Assembly: GCA_963920765.1 (NCBI GenBank)
Contig: OY987247.1
Location: 1,302,001 to 1,366,000 of the forward strand
Length of the DNA stretch: 64,000 nucleotides
Direction of reading: 5' to 3'
Source: Ulota crispa
Taxonomy: Eukaryota > Streptophyta > Bryopsida > Orthotrichales > Orthotrichaceae
Shown: piece after piece, positions 1-64,000 of the stretch
Numbering within the stretch: the first letter of the stretch is position 1
Layout: the number at the start of each line of letters is the position of its first letter
Translations under genes and position numbers: made by a program
Notes under the pieces: generated by a model
Database searches by the model: none
What the model was told of the DNA's origin: nothing
What the model saw: only the letters and a program-made list of their open reading frames with translations

Positions 1-245
1 AAGCGCGTCGGGCAGTGTGCGTGCACAGGAATCAGGTTTTCCGGCATCGCTATTCTGGGATGCCTCGATTCGGGATAACATCCATGTGGGCGTGACCGTG
101 TCGGTGAGTGGGGAGTGCTGTGAGTAACGGTAGCAATGTTGTCACGACGGTGGCGAGTGGAGAAAAAAACAGAGCATTTCTGATTGAGGAGGAGGTGGGT
201 GGGGCGGGGGGGTAGTGTGGCGGGGAGTGGCCTTGGAGGAGCGTA
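1..245 (+). promoter_or_regulatory. Upstream/5'-UTR region of the OCTOPUS-like gene
   Basis: This GC-rich stretch directly precedes the first coding exon of the OCTOPUS-like gene. No clear TATA box is visible. A G-rich run lies around 195-215. It probably holds the core promoter and 5' UTR, inferred from position only; the transcription start cannot be fixed from sequence. Confidence 0.35.
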
Positions 246-3200
246 ATGCGGGAGTGCGACAGGCATACCTCGGAATCCCAACCCGGTGGCGGCGTGTGCG
301 CCAGATGCTTAGCGGAGCGACTGACCTGGTTATGGCGAGGCGAGAGTTTCCGTCACGGTGACACGGTTCCTCAGACGAGCAGCGCCACAACATCATCATC
401 CATGGCCGCCGACAACTCCGCGCAGCCTAAGCGACTCCCCGACGCAGCCGAGTCATCAGAGTCTTCTTCCCTTGCAGGTCTCTCCCTAGCCAGCGTAAGG
501 CAACAACTTCAAGTCCTCGGCGTGGCGCGCCAGCCTCCCACCGCCGTCGCGCGCTCCGTCCAAAACGAGAATCCTATCGGAGACGCAGTAGCGATGGCCG
601 CGGACCCAACAACCTCGAAACCCCAGGATTCGACATCGATCATCGAAGAATGGACAGCGTTTCATGCGCAACGGCGAGGGAATGTGGAGCCAGAGCATGC
701 GCTGCTGGAGTCACCGAAGGCCAAGTCCAGCAACAAGAGCTTGGATTCCATGGAGTCGCCCAAGGCCAAGTCGAGCAAGAGCTTCGATTCCATGGAGTCA
801 CCGAAGGCCAAGTCCAGCAAGAGCTTCGATTCCACAGAGTCGCCGAAGGCTAAGTCCAGCAAGAGCTTCGATTCCATCGAGTCGCCCAAGGCCAAGTCGA
901 GCAAGAGCTTCGATTCCATCGAGTCGTTGGGCGAGAATGGATCCACCACGAGGCCGGTGGTGCAGCCCAGCCCGGAATTGCGAACGCTGATGAACGCGCA
1001 GAAGATGCGGTCGCAGTCGCTGCCGTTGAACTTCCGGAGCGCGGAGGAGACGGCGGCGCGCGTGATCAACGAGCAGGCGGACGACTACTTGGACGAAGAT
1101 CTGGAGATGTACGAAGTCCGCGACGGTGGCGGTGGCGGTGGCGAGCCGACTGGGGTGATGATGCAAGAGCTGCACGACGTGCCGCCCCGGTGCTTCAGCC
1201 CGCCCGTGTGGCGGAGCCCCAAGTGGGTGAAGGCGCTGGGGCTGGCGAGCCCCTTGTCGTCTCGCAACCGCGTGTTCCCCAGTCGCTCTAAGGACACCGA
1301 TGTGCGCAAACGGTCCCGCAGCAAGCGCGGTGCAAGGCTGGATTCCTCCGATTGGGGCTTCAAGGACGCCAGTGGCGGGTCGGGGTCGCCGCTTTGGAGA
1401 TCTCGAGTGCAAGGATCGCTGCAACGGAGTAGTTCCAGGACGCGCTCCATGTTCTCGTGGCTGCAGGTAAGTTATATCACCCTCCTCCCCTCTCCTCGCA
1501 TCCCTCACCCACCCTTTTTTTTTGTCCATTTTTATCCTTAATTGCAAACTTCAGGGGTATCCATGAAATTTTCCCTAATGTCCTTGATTGCAACTCTACT
1601 TGTCCTTGTTGCACTGCTATTCCTCAAGCGAATTTTGACTTTTTGCTTGTTACACCCTCAACTTGTCAAGTTTACATAAATTTTCGTCATCCAGTGTTGG
1701 TGGATCGAGTGTTGACTTGTTGCTTGTTACACCCTCAACTCGTCAAGTTACATAAATTCTTGTTGTACAATGTTAGTGAATCTTGGCACATTACAATGTT
1801 ATTTGTCGCATTGCATAGCAACTTGTTGTTGCGTACATTGGGATACATTGGGGCACCCGCACGTTGCGAATGCCCGTTTCTTTCATAGTGATGAATAATG
1901 CTGCAATGCGACGAGATTCACAAACACTGTACGGCAAGAACTTATGTAACTTGACAGAGTTGAGGGTGTAACAAGCGGCCAGTCAAAATTTGCTCGAGGA
2001 ATAGCAGTGCAACAGTGACGAGTAGAGTTGCAATCAAGGATATTAGGGAAAATTTCATGGATACCCCTGAAGTTTGCAATATTTACATAGATACCCTTGC
2101 TTTTTCAGAAATTACACAAATACCCTTGGACCAAAATTTTCAGGCGTTTGTTTTGTTGTGAATGCCAATTCCCTTCCTTCGTTGCTTCTTTTTTTTGGTT
2201 CATTACATTCCCCTTCTTCAACAGTGGTCATGAAGGAAGTACGAGCACAACAAATAAATGGCTAAAACTTATGGATCAAGGGTATTTGTGTAATTTCTGA
2301 AAAAGCAGGGGTATCTATGTAAAGATTGCAAACTTCAGGGATATTCATGAAATTTCCCTTTTTATTAATCCTATTAAGGCTTTATGTTGAGTTCAACTCT
2401 ATTTAACTCTTCATCAACACATGCAATTTTTCTTTGCTTATTCTGGTGGCATAAGCTTTTTTTCCCATCTGAATTATATTCTTCACAGCGTGATTGATTG
2501 AATTGGTCGTTTTAAAACTATGAATCCCTCGGTACTTCTGATCTTTTGTAGTCTTTTAGTAAATTCTCAGCACGCTTTTCGTTTCAGGGATTACCGTAGT
2601 AGTCAACATAGACTAAAGTTGATGGAGAGGTGGGCAGGCATGTATTTCTTCAAGCTAAGCACCGCCAGATTTTCACAAATTTTTTGGGTCTAACCTATAA
2701 GCCTGTATAATTTCTAAAATTTAAACTACACTTTTTCAACCAGATTTCAACAGAAACTCTTAGGAATTGCTGGACGTTATGTCGTTGCTACTAAAATGAC
2801 AAAACTGTTCTGCAAAGTATGCCAGATTTGATACTCTCATTCAACATCGTCCCCAGCTAAAAACAAACAATGGATAAAGGAATGGCCGGAGAGGGGTTCA
2901 TTTTTGCCAAGGCAACTTTGGGGTTGTGATTCTGATTTAGAACTTTACGAGAACCTTAAAATTTTCATATTCCTGTAGACTGAGAATTGAACACTCTTTG
3001 GGGTGGAATGCTGCCAATAGGGGTAGTCACACCTTCTTTACCCCATTCTCTGTGGCACTCTCTCCTTGCGGAGGCCCATTTTCTGAAGATTGAGAAATTT
3101 TTTTCTTTGCCACTAGAGAAGAAGAATAAGCATGAAGAAGTTTTTGCAAGTGAAGTTTTTATCAATGCGTGTCACTTTTTCATCTCGCTCTTCTTACTTT

Positions 3201-3938
3201 CACCCTCCTTGTCATCTCAGTTGATTCTTTTCTTACTGCATCACCATTGCATCACCATTAGAAGTAAACTCATTCTTCATTCTCCATTCTCCACTGCCTA
3301 CAAAAGGGGAGTGACACCTTTATTGAAGAAGAAGTGCTCCCATTGGCTCCTATTTCAACTCCATAACTTCTCAGCCTTCATAGAGGTTTTGTTCTTGGAG
3401 AAGGTGTGACTACCTTTGATGTATCTTCCTTGTGAAAAATATAGAGAAAGGTGTACTTATTCAGGGGGCGTTGACAGGTCATTAAGCTTATAGCGCCTAG
3501 ATGATACCGGGGGCAAGATAAAGCTTATGATAAAAAATTCTCTTATAAGCTTGGGCAATATGCAAATTCTCTTAAGAATTCTGCCTGCTATTGAAACCTA
3601 ATTGCCGTAATTTGCTTTTTCAACAGGACGCAGAATCAAAGCAAGACAAGAGACGCGACCAAACGGAGCAGCAACTGACGTCCTCATCGTCGTCCTCATT
3701 AAGCACGGATTCGTGGCTGAGAGACCTCACCACCGTGGGGCACTTGCACGAGATTGCCGAGGAGCTGGAGATCGTGGAGGAGTCCAGTGAAGAAGATGAA
3801 GGAGAAGAAGAAGAGTCTGAGCTGGAATATCTGGGTGACGTGTCATCCTTTGGAAAGTTTCTCTTGCAGGCTGCGCAGAGACACCCGAACGCCCGTCTCA
3901 CAAGGCTTGTCAGTGTCTCCTCGTCACGGAGACTTTGA
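246..3938 (+). CDS. OCTOPUS/DUF740-like protein, two exons (246-1466 and 3627-3938)
   Basis: The model joins exon 1 (407 codons, ending at CTGCAG/GTAAGT) to exon 2 (acceptor TTTTTCAACAG) in phase 0, giving a 510-residue protein. The N-terminus has Cys4, His7, Cys18 and Cys21 in the pattern CDRH...CARCLAERL. This matches the start of the plant DUF740/OCTOPUS family, polar plasma-membrane-associated proteins that act in phloem differentiation in angiosperms. Residues 155-225 are five tandem 14-residue units (ESPKAKSSKSFDSM type). The middle is Ser/Arg-rich with a short polyglycine run. Exon 2 encodes an acidic patch and ends SSSRRL. There are no membrane spans, so the protein is likely peripheral. 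The start codon at 246 is chosen because the Cys/His motif begins three residues later. The family call rests on the N-terminal motif and overall composition; a role in this plant is inference. Confidence 0.75.
708..920 (+). repeat. In-frame 42-bp tandem repeat in the OCTOPUS-like exon 1
   Basis: Five units (the first 45 bp, the rest 42 bp) encode Glu-Ser-Pro-Lys-Ala-Lys-Ser-Ser-Lys-Ser-Phe-Asp-Ser-X. A degenerate sixth begins at 921. Neighbouring units are nearly identical at the DNA level, indicating recent expansion. Each unit is Ser/Lys-rich with a Ser-Pro dipeptide, so it could be a phosphorylation target; that is inference. Confidence 0.9.
1543..2078. mobile_element. Foldback MITE in the OCTOPUS-like intron
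   Basis: Bases 1543-1677 and 1945-2078 are inverted copies of about 135 bp, for example GCAAACTTCAGGGGTATCC on the left matched by its complement on the right. The internal stretch repeats 'GTTACACCCTCAACT'. It has no coding capacity. The right arm is shared with the adjacent element at 2047-2360, so the two form a composite. Confidence 0.8.
2047..2360. mobile_element. Second foldback MITE sharing an arm with the first
   Basis: Arms at about 2047-2145 and 2262-2360 are inverted copies ('ACATAGATACCCTTGCTTTTTC' type, described here by its ends). A related copy lies at 39948-40255. The element is non-coding and would fold into a long hairpin if transcribed as part of the intron. Confidence 0.8.
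3021..3415. mobile_element. Small inverted-repeat element near the end of the intron
   Basis: The termini GGGTAGTCACACCTTCT and AGAAGGTGTGACTACC are inverted copies about 395 bp apart. No target duplication is evident and no protein is encoded. The rest of the intron (2361-3020 and 3416-3626) shows nothing recognisable. Confidence 0.6.
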
Positions 3939-3939
3939 T

Positions 3940-4440
3940 CCAGCGATCTTTTAACTGGCTAAATTTCACAGGATTGCTACCAAAAAATTTATGCAGCTAA
4001 AAAACTTGTGAACATAAATGTGTTAAATTTGAGAATTATAGCTTTTTAGCAGTGGTTTTAGCCACTTGAGCTAAAAGTGAAAATCATATCTGAGATCACT
4101 GCTTTGATCCAAACTGAACTTCGTTGGTTCTTCTGCAATCACCAGGGTTTTAGCGATGTCCTTGAGAGTAGTAGCCAGGGTTTAAGCCCTGCTATCTCTG
4201 AGAAGAGCTTCGATTGTAGTAGGTCTGGTGTCTATGCTCTAGATTATACAGCTTTGGATCTGTCCTCTCTCTCATCTTAATACAAGCCAGTGACAGCGAT
4301 CTTTAAACTGGCTAAATTTGGCAAAATTTATGCAGCTAAAACTTGTGAACTTAACAGTGTTAAATTTGAGAATTATAGCTTTTTAGCAGTGTTTTTAGCC
4401 ACTTGAGCTAAAAGTGAAAATCATACCTGGGATCACTGCC
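3940..4440 (+). repeat. Duplicated 3'-flanking segment of the OCTOPUS-like gene
   Basis: About 150 bp beginning 'CAGCGATCTTTTAACTGGCT' just after the stop codon (3940-4105) recurs at 4293-4440 with small changes. The repeat includes 'GAGAATTATAGCTTTTTAGC'. The copies are direct, about 350 bp apart, and probably belong to the 3' UTR or downstream flank. Confidence 0.75.
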
Positions 4441-4947
4441 AAGGCACACTTGAAGAGAGAGATACTTGCGAGGATTCCAGGTCGGAACTCTGCTCCACTG
4501 ACACCATTGCTGTGAGTTTACTACGTGTGCTCTGCAGAATATATTTTAGTCCTTGGTATGGTAAACTCTGTATCGTATCAGACTGGAGTTTTTTATGGGA
4601 TTGCCTATTTGCTTGAGGGGAGGTAAAACAGAACCAAATCTGTTGAGATCATAGTTTTGTTGCTATGCTTGAGCTTTCTTATGAGTTAGTGGGTGTGAGT
4701 AGGTAACTCCGTTTTCATTCAAAAACTGTAAGATATTTTATCAAGTCATGCTTGTGTCACTTAGGAATACTTCCAACAATGTGTTTGTTTGAATGGGGTG
4801 AATCATTTGTATAAGTTTAGGAGACAAAATCAAGCTTTTAGAAGAGACCAGACGGTTTTAGGGTTTAGGGTTCGTGGGCTAGGAGTAGTGACAGTGATCT
4901 TGCCCTTGAGCAATTGGTGAAGACATGAAAGTATGTATCTGCGAAGT

Positions 4948-6151
4948 TTAACCCCTCAACGCCCCCAACCTCCCCAAATATCGCCTCCCGATATCAGACT
5001 TCGAAATCAGACTTTCTCAAAACCGGGTCCAAAAAAAAAGTGTATTACCTAGAAAATTGTACCTGGTTAGCCTATGGTATTACTCTCATGCCACATAAGG
5101 TACGAGGCTCAAAAGCGACCCTTTAAGGGCTGATCTGCTTTTTCATGGTCTTCCCTAGATCAGAAGATTTTTGAGTAATTTTCAGACAAAGAGAAATGGA
5201 TGCTAAATGTAACCCAATAATTTTTTTATTTTTTGAGGCATTATTGAATTGTTGATGAATTTTCAGAGTTTTTTGGAGTAGGTACCTATTTAGGATTCTA
5301 GATTTCTCATAAACTGTCCCCCTATAATATATAAAGAGATTAGGTGAATCCAAAACTTGTGATTGGCTCTTGCAATAAAAGACAAATTTTCTTTTAAAAC
5401 TAGGGAGGGTCCATTCAAAAACCACCTCATATTCATTCTTGGGTTACCTATGTGACTCGTTAACTGACAGGGTCTCCTTTTGACCCTTCTACCTTAGTGG
5501 GTAATGGGGGTTTCACCACGTATACAAGCGCGATTGGTATGACAATAGTATGCCAAAACTTCATTTCATGCAATTTAGGGTTTAGGTGTGAGGATAGAGA
5601 CCACCAAATATGGTTTGGTTCCATATTTTTATAGGTGTTTTGGCATGCATGCCTCATACTAGAGAAGGGTTTTGCAATTGAACCACCGGGAGTTGAACCC
5701 TTGTGGAGGTCAGAGCCACACTTGTCCCCTGTCTATTGTCCACCATGTTGTTTGAGCTTTGCAACTTTGGGCCTCTGAAAATAACACCTTGTAGATGTCA
5801 TTGAACATCACCAAATTTAGCTGAAAGCGAGATGCTTGTAAATCACACTTCTTGCCTAAATGTCATTGAAAGGAGCCTCCTTTGAGGCATGAATTTTTGC
5901 GTCCACGGTCACTGACCCCCCCAAAATTGGCTAGTTGCCACATAGTCAACTATACTTTGACTGTTATAATCTCCAAAACGGTGCGGTCAAAAGTTCTGCA
6001 AATTTTTGGTTGGGTGCATTCAACACCCTTTTTGCTGTTTTAGCGGTGAATCCTCCCCAATCTAAATTCCCAACTCGAAGCGTACAATATTTTTGAGCAT
6101 GGTCCCGCTAGCCTCATTTTCTCAATTCAACTACGGGTGCTCAAGGGTTAA
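4948..6151. mobile_element. Possible TTAA-bounded element
   Basis: The stretch begins TTAACCCCTCAACGCCC and ends GGGTGCTCAAGGGTTAA, which are imperfect inverted ends inside TTAA sites. They resemble the better-supported elements at 18.6-22.7 kb. The interior has no credible gene. The termini are short and diverged, so this is tentative. Confidence 0.35.
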
Positions 6152-8238
6152 CAATGAACTTGAAACAAGCCGTATGTACCATAGTTGTACATTTTTCAGG
6201 CTTTACATGTATAAGTATGGTGTGTAAGTGCTGGTTTTAGGGGTTGCAAAGAGAAAAAAGTAATAATACAAAAAGCAAAGCTCAACTAATTTGTGGAAAT
6301 GAGTTGTTTGGAGCTTAGTTTGTTGGGATTTTGGTTCGTGCTACATTTAATTTTTGAAAAAAAGCCCCGCATTTCTTGGCCCCAAGATTTTCAGAAAGTG
6401 TTTCCATGAAAACATATCTAAGTGAATTGGGACTTAGGACATGGACATAGTGTGAAGTGAGTCGGAAGTCCTAATTTTCAACCTCTCAACCACTTCCATT
6501 TTGAGAACTCATTCAAACATGGGACCTAGTATGAACAGCCCCTTGTATCAGTATATATGGTATTGGTTATGTTAAGACAATTTCCTGATGTTTCTCTTTA
6601 GTACACTGCTTCCTGTAAGTATATCTCCATCACTTTTGCTCTTTCAAAGAGGTAGAAATGGTAACTAGACAGTTAGATGTAATTTCTTAGGAGCTCAACT
6701 AAGGTATCCATGCAAGGCTTTACTGTCACATTACAGAAAATAAACGCAATGGTAGGGTAGTGCTCAATTATGTTAATTTGCATGTTTAAAAAAGTCCACC
6801 AAAATGCTAAAAAAAGATATGATTATATGTAGTAATCATGCTTTGAACATTTATTGTTGGGTGCCATTTCTCCTAGGATGGGCTTTATTAGTTCTAGAAT
6901 GCAACGGAGAAGCTTTGTATGGAGAGAAGCTATCCCAAGAAAGTTTGAGTAGGTATCTTACTAAAAAAGCAACCCAATGTTACAAGGATAGAGCCTTTTG
7001 TAACAAATGTGTTTGATTATGACACAAACACACTAGCAAGCATTGACTTGGGTCTCTTTAAGCAATATTACCAAACTTCTAGCACTAGTATTGTTCTAAT
7101 CAACCATAAAATATGTATTATTGTGAAAGAGTGTCACTAGTTTGCTTCCCTTACATACCTCATTGTAAACCACTTGTACAAAACACCATATTTGTAGAAC
7201 AATTCACCACATGCTTATCATGAATTTTATATATATATATATATATGTATATATAATATTCTAATAAAAATTTACTTTTTTGGTAGGAAGATGATAAACA
7301 TAGGTTATCAAAAATGTAAAAGATGTCCTATGAAAACTTTTAGTAATTCTTGTGAACTTTTAATATTAGAACTTATAAATGCCATCAAAGTGCCATATAG
7401 GTGCACACTTGAATTTTTTCAAAAAGACCCTAAAACCAGCTATTGGAACCTCTATTACTTTATAATCCATTACACCATATTTAAAATTGAAGGTATTCAT
7501 TGTGATGATTTTCAAATCATGTTGGTAACACTTCAAAAAGTTTCCTATATTGTATGATTAGAGAGGATATTAGGGTTAAAAATCTCTAAATTAAAGAAGA
7601 GTTTGTCCACAATTTGTACCGCAAAACACAAACATTTTTAATCCATTGATCAAGATCTCAAGACTTAAAAAGTTAGACTAAAGCCAATTCTCAACCACAC
7701 CAAATATAAATGTCCAGAGTAGTCCTGGACTAGTATTTGCTTAAGACTCACCAACACAACGAAAGGTGGTAAATATTAAACAAACATTGTAAATGAACCA
7801 CAGGGCAAGATTCACATAAAACTATTTAAATGCTTAAATGATACTATTTGACCTATTACACGGCAATGCCAGTATCAACCAACCACTTTGTTTTGCTTTG
7901 CCCGGAAGCAGACAATGTTTCTTGGAGGTTTGAAGAGGTTGATACAAAGCTAATTCATACTCTTCTCAGCATAGAAATATACTAGAATGCCAGCAATAAG
8001 TTACCTGTTGAGTTCACCGAGAGGAAATTCCAATACTCCAGGCACAACGACGAAACTATTGCTGGAGAACCTGATTTCAAGAAAGTTCACACATCGGAGA
8101 CTACAACGATGTCTGAAAGACTAGGTTTAAAGGATTCAATTCAAATTGACACTTCCTGTATCAATACAAGTACATATTTTGATTTCAAAAAATTTAGACT
8201 GTCTATCGCTCAGATACAATACAGCAAGCTGACAAGTA
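6152..8238. other. AT-rich intergenic DNA, nothing recognised
   Basis: No credible coding exon is seen. A short AT dinucleotide run lies at about 7229-7256. The right end is the 3' flank of the DUF3593-like gene on the minus strand. Confidence 0.6.
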
Positions 8239-10593
8239 TCACTTTGATAAAGGTACACGCTCGTCTTCCTCTTGTGCAGGGACATCCTCCTCAGGCTTCG
8301 GAGGATTTTGCAATGCATTTCGTAATCCGAATACGATGAAGAGATTCGTTAGTGTCAACAAGGATTCAGCACCTCCATGCAGCCAATCAACATTGGACAG
8401 GGACGTTCCATAGTGTACCTTGGCTGTAACACATGCAGATTTTATATTAGACCAAGGAGGAGCATACTTTAGATTAACCTATAAGTTCCCAAATTGAAAG
8501 TTGTCCAAAAAGTAGAGCATGATCTCTTATTTCTAATATTACGTTTTGTTACCTTTCTAACTTCTACAGGTATGGAAGCAGCCATTTTGCTCATTTGAGC
8601 ACTTACAAGTTAAGCATACTCAACAGAAGAAGACAATGCACAGGTACCAATGAACAACGAGAACACACAGACTATGCAGCTGCTTCAAAAATCTATGGCT
8701 ATGGTATGCAAGACTTCTGCAAGTGAAAACTCACCATAAATGCCTGCGGGAACTGCTCCGTTTTTAACCCGGCGGTTGACAAGAAACACAAGTTTAAACC
8801 AAATTAGTAACTGTGAAACCGAATGAAGAAGAAGTGGCTCGCAGCAAGGACTACGCGAAGACATGGAAAGATCAGGCGATAAAGACAGTATCACACACAC
8901 TAAAAAAAGAAAACAAATCTCTTGTGATATTAAATGGATTTAAAGGCTGCTGCCATTCTATGAGGAGCAAGCAGCTAACAAGAACAGAATGCCGACATTG
9001 ACACAAAGACGATTGACATCTGATCCGAAATCCTGGGGTTAGAATCAAGAATGTAGAGCTGTAGCTATGTCGAAAAGCTTCTCTGCCTGCCAAATTCAAT
9101 GATGTCGTTGAAGAGCTCAAATGTAAATGGATCGGTTCTAAGAGTAAGAAACCGTTCACGTTCTAAAATCGTGTCCTAGTCTAATCTAACTCATAAGATG
9201 GTATTGAGTTCTTTAATAGGGGTTTTAGATATCTCAAAAGAACTGTGAACGAATGGTCGTGAACGAGTTTTTGTGCACCTGTGAATATGCTATCACAATC
9301 TTAGGAGGCCGTCATGGCTCGTTCATGGAGTGACTTGGCCAGGTTATTCACCCATTTCATCCAGGTGAACGAAATTGGCAATGAACGGCATACTTGAAAC
9401 CCCCTAGTATACATATGATGTGCGTTTAAAGGTAAGGATGCTTTTATAGACCTATCCGTTATTTACTTTTGAAAAATCATATCTAACTAGTATGACCCGT
9501 GTCCTATGGACACGGTAGCCATTGACTTGGGCTCTCGAATTCAGGACTTTGAGTTCTCGATTTCACTACTTGAGTTCTGAATTTCAAGACTTGAGTTCTC
9601 AATTTCAAGACTTGAGCTCTCATTTTCAAGACTTGAGCTCTCAATTTCAAGACTTGAGCTCTCAATTTCAAGACTTGAGCTCTCAATTTCAAAACTTGAG
9701 CTCTCAATTTCAAGACTTGAGCTCTCAATTTCAAGACTTGAGCTCTCGATCCATGCTTAACCATGCTCATAACTTAAGTTGCTTGAAGGACAGACACAAC
9801 TAATACAATCCTAATCTATTACATATAGATAGATGTATAGATAGATTCACCAAGCATACAGACTTTATGATTCTAATGGTATTGCGCACGTTTTCAAAAA
9901 CAAGTTTGAAAGTGTAATAAAAATGTCAGGTGTAGCTCATTTATCACGTGAGTTAATTTCCTCTTCAATAGTCCTTTTCAAGCCTTCTACCTTGCAATTC
10001 ACATGTGTTCAGCCATGACACAAATCCCTACAACTTCAAATTGCGCCATATCCTTATCAGGGTACAAAAAAAAGAAAACAACTCTTCGCATCAATGGTCA
10101 AGAATGATCCATTTAAACAATTCCTCGACTAAACCTCGAGCTCGTTAGGTAGTTCTTACGAAGAGAAATTTTTATATAAAAGAAAGTGCATATTACTTCA
10201 AGGATAAGCAAAAGGAGAGAACAATTTACTTGTGGCTCCGACGAAAGCGAGCAGGAAGTAGAAGCCGAAGAGCGTCAGCTTAGGCGCCGTCTCGGACTTG
10301 GTGAGGTGATACAAGAAGCCTAGGTACGGGAACAACGACAACGCGAACAGCGAAGACGCAATGCTCTGCTGGTCAGTGTTTGGCGCCCACGGATCCACGG
10401 GCAGAAAGCCTGCTACCACCACCACCACTGCGACCTGTCTTCTTCGTGTCCCATTGGAATTGTAACCAATTCTCCTTTCACGCCGCAACGGCGCAGGGAG
10501 CACGGGGAAGCGTCTCGGTTTCAAACCGCTCCACGAAGCGCGCAACAAGAAGGGCGACGAGGGCGCGATGGTGAGGACGCCGGGAGAAGCCAT
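8239..10593 (-). CDS. DUF3593-like chloroplast membrane protein, three exons (10593-10230, 8752-8735, 8423-8239)
   Basis: Splicing gives a 188-residue protein. Exon 1 (364 nt) ends GCCACAA/GTAAAT. Exon 2 is an 18-nt microexon (8735-8752) flanked by AG and GTGAGT. Exon 3 (185 nt) ends in TGA. Both junctions restore conserved codons, giving GATIPAGIYAKVHYGTSL followed by NVDWLHGGAESLLTLTN. These motifs are typical of the DUF3593 family shared by cyanobacteria and plastid-bearing eukaryotes; its function is unknown. Residues 1 to about 55 are Ser/Arg-rich without acidic residues before Arg40, as in a chloroplast transit peptide. Three hydrophobic spans are seen near 78-98, 106-127 and 145-163, followed by an acidic tail. 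A plastid membrane location is inferred. Introns are 1,477 and 311 bp. Start chosen at the first in-frame ATG of the transit peptide. Confidence 0.82.
9525..9753. repeat. 21-bp tandem repeat inside DUF3593 intron 1
   Basis: About ten copies of a unit like AGACTTGAGCTCTCAATTTCA run head to tail, more diverged on the left. Because 21 is a multiple of three, it leaves open frames on both strands, but it lies in an intron and has no other coding sign. Confidence 0.9.
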
Positions 10594-11448
10594 CGCCGAG
10601 CTTGCGTTGCAGCTGCTTCTCTGCAGAGAGGCTCGTTGGCCTGGAGTGGACTGTCCCCAAGCTCAGCGGATGGCTGAATGTTGGACGATTTGTTTATCGT
10701 CTGAGCGGATGATGTCGATGGTCCAAAGCAGGGTTTTTTTTTTTTTTTTTTTTTTTTTTTCTCACCGATGCTTGGGTGGCATTTTTTGAAAATGGTTTGT
10801 AGCTTGCTGGTTTCATCCTATTTTGGTCGGAGTTGAAGGTGACCTAGATGCATGGATTTTTGGAGCATCATGGGTTTTTTTTGTAGGTAAAAAATATTCA
10901 TTGGTCATTTTTTGAAAACATCCAAATAACCCTTGCCATTACTTAAGTATTGTATTGAATTGGATTAGGCAACACTTCAAAAAAATTAAAATACTCAAAT
11001 TTTTTTAATATGATGACATCAATTTTCAATTTGATAAGGATTTTATGAAAGCCTAGGCTGCAACGCAATTTTCATTATTGCAATCTAGCATTTTTTGAAA
11101 AAAATTCCCCCATTTTTTCCTATTGGCTTGAAGCTAGTCTTTTGTTTTGAGGCAATTGGGCAATTGCCCAAAAAAAAACACTGGTCCAAAGACAAAGCCC
11201 CATCCAATTAGGGATTACAGGGGGAACGGGGTCCTAGAAATATTTGAGATTTTTCAGTATAATTCCTTCAATTCTTGTATTCAACTTGTTTATCAAGGAG
11301 CTCATTTGGTTATTTTCTCTATTTCATACTATAAGTAAAAAAATTAAGATTTTTGATCGGTTCTTAGTCAAAGTTTATAAATTAAAATGGTTTTTTCTCA
11401 TTTCAATTGGCTAATATTGAACTAGCGGTCGATTCTTCCCGTTCCCCT
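10594..11448. other. Upstream flank of the DUF3593-like gene, with a poly-T run
   Basis: The first 130 bp are GC-moderate and probably carry the promoter of the minus-strand gene. An uninterrupted T run of about 23 lies at 10738-10760. The rest is AT-rich with nothing recognised. Confidence 0.45.
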
Positions 11449-11882
11449 GGGGGAATGCTATATGAGTGGGGATCTGTGAGCCGTGAACCTAGATTTGTTG
11501 TTAAAATATTCGTTTCACACATAATCATGTATTCGTGTACAAAAGGCCCTATAATTGTGCATTTTAAACCTTTATCTTTTGAAAAACTTGCCATTTTTTA
11601 TAGTATTTCATTGATTTTGAGTTCAAAATTGAATCCTGCTCACCAAATCTTAGCTCACCGCTCATAGGCTCACCATTTTATGTTCACGAAATAGCATAGT
11701 CCCAAAATCAATGAAAAAATTAAAAAAATGGCAAGTTTTTTAAAAGATAAAGGTTTAAAATGCACAATTATAGGGCCCTTTGTACATGATTATATGTGAA
11801 ATTGAATATTTTGATAACAAATCTAGGCTCAAGGCTCACGGCTCACGGCTCACAAATCCCCACTCATGATATAGCATTCCCC
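11449..11882. mobile_element. Foldback MITE with GGGGAATGCTAT termini
   Basis: The left arm begins GGGGAATGCTATATGAGTGG and the right arm ends with its complement. The arms, about 200 bp each, match through 'GGCCCTATAATTGTGCAT' and 'TTTAAACCTTTATCTTTT'. A tandem GGCTCAC motif lies near the right end. Related elements lie at 60781-61003 (CDPK relic) and 51311-51547. There is no coding capacity. Confidence 0.85.
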
Positions 11883-12162
11883 ATCCTCTTTTTGCTACTT
11901 TTGGAGCTCTTGCCTATACCTTGACTAAGGAGGTTTTAAAGACATTTGCACTAACTACACCAAAAGTTCATCTATGAAAAATGCAAGATTTCTTATTTCC
12001 AATGTGACCACTTATTTCTCCCATCCATCCAACTAGTTATACTATCTTTTGACCAATAAAACAGGATATTCATTAAATTGGGAAAAATAAGAATATCATT
12101 TTGTACTCTACCTCAATCCAAAATAGTCACCTCAAGTCAGATTCAAAAGTATCAAATTCAGT

Positions 12163-12167
12163 CTAAG
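12163..12167 (+). repeat. Target-site duplication CTAAG, left copy
   Basis: CTAAG sits immediately before TGTTACGATAC, the left LTR end. The matching copy is at 18263-18267. Confidence 0.9.
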
Positions 12168-12391
12168 TGTTACGATACAAGATCAAGAGTCGACATTCCT
12201 TTCCTATTTTGAGATCATAACCTAATGTAGAAACAAACACTAAGAGACGCAAAGGTGACATTGAAAGTATTCCATTGTATTAAGCAAAATGTCAAGTGAG
12301 GAACAAACCTCCTCACTTGGTTTAAGAAGGAAAGAAGAAGGGTAACCAACCTCTAACCAACGTAACCGTCATTACAAACTAGTTTGTAACA
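12168..12391 (-). repeat. 3' LTR of the Ty3/gypsy element
   Basis: The LTR begins TGTTACG and ends TTTGTAACA in plus orientation, giving TGTTAC...GTAACA termini. It is the same length as the right LTR. Confidence 0.93.
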
Positions 12392-13269
12392 TTATCCCCC
12401 TTCTTAGGTAGAGTTTTCTTACTGTTCGGTGCCGGCGCCTCAAGGTGCTTCTTATGAAACTTTGCCACCGCTAGTGGTGCATTCTCTAAATTTGCCGCCG
12501 GCTCCCAAGAATTCTCTTCTGGTCCGTAGCCCTTCCAAGAGACTAGGTATTGCAATCTTCTTCTCCAACCAAAAATCCGTAAATTAAGAACTTTGCGGAC
12601 TTCCCATTCAACATCTCCATCAGGAGTGGTAATCGGTGGGGGTGGTAATTGGCGTCGTCCCGGAATGGAATCATGACGATATCTTTCAAACAAGGAGACA
12701 TAGAACACATCATGAATGTGCAATGTTTTTGATAATTGTAAGTGATAAACAACATTGGAGAGTTTAGCAATTATTGTAAATGGTCCCAAAAATTTTGGAG
12801 CCAGTTTCCAAGACGGCTCCGTTGTTGTTATATTATCGTGCCAAAGAAGAACCTTGTCGCCTATTTGAAATGTTGGTTGTAATTGTACCCCGCGATCATA
12901 GTTGCGTTTGGCGTCCTCTTCTGCAATTTTTATGATGACCTTAAGTTCTTTGTGGACTTGTTGTAAGTGTTGCATTCGATCTTCCGCCGCAGGCACTGTA
13001 GATGTGGTTGGTGTAGAAACCAAAAATGTCGGATGATAACCATAAGTGGCATAGAAAGGAGAGAACCCTGTTGCAAAATGACTTGCGTTATTATACGCAA
13101 ATTCCGCTATTGGGAGGAGATTGGCCCAATCATCTTGCCGGGTTGTAGTGAAAGTTTGAAGAAATTGCTCAAGCACTTGATTTACCCTTTCGGTTTGCCC
13201 GTCCGCCTGAAGATGAAAAGCCGTGGTTGGAGATAGCCGAATCCTAAGGAGTTTGCAAAGTCTTCTCAT
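12379..13269 (-). pseudogene. Integrase C-terminal part and chromodomain of the Ty3/gypsy element
   Basis: This 296-codon open stretch starts inside the integrase core. It contains QADGQTERVNQVLEQ with the third catalytic Glu, then the GPF/Y-like region (KFLGPFTII). It ends in a chromodomain whose key aromatics are visible (EWEVRKVLN, YLVSWKGYGPEENSWEP). The chromodomain marks the element as a chromovirus, a group that targets heterochromatin. The reading frame is cut off upstream by a stop, so it is a fragment of a larger pol. Confidence 0.9.
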
Positions 13270-13871
13270 AAACCTAGAAACAAAACTGGCCTACGATCCG
13301 AAATTACCTCCTCCGGTATGCCATGAAGCTTCTAAATATTATGTAGATATAATGAAGCGGTCTCGTTGGAGGTAACCGTTTCTTTTGTAGGAATAAAATG
13401 GCCTGGTTTTGTGTTTTTATCGACCACCACCATGATAGAGCCATGTCCACTGCTATTTAATAATTTTACAATGAAATCGGTAGAAATTCTTTTCTACGGT
13501 GCATGACCGGCCGGAATGGGTTGCATTAGTCCATATCTAGGATGATGAGTTGATTTCAATCGTTGACACAAGTCACATCCCTCAACGTACCGGTGAACAT
13601 AGCTGCGTAATGTGGGCTAATAAAAAATTCGGCTAACCAAATTTAAAGTTTTAGCTCTTCCTTGATATCCCGCAGCTGATGTATCATGCCGAGATCGCAA
13701 AATTTGCCGCTTAAGTTCCTCATTGTTTGGTACATATATCAAATCCTTAAAGCGAAGGATTCCATCATCCAACGTATATCCTTGAAGTTGTCGGCGTATA
13801 TCTCGGGGAAGTTGCTTGAGATTGTCTTTGAAAAATGACAATAGTGGTTGTAGTGTGGCATCCTCTTGCAA
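13270..13871 (-). pseudogene. Integrase zinc-binding and N-terminal core remnant
   Basis: The minus strand encodes an HHCC-like region (...LKRQILRSRHDTSAAG...) followed, after stops, by CDLCQR, STDF (first catalytic Asp) and VISDRR (second Asp). Several in-frame stops interrupt it. Confidence 0.8.
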
Positions 13872-14095
13872 TGCTGTCTTAAGTCGTTCTATAATCTGTA
13901 CATCCGCCTATGCCGGTTCATGAGACTCAAGTGCAGCCAATTGCAGTAAGGATTGGTTCTTTTTATTTTGTCCCTCGCTGACATCCACTCGTCTAAAAAG
14001 AGTGTCTGCCTTCCATTTAGCGATCCCGCCTGATGGTGAATTTCAAAGTTAAAAGCAGATAGGAATTCAGACCATTGAGCTTGGCGTCGGTATAA

Positions 14096-14383
14096 CTATT
14101 TTGTAGTAAGAAAATACTCCAAATTTTTGTGGTCCGAGAATACCCGGGTTTGATGCGGTGATCCTTCCAAATATACCCGCCAGTCTTGAAACGCCAAAAT
14201 TATACTTAAAAGCTTCTTATCATAAATATCATAGTTTTGTTGTGTTGGAGACATCTTTGAACTACAAAACACACAAAGGTGGAGATGCCCATCATCTCCG
14301 TGCTGCAAAAGAATAGCTCCTGTTACCACATCGGATGCATCTGCTTCTACAATGAAGGGTCGTTCAAAATTAGGATGGAGCAA
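14096..14383 (-). pseudogene. RNase H domain remnant
   Basis: The open stretch contains FIVEADASDVVTGAILLQ and VFSDHKNLEYF, standard Ty3/gypsy RNase H motifs (usually DASD...GAVL and TDHKNLEY). It is separated from RT by stop codons. Confidence 0.88.
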
Positions 14384-14443
14384 TACCGGTGCTTGGAGAA
14401 ATCTTGATCAAAATTCCATGAAAGCCCGGTCCACTTCTATGGT

Positions 14444-15082
14444 CTATTCAAATTTTTTATCCTTTTTTATCAGCAGGATAAGGGAAATGACAATCCTAGA
14501 ATAATCACATATAAAACGCCAATAAAAATTGGCAAAGCTAAAGAATGCTTGCACTTCCTTTACGGTTTTTGGTGTGGGCCAATCTTTATTGGTTTGAACC
14601 TTGTTCTGGCACATTTCTAACCCTTTAGCAGACACCACCATTCCTAAAAACTCAACGGATTGACAATGAAACTGACACTTTGATTCCTTGGCATAAATTC
14701 CATGTTTCTCCAATTGTTGAAGAATTTCCTGCACGACTTGTATATGTTCTTCCAAATCTATTGAAAAAATGAGGATACCGTCTAAATATATTACTACGGA
14801 AATGTCCAATAGATCTCCAAAGATCTCCTGCATGTAAGATTGAAATTGAGCAGGCACATTAGTTAATTGAAAAGACATCACTAAATACTCGAACAACCCA
14901 TACCATGTTTTGAATGCTGTTTTGAACTCATGTCCCAATGCCATCTGCACTCGGTGGTACGCATGTCTTATATTGAGCTTAGTGAAAATCTTTACTCCCA
15001 CCAACCGGTTTGTAAGTTCCGAAATAAGGAATAATGGGTAGCGATTTTGGATTGTGATTTTATTCAAATTTTGATAATCCAC
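14444..15082 (-). pseudogene. Reverse transcriptase remnant with altered active site
   Basis: Typical RT blocks are present: MDYQNLNKITIQNRYPL, FTKLNIRHAYHR and LMSF-like VMSFQLTNVPAQFQ. The catalytic box reads YLDG where Ty3/gypsy RTs have YLDD, and the normal 'FSKIDLRSGYHQ' Asp is Asn. Both changes would abolish polymerase activity. Confidence 0.9.
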
Positions 15083-15459
15083 GCAAACTCTGATAGAACC
15101 ATCTTTCTTCTTGGCAAATACAATTGGTGCCGATACCGGAGATTTGGACTGTCGAATCTATTATTTCCTCAAATTTTTCTCGAAATACTTGCAAAGCTCT
15201 TCTAATTCCGCCGGTGACATAGGTCGGAGACCAGTATTTCGTGGCTCCTGGTCCTGCTTGAATTCAATCCTCATGTTTGCCACGCCGTGTTTTGGCAACT
15301 CATTTGATGCCTGCTCACTAAAAGCTCCACTCTAGTCGCAGTATTCCTCTGGAATTGAAGAAATCCTTTGTATTAGAAAGACTCACCTCAAAAATATCGA
15401 GTGCATAAATCTCCGCATCCTTTGCCGAAAAACAAAAAGCGGCCGCTGACACAAAGGAG

Positions 15460-15790
15460 TGCGTTGGGGCAATTAAGTTTCTTGTAACGGGCCCGGTACC
15501 TTTCATTGGCTTACCGGGCCTTGTACTCCTAAGCCCCTTACCAGCCCCTGCACCCGGTATCTTTATGCCAGGTGCCGAGGAGGGTACCGGGGCGGGGCTC
15601 ACTACTTGGGCCCGTCCGGCAGGTCCCGGCAATCCTGGCAGGACCGCAGCGCTAGCGCCCGGGCTGCCTATAGGCCCCAACAGACCCGCAGCGTCGACGC
15701 GCAGGCTGTTTGCGGGTCCTGATAAGCTCGCGGCGCCTGCAAAGCCCGCGGCGCCTCTTCTTTCACTAATTTCTTTTTCGATTCTTCTTT
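15460..15790. other. GC-rich collagen-like patch between protease and RT
   Basis: About 330 bp of very GC-rich DNA sits inside the AT-richer retroelement. In one minus-strand frame it reads Gly/Pro/Ala-rich (GLPGPAGRAQ, GSPGASAAVLPG). Several short repeats of 'GGCGCCGCG' and 'CCGGGTACC' types occur. It may be a captured host fragment or a degenerate spacer between PR and RT; I cannot assign it. Confidence 0.5.
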
Positions 15791-15980
15791 CGTGAACTTT
15801 GCTTTGTGAATGCAGTGCACTCGTGGAAATCCCACCATCCGTTGACCGTCGCTAAGCATCATTCCCAACTCCGGAATAGAGGTTCATTATTTCATGCATT
15901 GTACAATTTGCTTTACAATACGCTGAGTTGAACATTACACTCATTTGTTACCAACAAATAGTTGGGTCGTGACGAATCAA

Positions 15981-16355
15981 TCAAGGGATGCTCAAAATAA
16001 ATGGGTATCTTTTTGTGTTGGTGATATCCGCCACCAACTTCTCACGATGACTTCCAATTACAAATTCAACCATCGCTTCGTATATAATAAGTCCGGAATT
16101 AATCATTCGGCCATCAATCACCCGAATTTCTTTTGGTGCTCCCTTGAGTTTTAGGATTGCATTGCACTCCTCTGCAAACCTAGGATGCATGAAGATTCCT
16201 GTGGCTCCTGAGTCCATTAGGGTGGAGGCCGCCATGGAGTTGATTGTGGCATCCAACGTTACATGGGCCTCCGGATCCAAGGTAGCCTGTAGAGACAATG
16301 GAGTCAATACATTTCCCGGATCCTTGTGGATCACTAGAGGTTCCTTCCATTGCAA
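15981..16355 (-). pseudogene. Retropepsin-like protease remnant
   Basis: The aspartic protease motif LMDSGATGIFMHPRFAEE is clear (consensus DSGA). Around it are hydrophobic strands and an ADI...YPFILSIP segment similar to the 'YDVILGMDWL' region but degraded. Confidence 0.85.
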
Positions 16356-16462
16356 ACTTTGCTTATGATTAAGCTCATCATCCCCCCGTTTTGTGCTTGT
16401 GCTTTGCTTCGGGATTGTAACCGCCGCCGTCTGGATAATGCCCGGGTACTAAATCCTTTCAC

Positions 16463-17548
16463 TTAGTCCCAGGCTTCCTCTTTTCTCGATGCTGTTTCTT
16501 CTATCTTCATGGTAGCCAAAATTGAAAGTGGCCTAGAGGGATTTGTGGGGCACTTAGCTCTTATATGTCCTAGTTCGCCGCAACCCCAACATCGCACCTG
16601 GCGTTGATACTCTAGCCGTTCCGCTGCCGTTTTTGCCAAAGCTTGCGTGGCTTGAGTCGCGCCAAGCTCCATAGGCACTAGGCCCAAATTTGCTTGAGAC
16701 CTTGCACTTGAATCACGAAAAAATGTGGTTGGAACTCTAACATTTTGGGAATCGAATTGTACCCGCCGATTTTGCCGTGGGCCCCATAGCCTCTCATCAA
16801 TCCGAGACACCATTGCCATCCAATCTTGAAGTCTTTATGGTTGGATTTCTACGATGGCTATGGAATCCAAGATCTCATCTTTGAGTCCTCCTCGAAACCG
16901 AGCCACCAAGCTAGCTTCATTCCATTCGACTTGAGCGGCATATTCATTAAACGTAGAAATATATGATGCCGCCGAACCGGTTTGCCTAAGTCGACCTAAA
17001 TGGTCGTCTGCATTACCTTGTCTATTCAAGTCACCGTAAACCCCAATAATAGATTTCTATAAAGCATCATAGTCCGTCAACAGCTCATGATCACGTCCTT
17101 CATCAAGGGCTCGCAAAAGTGGCATCGCCCAATTTTGTGCAGCCTTTATCATATATGAAAGAGCATAAGTGATTTTATTGGCATCAGAATTATAAGTGCG
17201 TGGTTTACCTCGGAATACCAAACGCAATTGTGCAAGCCATCGGTACACGTCGTTACCCTTCTTTCCGGAAAACTTATCCGGTTCTGCTACTTTTTATTCT
17301 TTGATATGAAATCTATCACCTCGAGGCTCTTCCATTCTTCTTGGTGCTCGCGCTTCTTTCCCGAATGTGGATGACGCTACTAGTCCTGGCTCCAACGTCG
17401 CACGCTCTGAAAGTTCTTGCACCAAGTGGGGAATTGCCACTTGAAACACATTTTGAATTTGTTGTTGTATGAATGAGGCCAACTCCGACCCCACCTTTTC
17501 CGGCATTGTAAGCCCTCGTGGATCTCCGGCTACGTGCTCACGATCCAT
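16463..17548 (-). pseudogene. Gag remnant with zinc knuckle
   Basis: Three open stretches (17548-17294, 17248-17057, 17029-16835) carry a retrotransposon Gag core (ALSYMIKAAQNWAMPLL, TGSAASYISTFNEYAAQV). The fourth (16819-16463) has a CX2CX4HX4C zinc knuckle, CWGCGELGHIRAKC. Stops separate them, so Gag is not intact. Confidence 0.88.
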
Positions 17549-18038
17549 GGTAGCTCAACCTAACTTCACAACATGACTTCTCCAACCTTTTTCACCCACC
17601 ACAATCTTGCCATTGTAGACAAGTATTATTGAAACTTGCAATATAATTTACTTGATACAAGTATTTTCTAACCTTAACCTTATTTCATTTATGCCTCTAT
17701 TCTTCTTTTCTTCCTAATCACTACCAATTAATTGGCTGTTATCCTACCTACCAACCACGGTGAATGCATCAAAACCTAAAATCACCTCCTCGATAGAACC
17801 AATAAACAACCCCAAGAACACATTGAAATGTTGAGTAGAACATGCCAAAATTTTAGAAAATGAAAACCGCACAAATTGTTTGCTACTCCTACCACCATAG
17901 AAAATTTGCAAGAACTCTCGAGCCTATTTACTTCACAATAATTTTCCGAAAAGCAACATCCCACATTTGTCAAAACCAAATACATCCCTACCCGGTTGCC
18001 TCCTCATCCAAATGTGGACTCTCAAGGATTTGACATTA

Positions 18039-18262
18039 TGTTACAATACAAGATCAAGAGTCGACATTCTTTTCCTATTTTGAGATCATAACCTAATGTA
18101 GAAACAAACACTAAGAGACGCAAAGGTGACATTGAAAATATTCTATTGTATTAAGCAAAATGTCAAGTGAGGAACAAACCTCCTCACTTGGTTTAAGAAG
18201 GAAAGAGGAAGGGTAACCAACCTCTAACCAACGTAACCGTCATTACAAACTAGTTCGTAACA
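18039..18262 (-). repeat. 5' LTR of the Ty3/gypsy element
   Basis: This is the partner of the 12168-12391 LTR, with the same 224-bp length and termini and about six substitutions. As the element reads on the minus strand, it is the promoter LTR. Confidence 0.93.
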
Positions 18263-18267
18263 CTAAG
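18263..18267 (+). repeat. Target-site duplication CTAAG, right copy
   Basis: CTAAG follows the right LTR end (..CGTAACA) and matches the left copy. Confidence 0.9.
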
Positions 18268-18604
18268 CCACTAAGATTTTTTCCCTCACAAATTCCTCCT
18301 CTCAGGTAAGGACATGTGTACCAAAAAAACACTGGAACTCAATTGGGGGCCTGCTTTGGGGTGATCACCCCAAATCTTCAAAAGTCCCAAAATGACCATT
18401 TTGTCCTAATTTAACAATTATTCCGTTATAACATGTCTCCCTAGATTTCTAACATTGATTTTTCAACCTACTAATTGTAAAAAGAAGATAATATATAGCA
18501 TTTGTAATGCTTGTTTTCAGTGTTACCATTGAAGTTGCACAATACAAGTTCTCCTTCATTATTTGCATTTGGAGAAGTGATGTGGTATCAAAATCTTTTC
18601 TCAA
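18268..18604. other. Intergenic DNA, nothing recognised
   Basis: Mixed-composition intergenic sequence between the retroelement and the first TTAA element. No exon or repeat boundary is recognised. Confidence 0.5.
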
Positions 18605-18986
18605 TTAACTCCTAAATGTCGGGGGTGGTCACCGTGCTTGACCCAGAGTAGTGTTTTACAATGAACAGTGATCTCTACAATGCTGCCCACACATTATTTA
18701 TTATTTTTGAAAGATGCAAAAGTCAATAGTGCAAGCTGCCCTCACAAAAATTGTAACTAGGGCAACATAGAACTTTCAATCACGGTTATCAACCTTCTCA
18801 CAAACTAGAGTTTAAAAAATGTGAAGATAATTTATAAGTCTATTTTTGACATTTCAAAATGGAGCACTTCTCCATGACCACTTTTGAAAAAAAAAAAAAA
18901 AACTTAAAAGCTTTCTTTTCAATCCAAAAACAGTTTTTTTCCCACTAAAAGTATGCAAACCGTCCACTTCGACCTTTAAGGGTTAG
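18605..18986. mobile_element. TTAA-bounded MITE (diverged copy of the 20975 family)
   Basis: It begins TTAACTCCTAAATGTCGGGG and ends CCTTTAAGGGTTAG. The interior aligns by eye with 20975-21333 and 22262-22669 (shared 'GTCAATAGTGCA', 'TTCTCACAA' and 'GGAGCA...CCATGACCACTTTTG'-like blocks). The right TTAA is mutated to TTAG. Confidence 0.55.
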
Positions 18987-19154
18987 GACTTTTAAATGAC
19001 CAAGTATTAAAAACTTGATACTTCTTTATATGCCGGTTTGGAACCTCACATGCACACTCTGATTCTAATTTCAAGACCATTGAGCGTATGATGTTACAAT
19101 TGTGATATTTTAAAGGACTTCATTCTAACTAACACAAGTATTTTAGACTATCTC

Positions 19155-19375
19155 TTAACCCCTGAAGGGCTCTTGGGCTTTGGAGATACAATACCAAATA
19201 TGGTCGTAACCAATATTCAGAAGTTTGAATAATCTGGAAATTAAGTGTTACAATTATATATATTGAAGGGTTGTATGATGGGGGGGTGCATAAAAAAAAT
19301 TGGAAAGCCCTCAAAGCAGCTCAAATACATCTGTATATATGGCCGCAAAGGGCTTTTGGGCCATTCAAGGGTTAA
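19155..19375. mobile_element. TTAA-bounded MITE, 221 bp
   Basis: The ends are TTAACCCCTGAAGGGCTC and GGGCCATTCAAGGGTTAA, inverted with a few mismatches, exactly bounded by TTAA. It is non-coding. Confidence 0.65.
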
Positions 19376-20974
19376 TGCCTGTTTCTACTTGCTTGTAGTA
19401 AAAAGCTATGATTTTTGTTAAGAATAACAAAGTAGGTGCACAAAAGATACTTATAACTTGCAAATATTAACAACTTCATTTAACAAGGATGAATAGTTTT
19501 GGTACTTATTGTTCACACTATTGGCAAAGTTAAAGTCATTAGTATTAGTTAATTCATCATCCTCACCAACTTTACATAATACCATGATTAGTACTATCAA
19601 ATATTTGTTATTCTTAATTTGGGACTTTAAGATTCTTAGTAAAGAATTATTAATGTGATCATAGTTTATTACAATTTCTACATACTAAAACCAAAGCTAA
19701 CTATTACCATCAACCTTGCCAACTAGGTTCAGTTCTTAATTACTGACTCAAGTGAGAATGCCAATTAAAATTGACCACCTAATACTCACCTAAACCCGCT
19801 CATAAAAACAAGTGGAAACCAGCCTTCATTATCCCATATTGTCCCACAATATGTAGTAGGTTAGGTTTGTTTACTAGTTTATTATTCAGTCACGAGTAAT
19901 GACACACATTGGTAATTTCAAACTGAAGTATTAAATGTTACATTTCTACATCACTTTTTGACATTATTTTTTTGTGATCTTGGCGCTTTACAAAGCAAAA
20001 GTTTTTTATATGAGCAGATTTCACCTCCAAAACAAGGCATCAAGGTGGACAACTTCAATCTATAATAATGTAGCATAATTAATTTATTATTACCAATTGC
20101 AGTTTCTAACTAGTATCCATTTTCTTCCATGTCATTTTTCACCAAACTAGATGTTTCGGTAATGATTTTTTTTGAAAGCACAAGGAAGCTACTTATCATA
20201 AAATGTAAATGCTTTTTTATATGTTTATACTAGTCTATTTGAAAATACAGAAAACTAGAAAGCAACCAAGAGTCCAAGTTCTGTCTTTGCTAAAACATCA
20301 ATTATTTATAAAGATTTGGCACCTTGAATTCAATTTTTTTTTAATTTTTTTTAATTTTGCATTGTTCCATTTAACTTCATTGTTTTAGTCCTTCGCACCA
20401 AATTCCAAGAACAAAGGACGGAGATGCTATCTGTAAGAATTTGAAACAAATGTTTTAAATCAATTTGACAATAATCTCTCTATAGAAATCCTTAATTATG
20501 AATCATTTGTATAGATAATTTCTAAAAATCATGTTTTCTTTGCATTTCAACTTTAAGAAAGTTTGAGGAAGCCATATGTTATAGCACATCTAGTACGTTT
20601 GTTTTTCAAAAAACCTCAAATATTAGGGATAAATAGAATCACCTTCACCTGAAGAGATTCCGTTTACGCGGGTGTAAAGCTAGCATTTTTCTTCCTCTAC
20701 AACTATGAAATTAAACTCAAAGATGACTAGCATTGAAAGAGGCTAAGACACCTTGAAAGTGTTGCAAAGAAGATCAATGACTTGTTGTAGAATTATGAAG
20801 GAGAGAAAGATGTTGGGTAGACGCGCCCATTATCACCTAGTATTCAATTTTGTTGGCATGTATGACTAGCATACAGTTTAGAAGATAATAAATATGCCAA
20901 AATGTAAACAAAGGCAATTAATAAGTGGACGGTAATGGATGTTTCACATTTAAGCAAGGGTTAGAATTTAGCCC
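19376..20974. other. AT-rich intergenic DNA, nothing recognised
   Basis: No coding exon, RNA gene or repeat boundary was recognised in this 1.6-kb stretch. Confidence 0.5.
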
Positions 20975-21333
20975 TTAACCCTTAAACGTCGGGCTCATCC
21001 CCGTGGCCAGCCCGCTACAATGACTTCTACAATGATTTTCAAGGATTTTAGAATTATGATTGGTGCAACAAGTGCCCAACTAACTCCAAAAGTGAACAGT
21101 ATAGGCTGATCTCATAAAATTTGTAGGAAGGGCAGTATGGATCTTCTCACAATTTGGATTGTCTAAAAATATGAGTGTATTTGATGAAGTTATTTTTTGC
21201 CTTCTTTGATGGAGCATGTGTTTATGGTCACTTATGGGAAAAAATCAGAAGAAAATTTGCTTTCTTCTACTGCGCAGAATGTTTTTTCAAAAGCAAAGGA
21301 CAAAAAACGTCCTTCTGGACAATTAGGGGTTAA
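20975..21333. mobile_element. TTAA-bounded MITE, left unit of a triplet
   Basis: It begins TTAACCCTTAAACGTCGGGC and ends CAATTAGGGGTTAA. The interior matches 22262-22669 over most of its length ('AAAAATATGAGTGTATTTGAT' versus the same block with small changes). It shares its right TTAA with the next element. Confidence 0.7.
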
Positions 21334-22265
21334 CCCCTAAAGGACTGAGCCATTTTTTTAGTGTAAATCACTCAAAACTGCCACTTTTGGGGGGTTAGTG
21401 AGAATGTAATTTTTTTTGAAAATTTGGGAAATCCAACTACAAGCTCTTACCCTAGATTGGATTAGGTACTTTTGGAAAAAAATTAGGTCATTCCAGATGG
21501 ACATGAGTGAGATATTTACATCTAAAGTGAAAAGAATTTTTATTTTGCATGCTGCCCCAAAATTTCAGAAGCCTTTGACCATTCTTACATGAAAATAATT
21601 GCTCTATGCAACTTTGCGCTTTATTTTTCCCATGTAGGAGATCAAGTTAGCTATGTGTGGGAGAATTTTCAAATCAATTAGAACTATACAACACATAGGA
21701 AAAATCAGTAAGTAAAAAGAAGTAGAGAATGAGTCAAATCACTAAATTGTTAAGAAATTAATTATAAAAATGAAAAATGAAAATCCCAACGATTATAATG
21801 TTGTGATAAACAATCTACATCCTTTGGTTTTGATTTTTTTTCCAAAATATCAAAAATTGAGTAAAATAAAGGACTTCAAAGTTTATTTTAGAGTAGAGAT
21901 TCCATAATTGCCCGCAAACAAAAACTCCTCATAACTTTCATGTCATTGATTGAAATTGAATGATTAAAAGCTTCTCACCTGTAAAAAAATCTAAAGAACC
22001 AATATCAAAATTTAATTATTAAAAAAATTAAATTAAAGAAGTCTTTGGGCTACCCGGGCGGGCAGTCCTCTCTTGCTTTTCAGATTTTCATGCATAACTT
22101 CTTCAATAATTGTCGGAATGAGGAAAAAATTAGATGCCCTCGTAAATCTTTGAATTCTCCACCTTCAATAAAAGTTTCAAAAAATCACACAAAGTAGCTT
22201 ATCCAAAAGTACATACGTGAACTCCCACCTGTCCCCCAAAGGGACAACAGTCCTTTAGGGGTTAA
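21330..22265. mobile_element. TTAA-bounded element with perfect 18-bp terminal inverted repeats
   Basis: TTAACCCCTAAAGGACTG at the left is exactly inverted at the right (CAGTCCTTTAGGGGTTAA), 936 bp in total. TTAA target sites plus CCC-type ends are the signature of piggyBac-superfamily elements. No transposase is encoded, so it would be non-autonomous. Part of the interior matches the element at 28421-29719 in reverse orientation. Confidence 0.8.
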
Positions 22266-22669
22266 ACATCCGATGAGTGGCCATGGCTTGCCCATACTGT
22301 AGCTTTCAATAGTGTTTGTATTGTAACTTCAACAATGTTTATATTGTAGCTTCAACAATGTTTTGATTGATGGGCACCAATATTATTGCTTCTAAAAGTT
22401 TCAAAAGTCGATAGTGCATGCCGATCTCATGAAAATTGCAATAAGGGCAGCTTGGGATCTAACACTGTGATTTCAGATTTCTCACAATCTGAGTTACCTA
22501 AAAATATGAGTATATTAGATAAGATTGTTATTTGCCTTCTACAGTGGATCATGTGTTTACGATCACTTTGGAAAAAAAAAACAAATGAAAAACAACTTTT
22601 TTCTATCGTACGTGATGCTTTTTCAGGGCTAGAGGACAAAATACGTCCTCATGGGCGTTTAGGGGTTAA
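22262..22669. mobile_element. TTAA-bounded MITE, right unit of a triplet
   Basis: It starts at the TTAA shared with the 936-bp element and ends GGGCGTTTAGGGGTTAA. Its interior is homologous to 20975-21333, so two related units flank the 936-bp element. Confidence 0.68.
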
Positions 22670-24367
22670 ATAGATTGTCGTGTGGTGGCCACAAGCCTCT
22701 CCGCATTGGCTTCTTGAATGCAGGTCAGATTAGGCTACAATAGCAATTGGGATGCCTTTCTGAGAGCATCTCCATCTTTGCTCACCACACCTGATGCGTT
22801 CAAATATTACAACAATTACATCTATGTTTGAAGGGCCTTCACGATTCTTGTTCTATACTCATGCACTTCAAACATGGTCATTGTTTTTCAAACTTGTCCT
22901 AGAAATAATCATTTGACCATCCACCAAGGAGAGTATAAGATAAAACTCACTAAACTTGGGATAAATAGTATTTTGAAGGGCCATTGCTTCAACGTTTAAT
23001 TTCTTGGTGAATTTTTGCCAGAATTTTACCTGGAAAGTGAGATGGCTATTGATACACTAAGAAATTTTAGTGAAAATTTTGACGAAATTGCCATTTTTCT
23101 ACATGAGTTGAAACATGATTTGCCACATCTTGGATAAAAGTAGCTTATATTAGAAGTTTTTTGGATGAGCTTCTGCTGATATTTCATTCATTCCAATTTT
23201 AGCAAAATTTTCCTTACCTGCTTGCATTCTAAGGTGCGGGTCGCTCTACCTTGACAATAACAAACATTAAACCTTGCATTGCTTGACAAGCTAGAATTGT
23301 GTTCTATGAGAATATTTTGAGGGGCCATAGCACTTATCATCCAAGTATAGCAAGTGTCAGGCCCTTAGCATGTGAGGGTAGACATCCTTTGATGCATTTG
23401 ATAAAATGCAATGAGACAACATTCTATAGGTTTTAGGGATGGTTTGTCCTAGTTTTTTTTTTTTTTTTTTTTTTTGTCAAAGTAGAGTGACCTTCATCCA
23501 AGTATACAAGCAAGTAAGGAAAATTGAATGAAATTGGATGGAATCGAGAATGTGTACACATTCATCCACACAAAAATACTGGTATTAGTTACTTTCATGT
23601 AGGGCTGGCAAACTTGGGGTTTATTTGGTGGGAAGGGGTTTGGCAATCTCATCCACTTTTGCACCCAAATTTTTTAGTGTAATAGTAGCTAGTGTCACAT
23701 TGAAAATAGTCAATAGTGTCACATTGAGAAGATTTAAGAAAATCTTTGCTAAGAAAAAAGCCACGATTTACACTAAGTTGCAACTGTGCAAGTCTCACCT
23801 CAACATGAAATCCCAACTTAGTTGGGTTATTAAGGGCAAAAAGAGATTCTAAAGAAAGTCATGAATATTTTATACAAAAATATTGTTGGGACTTGGGCTG
23901 AAAGTTGGGTTTAGAAAAATGGTTAACCAAAGTTTAAAGTGAAGTCCCAACTTCTTTGGCACCAAAATTTCTAAAAAATGTTGTCAAATAAGCAACTGGA
24001 ATGTGAGATGTGAAACATAGTGTGCAGCGCCAAGTCCCAACTTTTGACTTTGCACCAATTAGATTTTGAGATTTTAGTGAGGAGTGGGACATAGAGTCAA
24101 TTGCCCCCTTCCACTCAAAAGTGTTATGAGAATTTGTCTTGTTTGGTCAAAACCTCATATGAAGATCCATAGTATAGTAGAAGAGAGCAATGTGTTGACA
24201 AAGCTGGCAATTAGTTCATTGTTAGTTGGTTACAATGCAAAATAAATTTGTTTGAACTTTGAAACTATCAGAAAAATCTTCAAAATTTTCAAAAACATGT
24301 ACAACTATAGTATAAATGTAGGCAATAACACGTGCGGGCTTGGGAAAAAGTGGTTGAAAATGGAAAA
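22670..24367. other. AT-rich intergenic DNA with a poly-T run
   Basis: No gene is recognised. A T run of about 23 lies near 23453-23475. Confidence 0.5.
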
Positions 24368-24615
24368 AACGCCTAATACTAAGGTAGGAGGTTCTAAAAG
24401 CTTCCACCTCCTAAAAGCGTTTGGCTCTAGGAACATCTCACATTTTGCAAGAAATATGTACAACTCTCATTGATGAGTTAGGTAGGCTTAGCATATTTCT
24501 AAACCTACCTAACTCATCAATGACAATTGTACATATTTCTTGCAAAATGTGAGATTTTCCTAGAACCAAACACTTTAGGAGGTGAATGCTTTTAGAACCT
24601 CCTACCTTAGTAGGT
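24368..24615. mobile_element. Compact foldback hairpin element
   Basis: The arms (about 24368-24492 and 24500-24615) are inverted copies of more than 100 bp with a tiny loop. Matching blocks include GCAAGAAATATGTACAA and CTACCTAACTCATCAATGA with their complements. It would form an almost uninterrupted hairpin. A fragment of the same family appears near 39595-39660. Confidence 0.8.
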
Positions 24616-25502
24616 GAAGCTTAAAAACCCCCTTAGTCACTAAAAGAAAGTACAAAAAGTACACGGTCGTCTTTTTCAAGGGAGGTGCTTTACCCTACAC
24701 TATTTCAATCATAAGTTAGAAGAAAACAATTAATAAAATCTTTTGTATTTTAAGATGTTGATTTAGCAAAACCACAACAAAATCCAGTTGTTTGGTATTC
24801 AATATGTTTTATGCCATATTGCCATTCCCTTAAAAAATTTAGGTTGCGCAAGTCAGAGCATTAAGTTTGAATTAACAAGAATCATTGGCACCAAAAAAAC
24901 AATAGATACAGTGCTTATAATCATGCACTTTGTGTCCTTATAGTTGAATGATTGAGAATTGGAAATTCAAAAAAATTAATGGGAATTACGGGCAACAAAG
25001 GCAAATAAAAAATAAAAAAATGCATGAGAAAAAAAAAATGTCATATTTTTTAAACACTTTTTGAGAATCACAATTGTTTGTGCAAAACCATTTCAATGTA
25101 AAGAGCAGGTGACTAGTTGCAAAATAAGGGATAAGATGTTCAAAGTCATTGTAAATTTGTTTTACCTTGTTAACTTACTCACTTTACACTTTATTTTAGT
25201 CCAAGACTCTAAATAACAACACTATTATGAATGGAACCCATATCAACACTATTTTGTTAATTAGGATATCTTGATTTGAACATTTTGAGCAAAATATTGT
25301 TGATTAGGACGTATTGGTGTTGATTAGGACAACTTGATTTGGGCCATGATTTCTACTAATGGTTTATTAAAATATAAACCAGATTTTTTTTCTATTTGCA
25401 AGAATAATGCATTTTGTTTTTGATAAAAGAGTATACAAATGCACACCATTGTACCCAATAATATTGATCAAGGACTTAACACCAATTGTGGTAGTGTCAC
25501 TT
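24616..25502. other. AT-rich intergenic DNA, nothing recognised
   Basis: No exon or repeat boundary is recognised. Confidence 0.5.
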
Positions 25503-25654
25503 CACTATAAGAAAACGTTGTCAATATAGTCATTTTTTGTAGATTCAGACGTGTAAATTTGGACATTTTTTTGTCAATTTGGACATTTTTCTGTCAATTC
25601 AAATATGTTTAGTCAATTTGGACGTGTCGGTTAGGACATTGTTTTCTTGTAGTG
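25503..25654. mobile_element. Short CACTA-type MITE, 152 bp
   Basis: It begins CACTATAAGAAAACGTTG and ends TTTTCTTGTAGTG, the canonical CACTA/En-Spm-type termini. Internal direct repeats read 'TTTGGACATTTTTTTGTCAA'. No 3-bp target duplication is visible. Confidence 0.7.
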
Positions 25655-26251
25655 CGTGGACACTTAAGGAATGGAGATATTAAAAAGTGAGCCTTCATAG
25701 ATTGAAGCTTTCCTTGTGGCTAAAGATGCAAACTAGGATCCAACTCTTACTGTCAACAATCCAAGTTTCTTAAAAAAATATTTTGCAATAGCCAAAATGT
25801 TTGTGATACAAATAGCACCAAGTTGCTAGAATTCTAGAAGGCAACAAATTGTACAAATATTTCTTTAAGGACACAAGTCCTTCCACATGGTGGTCATTCA
25901 AGTTTGAAACTTGTAATTTTTACTTATGCAATTCTCATAATGGTATTTGGGATATTAAACAATCAAATAAATAAGGTTACTGTAGAGTCCAACTATAGAA
26001 AAAATATCATGAACTCCACATTGACAAATGATACAAGCAGCCTAATAAAAAAAAGAAAACGACTACATGCAACTTGCACATAGCTATACAAAATAGCTCT
26101 TGTTTTCAAAATAACAAATACAAAAAGGGAGTTCACTCTAGGTCTCAAGTCTTGCTTGGTTTTCAAATCATGGTTGACCAAGAGGCTGGAAAAAACAGAT
26201 TTAGGGCCCTTTTACACTAGGATTGGAGGCAATACAAACTTGGAATCATTT

Positions 26252-26361
26252 CACTACAAGAAAACAAGACCTTGATCAGTTGATTTGGACATTTTAAACA
26301 TAGATTAGGACATGTTTGTGTTAATTAGGACCACTTGATTAGGACCCATTTTCTACTAGTG
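26252..26361. mobile_element. Short CACTA-type MITE, about 110 bp
   Basis: It begins CACTACAAGAAAACAAGACC and ends TTTTCTACTAGTG. The 'ATTAGGAC' repeats inside resemble those near 25260-25345, suggesting related elements. Confidence 0.65.
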
Positions 26362-26556
26362 GGTCCTAAATGGCTTCAAGGACAACCCAAGCACTCATTG
26401 TAATAAATGTAATAGGGATAAATTCTTGTTTATCCAAAAGTTTTGGGGCCCAAATATTTAAGATCATTTGTTTTAACCGTGTATAAATTTTGTAAAGAAG
26501 GAAGGAAGAAGAATGTAAAGTGGAGCCATTGAGATTTCTATTCCATTGTATGGTGT

Positions 26557-26693
26557 TGATCGATCGATCGATCGATCTATCTATCCATCCATCCATCCAT
26601 CCATCCATCCATCCATCCATCCATCCATCCATCCATCCATCCATCCATCCATCCATCCATCCATCCATCCATCCATCCATCCATCCATCCATG
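26557..26693. repeat. GATC/TATC/CATC microsatellite
   Basis: Tetranucleotide repeats GATC, then CTAT, then about 28 copies of CCAT run uninterrupted. Repeated Ser-Ile-His-Pro or Gly-Trp-Met-Asp frames across it are artefacts. Confidence 0.97.
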
Positions 26694-26699
26694 TTAGAA

Positions 26700-27133
26700 A
26701 TAAGGTAGTGACACCCCTCTCCATGAGTGTCCCCATTGGTGTTATCTACTTTTGCAGCATGTATCATGCCTAATAAATAATAATTTTTTGGTTATGGCTA
26801 ACAAAGTGATGGTTATGGGTCATTAACATGACAATTTTGAGTGCCCCATTTCACTATTTAAGAACTCCTCAAGTTAGTACTATGAGTTTATGAGCACAGT
26901 TAAGACTTCACTAAGAGTCTTTTTTAGCATCTCCTACACACAACTATACATTTTCAGTGATTTTTCACTTCGAAAAATCTTTATGAACAAATGCTTGCAA
27001 TTGGAACTTTGAAATCGATGCCAATATTTTTGGTTTCCTCTTGCTAACTTGACAATAAATTTTTTTTGAGTTCATCAATTGATTTTCCTACTCCAAAATC
27101 ATTAGATTCAGGCTTATGGGTGTTGCTACCTTA
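26700..27133. repeat. Dispersed repeat, copy 1
   Basis: Blocks such as 'GAACAAATGCTTGCA' and 'GATGCCAATATTTTTGGTTT' recur in the same order at 50340-50690, inside the large MULE-like element. It is non-coding, of unknown class, and abuts a Tourist-like MITE. Confidence 0.65.
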
Positions 27134-27690
27134 GGGCAGCTTCACACTATGGTTGAAGGTTGAGAGGCCATTGGTTTGCACCCATCAGATTGCAAGAAAC
27201 CGAGAGTCCGGCCACTCAACCCTTCACACTAGGGGCCAAACTCCATAGGCCATCATCCTCCAAATGTCTACATGGCAGTACTTTATCATCCAAAGTTGAC
27301 GGCCTCTCGGCAATAGTTTGGGTCAAGCAAAAATGGAGACCCAAACTATGATTGAGAGGCCATCACATTGTTTTCATAAAATAATAAAAAGCTTACAAAA
27401 TATTAGCCATTGGATTTGGAAGGTCTAACAAATGCTCTGGCTTTGGACTTTGGGCTTGGCCTTTGGAGGCTTCACACTATGGCCATTCAAGTTGAGAGTC
27501 TATGGAAGCTCATTGCCAAAAGCTTGTCCTCTAGACTTGGCCTTTGGAGGCTTCACACTAAGGACAGCCAAAGGTGTCAAAAACAATAATTTAATACTTA
27601 TTTGCAACCCATTTTATTGGCCTCTCACCAAAGTTTGGCCACTCAATCCCACGGCCTCTCAACTTGGCCTGTCATAGTGTGAAGCCACCC
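27134..27690. mobile_element. Tourist-like MITE, 557 bp, TTA target duplication
   Basis: The inverted termini GGGCAGCTTCACACTATGG and CATAGTGTGAAGCCACCC are flanked by TTA on both sides (27131-27133, 27691-27693). A 3-bp TTA duplication with GGG-type ends is typical of PIF/Harbinger-derived MITEs. Internal 'GAGAGGCC' and 'GGCCTTTGGAGGCTTCACAC' motifs repeat. No transposase is encoded. Confidence 0.82.
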
Positions 27691-28420
27691 TTACTACAAA
27701 ACTACAGAATGGAAAGTTCAGACTATTCATATGCAACTAAAATTTTCAAGTTTTGAACAATGAATAGACATATAATGAAAATTCTGAATTGGTTTTCTTA
27801 AATTGAACATTATTAATTTACACATAACTTTTGACGTCATGAATCTAAAATCGTATACTCTAAAAATACAATTATTTTTAAAAGGTCGTATTTAAGATTT
27901 ACTTTCTTTGGATTCTTAAGGAATGGGTACATGCAGTTTCTAAAATTCAAATTATTTACATAAAGGGGTTACGAATAATGTCACTGAACAATGCATAACT
28001 AAAAAAAGAAATTTAGAAATTTAGATGGATGACAGTAATTGCCTCAAGGTAGAAGATTGACCCAGTTGAAGACATTCTTGCGCCATCAAAAACATGGAGA
28101 AGTTTTTTTCTTCATTACAAGAAAATCCCAAGTATTTGACTTCGACATTGAAACACTAACCAATCAAACACGGAGTCTAGTTTACAGTCAATATTGAGCC
28201 TCAGTCACAATGTTGCTAAAATGGGATTTTTTAGACGTCTTTTATTTGTGAGTTTGAAGTGCAAGAATGTTGGGTGTTAAATTTTGGGGATACCATCCCA
28301 TACAAATTGTCCCTTCTCTTTGCTCTTCACACACAAGTGTTCTATGATAATAAAATTTTGCAACAAGTGAGGTGATGGACAATCATGATAACGCCACCAA
28401 AACTCTCAGCTCTTGCAAAC
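27691..28420. other. AT-rich intergenic DNA, nothing recognised
   Basis: No gene or repeat end was recognised. Confidence 0.5.
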
Positions 28421-29719
28421 TTAACCTCTAAAGGACCGTGGGGACGATTTTTGTCCCTGCTGTATACACGGGGGCCGTGTATTCACGGTAACCCTCCCAA
28501 GCTTTTAAGGGTTAATTCACTTATAAAGATAAAAGGAAAATAGTGCCCATATTCATTGATTACTTCCTAAAGTCCTGAACACCTTCTTTGGCAACATAGC
28601 AATTTTGGGCAGCTCACTACCAATGGATTTTTCATTATTTTTCTCCAAAATTTTCATACAAGATGTGCTCAAGGAGAAGCTTTGAGGCCCAAAAAATTTC
28701 ATTATTTTTGACTTCAGGGTTCAAAAGTTATTGCACAATATGTTGTTTTCACTACTCAGCGGGCTGATAATTTTTTTTTTAAACTTTCATTTTAAACTCT
28801 TTTAGAAAAAAATTGTTCTATAGATTTATATATACATGGGAAGCTTTGAACCATTTGATTTTGATTAATGAGATGAAAGTTATGAGGAGACTTTGTTTGC
28901 GGGCAGTTCCGGATTCTCTACTCTAAAATCAAATTTGAAGTCATTTATTTTACTCAGTTTTCAATATTTTGGAATGAAAACAAAACAAAACCTAGGGATG
29001 TGGGTTGTTTATCACAACAATACAACCATTGGGATTGGAATTTTCCATTTCCATGATTAAGTTCATAACAATTTAGTGCTTAGAATTGTTCTTTATTTCT
29101 TTTTACTTAATATTTTCTTTTGCCATATGTTGTATAATTCCAAATGATTTGAAACTTTTCAAGTGTGTACGCAACCAAGGTCCGGGAAGAATTGACCGCT
29201 AGTTCTATGCTAGCCAAGTGAAATGAGAAAAAACCGTTTGCAATTTATAAACTTGAGCTAAAAACTGGTCAAAAATCTTTAAAAAATATATTTATAGTGT
29301 GAAATGCAAAAAATAACCGAAAGAGCTCCTTGATGAACCAGTTCAATACAAGGATTGAAGGAAATCTACCAAAAAATCTCAAATATTTCCTGGACCTTGT
29401 ACCCAACTTGCTTTGAAGAAAAAATCCAAAAAATTACAACCATTTTGGAAATTTTTTCACACAAATAAGACCTTGTGAAGTGCAGTTGCCTAAATTTTTG
29501 CACGAACAAAAAATAACTTTTCGTCAATTCAAACTCCTATATCTTACAATACACATGGTGAAAATTTCTGAATCTTTCCGACATCTTTTGGTACTAGTGA
29601 AGTACAAGATCTTACAATTACATGTGTAAAAAAAATTTCTAAAATTTTGTATTTGAACTAGAAATGGCAGTTTTGGAGAAGGTTTGATGAAAAACTTATC
29701 TTAGGACTACAGGGGTTAA
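28421..29719. mobile_element. TTAA-bounded element, 1.3 kb
   Basis: The ends are TTAACCTCTAAAGGACCGTG and GGACTACAGGGGTTAA. Blocks near 28860-29040 are reverse-complementary homologues of 21740-21960 inside the 936-bp element. A subterminal TTAA at 28512-28515 could mark an internal boundary. It is non-coding. Confidence 0.6.
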
Positions 29720-30159
29720 TAAACAACCAAACGCAAAACTTTGCCCTAGTTATATCGAATATAAAATTCATGATTTTTAGAATTAAACTGATTATACACA
29801 TGATATCAACAAGCAGCACTTCTACAATAGTTACGATACAAGAGGCTCCTTGCACCATAAGCTTGCTTTTCGAATAAGGTGCCCACTCAAACTTCTTCAA
29901 CTTAGCTTGCCTCTATACAAAGCCTCCTTCCTGCTACCCAGAGCCATTAAATCTACATCTCCTTGAAGATGGATTCAATTTCAGTTTCCTAGTATCATAT
30001 TCAGTGTCAATATGGTATGAATTCAAAATCACATAGACTTCTCCGCAAGGAAATGAAGACATGAGGCTCTGGAGCAGCGGTGATGGGTCCCCTCGAGAAA
30101 GGTTGGCCCCAGTGGAGCGGTCGTAGGGTAACAATGCTGAGTGTGTGGCGCAAGAAGGA

Positions 30160-30345
30160 AGCCCATTGGCCAGGCTCGGCGCAGACTAGCAGCCTTATCC
30201 CCATGCCCGTCACCCTGGTCGCCTACAGGATCACACTATCACACCCCCGCGCATCGCCCATCTGCTCGCTCGCCCAGCTCGCCATCACCACCTCCGCTTC
30301 GTCACTGTCGCTACAACCCTTCAACGCCTTTCGTCACGTCTCCAG
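30160..30345 (+). promoter_or_regulatory. psbY promoter-proximal region with CCAAT-like and I-box-like motifs
   Basis: ATTGG (reverse CCAAT) lies at 30165-30169, and CTTATC (reverse GATAAG, the I-box core found in light-regulated plant genes) at 30194-30199. TCTCCAG/GTAACT at 30345/30346 looks like a 5'-UTR donor. A matching acceptor (TTTGGCAG) ends at 30718, suggesting a 5'-UTR intron of about 373 bp. Functional assignment is inference. Confidence 0.4.
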
Positions 30346-30764
30346 GTAACTCATCAATGTGCAGTTTTTAGATCTCCTTCTCATCGCTCAGCTTTTGTGC
30401 CTTCTCGCTTGGTGGGCGTCGCTGCATGCATTGCCGTCGAGGAGGTCCATGTCCGTGATACACATTTGCTGTGAATTATGTTATGAATGGGGCGGGGAAT
30501 TGGAAAGGTGCTGTCTTTCTATGGTTGTACGCGCTGAAATGCAATGATTGTGAGAGAGCGGGATGTGGGGGTAACTCAGCGATCACCTTGGGATGTTTGT
30601 TGTAGAAGTACTCAATTTCGATGTGGGGAGGTTTTATGGATATCATGGTCGTTGGATGTTGTGCGGGATTCGCTCGTGATCAAGGTTTGATTGATATGGT
30701 GGTGTGGGAATTTGGCAGGTGGTGAGAGTTTGGTTGTGTTGTGAGTGAGAACGCGGGTGCGACG

Positions 30765-31783
30765 ATGGCCATGGCGACCGCCGTCGCGAGCACAAGCTTC
30801 ACGTCCGTGAAGAGGAGCAGTGTTTTGGGAGCTGGAGTGCAGGGTCTGCGCGCTGCCAGCCAGAAGGTGTCTGCTGTGAGACTGGGAGCTGTGCCTTGCG
30901 CATCAGCCAAGCTGTCCACCTCTGCCGATGGGTTGGGGCAGCAGGTTGGCGTGGGCGCCAACGCCATAGCAGGTGAGTGCAATGATTGGTAGAGTGGTAG
31001 AGTGGCTTTTGGGATGTTAGAATGGTGGTAGCATCGTTTCGGTGGCAATGGTGGATTGGGTTGCGAATTGGTGGATTCTGGTGTGTTCGGGAGGCGGTGG
31101 GAGTTGTCGGGTATCGGAAGGACGTGGGTGGATTGTGATGGTGATGGTGATTGCGTGACGGTTGATGGTGTGTGGCAGGCGCGATGTTCGCGGCGATGGC
31201 GAGCTCGGAGTCGGCGATGGCGTCGCAGCAGATGATGGCATTGGCGGAGGGCGACAACAGGGCGGTGGCGCTGCTGATTCCGATGGTGCCGGCGATCGGG
31301 TGGGTGCTGTTCAACATCTTGAAGCCGGCGCTGAACCAGGTGGACAGGATGAGGTCGGCCAAGGCACTGGTGGGCGGCGCGGGTCTGGGGGCCGCGGCGA
31401 CGCTGCTGGCCGCTCCGCATGCGGAGGCGGCCCAGGAGGTAGCGCGACTGGCTGACAGCGACTCTCGGGGGCTGGTGATCGTGGGGCTACTGCTGCCCGC
31501 GGTGGGATGGGTGCTGTTCAACATCCTGAAGCCCGCGCTGAACCAGGTGGACAAGATGCGGAGCCAGAAGGGCGTGATGGGCGCGCTGGGCTTGGGAGGA
31601 GCGTCGATGCTGCTGGCGCCGCATGCGGAGGCGGCGGCGCAGGAGATGGCGGAGGTGGGGGCGGACACGAGACCGCTGATCCTGCTGGTGATTCTGGCAC
31701 CGGCGATCGGGTGGGTGCTGTTCAACATTTTGAAGCCGGCGCTGAATCAGGTGAGCAAGATGCAGCAAGGCAACAAGAAGTAG
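30765..31783 (+). CDS. psbY: PsbY polyprotein precursor, left copy, exons 30765-30972 and 31179-31783
   Basis: The 270-residue nuclear-encoded precursor of PsbY, a small single-span thylakoid protein of the photosystem II periphery. Exon 1 encodes a Ser/Ala/Val/Arg-rich transit peptide without acidic residues until Asp55. The 206-bp intron (GTGAGT...GGCAG) splits Gly70. Exon 2 encodes three PsbY units, each a hydrophobic span ending in the identical motif GWVLFNILKPALNQV, at 110-124, 179-193 and 247-261. Linkers end in APHAEAA before units 2 and 3, Ala-X-Ala sites expected for thylakoid processing. Arabidopsis makes two PsbY peptides from one precursor; here there are three. The start is the first in-frame ATG after a GTG-open frame; a second Met lies two codons on. 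It pairs with the identical minus-strand copy. Confidence 0.95.
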
Positions 31784-32132
31784 AGGGCGAGAGGCGGGAT
31801 GCACTGCTGCAGGTTGGCGAGACGATGCAGAATGGGGGCGTGAAGAGGCGTGGGTGCGCTCAGCTCGCGAGCGGACGGTGCGCAGTGTAGGACGTTGTAG
31901 AGGATGATGAAGGCGAGGAAATCCTCGGGAAGGCCATGGCGGATGGCGACATGAGGGAATAGGTCACGAGAAACTGGTGGGATGAGAGGGGGGTTGGGAC
32001 GGTGATAGGAGTCGTATGCAGCCCTTGGCGGCGAGAGGGGCGGTGATGGAGGCGTGATGGCTGCGGGTGAGCGCGTGGGAAGAGTGTGTAGAGTGTGTAT
32101 ATGGGGTGAATTTGTCGAATCAATTGTACTTT
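31784..32132 (+). other. 3' flank of left psbY copy
   Basis: GC-moderate sequence after the stop codon, inside the inverted repeat; it probably contains the 3' UTR. The repeat ends abruptly at 32132. Confidence 0.6.
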
Positions 32133-34662
32133 GGTGGCCAGATCAATCTAGAGACTAGCATTTTATTCAATTCCTACCTGGAGTTGGTGATCAAATCTTC
32201 TCTTGGAAATGCTAGTGGTAGGACGTTGGGAATGTGCATACGTGGAACGTGCTTTTATCCTGATTCTTTATATGGAGACTCCAAATGTCACTTCGAGCTG
32301 CGACTTTCCTCTTCGTTCACTACTTTGCGTTTGATGACAACTTGCTATAGGTCTAGGTCGTAACATTCATGAGTTTTGGTGGCCTCGGCGCTTTGGTTAC
32401 TGAGTTTTTTAGAGCAAAATTGTGTCAAACCTGAGTGAAGCATTCTGAATTCGAGCTCTAGCGTGCTCTTTTCATGTGGGAATCATGGCTTAATTGTATC
32501 CTTTGCTCAAAACTGTGCTCAACTTTGCAATGATGGTGCTGAGGTTTGCTTTCATGCTAGTTCCGAGGGTGCTCGGTCAAGATTCTCTAGAATGTTATGG
32601 GCTTGTTGAGCCAGCTTTTGCGGTTGGCAACTTGCGGTGTCCAGTTAGGGGGCCTGGAATTTTTTGACTCGTTCACAGATCTGACGCGCAGGCCTTGTGT
32701 GTAGTAACATGTATTCAGTGTTTCATCAGGTATTTCAAACCTTTGACTAGTTTTTCTGGTAGCAGAATCCTAAAAGGCCACGGTGATTTTCAGCTTCCTT
32801 CTTCGGTTTTTTGTCTTTTTGTAGATTAGCTCAATGAACAGCTACCACAAATCTATTGGAATTCAAAAAATCAATTTGACCCGGTTTTTTTCTGAAATTA
32901 GAAAAGTACTTGTTACTTGGAGCGTATCTGGACCAGTGCGAAGTCCAGATACACCTTAAACATCAGTAGTTTTCCATTTGTGGAATCATTTGTTAGTTTT
33001 TTTACACCTCGACGCAGAAAATACTTTCCCCAGGTGTACTTCTAACATGACGCAAATCATTTGCAAGTGAATTTTATGATAATTTAGTTTTCTCTGAACC
33101 TTTGAACTCCCCATGAGTGAAGTCGGGCGCACTTAAAGCTGGGAATCGATTGGGTGATCATTTCTGCGAAGTATGGTATGAAAGTCTATCTGGTCTGTTT
33201 GCACCAAAAATCTGCTGGTTTATGGAACTTTCTTCAAGTTGGCAGCAAGCTAAGACATCCGCACCCTTGCACGCAACTTGGAGCTCTCAAAAGCAACCAG
33301 GTATCTAGGGTGTAAACACTACTATGGGCTCACTCAAATCTTAGATGTCCCATCTTTGCCCTCTAGCAAGTACTAGCAAGCATTGAGAGCGTATCATGGA
33401 GGATATGTATAGAGTTGCAACTACAGGTCTCTTTTGTCAACCAATTAACAAATTTTGATTGTCTTAGATTTGGGTGTGCTATCAATTCATCAAATCTTTA
33501 ACATTCTAATTTTTGAGCTACAATTGAACAAACCTTGTCTTGTATAAGACGTTGGCACATTTGCAATGAGGCACGTTAGAAAGTGGCCGACCACGTGCTC
33601 TCAAGGGGCTGTTGAGCGGGTATGTGTACTAATGCTCTAATGATTGGTATTGAGCGGATGTGTGAGGATGCTCAAACGATTGATAATTAGGTTTCATACT
33701 TCGGGTGTTCTCTCACCAGAATCCTTTTTCAAGAACAAGGTTTTTCCTGCCTTGGCAGACTAAACTTGGCATATTTTTGAAGTGAAGAACTTTTTTGTAG
33801 ATTAATTGGTTGACTTGATCACCAATATTCGTATCCCCACTTCGGGGAGTACTAGTTCCTATAACAGTTTTCGGGCTCTCGGAGTCACAACTTTGAAGGA
33901 AGTGGTCGTAGGCTACGGTTATGGCAAATGATGTGACGTAGAGACTGGAAATGATTTTTAAGAGCTTCAGGGTACTGGTATGCTCTTTATTGCACAATTT
34001 TTGTGAGGTACGCAACTAGTCAGTTCCTTTGTTTCTGTTCCACAACATTGTAAATCGAACAGTGCAACACTCACGTTAACTAATTCAGGTAACTTTTTTC
34101 TAACTGATACTCCGTATGAAAGTGTGGCATGTCTCATGTCTCTTGCTTTTGTTCTTGAAAGAGGGTTTTGATCACAACCTTTTGTCACCACAAGTAGGAA
34201 CTTGGTAACAAAGCCCCGCAATGCAACATCTTTCACACACTCTAGTAAGGCTTTAGGCTCGCAGAACCTTTTCAAATTTTGGCAACTTCATATTGCGCGA
34301 AACAAGTATTTTCATGACTGGCATGGAGAAAATCTACGACAATGCGCATTCTGCTTCATTAAAAAAATTGCCTCACATGCGATATTCCGGAAAATCTAGT
34401 CTTCTTCCCATGAATGTTGAACACGCATGTTCTAATTTCCAAATCACTATGACGGTCGTCCTCACTTGCTGAAACATGTAATGGAAAGGTCATACATTAA
34501 ATTTCAAACCCCTTCCGTTTCAGCCAGAGCGGTAATATAACAGGAAAAACACTCGATACATACAATAATACATTCCCAGAATTAACAAGCACTCCTGAGA
34601 GTGCAAGGCCGTGAAGAAAAACTTGGAAGAGATGTACGCAACGCTCATCTCCAGATGCCTCA
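32133..34662 (+). other. Spacer between the psbY copies, first assembled copy
   Basis: No convincing gene; short open frames lack splice or composition support. From 32389 on it is repeated directly at 34938 with only two 1-base homopolymer differences (near 34370 and 34505). The segment 34663-34737 is already the first 75 bp of the inverted arm, so this contig alone shows spacer followed by inverted psbY. Confidence 0.85.
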
Positions 34663-34737
34663 AAAGTACAATTGATTCGACAAATTCACCCCATATACAC
34701 ACTCTACACACTCTTCCCACGCGCTCACCCGCAGCCA

Positions 34738-34937
34738 NNNNNNNNNNNNNNNNNNNNNNNNNNNNNNNNNNNNNNNNNNNNNNNNNNNNNNNNNNNNNNN
34801 NNNNNNNNNNNNNNNNNNNNNNNNNNNNNNNNNNNNNNNNNNNNNNNNNNNNNNNNNNNNNNNNNNNNNNNNNNNNNNNNNNNNNNNNNNNNNNNNNNNN
34901 NNNNNNNNNNNNNNNNNNNNNNNNNNNNNNNNNNNNN
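34738..34937. other. Assembly gap of exactly 200 N
   Basis: The run of N has a round length, typical of a scaffold gap of unknown size. Both flanks belong to the duplicated spacer/psbY unit. Confidence 0.99.
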
Positions 34938-37209
34938 CGCTTTGGTTACTGAGTTTTTTAGAGCAAAATTGTGTCAAACCTGAGTGAAGCATTCTGAATT
35001 CGAGCTCTAGCGTGCTCTTTTCATGTGGGAATCATGGCTTAATTGTATCCTTTGCTCAAAACTGTGCTCAACTTTGCAATGATGGTGCTGAGGTTTGCTT
35101 TCATGCTAGTTCCGAGGGTGCTCGGTCAAGATTCTCTAGAATGTTATGGGCTTGTTGAGCCAGCTTTTGCGGTTGGCAACTTGCGGTGTCCAGTTAGGGG
35201 GCCTGGAATTTTTTGACTCGTTCACAGATCTGACGCGCAGGCCTTGTGTGTAGTAACATGTATTCAGTGTTTCATCAGGTATTTCAAACCTTTGACTAGT
35301 TTTTCTGGTAGCAGAATCCTAAAAGGCCACGGTGATTTTCAGCTTCCTTCTTCGGTTTTTTGTCTTTTTGTAGATTAGCTCAATGAACAGCTACCACAAA
35401 TCTATTGGAATTCAAAAAATCAATTTGACCCGGTTTTTTTCTGAAATTAGAAAAGTACTTGTTACTTGGAGCGTATCTGGACCAGTGCGAAGTCCAGATA
35501 CACCTTAAACATCAGTAGTTTTCCATTTGTGGAATCATTTGTTAGTTTTTTTACACCTCGACGCAGAAAATACTTTCCCCAGGTGTACTTCTAACATGAC
35601 GCAAATCATTTGCAAGTGAATTTTATGATAATTTAGTTTTCTCTGAACCTTTGAACTCCCCATGAGTGAAGTCGGGCGCACTTAAAGCTGGGAATCGATT
35701 GGGTGATCATTTCTGCGAAGTATGGTATGAAAGTCTATCTGGTCTGTTTGCACCAAAAATCTGCTGGTTTATGGAACTTTCTTCAAGTTGGCAGCAAGCT
35801 AAGACATCCGCACCCTTGCACGCAACTTGGAGCTCTCAAAAGCAACCAGGTATCTAGGGTGTAAACACTACTATGGGCTCACTCAAATCTTAGATGTCCC
35901 ATCTTTGCCCTCTAGCAAGTACTAGCAAGCATTGAGAGCGTATCATGGAGGATATGTATAGAGTTGCAACTACAGGTCTCTTTTGTCAACCAATTAACAA
36001 ATTTTGATTGTCTTAGATTTGGGTGTGCTATCAATTCATCAAATCTTTAACATTCTAATTTTTGAGCTACAATTGAACAAACCTTGTCTTGTATAAGACG
36101 TTGGCACATTTGCAATGAGGCACGTTAGAAAGTGGCCGACCACGTGCTCTCAAGGGGCTGTTGAGCGGGTATGTGTACTAATGCTCTAATGATTGGTATT
36201 GAGCGGATGTGTGAGGATGCTCAAACGATTGATAATTAGGTTTCATACTTCGGGTGTTCTCTCACCAGAATCCTTTTTCAAGAACAAGGTTTTTCCTGCC
36301 TTGGCAGACTAAACTTGGCATATTTTTGAAGTGAAGAACTTTTTTGTAGATTAATTGGTTGACTTGATCACCAATATTCGTATCCCCACTTCGGGGAGTA
36401 CTAGTTCCTATAACAGTTTTCGGGCTCTCGGAGTCACAACTTTGAAGGAAGTGGTCGTAGGCTACGGTTATGGCAAATGATGTGACGTAGAGACTGGAAA
36501 TGATTTTTAAGAGCTTCAGGGTACTGGTATGCTCTTTATTGCACAATTTTTGTGAGGTACGCAACTAGTCAGTTCCTTTGTTTCTGTTCCACAACATTGT
36601 AAATCGAACAGTGCAACACTCACGTTAACTAATTCAGGTAACTTTTTTCTAACTGATACTCCGTATGAAAGTGTGGCATGTCTCATGTCTCTTGCTTTTG
36701 TTCTTGAAAGAGGGTTTTGATCACAACCTTTTGTCACCACAAGTAGGAACTTGGTAACAAAGCCCCGCAATGCAACATCTTTCACACACTCTAGTAAGGC
36801 TTTAGGCTCGCAGAACCTTTTCAAATTTTGGCAACTTCATATTGCGCGAAACAAGTATTTTCATGACTGGCATGGAGAAAATCTACGACAATGCGCATTC
36901 TGCTTCATTAAAAAATTGCCTCACATGCGATATTCCGGAAAATCTAGTCTTCTTCCCATGAATGTTGAACACGCATGTTCTAATTTCCAAATCACTATGA
37001 CGGTCGTCCTCACTTGCTGAAACATGTAATGGAAAGGTCATACATTAAATTCAAACCCCTTCCGTTTCAGCCAGAGCGGTAATATAACAGGAAAAACACT
37101 CGATACATACAATAATACATTCCCAGAATTAACAAGCACTCCTGAGAGTGCAAGGCCGTGAAGAAAAACTTGGAAGAGATGTACGCAACGCTCATCTCCA
37201 GATGCCTCA
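34938..37209 (+). repeat. Second assembled copy of the psbY spacer
   Basis: Bases 34938-37284 equal 32389-34737 in direct orientation with offset 2549, falling to 2547 after two homopolymer indels. Near-identity next to a gap points to unmerged overlapping contigs rather than a biological tandem repeat. Confidence 0.9.
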
Positions 37210-39300
37210 AAAGTACAATTGATTCGACAAATTCACCCCATATACACACTCTACACACTCTTCCCACGCGCTCACCCGCAGCCATCACGCCTCCATCACC
37301 GCCCCTCTCGCCGCCAAGGGCTGCATACGACTCCTATCACCGTCCCAACCCCCCTCTCATCCCACCAGTTTCTCGTGACCTATTCCCTCATGTCGCCATC
37401 CGCCATGGCCTTCCCGAGGATTTCCTCGCCTTCATCATCCTCTACAACGTCCTACACTGCGCACCGTCCGCTCGCGAGCTGAGCGCACCCACGCCTCTTC
37501 ACGCCCCCATTCTGCATCGTCTCGCCAACCTGCAGCAGTGCATCCCGCCTCTCGCCCTCTACTTCTTGTTGCCTTGCTGCATCTTGCTCACCTGATTCAG
37601 CGCCGGCTTCAAAATGTTGAACAGCACCCACCCGATCGCCGGTGCCAGAATCACCAGCAGGATCAGCGGTCTCGTGTCCGCCCCCACCTCCGCCATCTCC
37701 TGCGCCGCCGCCTCCGCATGCGGCGCCAGCAGCATCGACGCTCCTCCCAAGCCCAGCGCGCCCATCACGCCCTTCTGGCTCCGCATCTTGTCCACCTGGT
37801 TCAGCGCGGGCTTCAGGATGTTGAACAGCACCCATCCCACCGCGGGCAGCAGTAGCCCCACGATCACCAGCCCCCGAGAGTCGCTGTCAGCCAGTCGCGC
37901 TACCTCCTGGGCCGCCTCCGCATGCGGAGCGGCCAGCAGCGTCGCCGCGGCCCCCAGACCCGCGCCGCCCACCAGTGCCTTGGCCGACCTCATCCTGTCC
38001 ACCTGGTTCAGCGCCGGCTTCAAGATGTTGAACAGCACCCACCCGATCGCCGGCACCATCGGAATCAGCAGCGCCACCGCCCTGTTGTCGCCCTCCGCCA
38101 ATGCCATCATCTGCTGCGACGCCATCGCCGACTCCGAGCTCGCCATCGCCGCGAACATCGCGCCTGCCACACACCATCAACCGTCACGCAATCACCATCA
38201 CCATCACAATCCACCCACGTCCTTCCGATACCCGACAACTCCCACCGCCTCCCGAACACACCAGAATCCACCAATTCGCAACCCAATCCACCATTGCCAC
38301 CGAAACGATGCTACCGCCATTCCAACATCCCAAAAGCCACTCTACCACTCTACCAATCATTGCACTCACCTGCTATGGCGTTGGCGCCCACGCCAACCTG
38401 CTGCCCCAACCCATCGGCAGAGGTGGACAGCTTGGCTGATGCGCAAGGCACAGCTCCCAGTCTCACAGCAGACACCTTCTGGCTGGCAGCGCGCAGACCC
38501 TGCACTCCAGCTCCCAAAACACTGCTCCTCTTCACGGACGTGAAGCTTGTGCTCGCGACGGCGGTCGCCATGGCCATCGTCGCACCCGCGTTCTCACTCA
38601 CAACACAACCAAACTCTCACCACCTGCCAAATTCCCACACCACCATATCAATCAAACCTTGATCACGAGCGAATCCCGCACAACATCCAACGACCATGAT
38701 ATCCATAAAACCTCCCCACATCGAAATTGAGTACTTCTACAACAAACATCCCAAGGTGATCGCTGAGTTACCCCCACATCCCGCTCTCTCACAATCATTG
38801 CATTTCAGCGCGTACAACCATAGAAAGACAGCACCTTTCCAATTCCCCGCCCCATTCATAACATAATTCACAGCAAATGTGTATCACGGACATGGACCTC
38901 CTCGACGGCAATGCATGCAGCGACGCCCACCAAGCGAGAAGGCGCAAAAGCTGAGCGATGAGAAGGAGATCTAAAAACTGCACATTGATGAGTTACCTGG
39001 AGACGTGACGAAAGGCGTTGAAGGGTTGTAGCGACAGTGACGAAGCGGAGGTGGTGATGGCGAGCTGGGCGAGCGAGCAGATGGGCGATGCGCGGGGGTG
39101 TGATAGTGTGATCCTGTAGGCGACCAGGGTGACGGGCATGGGGATAAGGCTGCTAGTCTGCGCCGAGCCTGGCCAATGGGCTTCCTTCTTGCGCCACACA
39201 CTCAGCATTGTTACCCTACGACCGCTCCACTGGGGCCAACCTTTCTCGAGGGGACCCATCACCGCTGCTCCAGAGCCTCATGTCTTCATTTCCTTGCGGA
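37210..39300 (-). repeat. Right arm of the psbY inverted duplication
   Basis: This is the reverse complement of 30042-32132. Outside both ends the flanks differ: TCCCGAGAAG after 39300 against AGTCTATGTG-type sequence outside 30042. The arm therefore has real ends. Confidence 0.97.
37559..38577 (-). CDS. psbY: PsbY polyprotein precursor, right (inverted) copy, exons 38577-38370 and 38163-37559
   Basis: It encodes the same 270-residue three-unit PsbY precursor as the left copy, with no amino-acid difference that I can find; the known substitutions fall in the 5' region and the intron. Splice sites are conserved at mirrored positions. The two genes point at each other (tail to tail). Read-through from either would give transcripts complementary to the other. 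Whether both exist in the genome depends on how the gap is resolved, but the contig ends support a true inverted pair. The right flank beyond 39300 is unrelated to the left flank. Confidence 0.92.
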
Positions 39301-39947
39301 TCCCGAGAAGCCCTAAGGTAGGAGCCTCATGAATGGAGCATCTAAGGGCTGAAACTGAATTTTGGAGAATTTTGGAGAGGTGAAATTTTTTGAAATATTT
39401 TCCAATAAATTTTTCTTGAAAGACAAAAGGAATCGGCATCTAATCCAAATTGTTTCATATTTTTAGAGCTTTGTGAAATTAGTTATGAAATTTTGAAGAG
39501 GAAAGACCATGGGACTTTAAAATGAAGCACCTCCTCAAATGTATAGTGCTTGGACATTGTTGAAGGACTATAAAAAACAACTTGTACAAAGAGAGTACAT
39601 TTGAAGAAGTGCACCATTTTAGAGCATGCATGCTTTTAGAACTTCCTACCTTAAGCTCTCTATGGCTCAAAATTGTCCTTCACAAGTGCAACATTCCACA
39701 CAATTTCTATACCGATTGTATAAAAATCTACATTGATATTATGTTTGAAATTAAATATAAAATTTAAGAAGTTGATTCCATCGATGTAAATTTGTTGGCT
39801 ATAAGGATTCTCTACTTCACTTGTGCATGTGTTCCTCTCATGTTGCCTTTTAATTGGTTATTCGTCATATTACATGATTTCCTTCAAGTTTGGTACATTA
39901 AATTCCTACTTAAGAAGTGGAAGGAACGCAGGGTTATTAGTTTATCA
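39301..39947. other. Intergenic DNA, nothing certain
   Basis: AT-rich. Around 39595-39660 a block ('GCTTTTAGAACTTCCTACCTTA') resembles the hairpin element at 24.4-24.6 kb. Confidence 0.45.
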
Positions 39948-40255
39948 AGGAAAAATTTCCTGGATACCCCTAAAGTTTGCAATATTTACATAGATACCCT
40001 GCTTTTTCAAAAATTATACAAATATCCTTGGACCAAAATTTTCAGGCATTTGTTCTATTTTGCATGTCACTTCCTTCTCCATTTATGAGTACACTACTTC
40101 TTTCTTGTTATGCGTGCGCATAAAGAAAGAAGGAGAAGTGACATGCACAACAAAACAAAAGCTTAAAAATTTTGGTCCCAGGGTATTTGTGTAATTCTAA
40201 AAAAGCATGGGTATCTATGTAAATATTGCAAACTTTAGGGGTATCCATGAAATTG
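39948..40255. mobile_element. Foldback MITE, relative of 2047-2360
   Basis: Arms at about 39948-40085 and 40120-40255 are inverted copies, containing 'TTTGCAATATTTACATAGAT' and 'GACCAAAATTTT' with their complements. It is the same family as in the OCTOPUS-like intron. Confidence 0.8.
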
Positions 40256-40339
40256 TCTTGTTTATCAATACCTATGTTACAAATACATTTTGCTGAGGGT
40301 TCTCATTTACTTGCTGTTGAAATTTGTCAAATATAACAG

Positions 40340-40478
40340 TACTTGGAAAGCCAAGAAGCAAAAGATACTTTATTTTTTTGTGTTAGAACAAGTTCTAGTG
40401 AGTTGGAAGAAGAAGTGGCTTGTGCAGCAAGTTTCCTTGATTTGGCAAGCAATTGCAAGACGCTAGGAATAGTTGGAG
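40340..40478 (+). other. Possible orphan exon (139 nt)
   Basis: TATAACAG at 40332-40339 could be an acceptor and GTTGGAG/GTAATG at 40478 a donor. The frame between them reads YLESQEAKDTLFFCVRTS and continues with a balanced amphipathic composition (AASFLDLASNCKTLGIVG). I do not recognise the family and see no partner exon nearby. Confidence 0.3.
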
Positions 40479-40559
40479 GTAATGGAATGGTAAACGGATG
40501 CAAGATTATAGTTATGTTAAATTTTACGACGAGACTAATACTCTGTTAATTTGTGAAGA

Positions 40560-41270
40560 GTTTGGCTACTACGGAAATTTCACAAGATTATAAATATTAG
40601 CTTTGCAATAAATATGTTGGACTCAAATGTAGCATTTGAAGAATGAAATATTTCTGAAGGAAGGGGGCTCCTTCCTTGGCTTTACCCAAGATTTTGAATC
40701 ACTCTTCAGCTGATCTACTCCGAACTTATATTTGGAAGTAGATCGGAGCTTAACTGTATGGAATCTGATCACAAGCCTGCTCACCTTCATGGCTATCTTT
40801 TCAAATGGGAGATTTTTTTAAGCTACTACAATGAGTGCATGTGTATATATACAACTAGGATACTAGTGAGACTTTGGTGACTTAGATGTATATAATTAAT
40901 GCACAACTTGGAGAATAAAGAGAGACAAAAGGAGAGAGGAAACAGCAGACACAATTTCTCCTAATTCTCCAGGATTCATCTTTCATTTTCAGTATAAGTC
41001 ACTTCTCTTAATTCTCTAGGATTGAGCTTTCATTTTCAGTATAAGTCAGTGTAACAGCTGAATGACGTTTTGTGCATCGTAGTAGTGTTTCCCATTACCA
41101 AGCAAAAAAGCCATCCTTAAACTCTCCAACATTCAGCCACTCCTACCAAACAAATTCAACAATAACCTTTTGTCAATATAGAATCGCCACCCAAAAACAG
41201 AGGAACACACATTGTTTTAAACTACAGTAAAAGCATTTAAGGTAAACAAACCCAATCACAAGCGGCACTC
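40560..41270. other. Intergenic DNA, nothing recognised
   Basis: A short direct repeat (CTCTTAATTCTC/TCTCCTAATTCTCC with 'TTTCATTTTCAGTATAAGTCA') lies near 40975-41050. No gene is seen. Confidence 0.45.
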
Positions 41271-41274
41271 AATT

Positions 41275-41640
41275 CCGCACCCTAGATTTGAGGGTTTCAC
41301 TTGCACAAGTAATTTTTAACACATGTTAGTTGTTACGTTAATTTGGGAGGGTTGGAATTGGGATTGTCAAGTGTCATTATAGGAACAGATCCAAGTAGTT
41401 TTAAGATTAGTCTAAAGTTGCTTTTAGGGACCCTATGAGTTGTAACTTTGCCCTTTGATATAAAACATTCTACAACACTTTTTTCCACAAAAATGATGTT
41501 CCATGATAGCTAACTTGTTGAAAGGCTAACCCAATAGATTTTTTTCTAGAATTTCCGATTCTGAGACGTTAAAGGACACTAAACCCTTAAACGCTTGAGT
41601 ATGGGTAAGGTTACCTTACTTTGGGAAAAAGGTTCCCTTA
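41275..41640 (+). repeat. Copy A of a duplicated intergenic segment
   Basis: It matches 42160-42411 joined to 46557-46710 in the same orientation (shared TGCACAAGTAA, CATTATAGGAACA, ACTTTGCCCTTT, TTTTTTCCACAAAAAT, AAACCCTTAAA). It therefore shows what copy B looked like before a Tourist-like MITE inserted. Confidence 0.75.
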
Positions 41641-42159
41641 CAAAACAGATTTCACGAACCTTGAATCTTTACGCAATTTTGGAAAAAACCAAAAAAAAAA
41701 AAAGCATGTTTCGGTACAATGCACACGATGTGCTCGAACTACAATACAGTATTGTATACATGAACAAATGTAACTGTAGCCACCAACACCCACGTCTAAA
41801 GAATTCCAAACGCCACGCAGGTCAGCAGAGTACTATAAATTTAGAGATACAACACGTATCTCAACCACCATTGCAAGTAAATCTAGATTCGCTTCATTCT
41901 TGTCGAGATCCTCGTAAAAATCGTCACTCCGTCACTAATCTTTGCACCCCTGCAATGCGACCTCATGCGCAAACTCTCCAAGGGGGTACTCTCACATTCC
42001 TCATCACCTGCCCGACGTGAAAAGCACGGGTAGATCGACAAAATTATGGTGCAAAACCATCTTCGCAAAACTTCAGGATCCTCGCACTTACTGTCGTGAC
42101 ACAGCAATGGCCACCATGCTTGTGACATTAAGGTAGACTGGTAGACGCACCTATTCCCC
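41641..42159. other. Intergenic DNA between the two duplicated segments
   Basis: This moderately GC-rich stretch has open frames on both strands but no family signature or splice support. I do not call a gene. Confidence 0.4.
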
Positions 42160-42411
42160 CTCGTTCCCCAATTCCACACCCTATTTTGGATGCTTTCACC
42201 ATACACTTGTGAACCCATACTAGAGCAGTGAACACTCCTTGCACAAGTAAATCTTGTCACATGTTATATCAGTTGTTGAGGTACTTTGAGATGGTTGGTA
42301 TTAGGATCATCAAGTGCCATTATAGGAACACATCCAAGCAGTCTCAAAGTTAGTCTACAGTTGCTAATAGGCACCCTATGAGCTGCAACTTTGCCCTTTA
42401 ATATAAAATAA
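42160..42411 (+). repeat. Copy B of the duplicated segment, left part
   Basis: Homologous to 41275-41470. It is interrupted at TAA/GGGAATTGAT by the Tourist-like insertion and resumes at 46557. Confidence 0.7.
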
Positions 42412-42589
42412 GGGAATTGATATGTGCACACCGGGGGTTGATATTTCACTAGTAGAAAACTCCTTCCAAAACAACAGAAAACCAACAGTTTCTTGTTGAT
42501 TTGGGCACTTGCCCATGCTAATTGACTAATTTAACAGAATTTTGTAAAAAACTAAATACGTTCTGTTGATTTGGATACCATTATCTAAG

Positions 42590-43800
42590 TCAACAGAAAT
42601 TTTGGAATCTTTTGAAGATCTTTTGGGAATTTTTGTGAATCTTTAAGAATCTTCAAGAATCTTTTGGGAATCATTGAGAATCTTTTCATGATTTTTAAGA
42701 ACATTTAAGAATCTTTTTGAGATTTTAGAATCTTTGAGAATCTTTTAGGAATCTTCATGAATCTTTGGAAATCTTTTGGAATCTTTTCAAGTTTTATTGG
42801 AATCTTAGAAAATCTTTGAGAATCTTTGAGAATCTTTGAGAATCTTTGAGAATCTTTTGGAATCTTTGGGAATCTTTTCAAGTTTTTTTGGAATCTTTGA
42901 GAATGTTTGAGAACAATTGAGAATCTTTGAGAATGTTTGAGAATCTTTGAGAATCTTTGAGAATCTTTGAGAATCTTTTGGAATCTTTGAGAATCTTTTT
43001 AAGTTTTTTTGGAATCTTTGAAATGTTTGAGAACAATTGAGAATGTTTGAGAATCTTTGAGAATCTTTTAGGAATCTTTGAGAATCTTTAGGAATCTTTA
43101 GGAATCTTTGGGAATCTTTTCAAGTTTTTTTGGAATCTTTGAGAATGTTTGAGAACAATTGAGAATCTTTGAGAATGTTTGAGAATGTTTGAGAATCTTT
43201 GAGAATCTTTGAGAATCTTTTGGAATCTTTGAGAATCTTTTTAAGTTTTTTTGGAATCTTTGAAATGTTTGAGAACAATTGAGAATGTTTGAGAATGTTT
43301 GAGAATCTTTTAGGAATCTTTGAGACTCTTTAGGAATCTTTAGGAATCTTTGGGAATCTTTTCAAGTTTTTTTGGAATCTTTGAGAATGTTTGAGAACAA
43401 TTGAGAATCTTTGAGAATCTTTGAGAATCTTTTTGGAATCTTTGAGAATTTTTTGAAATCTTTGGAAATCTTTTCAAGTATTTTGGAATCTTTGAGAATA
43501 TTTGAGAACAATTGAGAATCTTTGAGAATCTTTGAGAATCTTTTTGGAATCTTCAAGAATCTTTGGAAATCTTTGAGAATCTTTGAGAATCTTTTAGGAA
43601 TCTTTGAGAATCATTTGAAATCTTTGAGAATCTTTTCAAGTATTTTGAAATCTTTGAGAATGTTTGAGAACAATTGAGAATCTTTGAGAATCTTTGGGAA
43701 TCTTTTGAGAATCTTTTTAGAAATTCAAAAAATCTTTGAAAATCTCTAAGAATTTTCAAGAACCTTTTTGGAATCTTTGAGAATCTTTTTAAAATCTTTA
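42590..43800. repeat. GAATCTTTGA minisatellite, about 1.2 kb
   Basis: Degenerate 10-12-bp units (GAATCTTTGA, GAATCTTTTGG, GAATGTTTGA) make up the block. They are organised in higher-order units of roughly 230-250 bp recognisable by 'TTTTCAAGTTTTTTTGGAAT' and 'GAACAATTGAGAAT'. Open frames across it are artefacts. Confidence 0.93.
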
Positions 43801-44649
43801 TGGAATTTGTTAAAGTACTTCAAAATACTTATAGAAATAGAATCTCTTAGACTGAATTAAAGTCCTTTAAGAATCTTTTTGTAAATCATCAAAATACTTT
43901 CAAAAAAACTATCACAATAGTTTAGGTTTGTTTTTGAAATCTTTCTAAAACTTTTTTGGACCTCATTAAATTTTTTTGAAGTTTTAAAAAATAAAAGAAG
44001 TTTTCAAAAAAAAAGAATCTTTTAGAAGTTTGAGTGTACATTGACTGGTTTTATTTTCTTTACTTTTCACAATTTGGTAAGATTTAAAATTAGCAGCCTT
44101 TAAAGTCAAGTAAACACATGACCATAATAACAAAAAACTCAACAGTTTTTGTTGATCTAGATACTTTTGGACACAACTTCACTAATTCAACAAAATTTTA
44201 TATAAAAAGTACAACATTTTGTTGTTTTAAATACCAAAATTTCTTTACAAACAAATATAAATGATGCTCCTCAATTCTTTGAAGAATTCATAAATGTCCC
44301 TGAAGGATTAAAAATACCAAAAATATATTTGTGTTACATGATAACTAAGTGTATAGTTTAATGCAAATTCTTACAAGAAACCAAAGGTGATTTTTACATT
44401 TCAAATAACACAAGGATATATTTAGAATTTCAAAATAGAAGAGTTTTTTATTAATTTTCCAAAATAATAGGAGTATAATTGATATTCCTACAAAAAATGA
44501 AGATTATTTTTTATGTTTCACATATTTTCAGCGTAAACTTGATATTTTGAAAGACTTAAAGGGTATTTTTAGTAATTTTCCTTCTATTACTAACCAAATG
44601 AATTAAAAAAAAACAATCTTATAAAATATTTTTATAAGCTTTAAAAGAT

Positions 44650-45062
44650 GGGAATTGATATGTGTACTACACTCTTCCAATTACTATACCACACCACGAG
44701 GTAAATTTTAGATTTCTACCATCAAAAAGCTGAATTTGAAAATTTTGAATTCGAATTTGGACTTAGAGACCATGGTATTGTCTAGAACCATAAAAAAAGT
44801 TGCAATTCAACAACACCCAATGAAAAAATTTAGTTAGGGAGAAGATTGTTAATTTTACTTTTGTTTGTAAAAAAAGATAAGCTTTTTCATTGGGTGTTGT
44901 TGAATTGCAACTTTTTTTTATGGTCCTAGACAATACCATGGTCTCTAAGTCCAGATTTGAATTCAAAATTCTCAAACTCAAAGTTTTGATGGTAGAAATC
45001 TAAAATTTACTCCAAGGGTGTGGTACAATAGTTCAAAGGGTGTGGTTCACATATTAATGCCC
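44650..45062. mobile_element. Tourist-like MITE nested inside the CACTA element
   Basis: It begins GGGAATTGATATGTG and ends CACATATTAATGCCC. The interior foldback has 'GCAATTCAACAACACCCAAT' and its complement. It is the same family as the outer MITE. No intact 3-bp duplication is seen. Confidence 0.82.
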
Positions 45063-45654
45063 TTAAAAAATATCCAAAACTATTTAAAAGTCAATAGAAT
45101 TTTGATTTTATAATTGCAAGGTTTTAATTCTGTAACTTTTCACGACTTCATGTTATTTGAAGCTATCAAACTATGGAGGCTATTTTAACAAAATAAGGAT
45201 CTTTTTACAAAAAAACTAACACTAAATAATGTTTATTAATGAATTCAACCTTTGCCTGCAACAATCCTTATGAGATTTGTGAATTCCAAAAAAAATTTAT
45301 AAACAAAATCAAAAGGATGGAAATAAACAATTTATTTAAAATTTCTAAACACCTTCTCTGACTTTAGCTCATAACTTTTGATAAAAAGATTGAATTCCAA
45401 AAAAAATTGTTGGAGGTGAAAATAAAATACATTTACCAACTTTCCTTATTTTTAAGTTTTTTGAAAAAAAGTCTTTTAATGGGCGGAAATAGCCTCCAAA
45501 GTCTACTAGATTACTAAAAACATGAACATTTAATGTACAAATAGAATCAAGATACTAATGCATGCATGTGCATTTGCACATTCTCTAGTGGTTTTGAGAA
45601 TGTGCTAAAGTTGTGGAGTGTGAGAGGAGAGGTGGAGGGTTCAAACCTTGCTAC

Positions 45655-45922
45655 CGGCAGCTGTTCGGGAGTTCGGGCAGCTGTACGAGAGTTCGGGCAG
45701 CTGTACGGGAGTTCGGGCAGCTGTCCGGGAGTTCGGGCAGCTGTCCGGGAGTTCGGGCAGCTGTCCGGGAGTTCGGGCAGCTGTCCGGGAGTTCGGGCAG
45801 CTGTCCGGGAGTTCGGGCAGCTGTCCGGGAGTTCGGGCAGCTGTCCGGGAGTTCAGGCAACTGCCCAAGAGTTTGGGCAGCTGCCCAGGAGTTCGGGCAG
45901 TTGTCCAAAAGTTTGGGTAGGT
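45655..45922. repeat. 20-bp GC-rich tandem repeat in the CACTA element
   Basis: About thirteen head-to-tail copies of AGTTCGGGCAGCTGTCCGGG, with variants at both ends and a nearly perfect core. Each unit holds the palindrome CAGCTG. Since 20 is not a multiple of three, every frame stays open with a 20-residue period; this is not evidence for a protein. Confidence 0.95.
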
Positions 45923-46556
45923 GCCCATCCCTCTAAAAAGTTCACATTTTTGTAAAATAATAACAAATTCTATGAAAAAAAATTTTAAAATGAAAAGAAA
46001 TAGAATTGAACAACATTAAATACGTAATAGAAATTAACAACAAATTAACAAAAAATTGTAAATAATCAACAGAAAATCAACAAAAAAGTACCCAAATCAA
46101 CTTGACCAAATTCATAGAAAAAATCAACAGTTTTTGGTTGAAATTCTGTTGATTTTGTGCTAAATTTTCTACTAGTGTTTGCACACCTCCATAAGGATAA
46201 ATTATTGATTTTGACCATCAAAAAGTTGCATTTGAGAATTTTGAATTTGGATTTGGACTTAGAGACCAAGATTTTGTCTAGAACCATAAAAAAAGTTGCA
46301 ATTGAACAACACCTAATGAAAAAGCTTAGTTAGAGGGAAAAATGTTACTTTTACTTTTGTTTGTAAAAAAAATAAGCTTTTTCATTGAATGTTGTTCAAT
46401 TACAATTTTTTTTTATGGTTCTAAACTAAATCAAGGTCTCTAAGTTCAAATCCAAATTCAAAACTCTCAAATACAGCTTTTTAATGGTAGAAATAAGTAA
46501 TTTACCCAGCAGGGGGTGTGCAAATATCAACCCCCGGTGTGCACATGTCAATTCCC

Positions 46557-46710
46557 TAAGATAATCTACGATACTTTTTTCCACAAAAATTACATTCCAT
46601 GACAGCTTATTGAAGACTAACCCTACGGATTTATTTCCCTAATTTTCCAAGACCTTGAGGTGCCCCAAACCCTTAAATGGTCGGGTATGGGTGCGCCTAC
46701 CTAAGGAAGT
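46557..46710 (+). repeat. Copy B of the duplicated segment, right part
   Basis: Continues the homology to 41465-41640 interrupted at 42411. Confidence 0.7.
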
Positions 46711-46764
46711 CCATGGAGCTTGGATCCCAGGAACCAGCAGCCGTCTGTATGCCCCCCATTTAAT

Positions 46765-47318
46765 TCAGTCCTGCTGCGGGTGCATCAGTGCTTTCAACAG
46801 GCTCAGGCTATTGCGCAGCGTCACCCGTCCCATCACCCTTCGCCATTGCGCATCATCGTCACGAACTCGTTGTAATGGTCAATGCGCCCGTTGTTGTCCT
46901 GGTCCGCCTCTGCGGATCAGATCCTTGGTCGACGTCGTGCTCATGTTCTATCATACTGGCTGCACACCTGCTGCAGTAGCTCGTCCATCGTCAGGCACCC
47001 GCTCTGGTCCTTGTCCAGCCACGTACGAGAACGCCGCAAACAGGTTCTCCTCGCGCTTGATCTTGTTCAGGTGCAGCGTCGCCGCCAGATAAACTCCCCG
47101 TAGTCATCGTCATGTTTTGATCCGCGTACGCCGCGTCCATCAGCTGCCGGATCTCCGACTCCACCAGATTCGACCCCACCCGCTCCAGCCCGCTCTTCAG
47201 CTTCTCAAACGCAATCGACCTTGAATGGTCCGTGTTGATCATCTGGAACATCCGTCCCGCAGCTCCACGATCTTCTCCGGTGACAGCGAATCCGTGATCA
47301 CGCGGATCGCCGCCCCTC
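46765..47318 (-). pseudogene. EF-hand (C-terminal) half of a broken CDPK gene
   Basis: Read on the minus strand, the sequence carries the start of the calmodulin-like domain of a plant calcium-dependent protein kinase (ITDSLSPEKIVELR, FQMINTDHSRSIAFEKLKSG, GLERVGSNLVESEIRQLMDA). Later pieces lie in other frames: [37 protein letters not shown] and, at the very end, LRNSLSL. First-loop acidic residues are partly lost (NTDHSRS where DTDNSGT is usual). Several frameshifts and stops break it. It begins exactly where the large transposon ends. The matching kinase half lies at 61004-62043 on the same strand, upstream in the gene's direction. Confidence 0.9.
47304..47318 (+). repeat. Left flanking direct repeat (putative target duplication)
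   Basis: GGATCGCCGCCCCTC abuts the left terminal repeat; it belongs to the CDPK coding region. Compare with 60757-60771. Confidence 0.6.
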
Positions 47319-47560
47319 GGCACTAAGTCCCGTACACATATTGTAAAATGCCCCCTGCCCGCCTGCCCCTTCTGCCCGGCATTCTTCCTGCCCCTCCTGC
47401 CCTTTCTTCTGCCCGATGTTCTAGAGAACTAGCTGTGCCTAGTCCGGGTATCGGAGGAGCAGCTCCAGCGCCGGATTTTTTTAAACCCTCGCTCTGACTT
47501 CAACCTCGTTGCTCGAAATTCGTCGCCTTCGCGCTCGTCGCTCCGCCTTTGTCGTGGCAA
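47319..47560 (+). repeat. Left terminal inverted repeat of the MULE-like element
   Basis: Shares with the right end the terminal GGCACTAAGTCC, CCTGCCC-rich tracts, GCCTAGTCCGGGTAT (right: GCCCAGTCTGGGTAT) and CTCGTCGCTCC. It is GC-rich against an AT-rich interior. TCACGGTCAC/GTAAGTTT at about 47602 looks like a 5'-UTR splice donor for the left gene, so this repeat probably acts as its promoter. Confidence 0.78.
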
Positions 47561-48596
47561 GCTCTCAAGCTGCAATTCTGCCTGGCTCATCTTCACGGTC
47601 ACGTAAGTTTCCTCCTCTCTCTCACATCTGAGAATGGTTTACATGATGCTCAAAGGATGAGCAGATCAGGGTAGGATTCAAATTTTAAGAATCGGAGACA
47701 AACGCATTTCCGTGTCACCTCTACCAGAGGTATGACTAGATGGGTTTAGGGTTTAGTACCTGGCTATACATTTTGTTAATTCTGCCATCCACTTCGAACA
47801 GAGAGATGCTGCAAGGAGCAAGACAGTCTACCAGAAATGCAGTTTTATGAAAATCGAGCACTTGAAGAGTATACCTTGTGCCTTTTTATACTCATCTTCT
47901 TCATGTAATGTAGGCAGAAATCACAATTATAAAGCTTGTGTTTGTGAGAACATTCGTCAAGATAGGGTGAATATTACCTGCAAATTCATCATACGTTTAG
48001 ACTCACGGTAGCTATGCTACTAGGCAGCAGAAGACTATTAAGCCATGGAGGCCTAATGGTTGAGATAAATGCATCAATCATGAATCCAAGAACTTAACAA
48101 ATGATATTAGCACAACACCAAGTTGATTAGAATATGCTTATCGATAGATCAATAGAGCCTTTGTTGTTGGCCATGGGTATGAGATATCAATTGATTTTGC
48201 AAAAAATGTAGTAAACTTGTTTAGTATTTTGATTTCTTATTTGACCGCTATTTGTCAAATCATTGTCTCTCAAGTCGTATTAAGTGAATTTTGCGTTGTT
48301 TGATTGTAGCTTTCCTTAGCTCAAGCATCTTCTTGGGTAATGTATAGAAGTTTTACTTCAAGAATTGCTTGTTTTACTATCTAGAAAACACATGATGTTT
48401 TATTGTAAAAGTATACTATTTCAAATAATAAAATTGTTTTTGTCTTGGAAATCAAAGATTTTAGAATTTAGTTGATGTTGGATGTTGGGTTTTAACTTTT
48501 GAAAACATTGTAATTTTGAAAGTACTTTGAGCAATTTTGTTTTGCTTATTAGTTCATGTTGCATTTGTGGGATTTTTAGGTTCTGTTCAATATATC

Positions 48597-49554
48597 ATGG
48601 CTTCTAAGACAAAGAGGGTTTGGAAACGTGATGAAAGTGCAAAGGCGGCAAGGAAGGCTAGAAGTGGAAAAGAAAATGAAAGAAATGCGGAGGCAAACGC
48701 TAAAGTACGGATAGAAGATGGCGTTGATTCCAAATTTGAGGAAGAGAGGGCGTTGATTCCTCCTCCCACGTTCATGGAAAAAGAAGTGGAAACTTCTCCA
48801 TTAGTGAAAGCTATGGAAAGGGGATTCCTTGATGACATGAAGATTTTCCGTTTCGTTAACTACAAGTTTTTTGTACCTGCTCTATTGAATTCTTCATATT
48901 TTTATGTCTCCTATATTGTGCATGGCTTGGAAGGATACATTCATTCCACTACAACTGATGAATTGGAGAAATCTAAGGCAGAAACTCTTATATCTTATTT
49001 TCAAGGTAATTATTTGATTCTTTATGTTTCTTTCTTGTTTTTGGATTTGTTCAATGCAATTCAAGTTGTTTCATATGTTTACTTTCTATGTTTGAATTTT
49101 TATTTTTTGCATATTGGTAAAGAGAATTATTTTCATTTCATTCTTAAAACTTGATTTTTGTTAAATTGGTTGTGTAGATGAAGATTGGGAGAGTTATCAC
49201 TACCAAAGGGCAACCCACCTTCTTTGCCTACTTCAAGCTAATGATCACCATTATGCAAAGAAATTGTGGGAGAATGCGGCCTTGTGGAAAGAAGAGTGGA
49301 AAGAGAAGCGCATGGAAAAGTGGAGACTTCTACATCCTCTTCAAACTAGAGAAATGCAAGACCGAATCAAGAAAAGAACTTTGGAAGACAACAACAATGA
49401 AGAAGAACCTCCCACATTCCCATTTAGTGGAACAACGTCATCTACATTTGCTAGTAAAAAGAAGAGCAAGGCTACACCAAAGCCTACGTCAAAAGGCAAG
49501 GGCAAGGGCAAGGGCAAGGGCAAGTGCAAGGGCAAAGGTAAGAGCAAGCCATAG
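48597..49554 (+). CDS. Accessory gene of the MULE-like element, exons 48597-49005 and 49178-49554
   Basis: The model joins TTTCAAG/GTAATT to a TTGTGTAG acceptor (172-bp intron, splitting one Asp codon) and gives an uninterrupted 261-residue protein. The N-terminus is strongly basic (SKTKRVWKRDESAKAARKAR). The middle is helical and aromatic (FLDDMKIFRFVNYKFFVPAL; HYAKKLWENAALWKEEW). The C-terminus is a low-complexity tail of alternating Gly-Lys after KKKSKATPKPTSK. A further 5'-UTR exon is likely, with donor near 47602 inside the terminal repeat and acceptor GATTTTTAG at 48580. I recognise no family. Its position matches mudrB of MuDR, but no sequence similarity is claimed. It is intact while the partner transposase is broken. 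The basic tail suggests nucleic-acid binding or a nuclear location. Confidence 0.65.
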
Positions 49555-50339
49555 GAAGTTTGAATTCAAAGAAATTTAATTGTAATACTATAAACTTTTT
49601 TTCTTTCATTAGTATCTTTCAATGTCTAACACTACATTCTAGTCAATTTTGGGTGAAATTGAACTAATAGTCTACTTGTGGGCAAAGAGTACTTGCATTT
49701 GTTTCAATGCTCTCTACTCTATGAATGCTTTATAAGGATTATATAAGAGTGTAGCCTCTTCACCTAACATGTTTGTTGAACTTAATTGTTTTTAAAGTCT
49801 TTTAAATGGATTTTTCTTGTTTTTCTCTGCGTTGTCTTTTAACACTCTTATTGTTTTCATTTTATTTTATGGCTTTTTATTTATTTTAAAAAGTGAGGTT
49901 TTTGAATAGGGTAATCTTGGTTTAGTAAAGCTGCTGAATATTTACAATTTCTGTTCTTTTCATCTTTTGCAAGAAAAGTTTAGTGAGACTAGTGGACCAT
50001 TACAAGAGCAAACCTCGTGTGTATTTTTTTCATGTTAATAAAGAGTGTTGCATGTCATTGATGTTGCATTTCGTAAACCCATCTCTTCTATCATTTCATG
50101 TTGGTATTCGAGTTGTGTGACAATTTGTAGTGTTTTGTGACATCCTATTCTGTTTTTCATGCTTAGAATATATGTGAATTGATAGAGTAACCATGGAATT
50201 GTACTTCTTGTGGACATGATCCGTAGTTACTCTTTTACTAGGGTTTTTCCTATATTTCATGTAATTTTGGTAGTGTTGTAAGGTTGCAATATCCATAAGC
50301 GCTGTGTCCCTGTGGCCGTCACCTAGCAATGGCAAGGGC
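49555..50339. other. AT-rich interior of the MULE-like element
   Basis: 3' flank of the accessory gene; nothing else recognised. Confidence 0.5.
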
Positions 50340-50690
50340 TATTCAATAAAAAAGCAAATGGTTGTGGGTGACTGAGTGATGGTTATGGGTGATGATGTGA
50401 GGGTTGTGGGTGACTAGCATGAGGTTTTGAGTACCCATCTCACTCTTTAAGAACCAACAAGCCTTGTTTTTAGCATCTCTTACACATAGTTCCTACAATT
50501 TCAATGATTTAGGATTTTGAAAAGTCTTTGTGAACAAATGCTTGTAGTTGTAACCTTGAAATTGATGCCAATATTTTTGGTTTCCACTTTCTAACTTACA
50601 ATATTTTTTTCAAAGTTACCCAATTGTTATACCTACTCCAAAACCCTTATTTCCAGGCTTATGGTTCCGCCTACATTAAGTGATCCTTGC
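50340..50690. repeat. Dispersed repeat, copy 2
   Basis: Collinear with 26770-27130 (shared 'GAACAAATGCTTG', 'TTGATGCCAATATTTTTGGT' and 'CCAGGCTTATGG'-like block). Confidence 0.65.
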
Positions 50691-51310
50691 TACAATTAGG
50701 AAGCTAATTAATTTTGTAAAATATGGATAAATATTTATTTTTTTGAGAATATTGGTCTACATTCATCCAAATAGAACTATATCATCTCAAGGTTGTAGAA
50801 TAATTGTGCAATTTCACCCATCAAGAACAGAAGAACATATGACCAAACATTCATGTACACATTCTTTTACATAAAAACTATATTGCTTTTTAATGAAAAT
50901 CGCACAAAAAGTAATCCTAGATATTACTATGTGCATGTTGTTGGCTTTGGATCAAAGGGCAGGAGGATTTGCTTTCACAAGACCTACCTTGAAGAAGATT
51001 GAGTAGGTACATGAAAGGAGGTTCACACAACATCCCGCACCTCATCTTTGTAAGTTCCACCTCAATGCAAAATCCAGTTTTCATAGGATTTTTAAGTGAA
51101 AAAATGAGTACTATAAAAAGACATGAACAAATTATACAATGATTTTGGTAAGATTTAGGTTTAGCAATATATTTGACCAAAATCTTGAGTGTCCCACCCT
51201 CTTTGCTGTCAAATCTTCCAAAAAATGTTGTCATGTAAACAAAATGTAATGACTTGGAATGCCAAACTTGGTATGTATTGTGTAGTGCCAGACTACCTTA
51301 TTTTGTGAGT
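50691..51310. other. AT-rich interior of the MULE-like element
   Basis: Nothing recognised. Confidence 0.45.
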
Positions 51311-51547
51311 GTAAAATCGTGAGTCCCCTCATTGGTGAGCCAAGATGTTGTCTACAAGAATCAATTCTGATCTCAAAATCAATGATTTTCTTAAAAAAAC
51401 AACAAGTTCTTGAAAACATGAAAATTTATAGTATACAATTATAAGACCCTAAGTACACATTCATAGGTGAAATCTAATATTTTGATACATAAAGTAGGGT
51501 CATGGCTCAAAACTCATGGATTCCTGCTCACAATTTCACATTCTCTA
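51311..51547. mobile_element. Diverged relative of the 11449-11882 foldback MITE
   Basis: The interior repeats the family blocks in order: 'TCAAAATCAATGATTTTC', 'ATACAATTATAAGACCCTAA' and 'GTCATGGCTCAAAACTCATGG'. Ends are eroded. Confidence 0.55.
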
Positions 51548-52199
51548 ATTGTCCCTTACTTCTATAGGTAACCAATGCTACACAATAAAGGCCTTTTGCT
51601 TTGTACTTGCTTATTTTTTTCAGTATTTGTGTGTATTCTTGGCACATGAAAAGTTTATATATAGTACATTTCCTAGCAAGCTACCGTGTGAGAGTAAGAT
51701 TAACACAAGAAATTTCTTGGGCTTCATTACAGTGTCCTTGTGATTTGCATTCTAATCAAAAGTCATTTGTACAAGAAAAAAAATGACATTCTGTTCATAT
51801 GGACATATTTATGCTTTGGTATAATTGAAATTAGTTTACTTCATTATTGCCCTTAATGGGAAATATGTGTGCAATTACAAATAAACACAGCATTAACCCC
51901 TAAGTGTCCATAGAGCCCAATATGGTCAAGGGGTGCTTGGAGGTGTGAAAGTAGACAAAAGAGGCATTCTCTGCTCAAATTTTGGTTTGCCATTGTAGTG
52001 TACATGGAGTTGCTATTTCAACAAAAAATTGTTATCAGGTTGTTGTTCCTTAGAGCGCCTATTGTACTCTACACTCTACAAGGAATATAGAGATTTTTTT
52101 TGATTTTCAACAATTAGGAGAAGAATGTCTTTGGGCAATTGAAGGGAGCGGCTTAGGCAGCGGATGGGATATGGTAGCTCCCATGTCTTGTATTGTAAA
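51548..52199. other. AT-rich interior of the MULE-like element
   Basis: A single TTAACCCCTAAGTGTCC end at 51894 resembles the TTAA element family, but no matching partner end was found. Confidence 0.4.
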
Positions 52200-53107
52200 G
52201 TGCCAAGCAACCAGAATTCCACAAACTGTCCCCCATTCTACTAGCCTATTTATTTTAACAATGTAACTGAGTCAATTAGGATTTTATTAGCATTCCATTT
52301 GCATTCTCTTATCTTGCAATTTGTATATTCAATGAGTGCCCCAAATCAATGAAGCATATCAAGAGTCAACCGCAAATAGTCAAAATCCAATTTTTGGTAA
52401 ATAGTTTTGTGTCAAAATCAAGATTTTACAAGAGAATTGATTGAAAATGATTGGTGACAAATTTTTGAGATTTGATTGCATGTGTATGTAGGAAATATCT
52501 ACATGCACATCTTCTATGCTAAAAACATCCATTGAATAACAAATATTTCATTTTTAGAGGATTCATTGTGACATGAGATATGCTAAAGCTTTGTAAAGTA
52601 GATATTTCTTTATGATTATCAAATTTGGCTACTTCACTCATTTATTGTGACTAAGTCTCTACTTTTGAACATGGTGTTATGTTCACATGATGAAAAGCTA
52701 GTTAAAAAATAATTATTTCTATTTTACAAAACTTTGGCCTATCCCATGTCACAATGAATCTTATGAAAATGAAATTTTTGTTACTCAATGGATGTTTTTA
52801 GCATAGAGGATGTGCATGTAGATGTTCCTACATACACATGCAATCAAATCTCAAAAATTCATCACCAATCATTTTCAATCAATTCTCTTGTAAAATCTTG
52901 ATTTTGACACAAAACTATTTACCAAAAGTTGGATTTTGACTATTTGCAGTTGAATCTTGATATGCTTCATTGATTCGGGGCATTCATTGAATATACAAAT
53001 TGCAAGATAAGAGAATGCAAATGGAATGCTAATAAAATCCTAATTGACTTAGTTACATTGTTAAAATAAATTGGCTGGTAGAATGGAGGATAATTTGTGG
53101 TTGCCGG
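52200..53107. mobile_element. Large foldback element, arms about 390 bp
   Basis: 52200-52590 and 52738-53107 are highly similar inverted arms (for example TTTGCATTCTCTTATCTTGC and CATACACATGCAATCAAATC with their complements) around a loop of about 150 bp. It has no coding capacity. Transcription would give a long hairpin RNA. Confidence 0.88.
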
Positions 53108-56040
53108 GTACTCTACAAGGAACAAGTTGGATGATGTGTAACTTTATGCTTTTTTGATTTGGCTAAGGTTTTTGCAGCTCTAAAGTAAGTAGATAGTGGA
53201 ATCTAGTTTCTTTGAGTGATTATATGTCTTGGAGTTTTTTTCCATTTTATGAGTTTCTTTTCTATTAACCCGTGAGCGCCTAGAGTTATTTTTGGATTTA
53301 GGAGAAAATGGGGGGTTTAATGGTCACCACAACTTGGAAAATGACATCCAGAAAAAATGACCATAGGATATGAAAAAGAACTACCTTTTGTACTACTGGG
53401 GACTAGATATGATGGTTTTCACTATACAAATTAAGAGAATAAATGAGCTAGAAAATGAGATAAAGTTGTGGGCCTAAACGACAGGATCCTTACGCTGAGG
53501 CGCTTAAGGCTTGAGTATATTGCTAGACATAATCTCATGGAATAAGCCATTAGGTTCATATGTTCTGTGGGAGTAAATTACGTGGAAGTCTACAATCCAT
53601 ATTCTAAAATGTTGCCAAGATTGCCAAATACAAGATTCTCAATGATGGGGATTTCCTAGATTTAATTGGATTTGAAATAAGTTTGGTTTTAAACATTTGA
53701 TTTCATAATTGGGTATAAAATGACTAGTTTGGATTATGTGATTATTTGTTTGATTTTCCAAAAACTCAGTGAATTTGCTAAAGGTTTAGTATTGGAGGTA
53801 TGGTAAATTCTCTTAGCAAAATGCTTAGGGATATTGCAACTTCATTTTTGAATCTGTTCTTTGCTTACTTAAATTATGAACCTCTACACAATTTTGCACC
53901 ATCTATAATGTGGATGATGAATAAAAAATTTCAAAACAATATTGTACGTGTTCTTTATATTGGATGGACTTCATTCATGTGCCTCTTATACATAAAAAAT
54001 GAAACACATGTCATATTTGGATTACTAGGTTCATGACTAGTTTGCAGTACTTGTTATACTTTTGATATGTTAAAGGATTCTTAGGAGCACCATTTCTAGT
54101 ATGTGGCTTTTTAATACTCATGATAAAGGACCACTAATGAACTTGACAAAACTCTACACATGATCATCATCGTGATTGTTTTTTTATTTATAACAAATCA
54201 TCCAATTCCCTAGAATTAAATAGAATAACATTTTTTCAATGCTTTAGTTAGCATCAAAATATCAATTTTGCACAAACTTTGAGTTGGAGAATAGTGTTTT
54301 TTGGCACATCAAGGAAGAATACCAAAATATAACTTTACCTCTCACTCTATAACTACACGTTATATATATTTTTGGAATACCAAGGGGACAAGCTTGACAA
54401 AGGGGATTTCAATCATTTGAGAAATTTTGAAAATCCCACCCTTCCTTTGTTTTCAAAAGAATTTTTGTTTTATTAAAATAATGTGACTGGTTACTCTAAA
54501 TTTAGGACTTCTTAGAGAACTTCAATTTTCAATAGTTTCTCAATCTTCTAGTAGAAGTATAGTTGACTCCTAAAGAATGTTGTTGTATTGTATATGTTCT
54601 CTTCTGTTGTATATGAATGGGGTATTTGAATAGCACATGAACTCCTTTGGAGTTGTAAAATTTAAGCCAAGTCATAAACATACTTGGGGAGATGCAAGCT
54701 CAGGATTCCCATTTGTGGCTAAAAAGAAGTCCTTTTTTGAGTAGAGAACAGAGTGTTTTTGTGTTCCCAATGAGAATTCTCCCTCTTCTCAATAAAAGTT
54801 TCAAATTCCAAAGGTTGACCACCCTAGTTTATGCCATTCTAAGACACTTACGTAGAGAAAAATAGTAATAAAAATGATTTAACTTAAAGAAATCAATTCC
54901 CAAAAAGGACCAAAAATTGTAGTCATTTAGGAGCATAGAACATTCCTTTTCTCCAAAGTAAAAATTATATTCATACAAATTTCAATTCAAAATGTAATCA
55001 TCCCAGTCTTCTAATAATGATGCTAAAAGATTGTGCCCATATTATGAGTCTACATATCAATTGAAGAGTCCTTTTAGCAAGAAGAAAGCACTGTGATAGT
55101 TTTAAGAGCTATGTTTAAAAGTTATTTTCTATTTTCACATTAGAGATATATACTTTATTTTGGTGGAAGTTGGATCATCAACAAGTCTACTTTCTAAATA
55201 TGAGTCTTTTCTCTCTTAAAGACTTCATTTTTCAATGAAACTACATCCATTTGCTAAAAAAATCCTTCATTTTTACCCTTGTGACTAACATAGTAGTCAC
55301 CTTAGCTTGCATGTACCACTTCCAATGAATGAGGATGTTCTGGGAAATTTTTGACGTCCTTCCGATGAAGGTCCAATAAATATTTGAGATTTCTTGAATG
55401 ATTTTCTTTTTATTCCCGTATTTAATAGTTTTATCAAATAACTATTTTGCAAATTTTCTCTAATTCACAAATCAAGAAATTGAAAGAATTTGATTTCAAT
55501 TGTGCATTGCAATGTAAGCAAACTTAATTGTTAAGAAAAATAGATATCCTATAAAAAATCAAAATTAAGTGCAAAACTTAAACAATTATTTGTAATTGAT
55601 ACACTTTAAGTTGCAAAAAAACCTCCAAATTATTCATTACATTGAAGGATAAAATAAAAGGTATTGTGAAAAGATGATTCTAAAATGAAGAAACTAAGAG
55701 AAACACATGGATTTCTATGATTACAAACCAAATGAATTCTGAAGCACATGGTCAATCAACTCAATCCAGAAATTGATTTGTATGGTCTTCAAATTTTTTG
55801 GGAAAAACCCATTGCAATCATATATAGTACATGAAAAAAGAAGAAAATGCCAATTTATTAGTGTCAATTATGATTATAAAGTTTATTTTATGTTCTCTTT
55901 GCTATTGTTACAAACAAAAGTCAATTATAAATGATAATGTCATGTACATGATGAACAATGTAATTAGATCTAGGAAGAAGACACATGCAGTTGTAAAACT
56001 ACATAGCATTATTGACATTGATGAACCATAAAATATCTTT
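53108..56040. other. AT-rich interior of the MULE-like element, nothing firm
   Basis: Short frames (for example 53800-54036) lack splice or family support. A possible TTAACCCGTGAGCGCC end at 53266 has only a weak partner near 53500. Confidence 0.45.
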
Positions 56041-59000
56041 TCAATTACGTGTGAAACGCTTCTCACAATTTTGGCAAGATATTGTTTTCTCTCCCTTTGC
56101 TATCATACTTTTTGTGAAGCATGGATCACATACAACTTTTGGAATTCTAGGAAAAAAATCTTTTTCCTTTTAGAAGTTGAAATGAACTTGTGAGGTGGAG
56201 GTGTTAATGTAGATTAAGCTTGACTTACATGTGATTTCTTCACTCCATCAATTGTCTCTATTTGTTGTAGAGATCTACCATGTTCCATCCTTGTAAATTG
56301 CACATTTTTTTGAATAGAGGATATAGAACCTTTGCTTGGAAGTACAATAAGGGAAGGCCTTTCAAAAGTAAAAGGATCCTTCACAAATTGAATATAGCCC
56401 TTGATTATATCCTTCTTGTACTTCTTCTCCGCTCCTCCATAATTTGCCATGTTGAACTTCACTTCTAAAAGTATTGATTCCATTTCGTGGATAACTTGCA
56501 AAAAATCCTCATCTTCATTACTGTCCATTGTATTATCATTTATAATATTGCCATTGTGGAATTCTTGTGTGATAGGTTGAAGAAGTGGTTCTATGATCAC
56601 ACTAGAACATGACGGTCTTTCATCATATAAAAGGCCATAATGTTTTTTCAACATCAATTGCAGTGCAAGAATGTGCTTGCATGTTGATATAGTAGAGACA
56701 CAATCATAAAAATGAGTACGTACGGACACAGTGTACCTAGTGTTTGGAGCAGTTTTGCTTGCTATACGGAATAGCATTTGGTTGACATCCACAAACTCCA
56801 AGACACTTTCAGGTTCAATTTCATACTTTTGGAAAAGTCTTTGTGCATTTGCTAGACAATATTGATGAGGCTTATCATTTGCTCTTCTAGAGAACCTTCC
56901 AAAATTACCTACAATATAAGGAAGTAAACATAGATGTCAAATGTGACACAATTAAAAATGTACTAACAATCTAAAAACTAAGAATAAACATGAATTTCAC
57001 ACAAAAAAGTACTTACTTATAACTTGAACTTGTTTGAAATGGTCTACTAGAGTAGGCCCTCCAATGCGACTTCCATCTTTAGCGCTTCCAATGATGGCAA
57101 CAATCAAATCTTGAATCAATTGATTTACTTTTCCTTGTAATAGAGTATACTCGATCCATTCCTAATGCCTTTCTACATGATTTGTTGTGTCAACACAGCC
57201 ATATTCAAATAGCCTTCCAAATTTAGGCCACATTCTTCTCCAAGGGATAGAATCATTTGCCCATCCAAGTTTTATATACTCTTCTACTCCAAGAACATGC
57301 TCAAAATCTGCATAGAATTTATGCAAATTTTGATCAAAATGATCTTCTTGTGGGCAATTCAATAGTACATGAAGACTTTGCCAGATTTTATCTTTCTTTG
57401 CTATAGGTACACGTGTGAGAAGATTCTCACTCCATGCCTTCATAACATGAAACCAACAAAGGAAAACGCGTCTTGCAAATTGCTCTTCTCCAAGTTTTCT
57501 ATCCTTCCAACAATGAATGTCATTGTTAACAATACGTCTTATAGCATTCAATGATGTCTTGCACTTATCAATAATAAATGCTGATGGTCTAATCTCTTCT
57601 ATATTAGAAAATACAAACATCAATGCAAGTTCTATTGCTATTCCTTCATGGCCCCCATCTTTGTCTTTGGTACATAACATATAGAAAACAAGCATGGCTT
57701 TTCCATCTTGATTTGGAACCACTGCGGCATATAGAGGTAAGTCATAATGATTAGTTTTGAAAGTTGAATAAAATGCCCATGAATCACCCCTTAAGAATCG
57801 TTTCGCATTTGTCTTCATAAATTTGTCTTGTATGACTACAACAAAAGGTCGTTTCTTGGGATCTTGATGCTCTCGACAATATCTCTGATAGAAAATTACC
57901 TTTCCTTGTTTTTGAAGTCTAATAGCTTCCACATTGGCAGCATCCCAATCATCCACTCTTAGTGCATCTACAAAATCCACAATAAGCGTATACAATGAAA
58001 TGTCTTATAAAAAATATGATAAAAAATAAAAGCTTTAAAAAATGGTGGAAAGAAAAATACCATTTAATTTGATGGAGTATGATAGTTGCTCAACTTCCTT
58101 TGGAATAAGAAAAAATCGATACACTGAGCGCTCCATGTCAGGCACCAGTGCTTGCATTTTGAGTTCTTCTCGAACGGATATTAATGCCACTGTAGATGTT
58201 GATATCATATGCTTCAAATTTTCCATTGCAAAAGAAATAACTATTGGATGTATAGGTAGAAATAACTTGTCCACTTCTATACCTAGAAGATGTCCACTGT
58301 GCTTTGAATACACAAATGGTTTTGCTTCTAAAGAAGCTTTTGAGTCTGTTGAACATGTTTGGCTACCAAGAGGCATTATCACTTTGATTTGAAACTCACA
58401 GTCACATTTCATAGACTTCCTTTCCCTTCTGTGCGTAGAAATGCTATCATCATCTTTTCTTTTTCTCTTTCTTGATCTTTTCTTTCCACCTCTATGGCAT
58501 CAGTAATATGTGACTGTATGATGCTTTATAAGTGTTGAATGGAAAACATGCCTTACTACAACATGAGTCTTGCATATCTCATCTAGCTTGGCATCAACAA
58601 GTTCACAAGGAATGTTGTGAACCTCATCCCAAAGTTTTGATTTTTGACAATGTGGACAAGATTGTACACATTTCTCAATATATGATAGAGAAATTCCACC
58701 TACTCTTTGATCAGTGACCCACTTATTGGGTACAGTAGAAGTTGTGGCATGCAATGTTAAATGCTTCCCACTAAGATCAACATGTGAGGTAGACACAATA
58801 GATGACCAAATTCATGTATGAGGTATTTCCCTTTCTTTTGTATCATTTAAAGTTGAAAGACCAACTCCATCAACGGTTTCTATTAACTTCAAACTATTTT
58901 GAAGTTTCACCTATTGCTCAAGAGTATGAATAGGATCATTGACATTTATAGATCTCCCATGGCTTTTAAGAAATGGATGGAAATGACCATCCGCTTCACA

Positions 59001-59411
59001 AATCTCATTGAAGGTAGGATTTGTTTGTCTTTATAAACAAACAATCATAAGGTTTCTAGTATCAAGTGTAAATTGTATGAATTTTGTAAAAGATTCTATA
59101 AGAATTTGATCAAAAGAAGGTTTGGAAAACTCATCTATGAGTGGTAAGTCAGCCGTCACAAAGTTTGATTCCCATCCAAAATCTCCTTCCCACATGTGCT
59201 CCATGTCTTCATCAGAATCATAATTTGATTCAAAATAAGATAAATGGAAGTAGACATCTTCTTCAATTAGAGAACAATTTGATGATTGACCTTTTGAGGA
59301 CCCATGAAGTATGTCTTCAACTCCTAATATGTACTCCAAATCGTCTTCATAATTGGTAGGGTAGTAAGAATTATCTTCATTGAAGTCAATGTCCTCTTCT
59401 ATGATGAAACC
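56041..59411 (-). pseudogene. MULE-type transposase with SWIM-like finger, broken by five in-frame stops
   Basis: Exons on the minus strand: up to 59411-58061, 58003-57017, 56908-56229 and 56166-56041; introns of 57, 108 and 62 bp, with phases that agree throughout. In order it shows an acidic region; a CPHC/CKTHVVVRH region; a FAR1/MULE-like Cys-rich block (CHRGGKKRSRKRKRK, KCDCEFQIKV); a MULE core (YSTFKTNHYDLPLYAAVV, AFIIDKCKTSLNAIRR, FLCWFHVMKAW); a SWIM-like DCVSTISTCKHILAL near 56660-56735; and a final CDPC...CQNC ribbon. Stops lie at 59031, 58911, 58812, 58500 and 57162, all without frame shifts. The usual first catalytic Asp (DATYKT) reads Tyr here (57768-57770). The 5' start is unresolved because 59411 looks like an acceptor (TTTAG). 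Confidence 0.82.
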
Positions 59412-59756
59412 CTAAAGCAAAACTTCAAAGCTTGAAAATAAAATACTAAAAATTCTAAACCCAAAAAATATGGTGTTCTAATATGCACATTATAAGTGCT
59501 TTGAAGTGAATACTCTTATGACAATCCTAAATATTTGATAGAAAAAATGAAAGAGGAAAAAATAAAAGTGCCTACAAAAACTACTAGAATGAAGGGTTTT
59601 AAATCTTAAACCTTGAAAATAGAAAACCTAACAAGTACACTATGAGTGTTTAAAAGAACACTACTTCATAACTCTAAATCTTTAATATAGTGAGTGTAAG
59701 TGGAAGAGATTGAAATTCTTACAAAAACTTTGATAGTAAAATGCTCTAAATTCTAA

Positions 59757-60037
59757 ACTCAAAGAAGAGAACATGAGAACAAGCATTCTATAAGTATTTA
59801 GAAGAACACTCACTTCATGTAACCTTAAACTCAAAGAGGAGAAGATGAGTACAAGTATGCTCTAAGTATTTAGAAAAACACTCTCTATGTAATCCTAAAC
59901 TCAAAGAAGAGAAGATGTGCACAAGCATCCTATAAGTATTTAGAAGAACACTCTCTATGTAACCATAAATTCAAAGAGGAGAGGAGTACAAGCATCCTCT
60001 AAGTATTTAGAAAAACACTCTCTACGTAACCTATATT
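59757..60037. repeat. Four tandem units of about 70 bp upstream of the transposase
   Basis: Each unit contains 'ACTCAAAGAGGAGAAGATGA', 'TAAGTATTTAGAAGAACACTC' (given by its ends) and 'TGTAACC'. They sit between the right terminal repeat and the transposase, in its 5' region. More of the same motif, diverged, runs back to about 59490. Confidence 0.85.
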
Positions 60038-60249
60038 CTCTAAGACAATAAAATGTAGTATTGATAAGAAAATGAAGTCCTTACTAGGATGTTAAGAATG
60101 CAATGCTAGATACTCTAAACATGTACTTGTAGTTATCACACGTGAGAAGCATCCACAAAGTGCTACAATAACCATCTCTCTACAAGCCTTAACCTCGAAA
60201 GGAAGGAGTTGAATTGTTTAAGAAAAATGAGGACTCTACTACAATTAAG

Positions 60250-60505
60250 GCAAAGTAGTACCATATACTATAATCAATAGTGTATGGCCACTCTTTAAAA
60301 ATAAATGATGTGTGTCCAAACACTATTACCCAAAGTGCATGGCTATGGCAAAATGAGCCATACACTTTCAACAACAGTATATGGCTACAACCTCATACAT
60401 TTTTCAAGAGTGGCCACTATTGTTCAAAATGTATGCTTTTCCAGAGTGAGCCACACACTCAGAATAGCACTGTATGTCACACCAGAGTGAGCCACACATA
60501 ACGGA
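60250..60505. repeat. GAGTG-GCC / ATAGTGTATGG motif cluster
   Basis: Variants of 'AGTGTATGGCCACTCTT' and 'AGAGTGAGCCACACA' recur about eight times in both orientations just inside the right terminal repeat. They could be transposase or promoter binding sites; that is inference. Confidence 0.5.
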
Positions 60506-60514
60506 TTACAGGGT

Positions 60515-60754
60515 ATGGCTGGAGCGACGAGTGAGATGCGGACCAGAGCGACAAGGGTGACGACCGCAAAAAATTGGAGCGAGCAACTGTCAGCTAAACC
60601 CTCTAATACCCAGACTGGGCAATGTCAAGGGTACCTAGCCGACCAGGGCGGGTTGAAAAGTGATGGGGGCAGGCAAAAGATATACAAGCATGACGGACAG
60701 GAGGGGTAGGAGGGGCAAGAGGCACTTTTGGAATTCTATACAGGACTTAGTGCC
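60515..60754 (-). repeat. Right terminal inverted repeat of the MULE-like element
   Basis: Inverted partner of 47319-47560, ending GGACTTAGTGCC. It lies upstream of the minus-strand transposase and is the likely promoter for it. Confidence 0.78.
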
Positions 60755-60756
60755 CA

Positions 60757-60771
60757 GGATTGCCGCCCTTC
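60757..60771 (+). repeat. Right flanking direct repeat (putative target duplication)
   Basis: GGATTGCCGCCCTTC, two transitions away from the left copy and separated from the terminal repeat by CA. Fifteen bases is longer than the 8-11 usual for MULEs. Confidence 0.55.
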
Positions 60772-60780
60772 TTAAGCTTG

Positions 60781-61003
60781 GGGAACGCTATTTCATGAGC
60801 GGGAATCCGTGAGACATGATCAGGGGGATTTTGTCAAAATAGTACATTCCACCTATAAATGTATACATAGGGTCTTATAATTGTGCATTTTAAACTATGA
60901 AAATTTTGCTATTTTTAATTTATTCCATTGATTTTAAGTTGAGACTTCATTGTCGCTAACAGAATCTTGAATCCCTGCTCATGGCTCACTCATCAAATAG
61001 CGT
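60781..61003. mobile_element. Foldback MITE inserted in the CDPK relic
   Basis: The ends GGGAACGCTATTTCATGAG and CATCAAATAGCGTC are inverted. Internal 'GGGTCTTATAATTGTGCATT' and 'TTTAAACTATGAAAATTTTGC' (described by ends) match the family of 11449-11882. The CDPK coding sequence resumes on each side: ATGAACAAGGTGAAGAGG before it and AAGCTTAAGAAG after it on the minus strand. These two pieces are alike enough to be a decayed target duplication. Confidence 0.75.
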
Positions 61004-62043
61004 CGTCCTCTTCACCTTGTTCATTACCGAAATTAAACTGCTTCAGCTGGTCGCGACTACACTGCCGGGTCCATCGGTTGGTTCGGCGCCATGCCCTCCT
61101 CGCGGATCCACTGGTGGCTGAGCACTTGGTGCGCCGTCAGCCGCCGTTTCACATTCGGGTCCAGCATTTTCCGGACCAGGTCCTTAGCGCTGTCGCTGAT
61201 CGACGGCCAAGGCTCCGACTCGAAGTCCAACTCTCCCCGCAGCACCTGCTCAAAGATGCCCTGCTCCGTCTCCGCCCAGAACGGTGGCACGCCGCTCAGC
61301 AAAATGTATAGGATCACGCCAACGCTCCACACGTCCGCCTCGCGCCCGTAGGGCCTCCGCAGCACCTCCGGCGCCATGTTTAACGGGTTCCCCACCACGT
61401 CCCTGAACACCTCCCCCGGCGTGAAGAACACCGACAGTCCGAAGTCCGTCGCCCTCAGCGCCGCGTTCTCGCTTGTGTCCATCAGCAGCAAGTTCTCCAA
61501 CTTCAGGCCCCGATGCATCACGCCCAGCGAGTGGCAAGTCTCCACCACGCCCACAATCATGCGGCACAGCCTCGCCGCCTGCGCCTCCGAGTAGTGTCCC
61601 CGCTGGCCGATGCGGTCGTACAGTGTGCCGCCCTCGCACAGCTCCATCACCACGTACACGATGCTGTGATCCTCGTATGCGCCCTTGACGGTCACGATGT
61701 TCGGGTGGCCCGACAGGTGGTGCATGATCTGCAGCTCGCGCCGCACGTTGTCCACATCCTCCTGCGACATCAGCTTCCGCTTCGCAATTGTCTTGCACGC
61801 ATACTGCTTGCCCGTTGTCTTCTCCACGCACAGGTACGTTGCCCCTAACTGCCCCTGCCCGAGCTGGCGCCCCAGTGTGTACAGATCCTTTATGTTCTCC
61901 ATGGGCCGCTGCAGCACTGTTTGCGTGGAGCTCTGCCCCGGAACCACGTTCAGCCCGGCCTTCCTCATGGCTGGCTCTAAGTTGTTGCCCTGCTGCTGCT
62001 CTGGGATTGTAGTCCGAGCTGCCCCTGAACATGTGTTGCCCAT
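61004..62043 (-). pseudogene. N-terminal and kinase half of a broken CDPK gene
   Basis: The open frame 62043-61057 encodes 328 residues of a calcium-dependent protein kinase. It has the myristoylation/palmitoylation-type start MGNTCS, the glycine loop [10 protein letters not shown] (61-70), Lys84 in YACKT, DFG at 200-202, MAPE in the P+1 region and [16 protein letters not shown]. The catalytic HRD Asp is Gly (MHRGLKLEN, residue 179), and GSPYYVAPE reads [13 protein letters not shown] follows MDPAV, then a frame shift. Recognisable junction-domain code (SR, LKQF, MNKVKR) continues to 61004, where a MITE and then the 13.4-kb transposon intervene. EF-hand code lies beyond, at 47318-46765. There are no introns in the kinase part, so a retrocopy is possible. 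Catalytic loss and breaks make a working kinase unlikely. Confidence 0.92.
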
Positions 62044-63038
62044 TCAGTGATTCTAGTCTTCAGATACTTGCCTGGCTTCTCTAGGTAAGATTGACAACAA
62101 GCACGAACTTGTGGAACTGCACCATGCATCCATGCAAACAGCCAATTCACAATCGTATGAAACTTCAAACATTGCTCATTCAAGATGGTTTACATTGCCA
62201 ATAAGAATTGAGAAAAAGGCTACAGTCCCTATTTTGGTCATAGAAATTATCCTCTAAAGGTAACTTAACTTAAGTAGCTTCGATTGTTATCCCCGGCTCG
62301 CATACCTAGCTAGGATATCATAGTTCAATTGACAGCCAGAAACTAGAAGAGGAAGTCTATTAGGGAAGACCGATAAATTAAACCTTCGTGTATCTCAAGA
62401 GGTAACCCAAAATTTGCTTAGGCGAAAGCTAAATCAGACCAGAAGTTTACTCCGATTCATGTGTCCAAGCTGAACTCCAGACCAACACAGTGAAGAAATT
62501 ATAGGCAAAGCCACTGACAATCAAATTTCCCACGACAAATGGTCCTTCACCCTCACACTACAATTTAGAGGAGGTGCGCTAGAGAGTAGGATAGCCTCCT
62601 CAATGCGACTCAGTTCACTAACAAGGATTCACATTCGGTATGTAAAACCTCGACGAAAAGTAGTGTTACAGACAGATGTTCCATAATTGAAAAATTTAGG
62701 CTTCCCATCTATTTCAAACGGTTCAATTTGAATGGATGTAAAACCAGTGAACCCACCTCGGCCACACCCAGAAACGTGACATTGTAGCTCAGACACTGAC
62801 AGAGTTCAAAAACCATAGCCATCAGCCAAGTGGAATGAGCCTGTACTGTACAATTATAGAGTTACTTGTGACAATGTTAAACAAGCCATACAATCACAAT
62901 TGTAGAGGAACCGGGAACTGAGCAAGTGGATATAAACTTGCACTTGAATTCCAGAAATTAAGCTTCCACTCTTTGAGTACCTAACCACGTGGATTTTGCG
63001 GATCACACCTTGTTCAATCCAATAGTACCAAAACAAAA
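62044..63038. other. 5' flank of the CDPK relic and intergenic DNA
   Basis: No convincing gene on either strand. The first 140 bp continue as open sequence on the minus strand and may be the old 5' UTR. Confidence 0.5.
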
Positions 63039-63314
63039 AACGTGTTATTCATTAATTTGGGAAAAAGCATACAAAGTGGGACTTTTGGCTTTTTTTTTTC
63101 TTCCAAAGAATACCATACTCATTGCATTGGGAATCAGTTGATTGTTTTCCAATGAAATGGGATACATATTTTTCAAAAATACTTTCATTTTGGACAGAAG
63201 TTCATTAACTAGGTTTAAGGTGACCTCCTGAGTTTAAATTAGGGTGGCTATTTTGGATTAAGGTGAGGTACAAAATGGTACCCATCGTTTTCCCAAATCA
63301 ATGAATAACACGTT
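63039..63314. mobile_element. Small MITE with AACGTGTTATTCATT termini
   Basis: AACGTGTTATTCATTAATTT and AAATCAATGAATAACACGTT are inverted ends with one mismatch; the element is 276 bp. A diverged piece of the same family (ATTCATTAAATTGGGAAAA, CTCAATCCAAAATAGTCACC) lies at 12066-12160, where the Ty3/gypsy element has inserted next to it. Confidence 0.78.
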
Positions 63315-64000
63315 AAAGATATCTCCAAAACTGACTAAAAACAATTTTCAAACGTTGCTGGGAATCTCACCACAACTTCTCCCATGGGGTTCTGCAGCAC
63401 AAAAATGACCAATCCCAGAAGTATCACAGGCTCACTAGCAAACATAGCGGCCATGTCCACAAACTGTTAACGGTAGCAGACAACAAAGACTAGCCACGCA
63501 ATGGATTTAGTTTGTCCATTCAAGACGCTGTGCGTTGCAAATGGGAACTTTAACACATTCAAGGTCCTCGTAAGAAACCACTACTTGTTCGTTAACGTAA
63601 ATGTATTAAACATTCGGGCTTCCACCTCTGCTATCGACGTATCATTCATAATTCATTCAAACGGCAAACGAGAGGTGATCGCGAAAACATTCACTTCGAG
63701 GTTACATAAAGGTCTGCAGAATATCAAGCAGGAGTTTTAAAACCACTCTGTATCCGAAAACCAAGATAAACAAAGCCAGCATGGCCAAGGCCAACATGGC
63801 AGGTTGGTATGTGTCGCTTACCAGAGGTGAGTACGCACAAGCAGATTTTACACACCGGTAGCTCTTTAGCCCTGTTCAAAATGAGGCCAAACTGGTCTGC
63901 ATCCACGATCAAATAAAACCGAATACCCTCAGCCCAAACCCCGAGGTCCCCCACGCTATTACAAAATACAGAAAACTTAAGGATTATTGTCCTTCACCTG
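63315..64000. other. Intergenic DNA at the window end, nothing recognised
   Basis: Moderate GC with short open frames on both strands. No family signature or splice pattern supports a gene. Confidence 0.4.

Follow-up and report, generated by a model that had tools for sequence, protein, structure and literature searches.

The window analysed here is a stretch of 64,000 nucleotides, and positions 47315..60758 of it are occupied by a Mutator-like element (MULE) of 13,444 bp with the ends CCTCGGCACTAAGTCC and GGACTTAGTGCCCAGG. The element is bordered by a 9-bp target duplication, within the MULE range of 8–11 bp, whose left copy (ATCGCCGCC, 47306..47314) and right copy (ATTGCCGCC, 60759..60767) agree at eight of nine positions. 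A first-pass annotation had set the boundaries at 47319..60754; these ends are real but each fell 4 bp short, and the annotation overlooked the target duplication and the dead state of the transposase. The sequence GGCACTAAGTCC is identical at both ends with no mismatch, and the stronger parts of the terminal inverted repeats (47315..47386, plus strand; 60686..60758, minus strand) share 77% identity over the first ∼70 bp (E=6e-9), with weaker similarity on the left reaching ∼47618. After removal of the first 14 bp, the 300-bp end alignment scored 70, whereas 200 shuffles of one side, which preserve base composition only, averaged 11 and never exceeded 39; the ends are rich in CCTGCCC-like sequence. 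Since this score lies far above all 200 shuffles, the similarity past 12 bp, whose absence had been named beforehand as grounds for rejecting the element, is real, being strong for ∼70 bp and weak to ∼300 bp. Terminal inverted repeats occur in many MULEs, though not all; they are present in the window copy, and related ends were found in all seven copies described below. The 12-mer terminus alone is a weak marker (20 sites versus 6 for a reversed control) and a 16-mer with two mismatches allowed is no better (96 sites versus 116 for the control), and the two-mismatch ends at C2:9270710, C2:9288042, C5:9937758 and C5:13569707 were accepted only on position together with a target duplication. 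An origin of the ends as chance 12-mer matches is ruled out by the target duplications and the seven copies. A 12-mer at C11:3394081 was rejected as a family end, the 2,460 bases that start at this point having no similarity to the window copy or to copies C2a and C8a.

The element lies in a decayed gene for a calcium-dependent protein kinase (CDPK). The kinase part in the right flank (61057..62043, minus strand) matches ‘Calcium-dependent protein kinase 3', a PDB entry, at E=3.5e-118, while the EF-hand part in the left flank (46991..47305, minus strand) gives only a weak match to PF13499 (E=0.003, under its cut-off). When the flanks are joined and one copy of the duplication is removed, the sequence reads LRRAAIRVITDSLSPEKIVELRD across the insertion site. 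The first-pass placement of the termini at the break points of one CDPK gene holds, with a firm kinase side, a weak EF-hand side and a correction of 4 bp at each end. This gene has decayed: the kinase part is followed by a stop, the reading frame shifts in the left flank, and HRG stands in place of the expected HRD.

The leftward gene encodes a MULE transposase (PF10551, E=7.6e-9, 36.3 bits versus a cut-off of 27.6). It is read on the minus strand as an acidic N-terminal piece (59031..59411) that is kept in five of five other copies compared, two pieces of the N-terminal half (58500..58811, ended in the window copy by an in-frame stop, and 58035..58499), the catalytic piece that carries the PF10551 match and is decayed in the window copy (57162..58004), and a piece with a SWIM-like Cys/His region (56214..56936). 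In plant MULE groups the catalytic domain is commonly followed by a SWIM zinc finger; a Cys/His pattern is seen in the copies, with no Pfam SWIM match. The window transposase contains in-frame stops, and one residue of its presumed catalytic triad is replaced; this residue is kept in five of five other copies compared. The window's transposase is dead, and the loss of the catalytic residue marks a dead copy and not another family. Ahead of the gene lies a 70-bp minisatellite (59753..60033, minus strand) with 4.0 units in the window and a copy number that varies.

The rightward gene, termed accessory here, comprises two coding exons (48597..49005 and 49178..49554 including the stop, plus strand; splice sites read by eye) and specifies a protein of 261 amino acids. 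A possible leader intron (47603..48579, plus strand) is suggested by splice-like sequences across copies, with GTAAG near the same place in four of six copies and TTTTTAG ahead of the ATG in six of six copies compared. The protein is small, basic and predicted to be helical, with a lysine-rich KGKG tail encoded by exon 2 and no convincing Pfam domain. When nine exon-1 and three exon-2 sequences were searched with E values as high as 1 admitted, neither PMD nor DUF1985 or DUF287 was matched. A PDB sequence search returned nothing below E=0.18, matches to the lysine-rich tail being among the best, and the structure models for the two coding exons were weak (pTM 0.40 and 0.30). Relatives at 50–65% identity are present in other public contigs, and searches of 5.8 billion proteins, which need shared five-residue words, found no named relative.

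The comparison rests on the seven copies of the element for which the two ends and the two genes were all read. All seven contain the convergent pair, with the accessory gene near one end and the MULE transposase facing it from the other, confirming the first-pass description of a MULE with two convergent genes in a MuDR-like layout. Because the same layout recurs in seven copies, its chance origin is excluded. Their target duplications match at nine of nine positions in three copies, eight of nine in three and seven of nine in one, which amounts to 58 of 63 positions at the called ends versus 11–27 at 16 shifted positions. An apparent lack of a duplication in copy C5a was discarded, as the end first called fell inside an insertion and the outer end gives eight of nine. 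Four of the five copies compared cover 11.7–13.1 kb of the window's 13.4 kb, and element length ranges from 13.4 to 21.7 kb. What the window contains is one decayed member of a repeated family of Mutator-like DNA transposons.

The middle part (49665..55730), which has no long open frames, is covered in full in copies C4, C5a and C2b and over 4,797 of 6,066 bp in C8a, whereas C2a covers only 2 bp of it. This comparison of C2a with the other copies shows that the stable core of the element consists of its two end modules, the 6-kb middle being replaceable filler. A third gene in the middle was considered and rejected on open-frame length, the longest open frames being 126 amino acids in the window and 112 in C2a when the accessory exon is set aside.

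Some loci speak against the two genes being a strict unit. A transposase search gave 10 places at ≥77% identity, of which seven are the seven elements, and the other three (C11:3414773, C7:20672095 and C6:11459238) have no accessory match nearby. Conversely, 14 accessory loci were found: seven in these elements, two (C2c and C7) degraded or deleted beside family parts, three (C1, C5c and C2d, at C1:35555914, C5:16754712 and C2:24041011) that share a second dispersed repeat, and two (C8b and C8:7008309) that are truncated or stop-bearing. No transposase was present in the stretch read at the last five loci (20 kb each at C8b and C2d; parts only at C1, C5c and C8:7008309). Five of 14 accessory loci and three of 10 transposase places therefore count against strict linkage. 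The first-pass annotation had regarded accessory genes in unrelated contexts as damaging to its proposal; the loci answer that concern only in part, five of them showing no transposase in the stretch read, although three of these five belong to the second dispersed repeat. That repeat, with an accessory gene but neither a transposase nor a family-type end in the stretch read, is what would be expected if the accessory gene came from another mobile element, was inserted or recombined into the MULE ancestor and was amplified as a passenger. The same chimeric origin would fit the comparison of C2a with the main copies, where accessory dS (0.50–0.63) exceeds that of the catalytic piece (0.28–0.34). 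We nevertheless consider it improbable, as the accessory gene starts 1.1–1.8 kb inside the element end in six of six copies measured, which include two element types with unrelated middles.

Comparison of accessory coding sequences gave dN/dS values of 0.25–0.30 between C2a and six main copies and of 0.17–0.26 between C1 or C5c and the main copies or C2a (dS 1.16–1.67, near saturation in the deepest comparisons). Among the main copies the ratio was 0.31–0.59, and 0.90 in one pair. These ratios show that the accessory gene was under purifying selection, of uncertain strength, while the diverged lineages spread. A stop at codon 192 is common to five copies, and such premature stops in several accessory copies, together with the tendency of MULEs to take up host gene fragments (noted in the accessible part of PMC6446971), could mean that the gene is host cargo of the Pack-MULE kind with no role in transposition. 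This too seems unlikely given the low dN/dS between diverged groups, the same place and direction of the gene in seven of seven copies, its retention while the middle was replaced, and the fact that no single-copy host source was recognized among the 14 accessory places. A takeover in which the element acquired a host regulator of MULEs to escape silencing has a precedent of sorts in plant silencing proteins with transposon-related domains (PMC5418596, in the portion available). However, as no host gene present in single copy was recognized for this family in the genome and no named relative was found, we regard it as highly improbable.

We propose that the copy in the window is old and dead and belongs to a repeated MULE family of the cut-and-paste type in a plant, probably a moss, the ancestor of which family very probably carried a convergent transposase and a selected accessory gene that was likely trans-acting. 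This ancestor had imperfect inverted ends beginning CYTCGGCACTAAGTCC and duplicated 9 bp of target on insertion, with the transposase reading from near one end and the 261-residue accessory gene from near the other, as the copies and their target duplications show. The accessory protein would most likely have been a trans-acting factor with element DNA or chromatin as its target, and would either have aided insertion like maize MURB or opposed silencing like Arabidopsis VANC. That its role was one of these two is somewhat better than an even guess, and the data choose neither. A more speculative possibility, which we hold only tentatively, is that the 261-residue gene founded a new family of MULE helpers, of an age that would let several plant (moss) lineages and at least two element families have it in common, whose product might bind its own element, perhaps via the 70-bp minisatellite, and thereby enable insertion or lift silencing. 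If so, a counterpart of MURB or VANC would have arisen independently in plants that do not flower.

These results touch on the reason for which certain MULEs depend on a second protein. If one more partner, apparently unrelated to the others, has been retained next to the transposase, this would point to repeated recruitment of helpers by MULEs. It would also open the question to tests in mosses, whose laboratory strains lend themselves readily to gene targeting. What is new is the partner protein and the probable moss host; a literature search judged from listings, with few subscription journals covered, brought up no report of such a two-gene MULE in mosses. A second gene, in many cases antisense, is already familiar from many plant MULEs (PMD, VANB/VANC, ORFR), and the first-pass suggestion of a new MULE architecture is not supported in view of PMD, the VANDALs, mutB of Mutyl and ORFR of Abermu, as described in the available parts of PMC6446971 and PMC9168764. 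The accompanying idea that mudrB-like partners are confined to maize and its kin seems to hold for mudrB itself, which appears to be Zea-restricted according to the text available of PMC2725143, and fails for other second genes, which are found in many plant MULEs. Partner genes are thus no maize peculiarity.

Among known systems, the accessible part of PMC6446971 (Table 1) assigns a PMD gene, in many cases on the strand opposite the transposase, to many clades of plant MULEs (groups 42 and 45–50); for the VANDALs it records additional genes, and for Mutyl a mutB in antisense. The present element resembles PMD-bearing MULEs in its second, antisense gene but differs in that its partner lacks PMD at the threshold used above. 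Barley Abermu is likewise a large element with an opposite-strand ORFR of unknown function, without relation to mudrB in the portion seen of PMC9168764; it has in addition an ORF2 in the transposase direction. The VANDALs of Arabidopsis (VANA, VANB, VANC) combine a MULE transposase with extra genes and have repeats ahead of the transposase gene, tandem repeats upstream of VANA21 being described for VANDAL21 (PMC5735166, in part), and VANC is reported to oppose DNA methylation (PMC10398659, in part). Unlike these, the present element has one partner gene, not two, and its product lacks DUF1985 and DUF287. In maize MuDR, according to the passages available of PMC8224964 and PMC9168764, mudrA and mudrB are opposite in direction, each starting near one end, and mudrB is required for insertion by an unknown route. 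The partner described here has no detectable similarity to any named protein in the searches based on shared five-residue words; its element is 13.4–21.7 kb in length compared with 4.9 kb for MuDR, with imperfect ends and a host that is no grass. The two nonetheless share a pair of opposite genes, each read from near one end, and a 9-bp target duplication.

A MULE with two convergent genes lies in the window, which is G000:C6:1302001-1366000 in a genome of 275 Mb in 157 contigs. GGCACTAAGTCC occurs in inverted copies at 47319 and 60754, where the first-pass annotation had drawn the boundaries of the element. The inverted ends align over ∼70 bp at 77% identity (E 6e-9), and a 300-bp end-to-end alignment from which the first 14 bases had been removed scored 70, whereas 200 shuffles averaged 11 and reached 39 at most. 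The termini therefore do align past 12 bp, but each had been placed 4 bp short: once CCTC and CAGG are counted in the element, the target-site flanks read ATCGCCGCC and ATTGCCGCC, so that the element (copy W) spans 47315-60758. The kinase ORF in the right flank matches calcium-dependent protein kinase 3 (CDPK) in the PDB (E 3.5e-118), and when the flanks are joined minus one duplication, LRRAAIRVITDSLSPEKIVELRD spans the insertion site. The CDPK gene is the insertion target, as had been claimed from the position of the two ends at its break points; it has itself decayed and contains stops and a frame change. Just beyond the element is an array of 20-bp units (45596-45966) with several frames open on both strands. 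A 61-nt inverted match (84%) between 51425-51485 in the middle of the element and 60834-60894 in the CDPK flank is perhaps a small unrelated repeat.

The accessory gene reads rightward and has two coding exons (48597-49005 and 49178-49554) that encode 261 amino acids. The protein is basic overall (pI 9.5), and its tail is rich in lysine. Its Pfam matches are weak and scattered, all below the curated cut-offs, with none to PMD, DUF1985 or DUF287. Exon 1 is predicted to be helical (pLDDT 66.7, pTM 0.40) and exon 2 to form a single 70-residue helix followed by a disordered basic tail (pLDDT 68.6, pTM 0.30), both models being too weak for fold comparison. The transposase gene reads leftward and is split into five open pieces within 56214-59411; the MULE domain PF10551 matches one of them (E 7.6e-9).

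A search of the genome with the accessory protein yielded 32 matching stretches in 14 places. At seven of these, both ends and both genes were read: W, C4 (C4:5606803-5622997), C5a (C5a:9916048-9937773), C5b (C5b:13550878-13569722, fetched in part only), C2a (C2a:3656661-3671814), C2b (C2b:9270710-9288057) and C8a (C8a:8801575-8818008). They range from 13.4 to 21.7 kb and, within the part of C5b fetched, all seven have the accessory gene near one end and the transposase facing it from the other, which bears out the convergent pair originally proposed. Target duplications of 9 bp match at all nine positions in C4, C8a and C2b, at eight in W, C5a and C5b and at seven in C2a; the called ends give 58/63 in all, and ends displaced by 1 to 8 bases (16 positions) give 11-27. 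These copies demonstrate a two-gene unit that moved with 9-bp target duplications.

The transposase piece used as query matched 23 stretches of the genome, including ten places at ≥77% identity and more distant matches at 28-49%. Seven of the ten are the elements already described; near the other three (C11:3414773, where almost all of the query is matched, and C7:20672095 and C6:11459238, where about half of it is) the genome search gave no accessory match. A stretch on C11 considered as a family end was rejected on reading. A further family-type end at G000:C5:8010749 (CCTCGGCACTAAGTCC, then a CTGCCC-rich stretch), near which neither gene has a match, is perhaps a non-autonomous or deleted copy.

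The accessory gene has seven further places in the genome. At C2c (C2:8161418) a degraded gene faces a degraded transposase piece, and at C7:7122503 a gene with an internal deletion lies ∼2 kb from a family end. No transposase was found in the 20 kb read at each of C2d and C8b, or in the parts read at C1, C5c and C8:7008309. The two genes occur together in all seven copies read at both ends, but 5 of the 14 accessory loci have no transposase in the stretches read. Since the flanks of C1, C5c and C2d are alike (76-88% identity in longer matches), these loci form a second dispersed repeat with an accessory gene; the parts read contain no family-type ends. Its loci are G000:C1:35555914, C5:16754712 and C2:24041011.

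Relative to the 13,436 bp of W between the boundaries first drawn, C4 covers 13,099 bp, C5a 12,992, C2b 12,721 and C8a 11,721 (C5b was left out of this comparison). C2a covers only 6,082 bp, around both genes, and its middle is unrelated; the end modules are therefore the stable part. A 70-bp minisatellite upstream of the transposase gene has 4.0 units in W, 5.1 in C4, 3.0 in C5a, 3.1 in C8a and 4.0 in C2b, and repeat analysis reported none in C2a. The middle of W holds a long palindrome (52219-53100; arms of 276 nt, 95%, and of 112 nt, 88%), matched in both orientations by C4, C5a, C8a and C2b. C2b and C5a carry different insertions (∼0.3 and ∼0.7 kb) at the same TAA of the inverted end (G000:C2:9288042-9288057 and C5:9937758-9937773), each TAA-flanked, starting with GGGC and ending with GCCC, which look like Harbinger-type insertions sharing one target site.

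The transposase of W is broken by stops that terminate or split its pieces, one of them where other copies read through. In the presumed catalytic motif, one residue is replaced in W and retained in all five other copies compared. The five pieces were compared in full in six copies, every one of which has at least one stop within or between pieces. Some of the stops between pieces may be introns, but five of the six copies have stops inside them. C5b also has stops in the 1.4 kb of this gene covered. None of the copies read looks capable of moving by itself.

With stop codons excluded, accessory dN/dS is 0.25-0.30 when C2a is paired with the six main copies (dS 0.50-0.63). C1 and C5c give 0.42 against each other and 0.17-0.26 when paired with C2a or the main copies, at dS values close to saturation (1.16-1.67). 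Values among the main copies are 0.31-0.59, with one pair at 0.90, and the degenerate C2c gives 0.37-0.56. For the transposase, the catalytic piece gives 0.28-0.85, the C-terminal 0.47-0.82 and the N-terminal 0.25-0.97. These ratios fit an accessory gene that mattered during the spread of the family, single copies having decayed later. Against the same partners, dS of C2a is 0.50-0.63 for the accessory gene, 0.28-0.34 for the catalytic piece, 0.19-0.25 for the C-terminal and 0.37-0.48 for the N-terminal; the higher accessory value perhaps reflects swapping of end modules between elements. Accessory codon 192 is TGA in C4, C5a, C5b, C2b and C8a, arginine in C2a and C1 and glutamine in W, and both states could be explained by independent deamination of a single CpG codon.

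Protein searches found four relatives of the accessory protein, and a nine-sequence exon-1 profile found nine (six of them new), which share 50-65% identity with it across 44-100% of exon 1; none has a functional name. At E ≤ 1e-10 the transposase piece matched 55 proteins, one of which belongs to the fern Adiantum nelumboides (51% across one third of the query). The host is probably a moss, judging by its one LEAFY locus, which reads KMRDYVHCYALHCLD; the aspartate in it is the residue that type II LEAFY has at site 312. PMC6588583 reports type II mainly from mosses, including all Bryopsida analysed, and from one liverwort gene.

We propose that the accessory protein would act in trans on the DNA or chromatin of the element, with MURB and VANC as working models. 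MURB is required for insertion (PMC8224964, PMC9168764), and VANC binds noncoding regions of its element and causes methylation loss (PMC10398659). The first-pass annotation considered mudrB-like partners to be generally limited to maize and its relatives; mudrB itself does appear limited to Zea (PMC2725143), but second genes are common in MULEs, which does not support the view that a second gene would be a new MULE architecture. In Table 1 of PMC6446971, many MULE groups of flowering plants have a PMD gene, which often lies antisense, and VANDAL and Mutyl MULEs have partner genes as well; barley Abermu has ORFR on the opposite strand, unrelated to mudrB (PMC9168764). Unlike the PMD partners, the accessory protein has no PMD match in Pfam and, unlike those of VANDAL elements, no match there to DUF1985 or DUF287.
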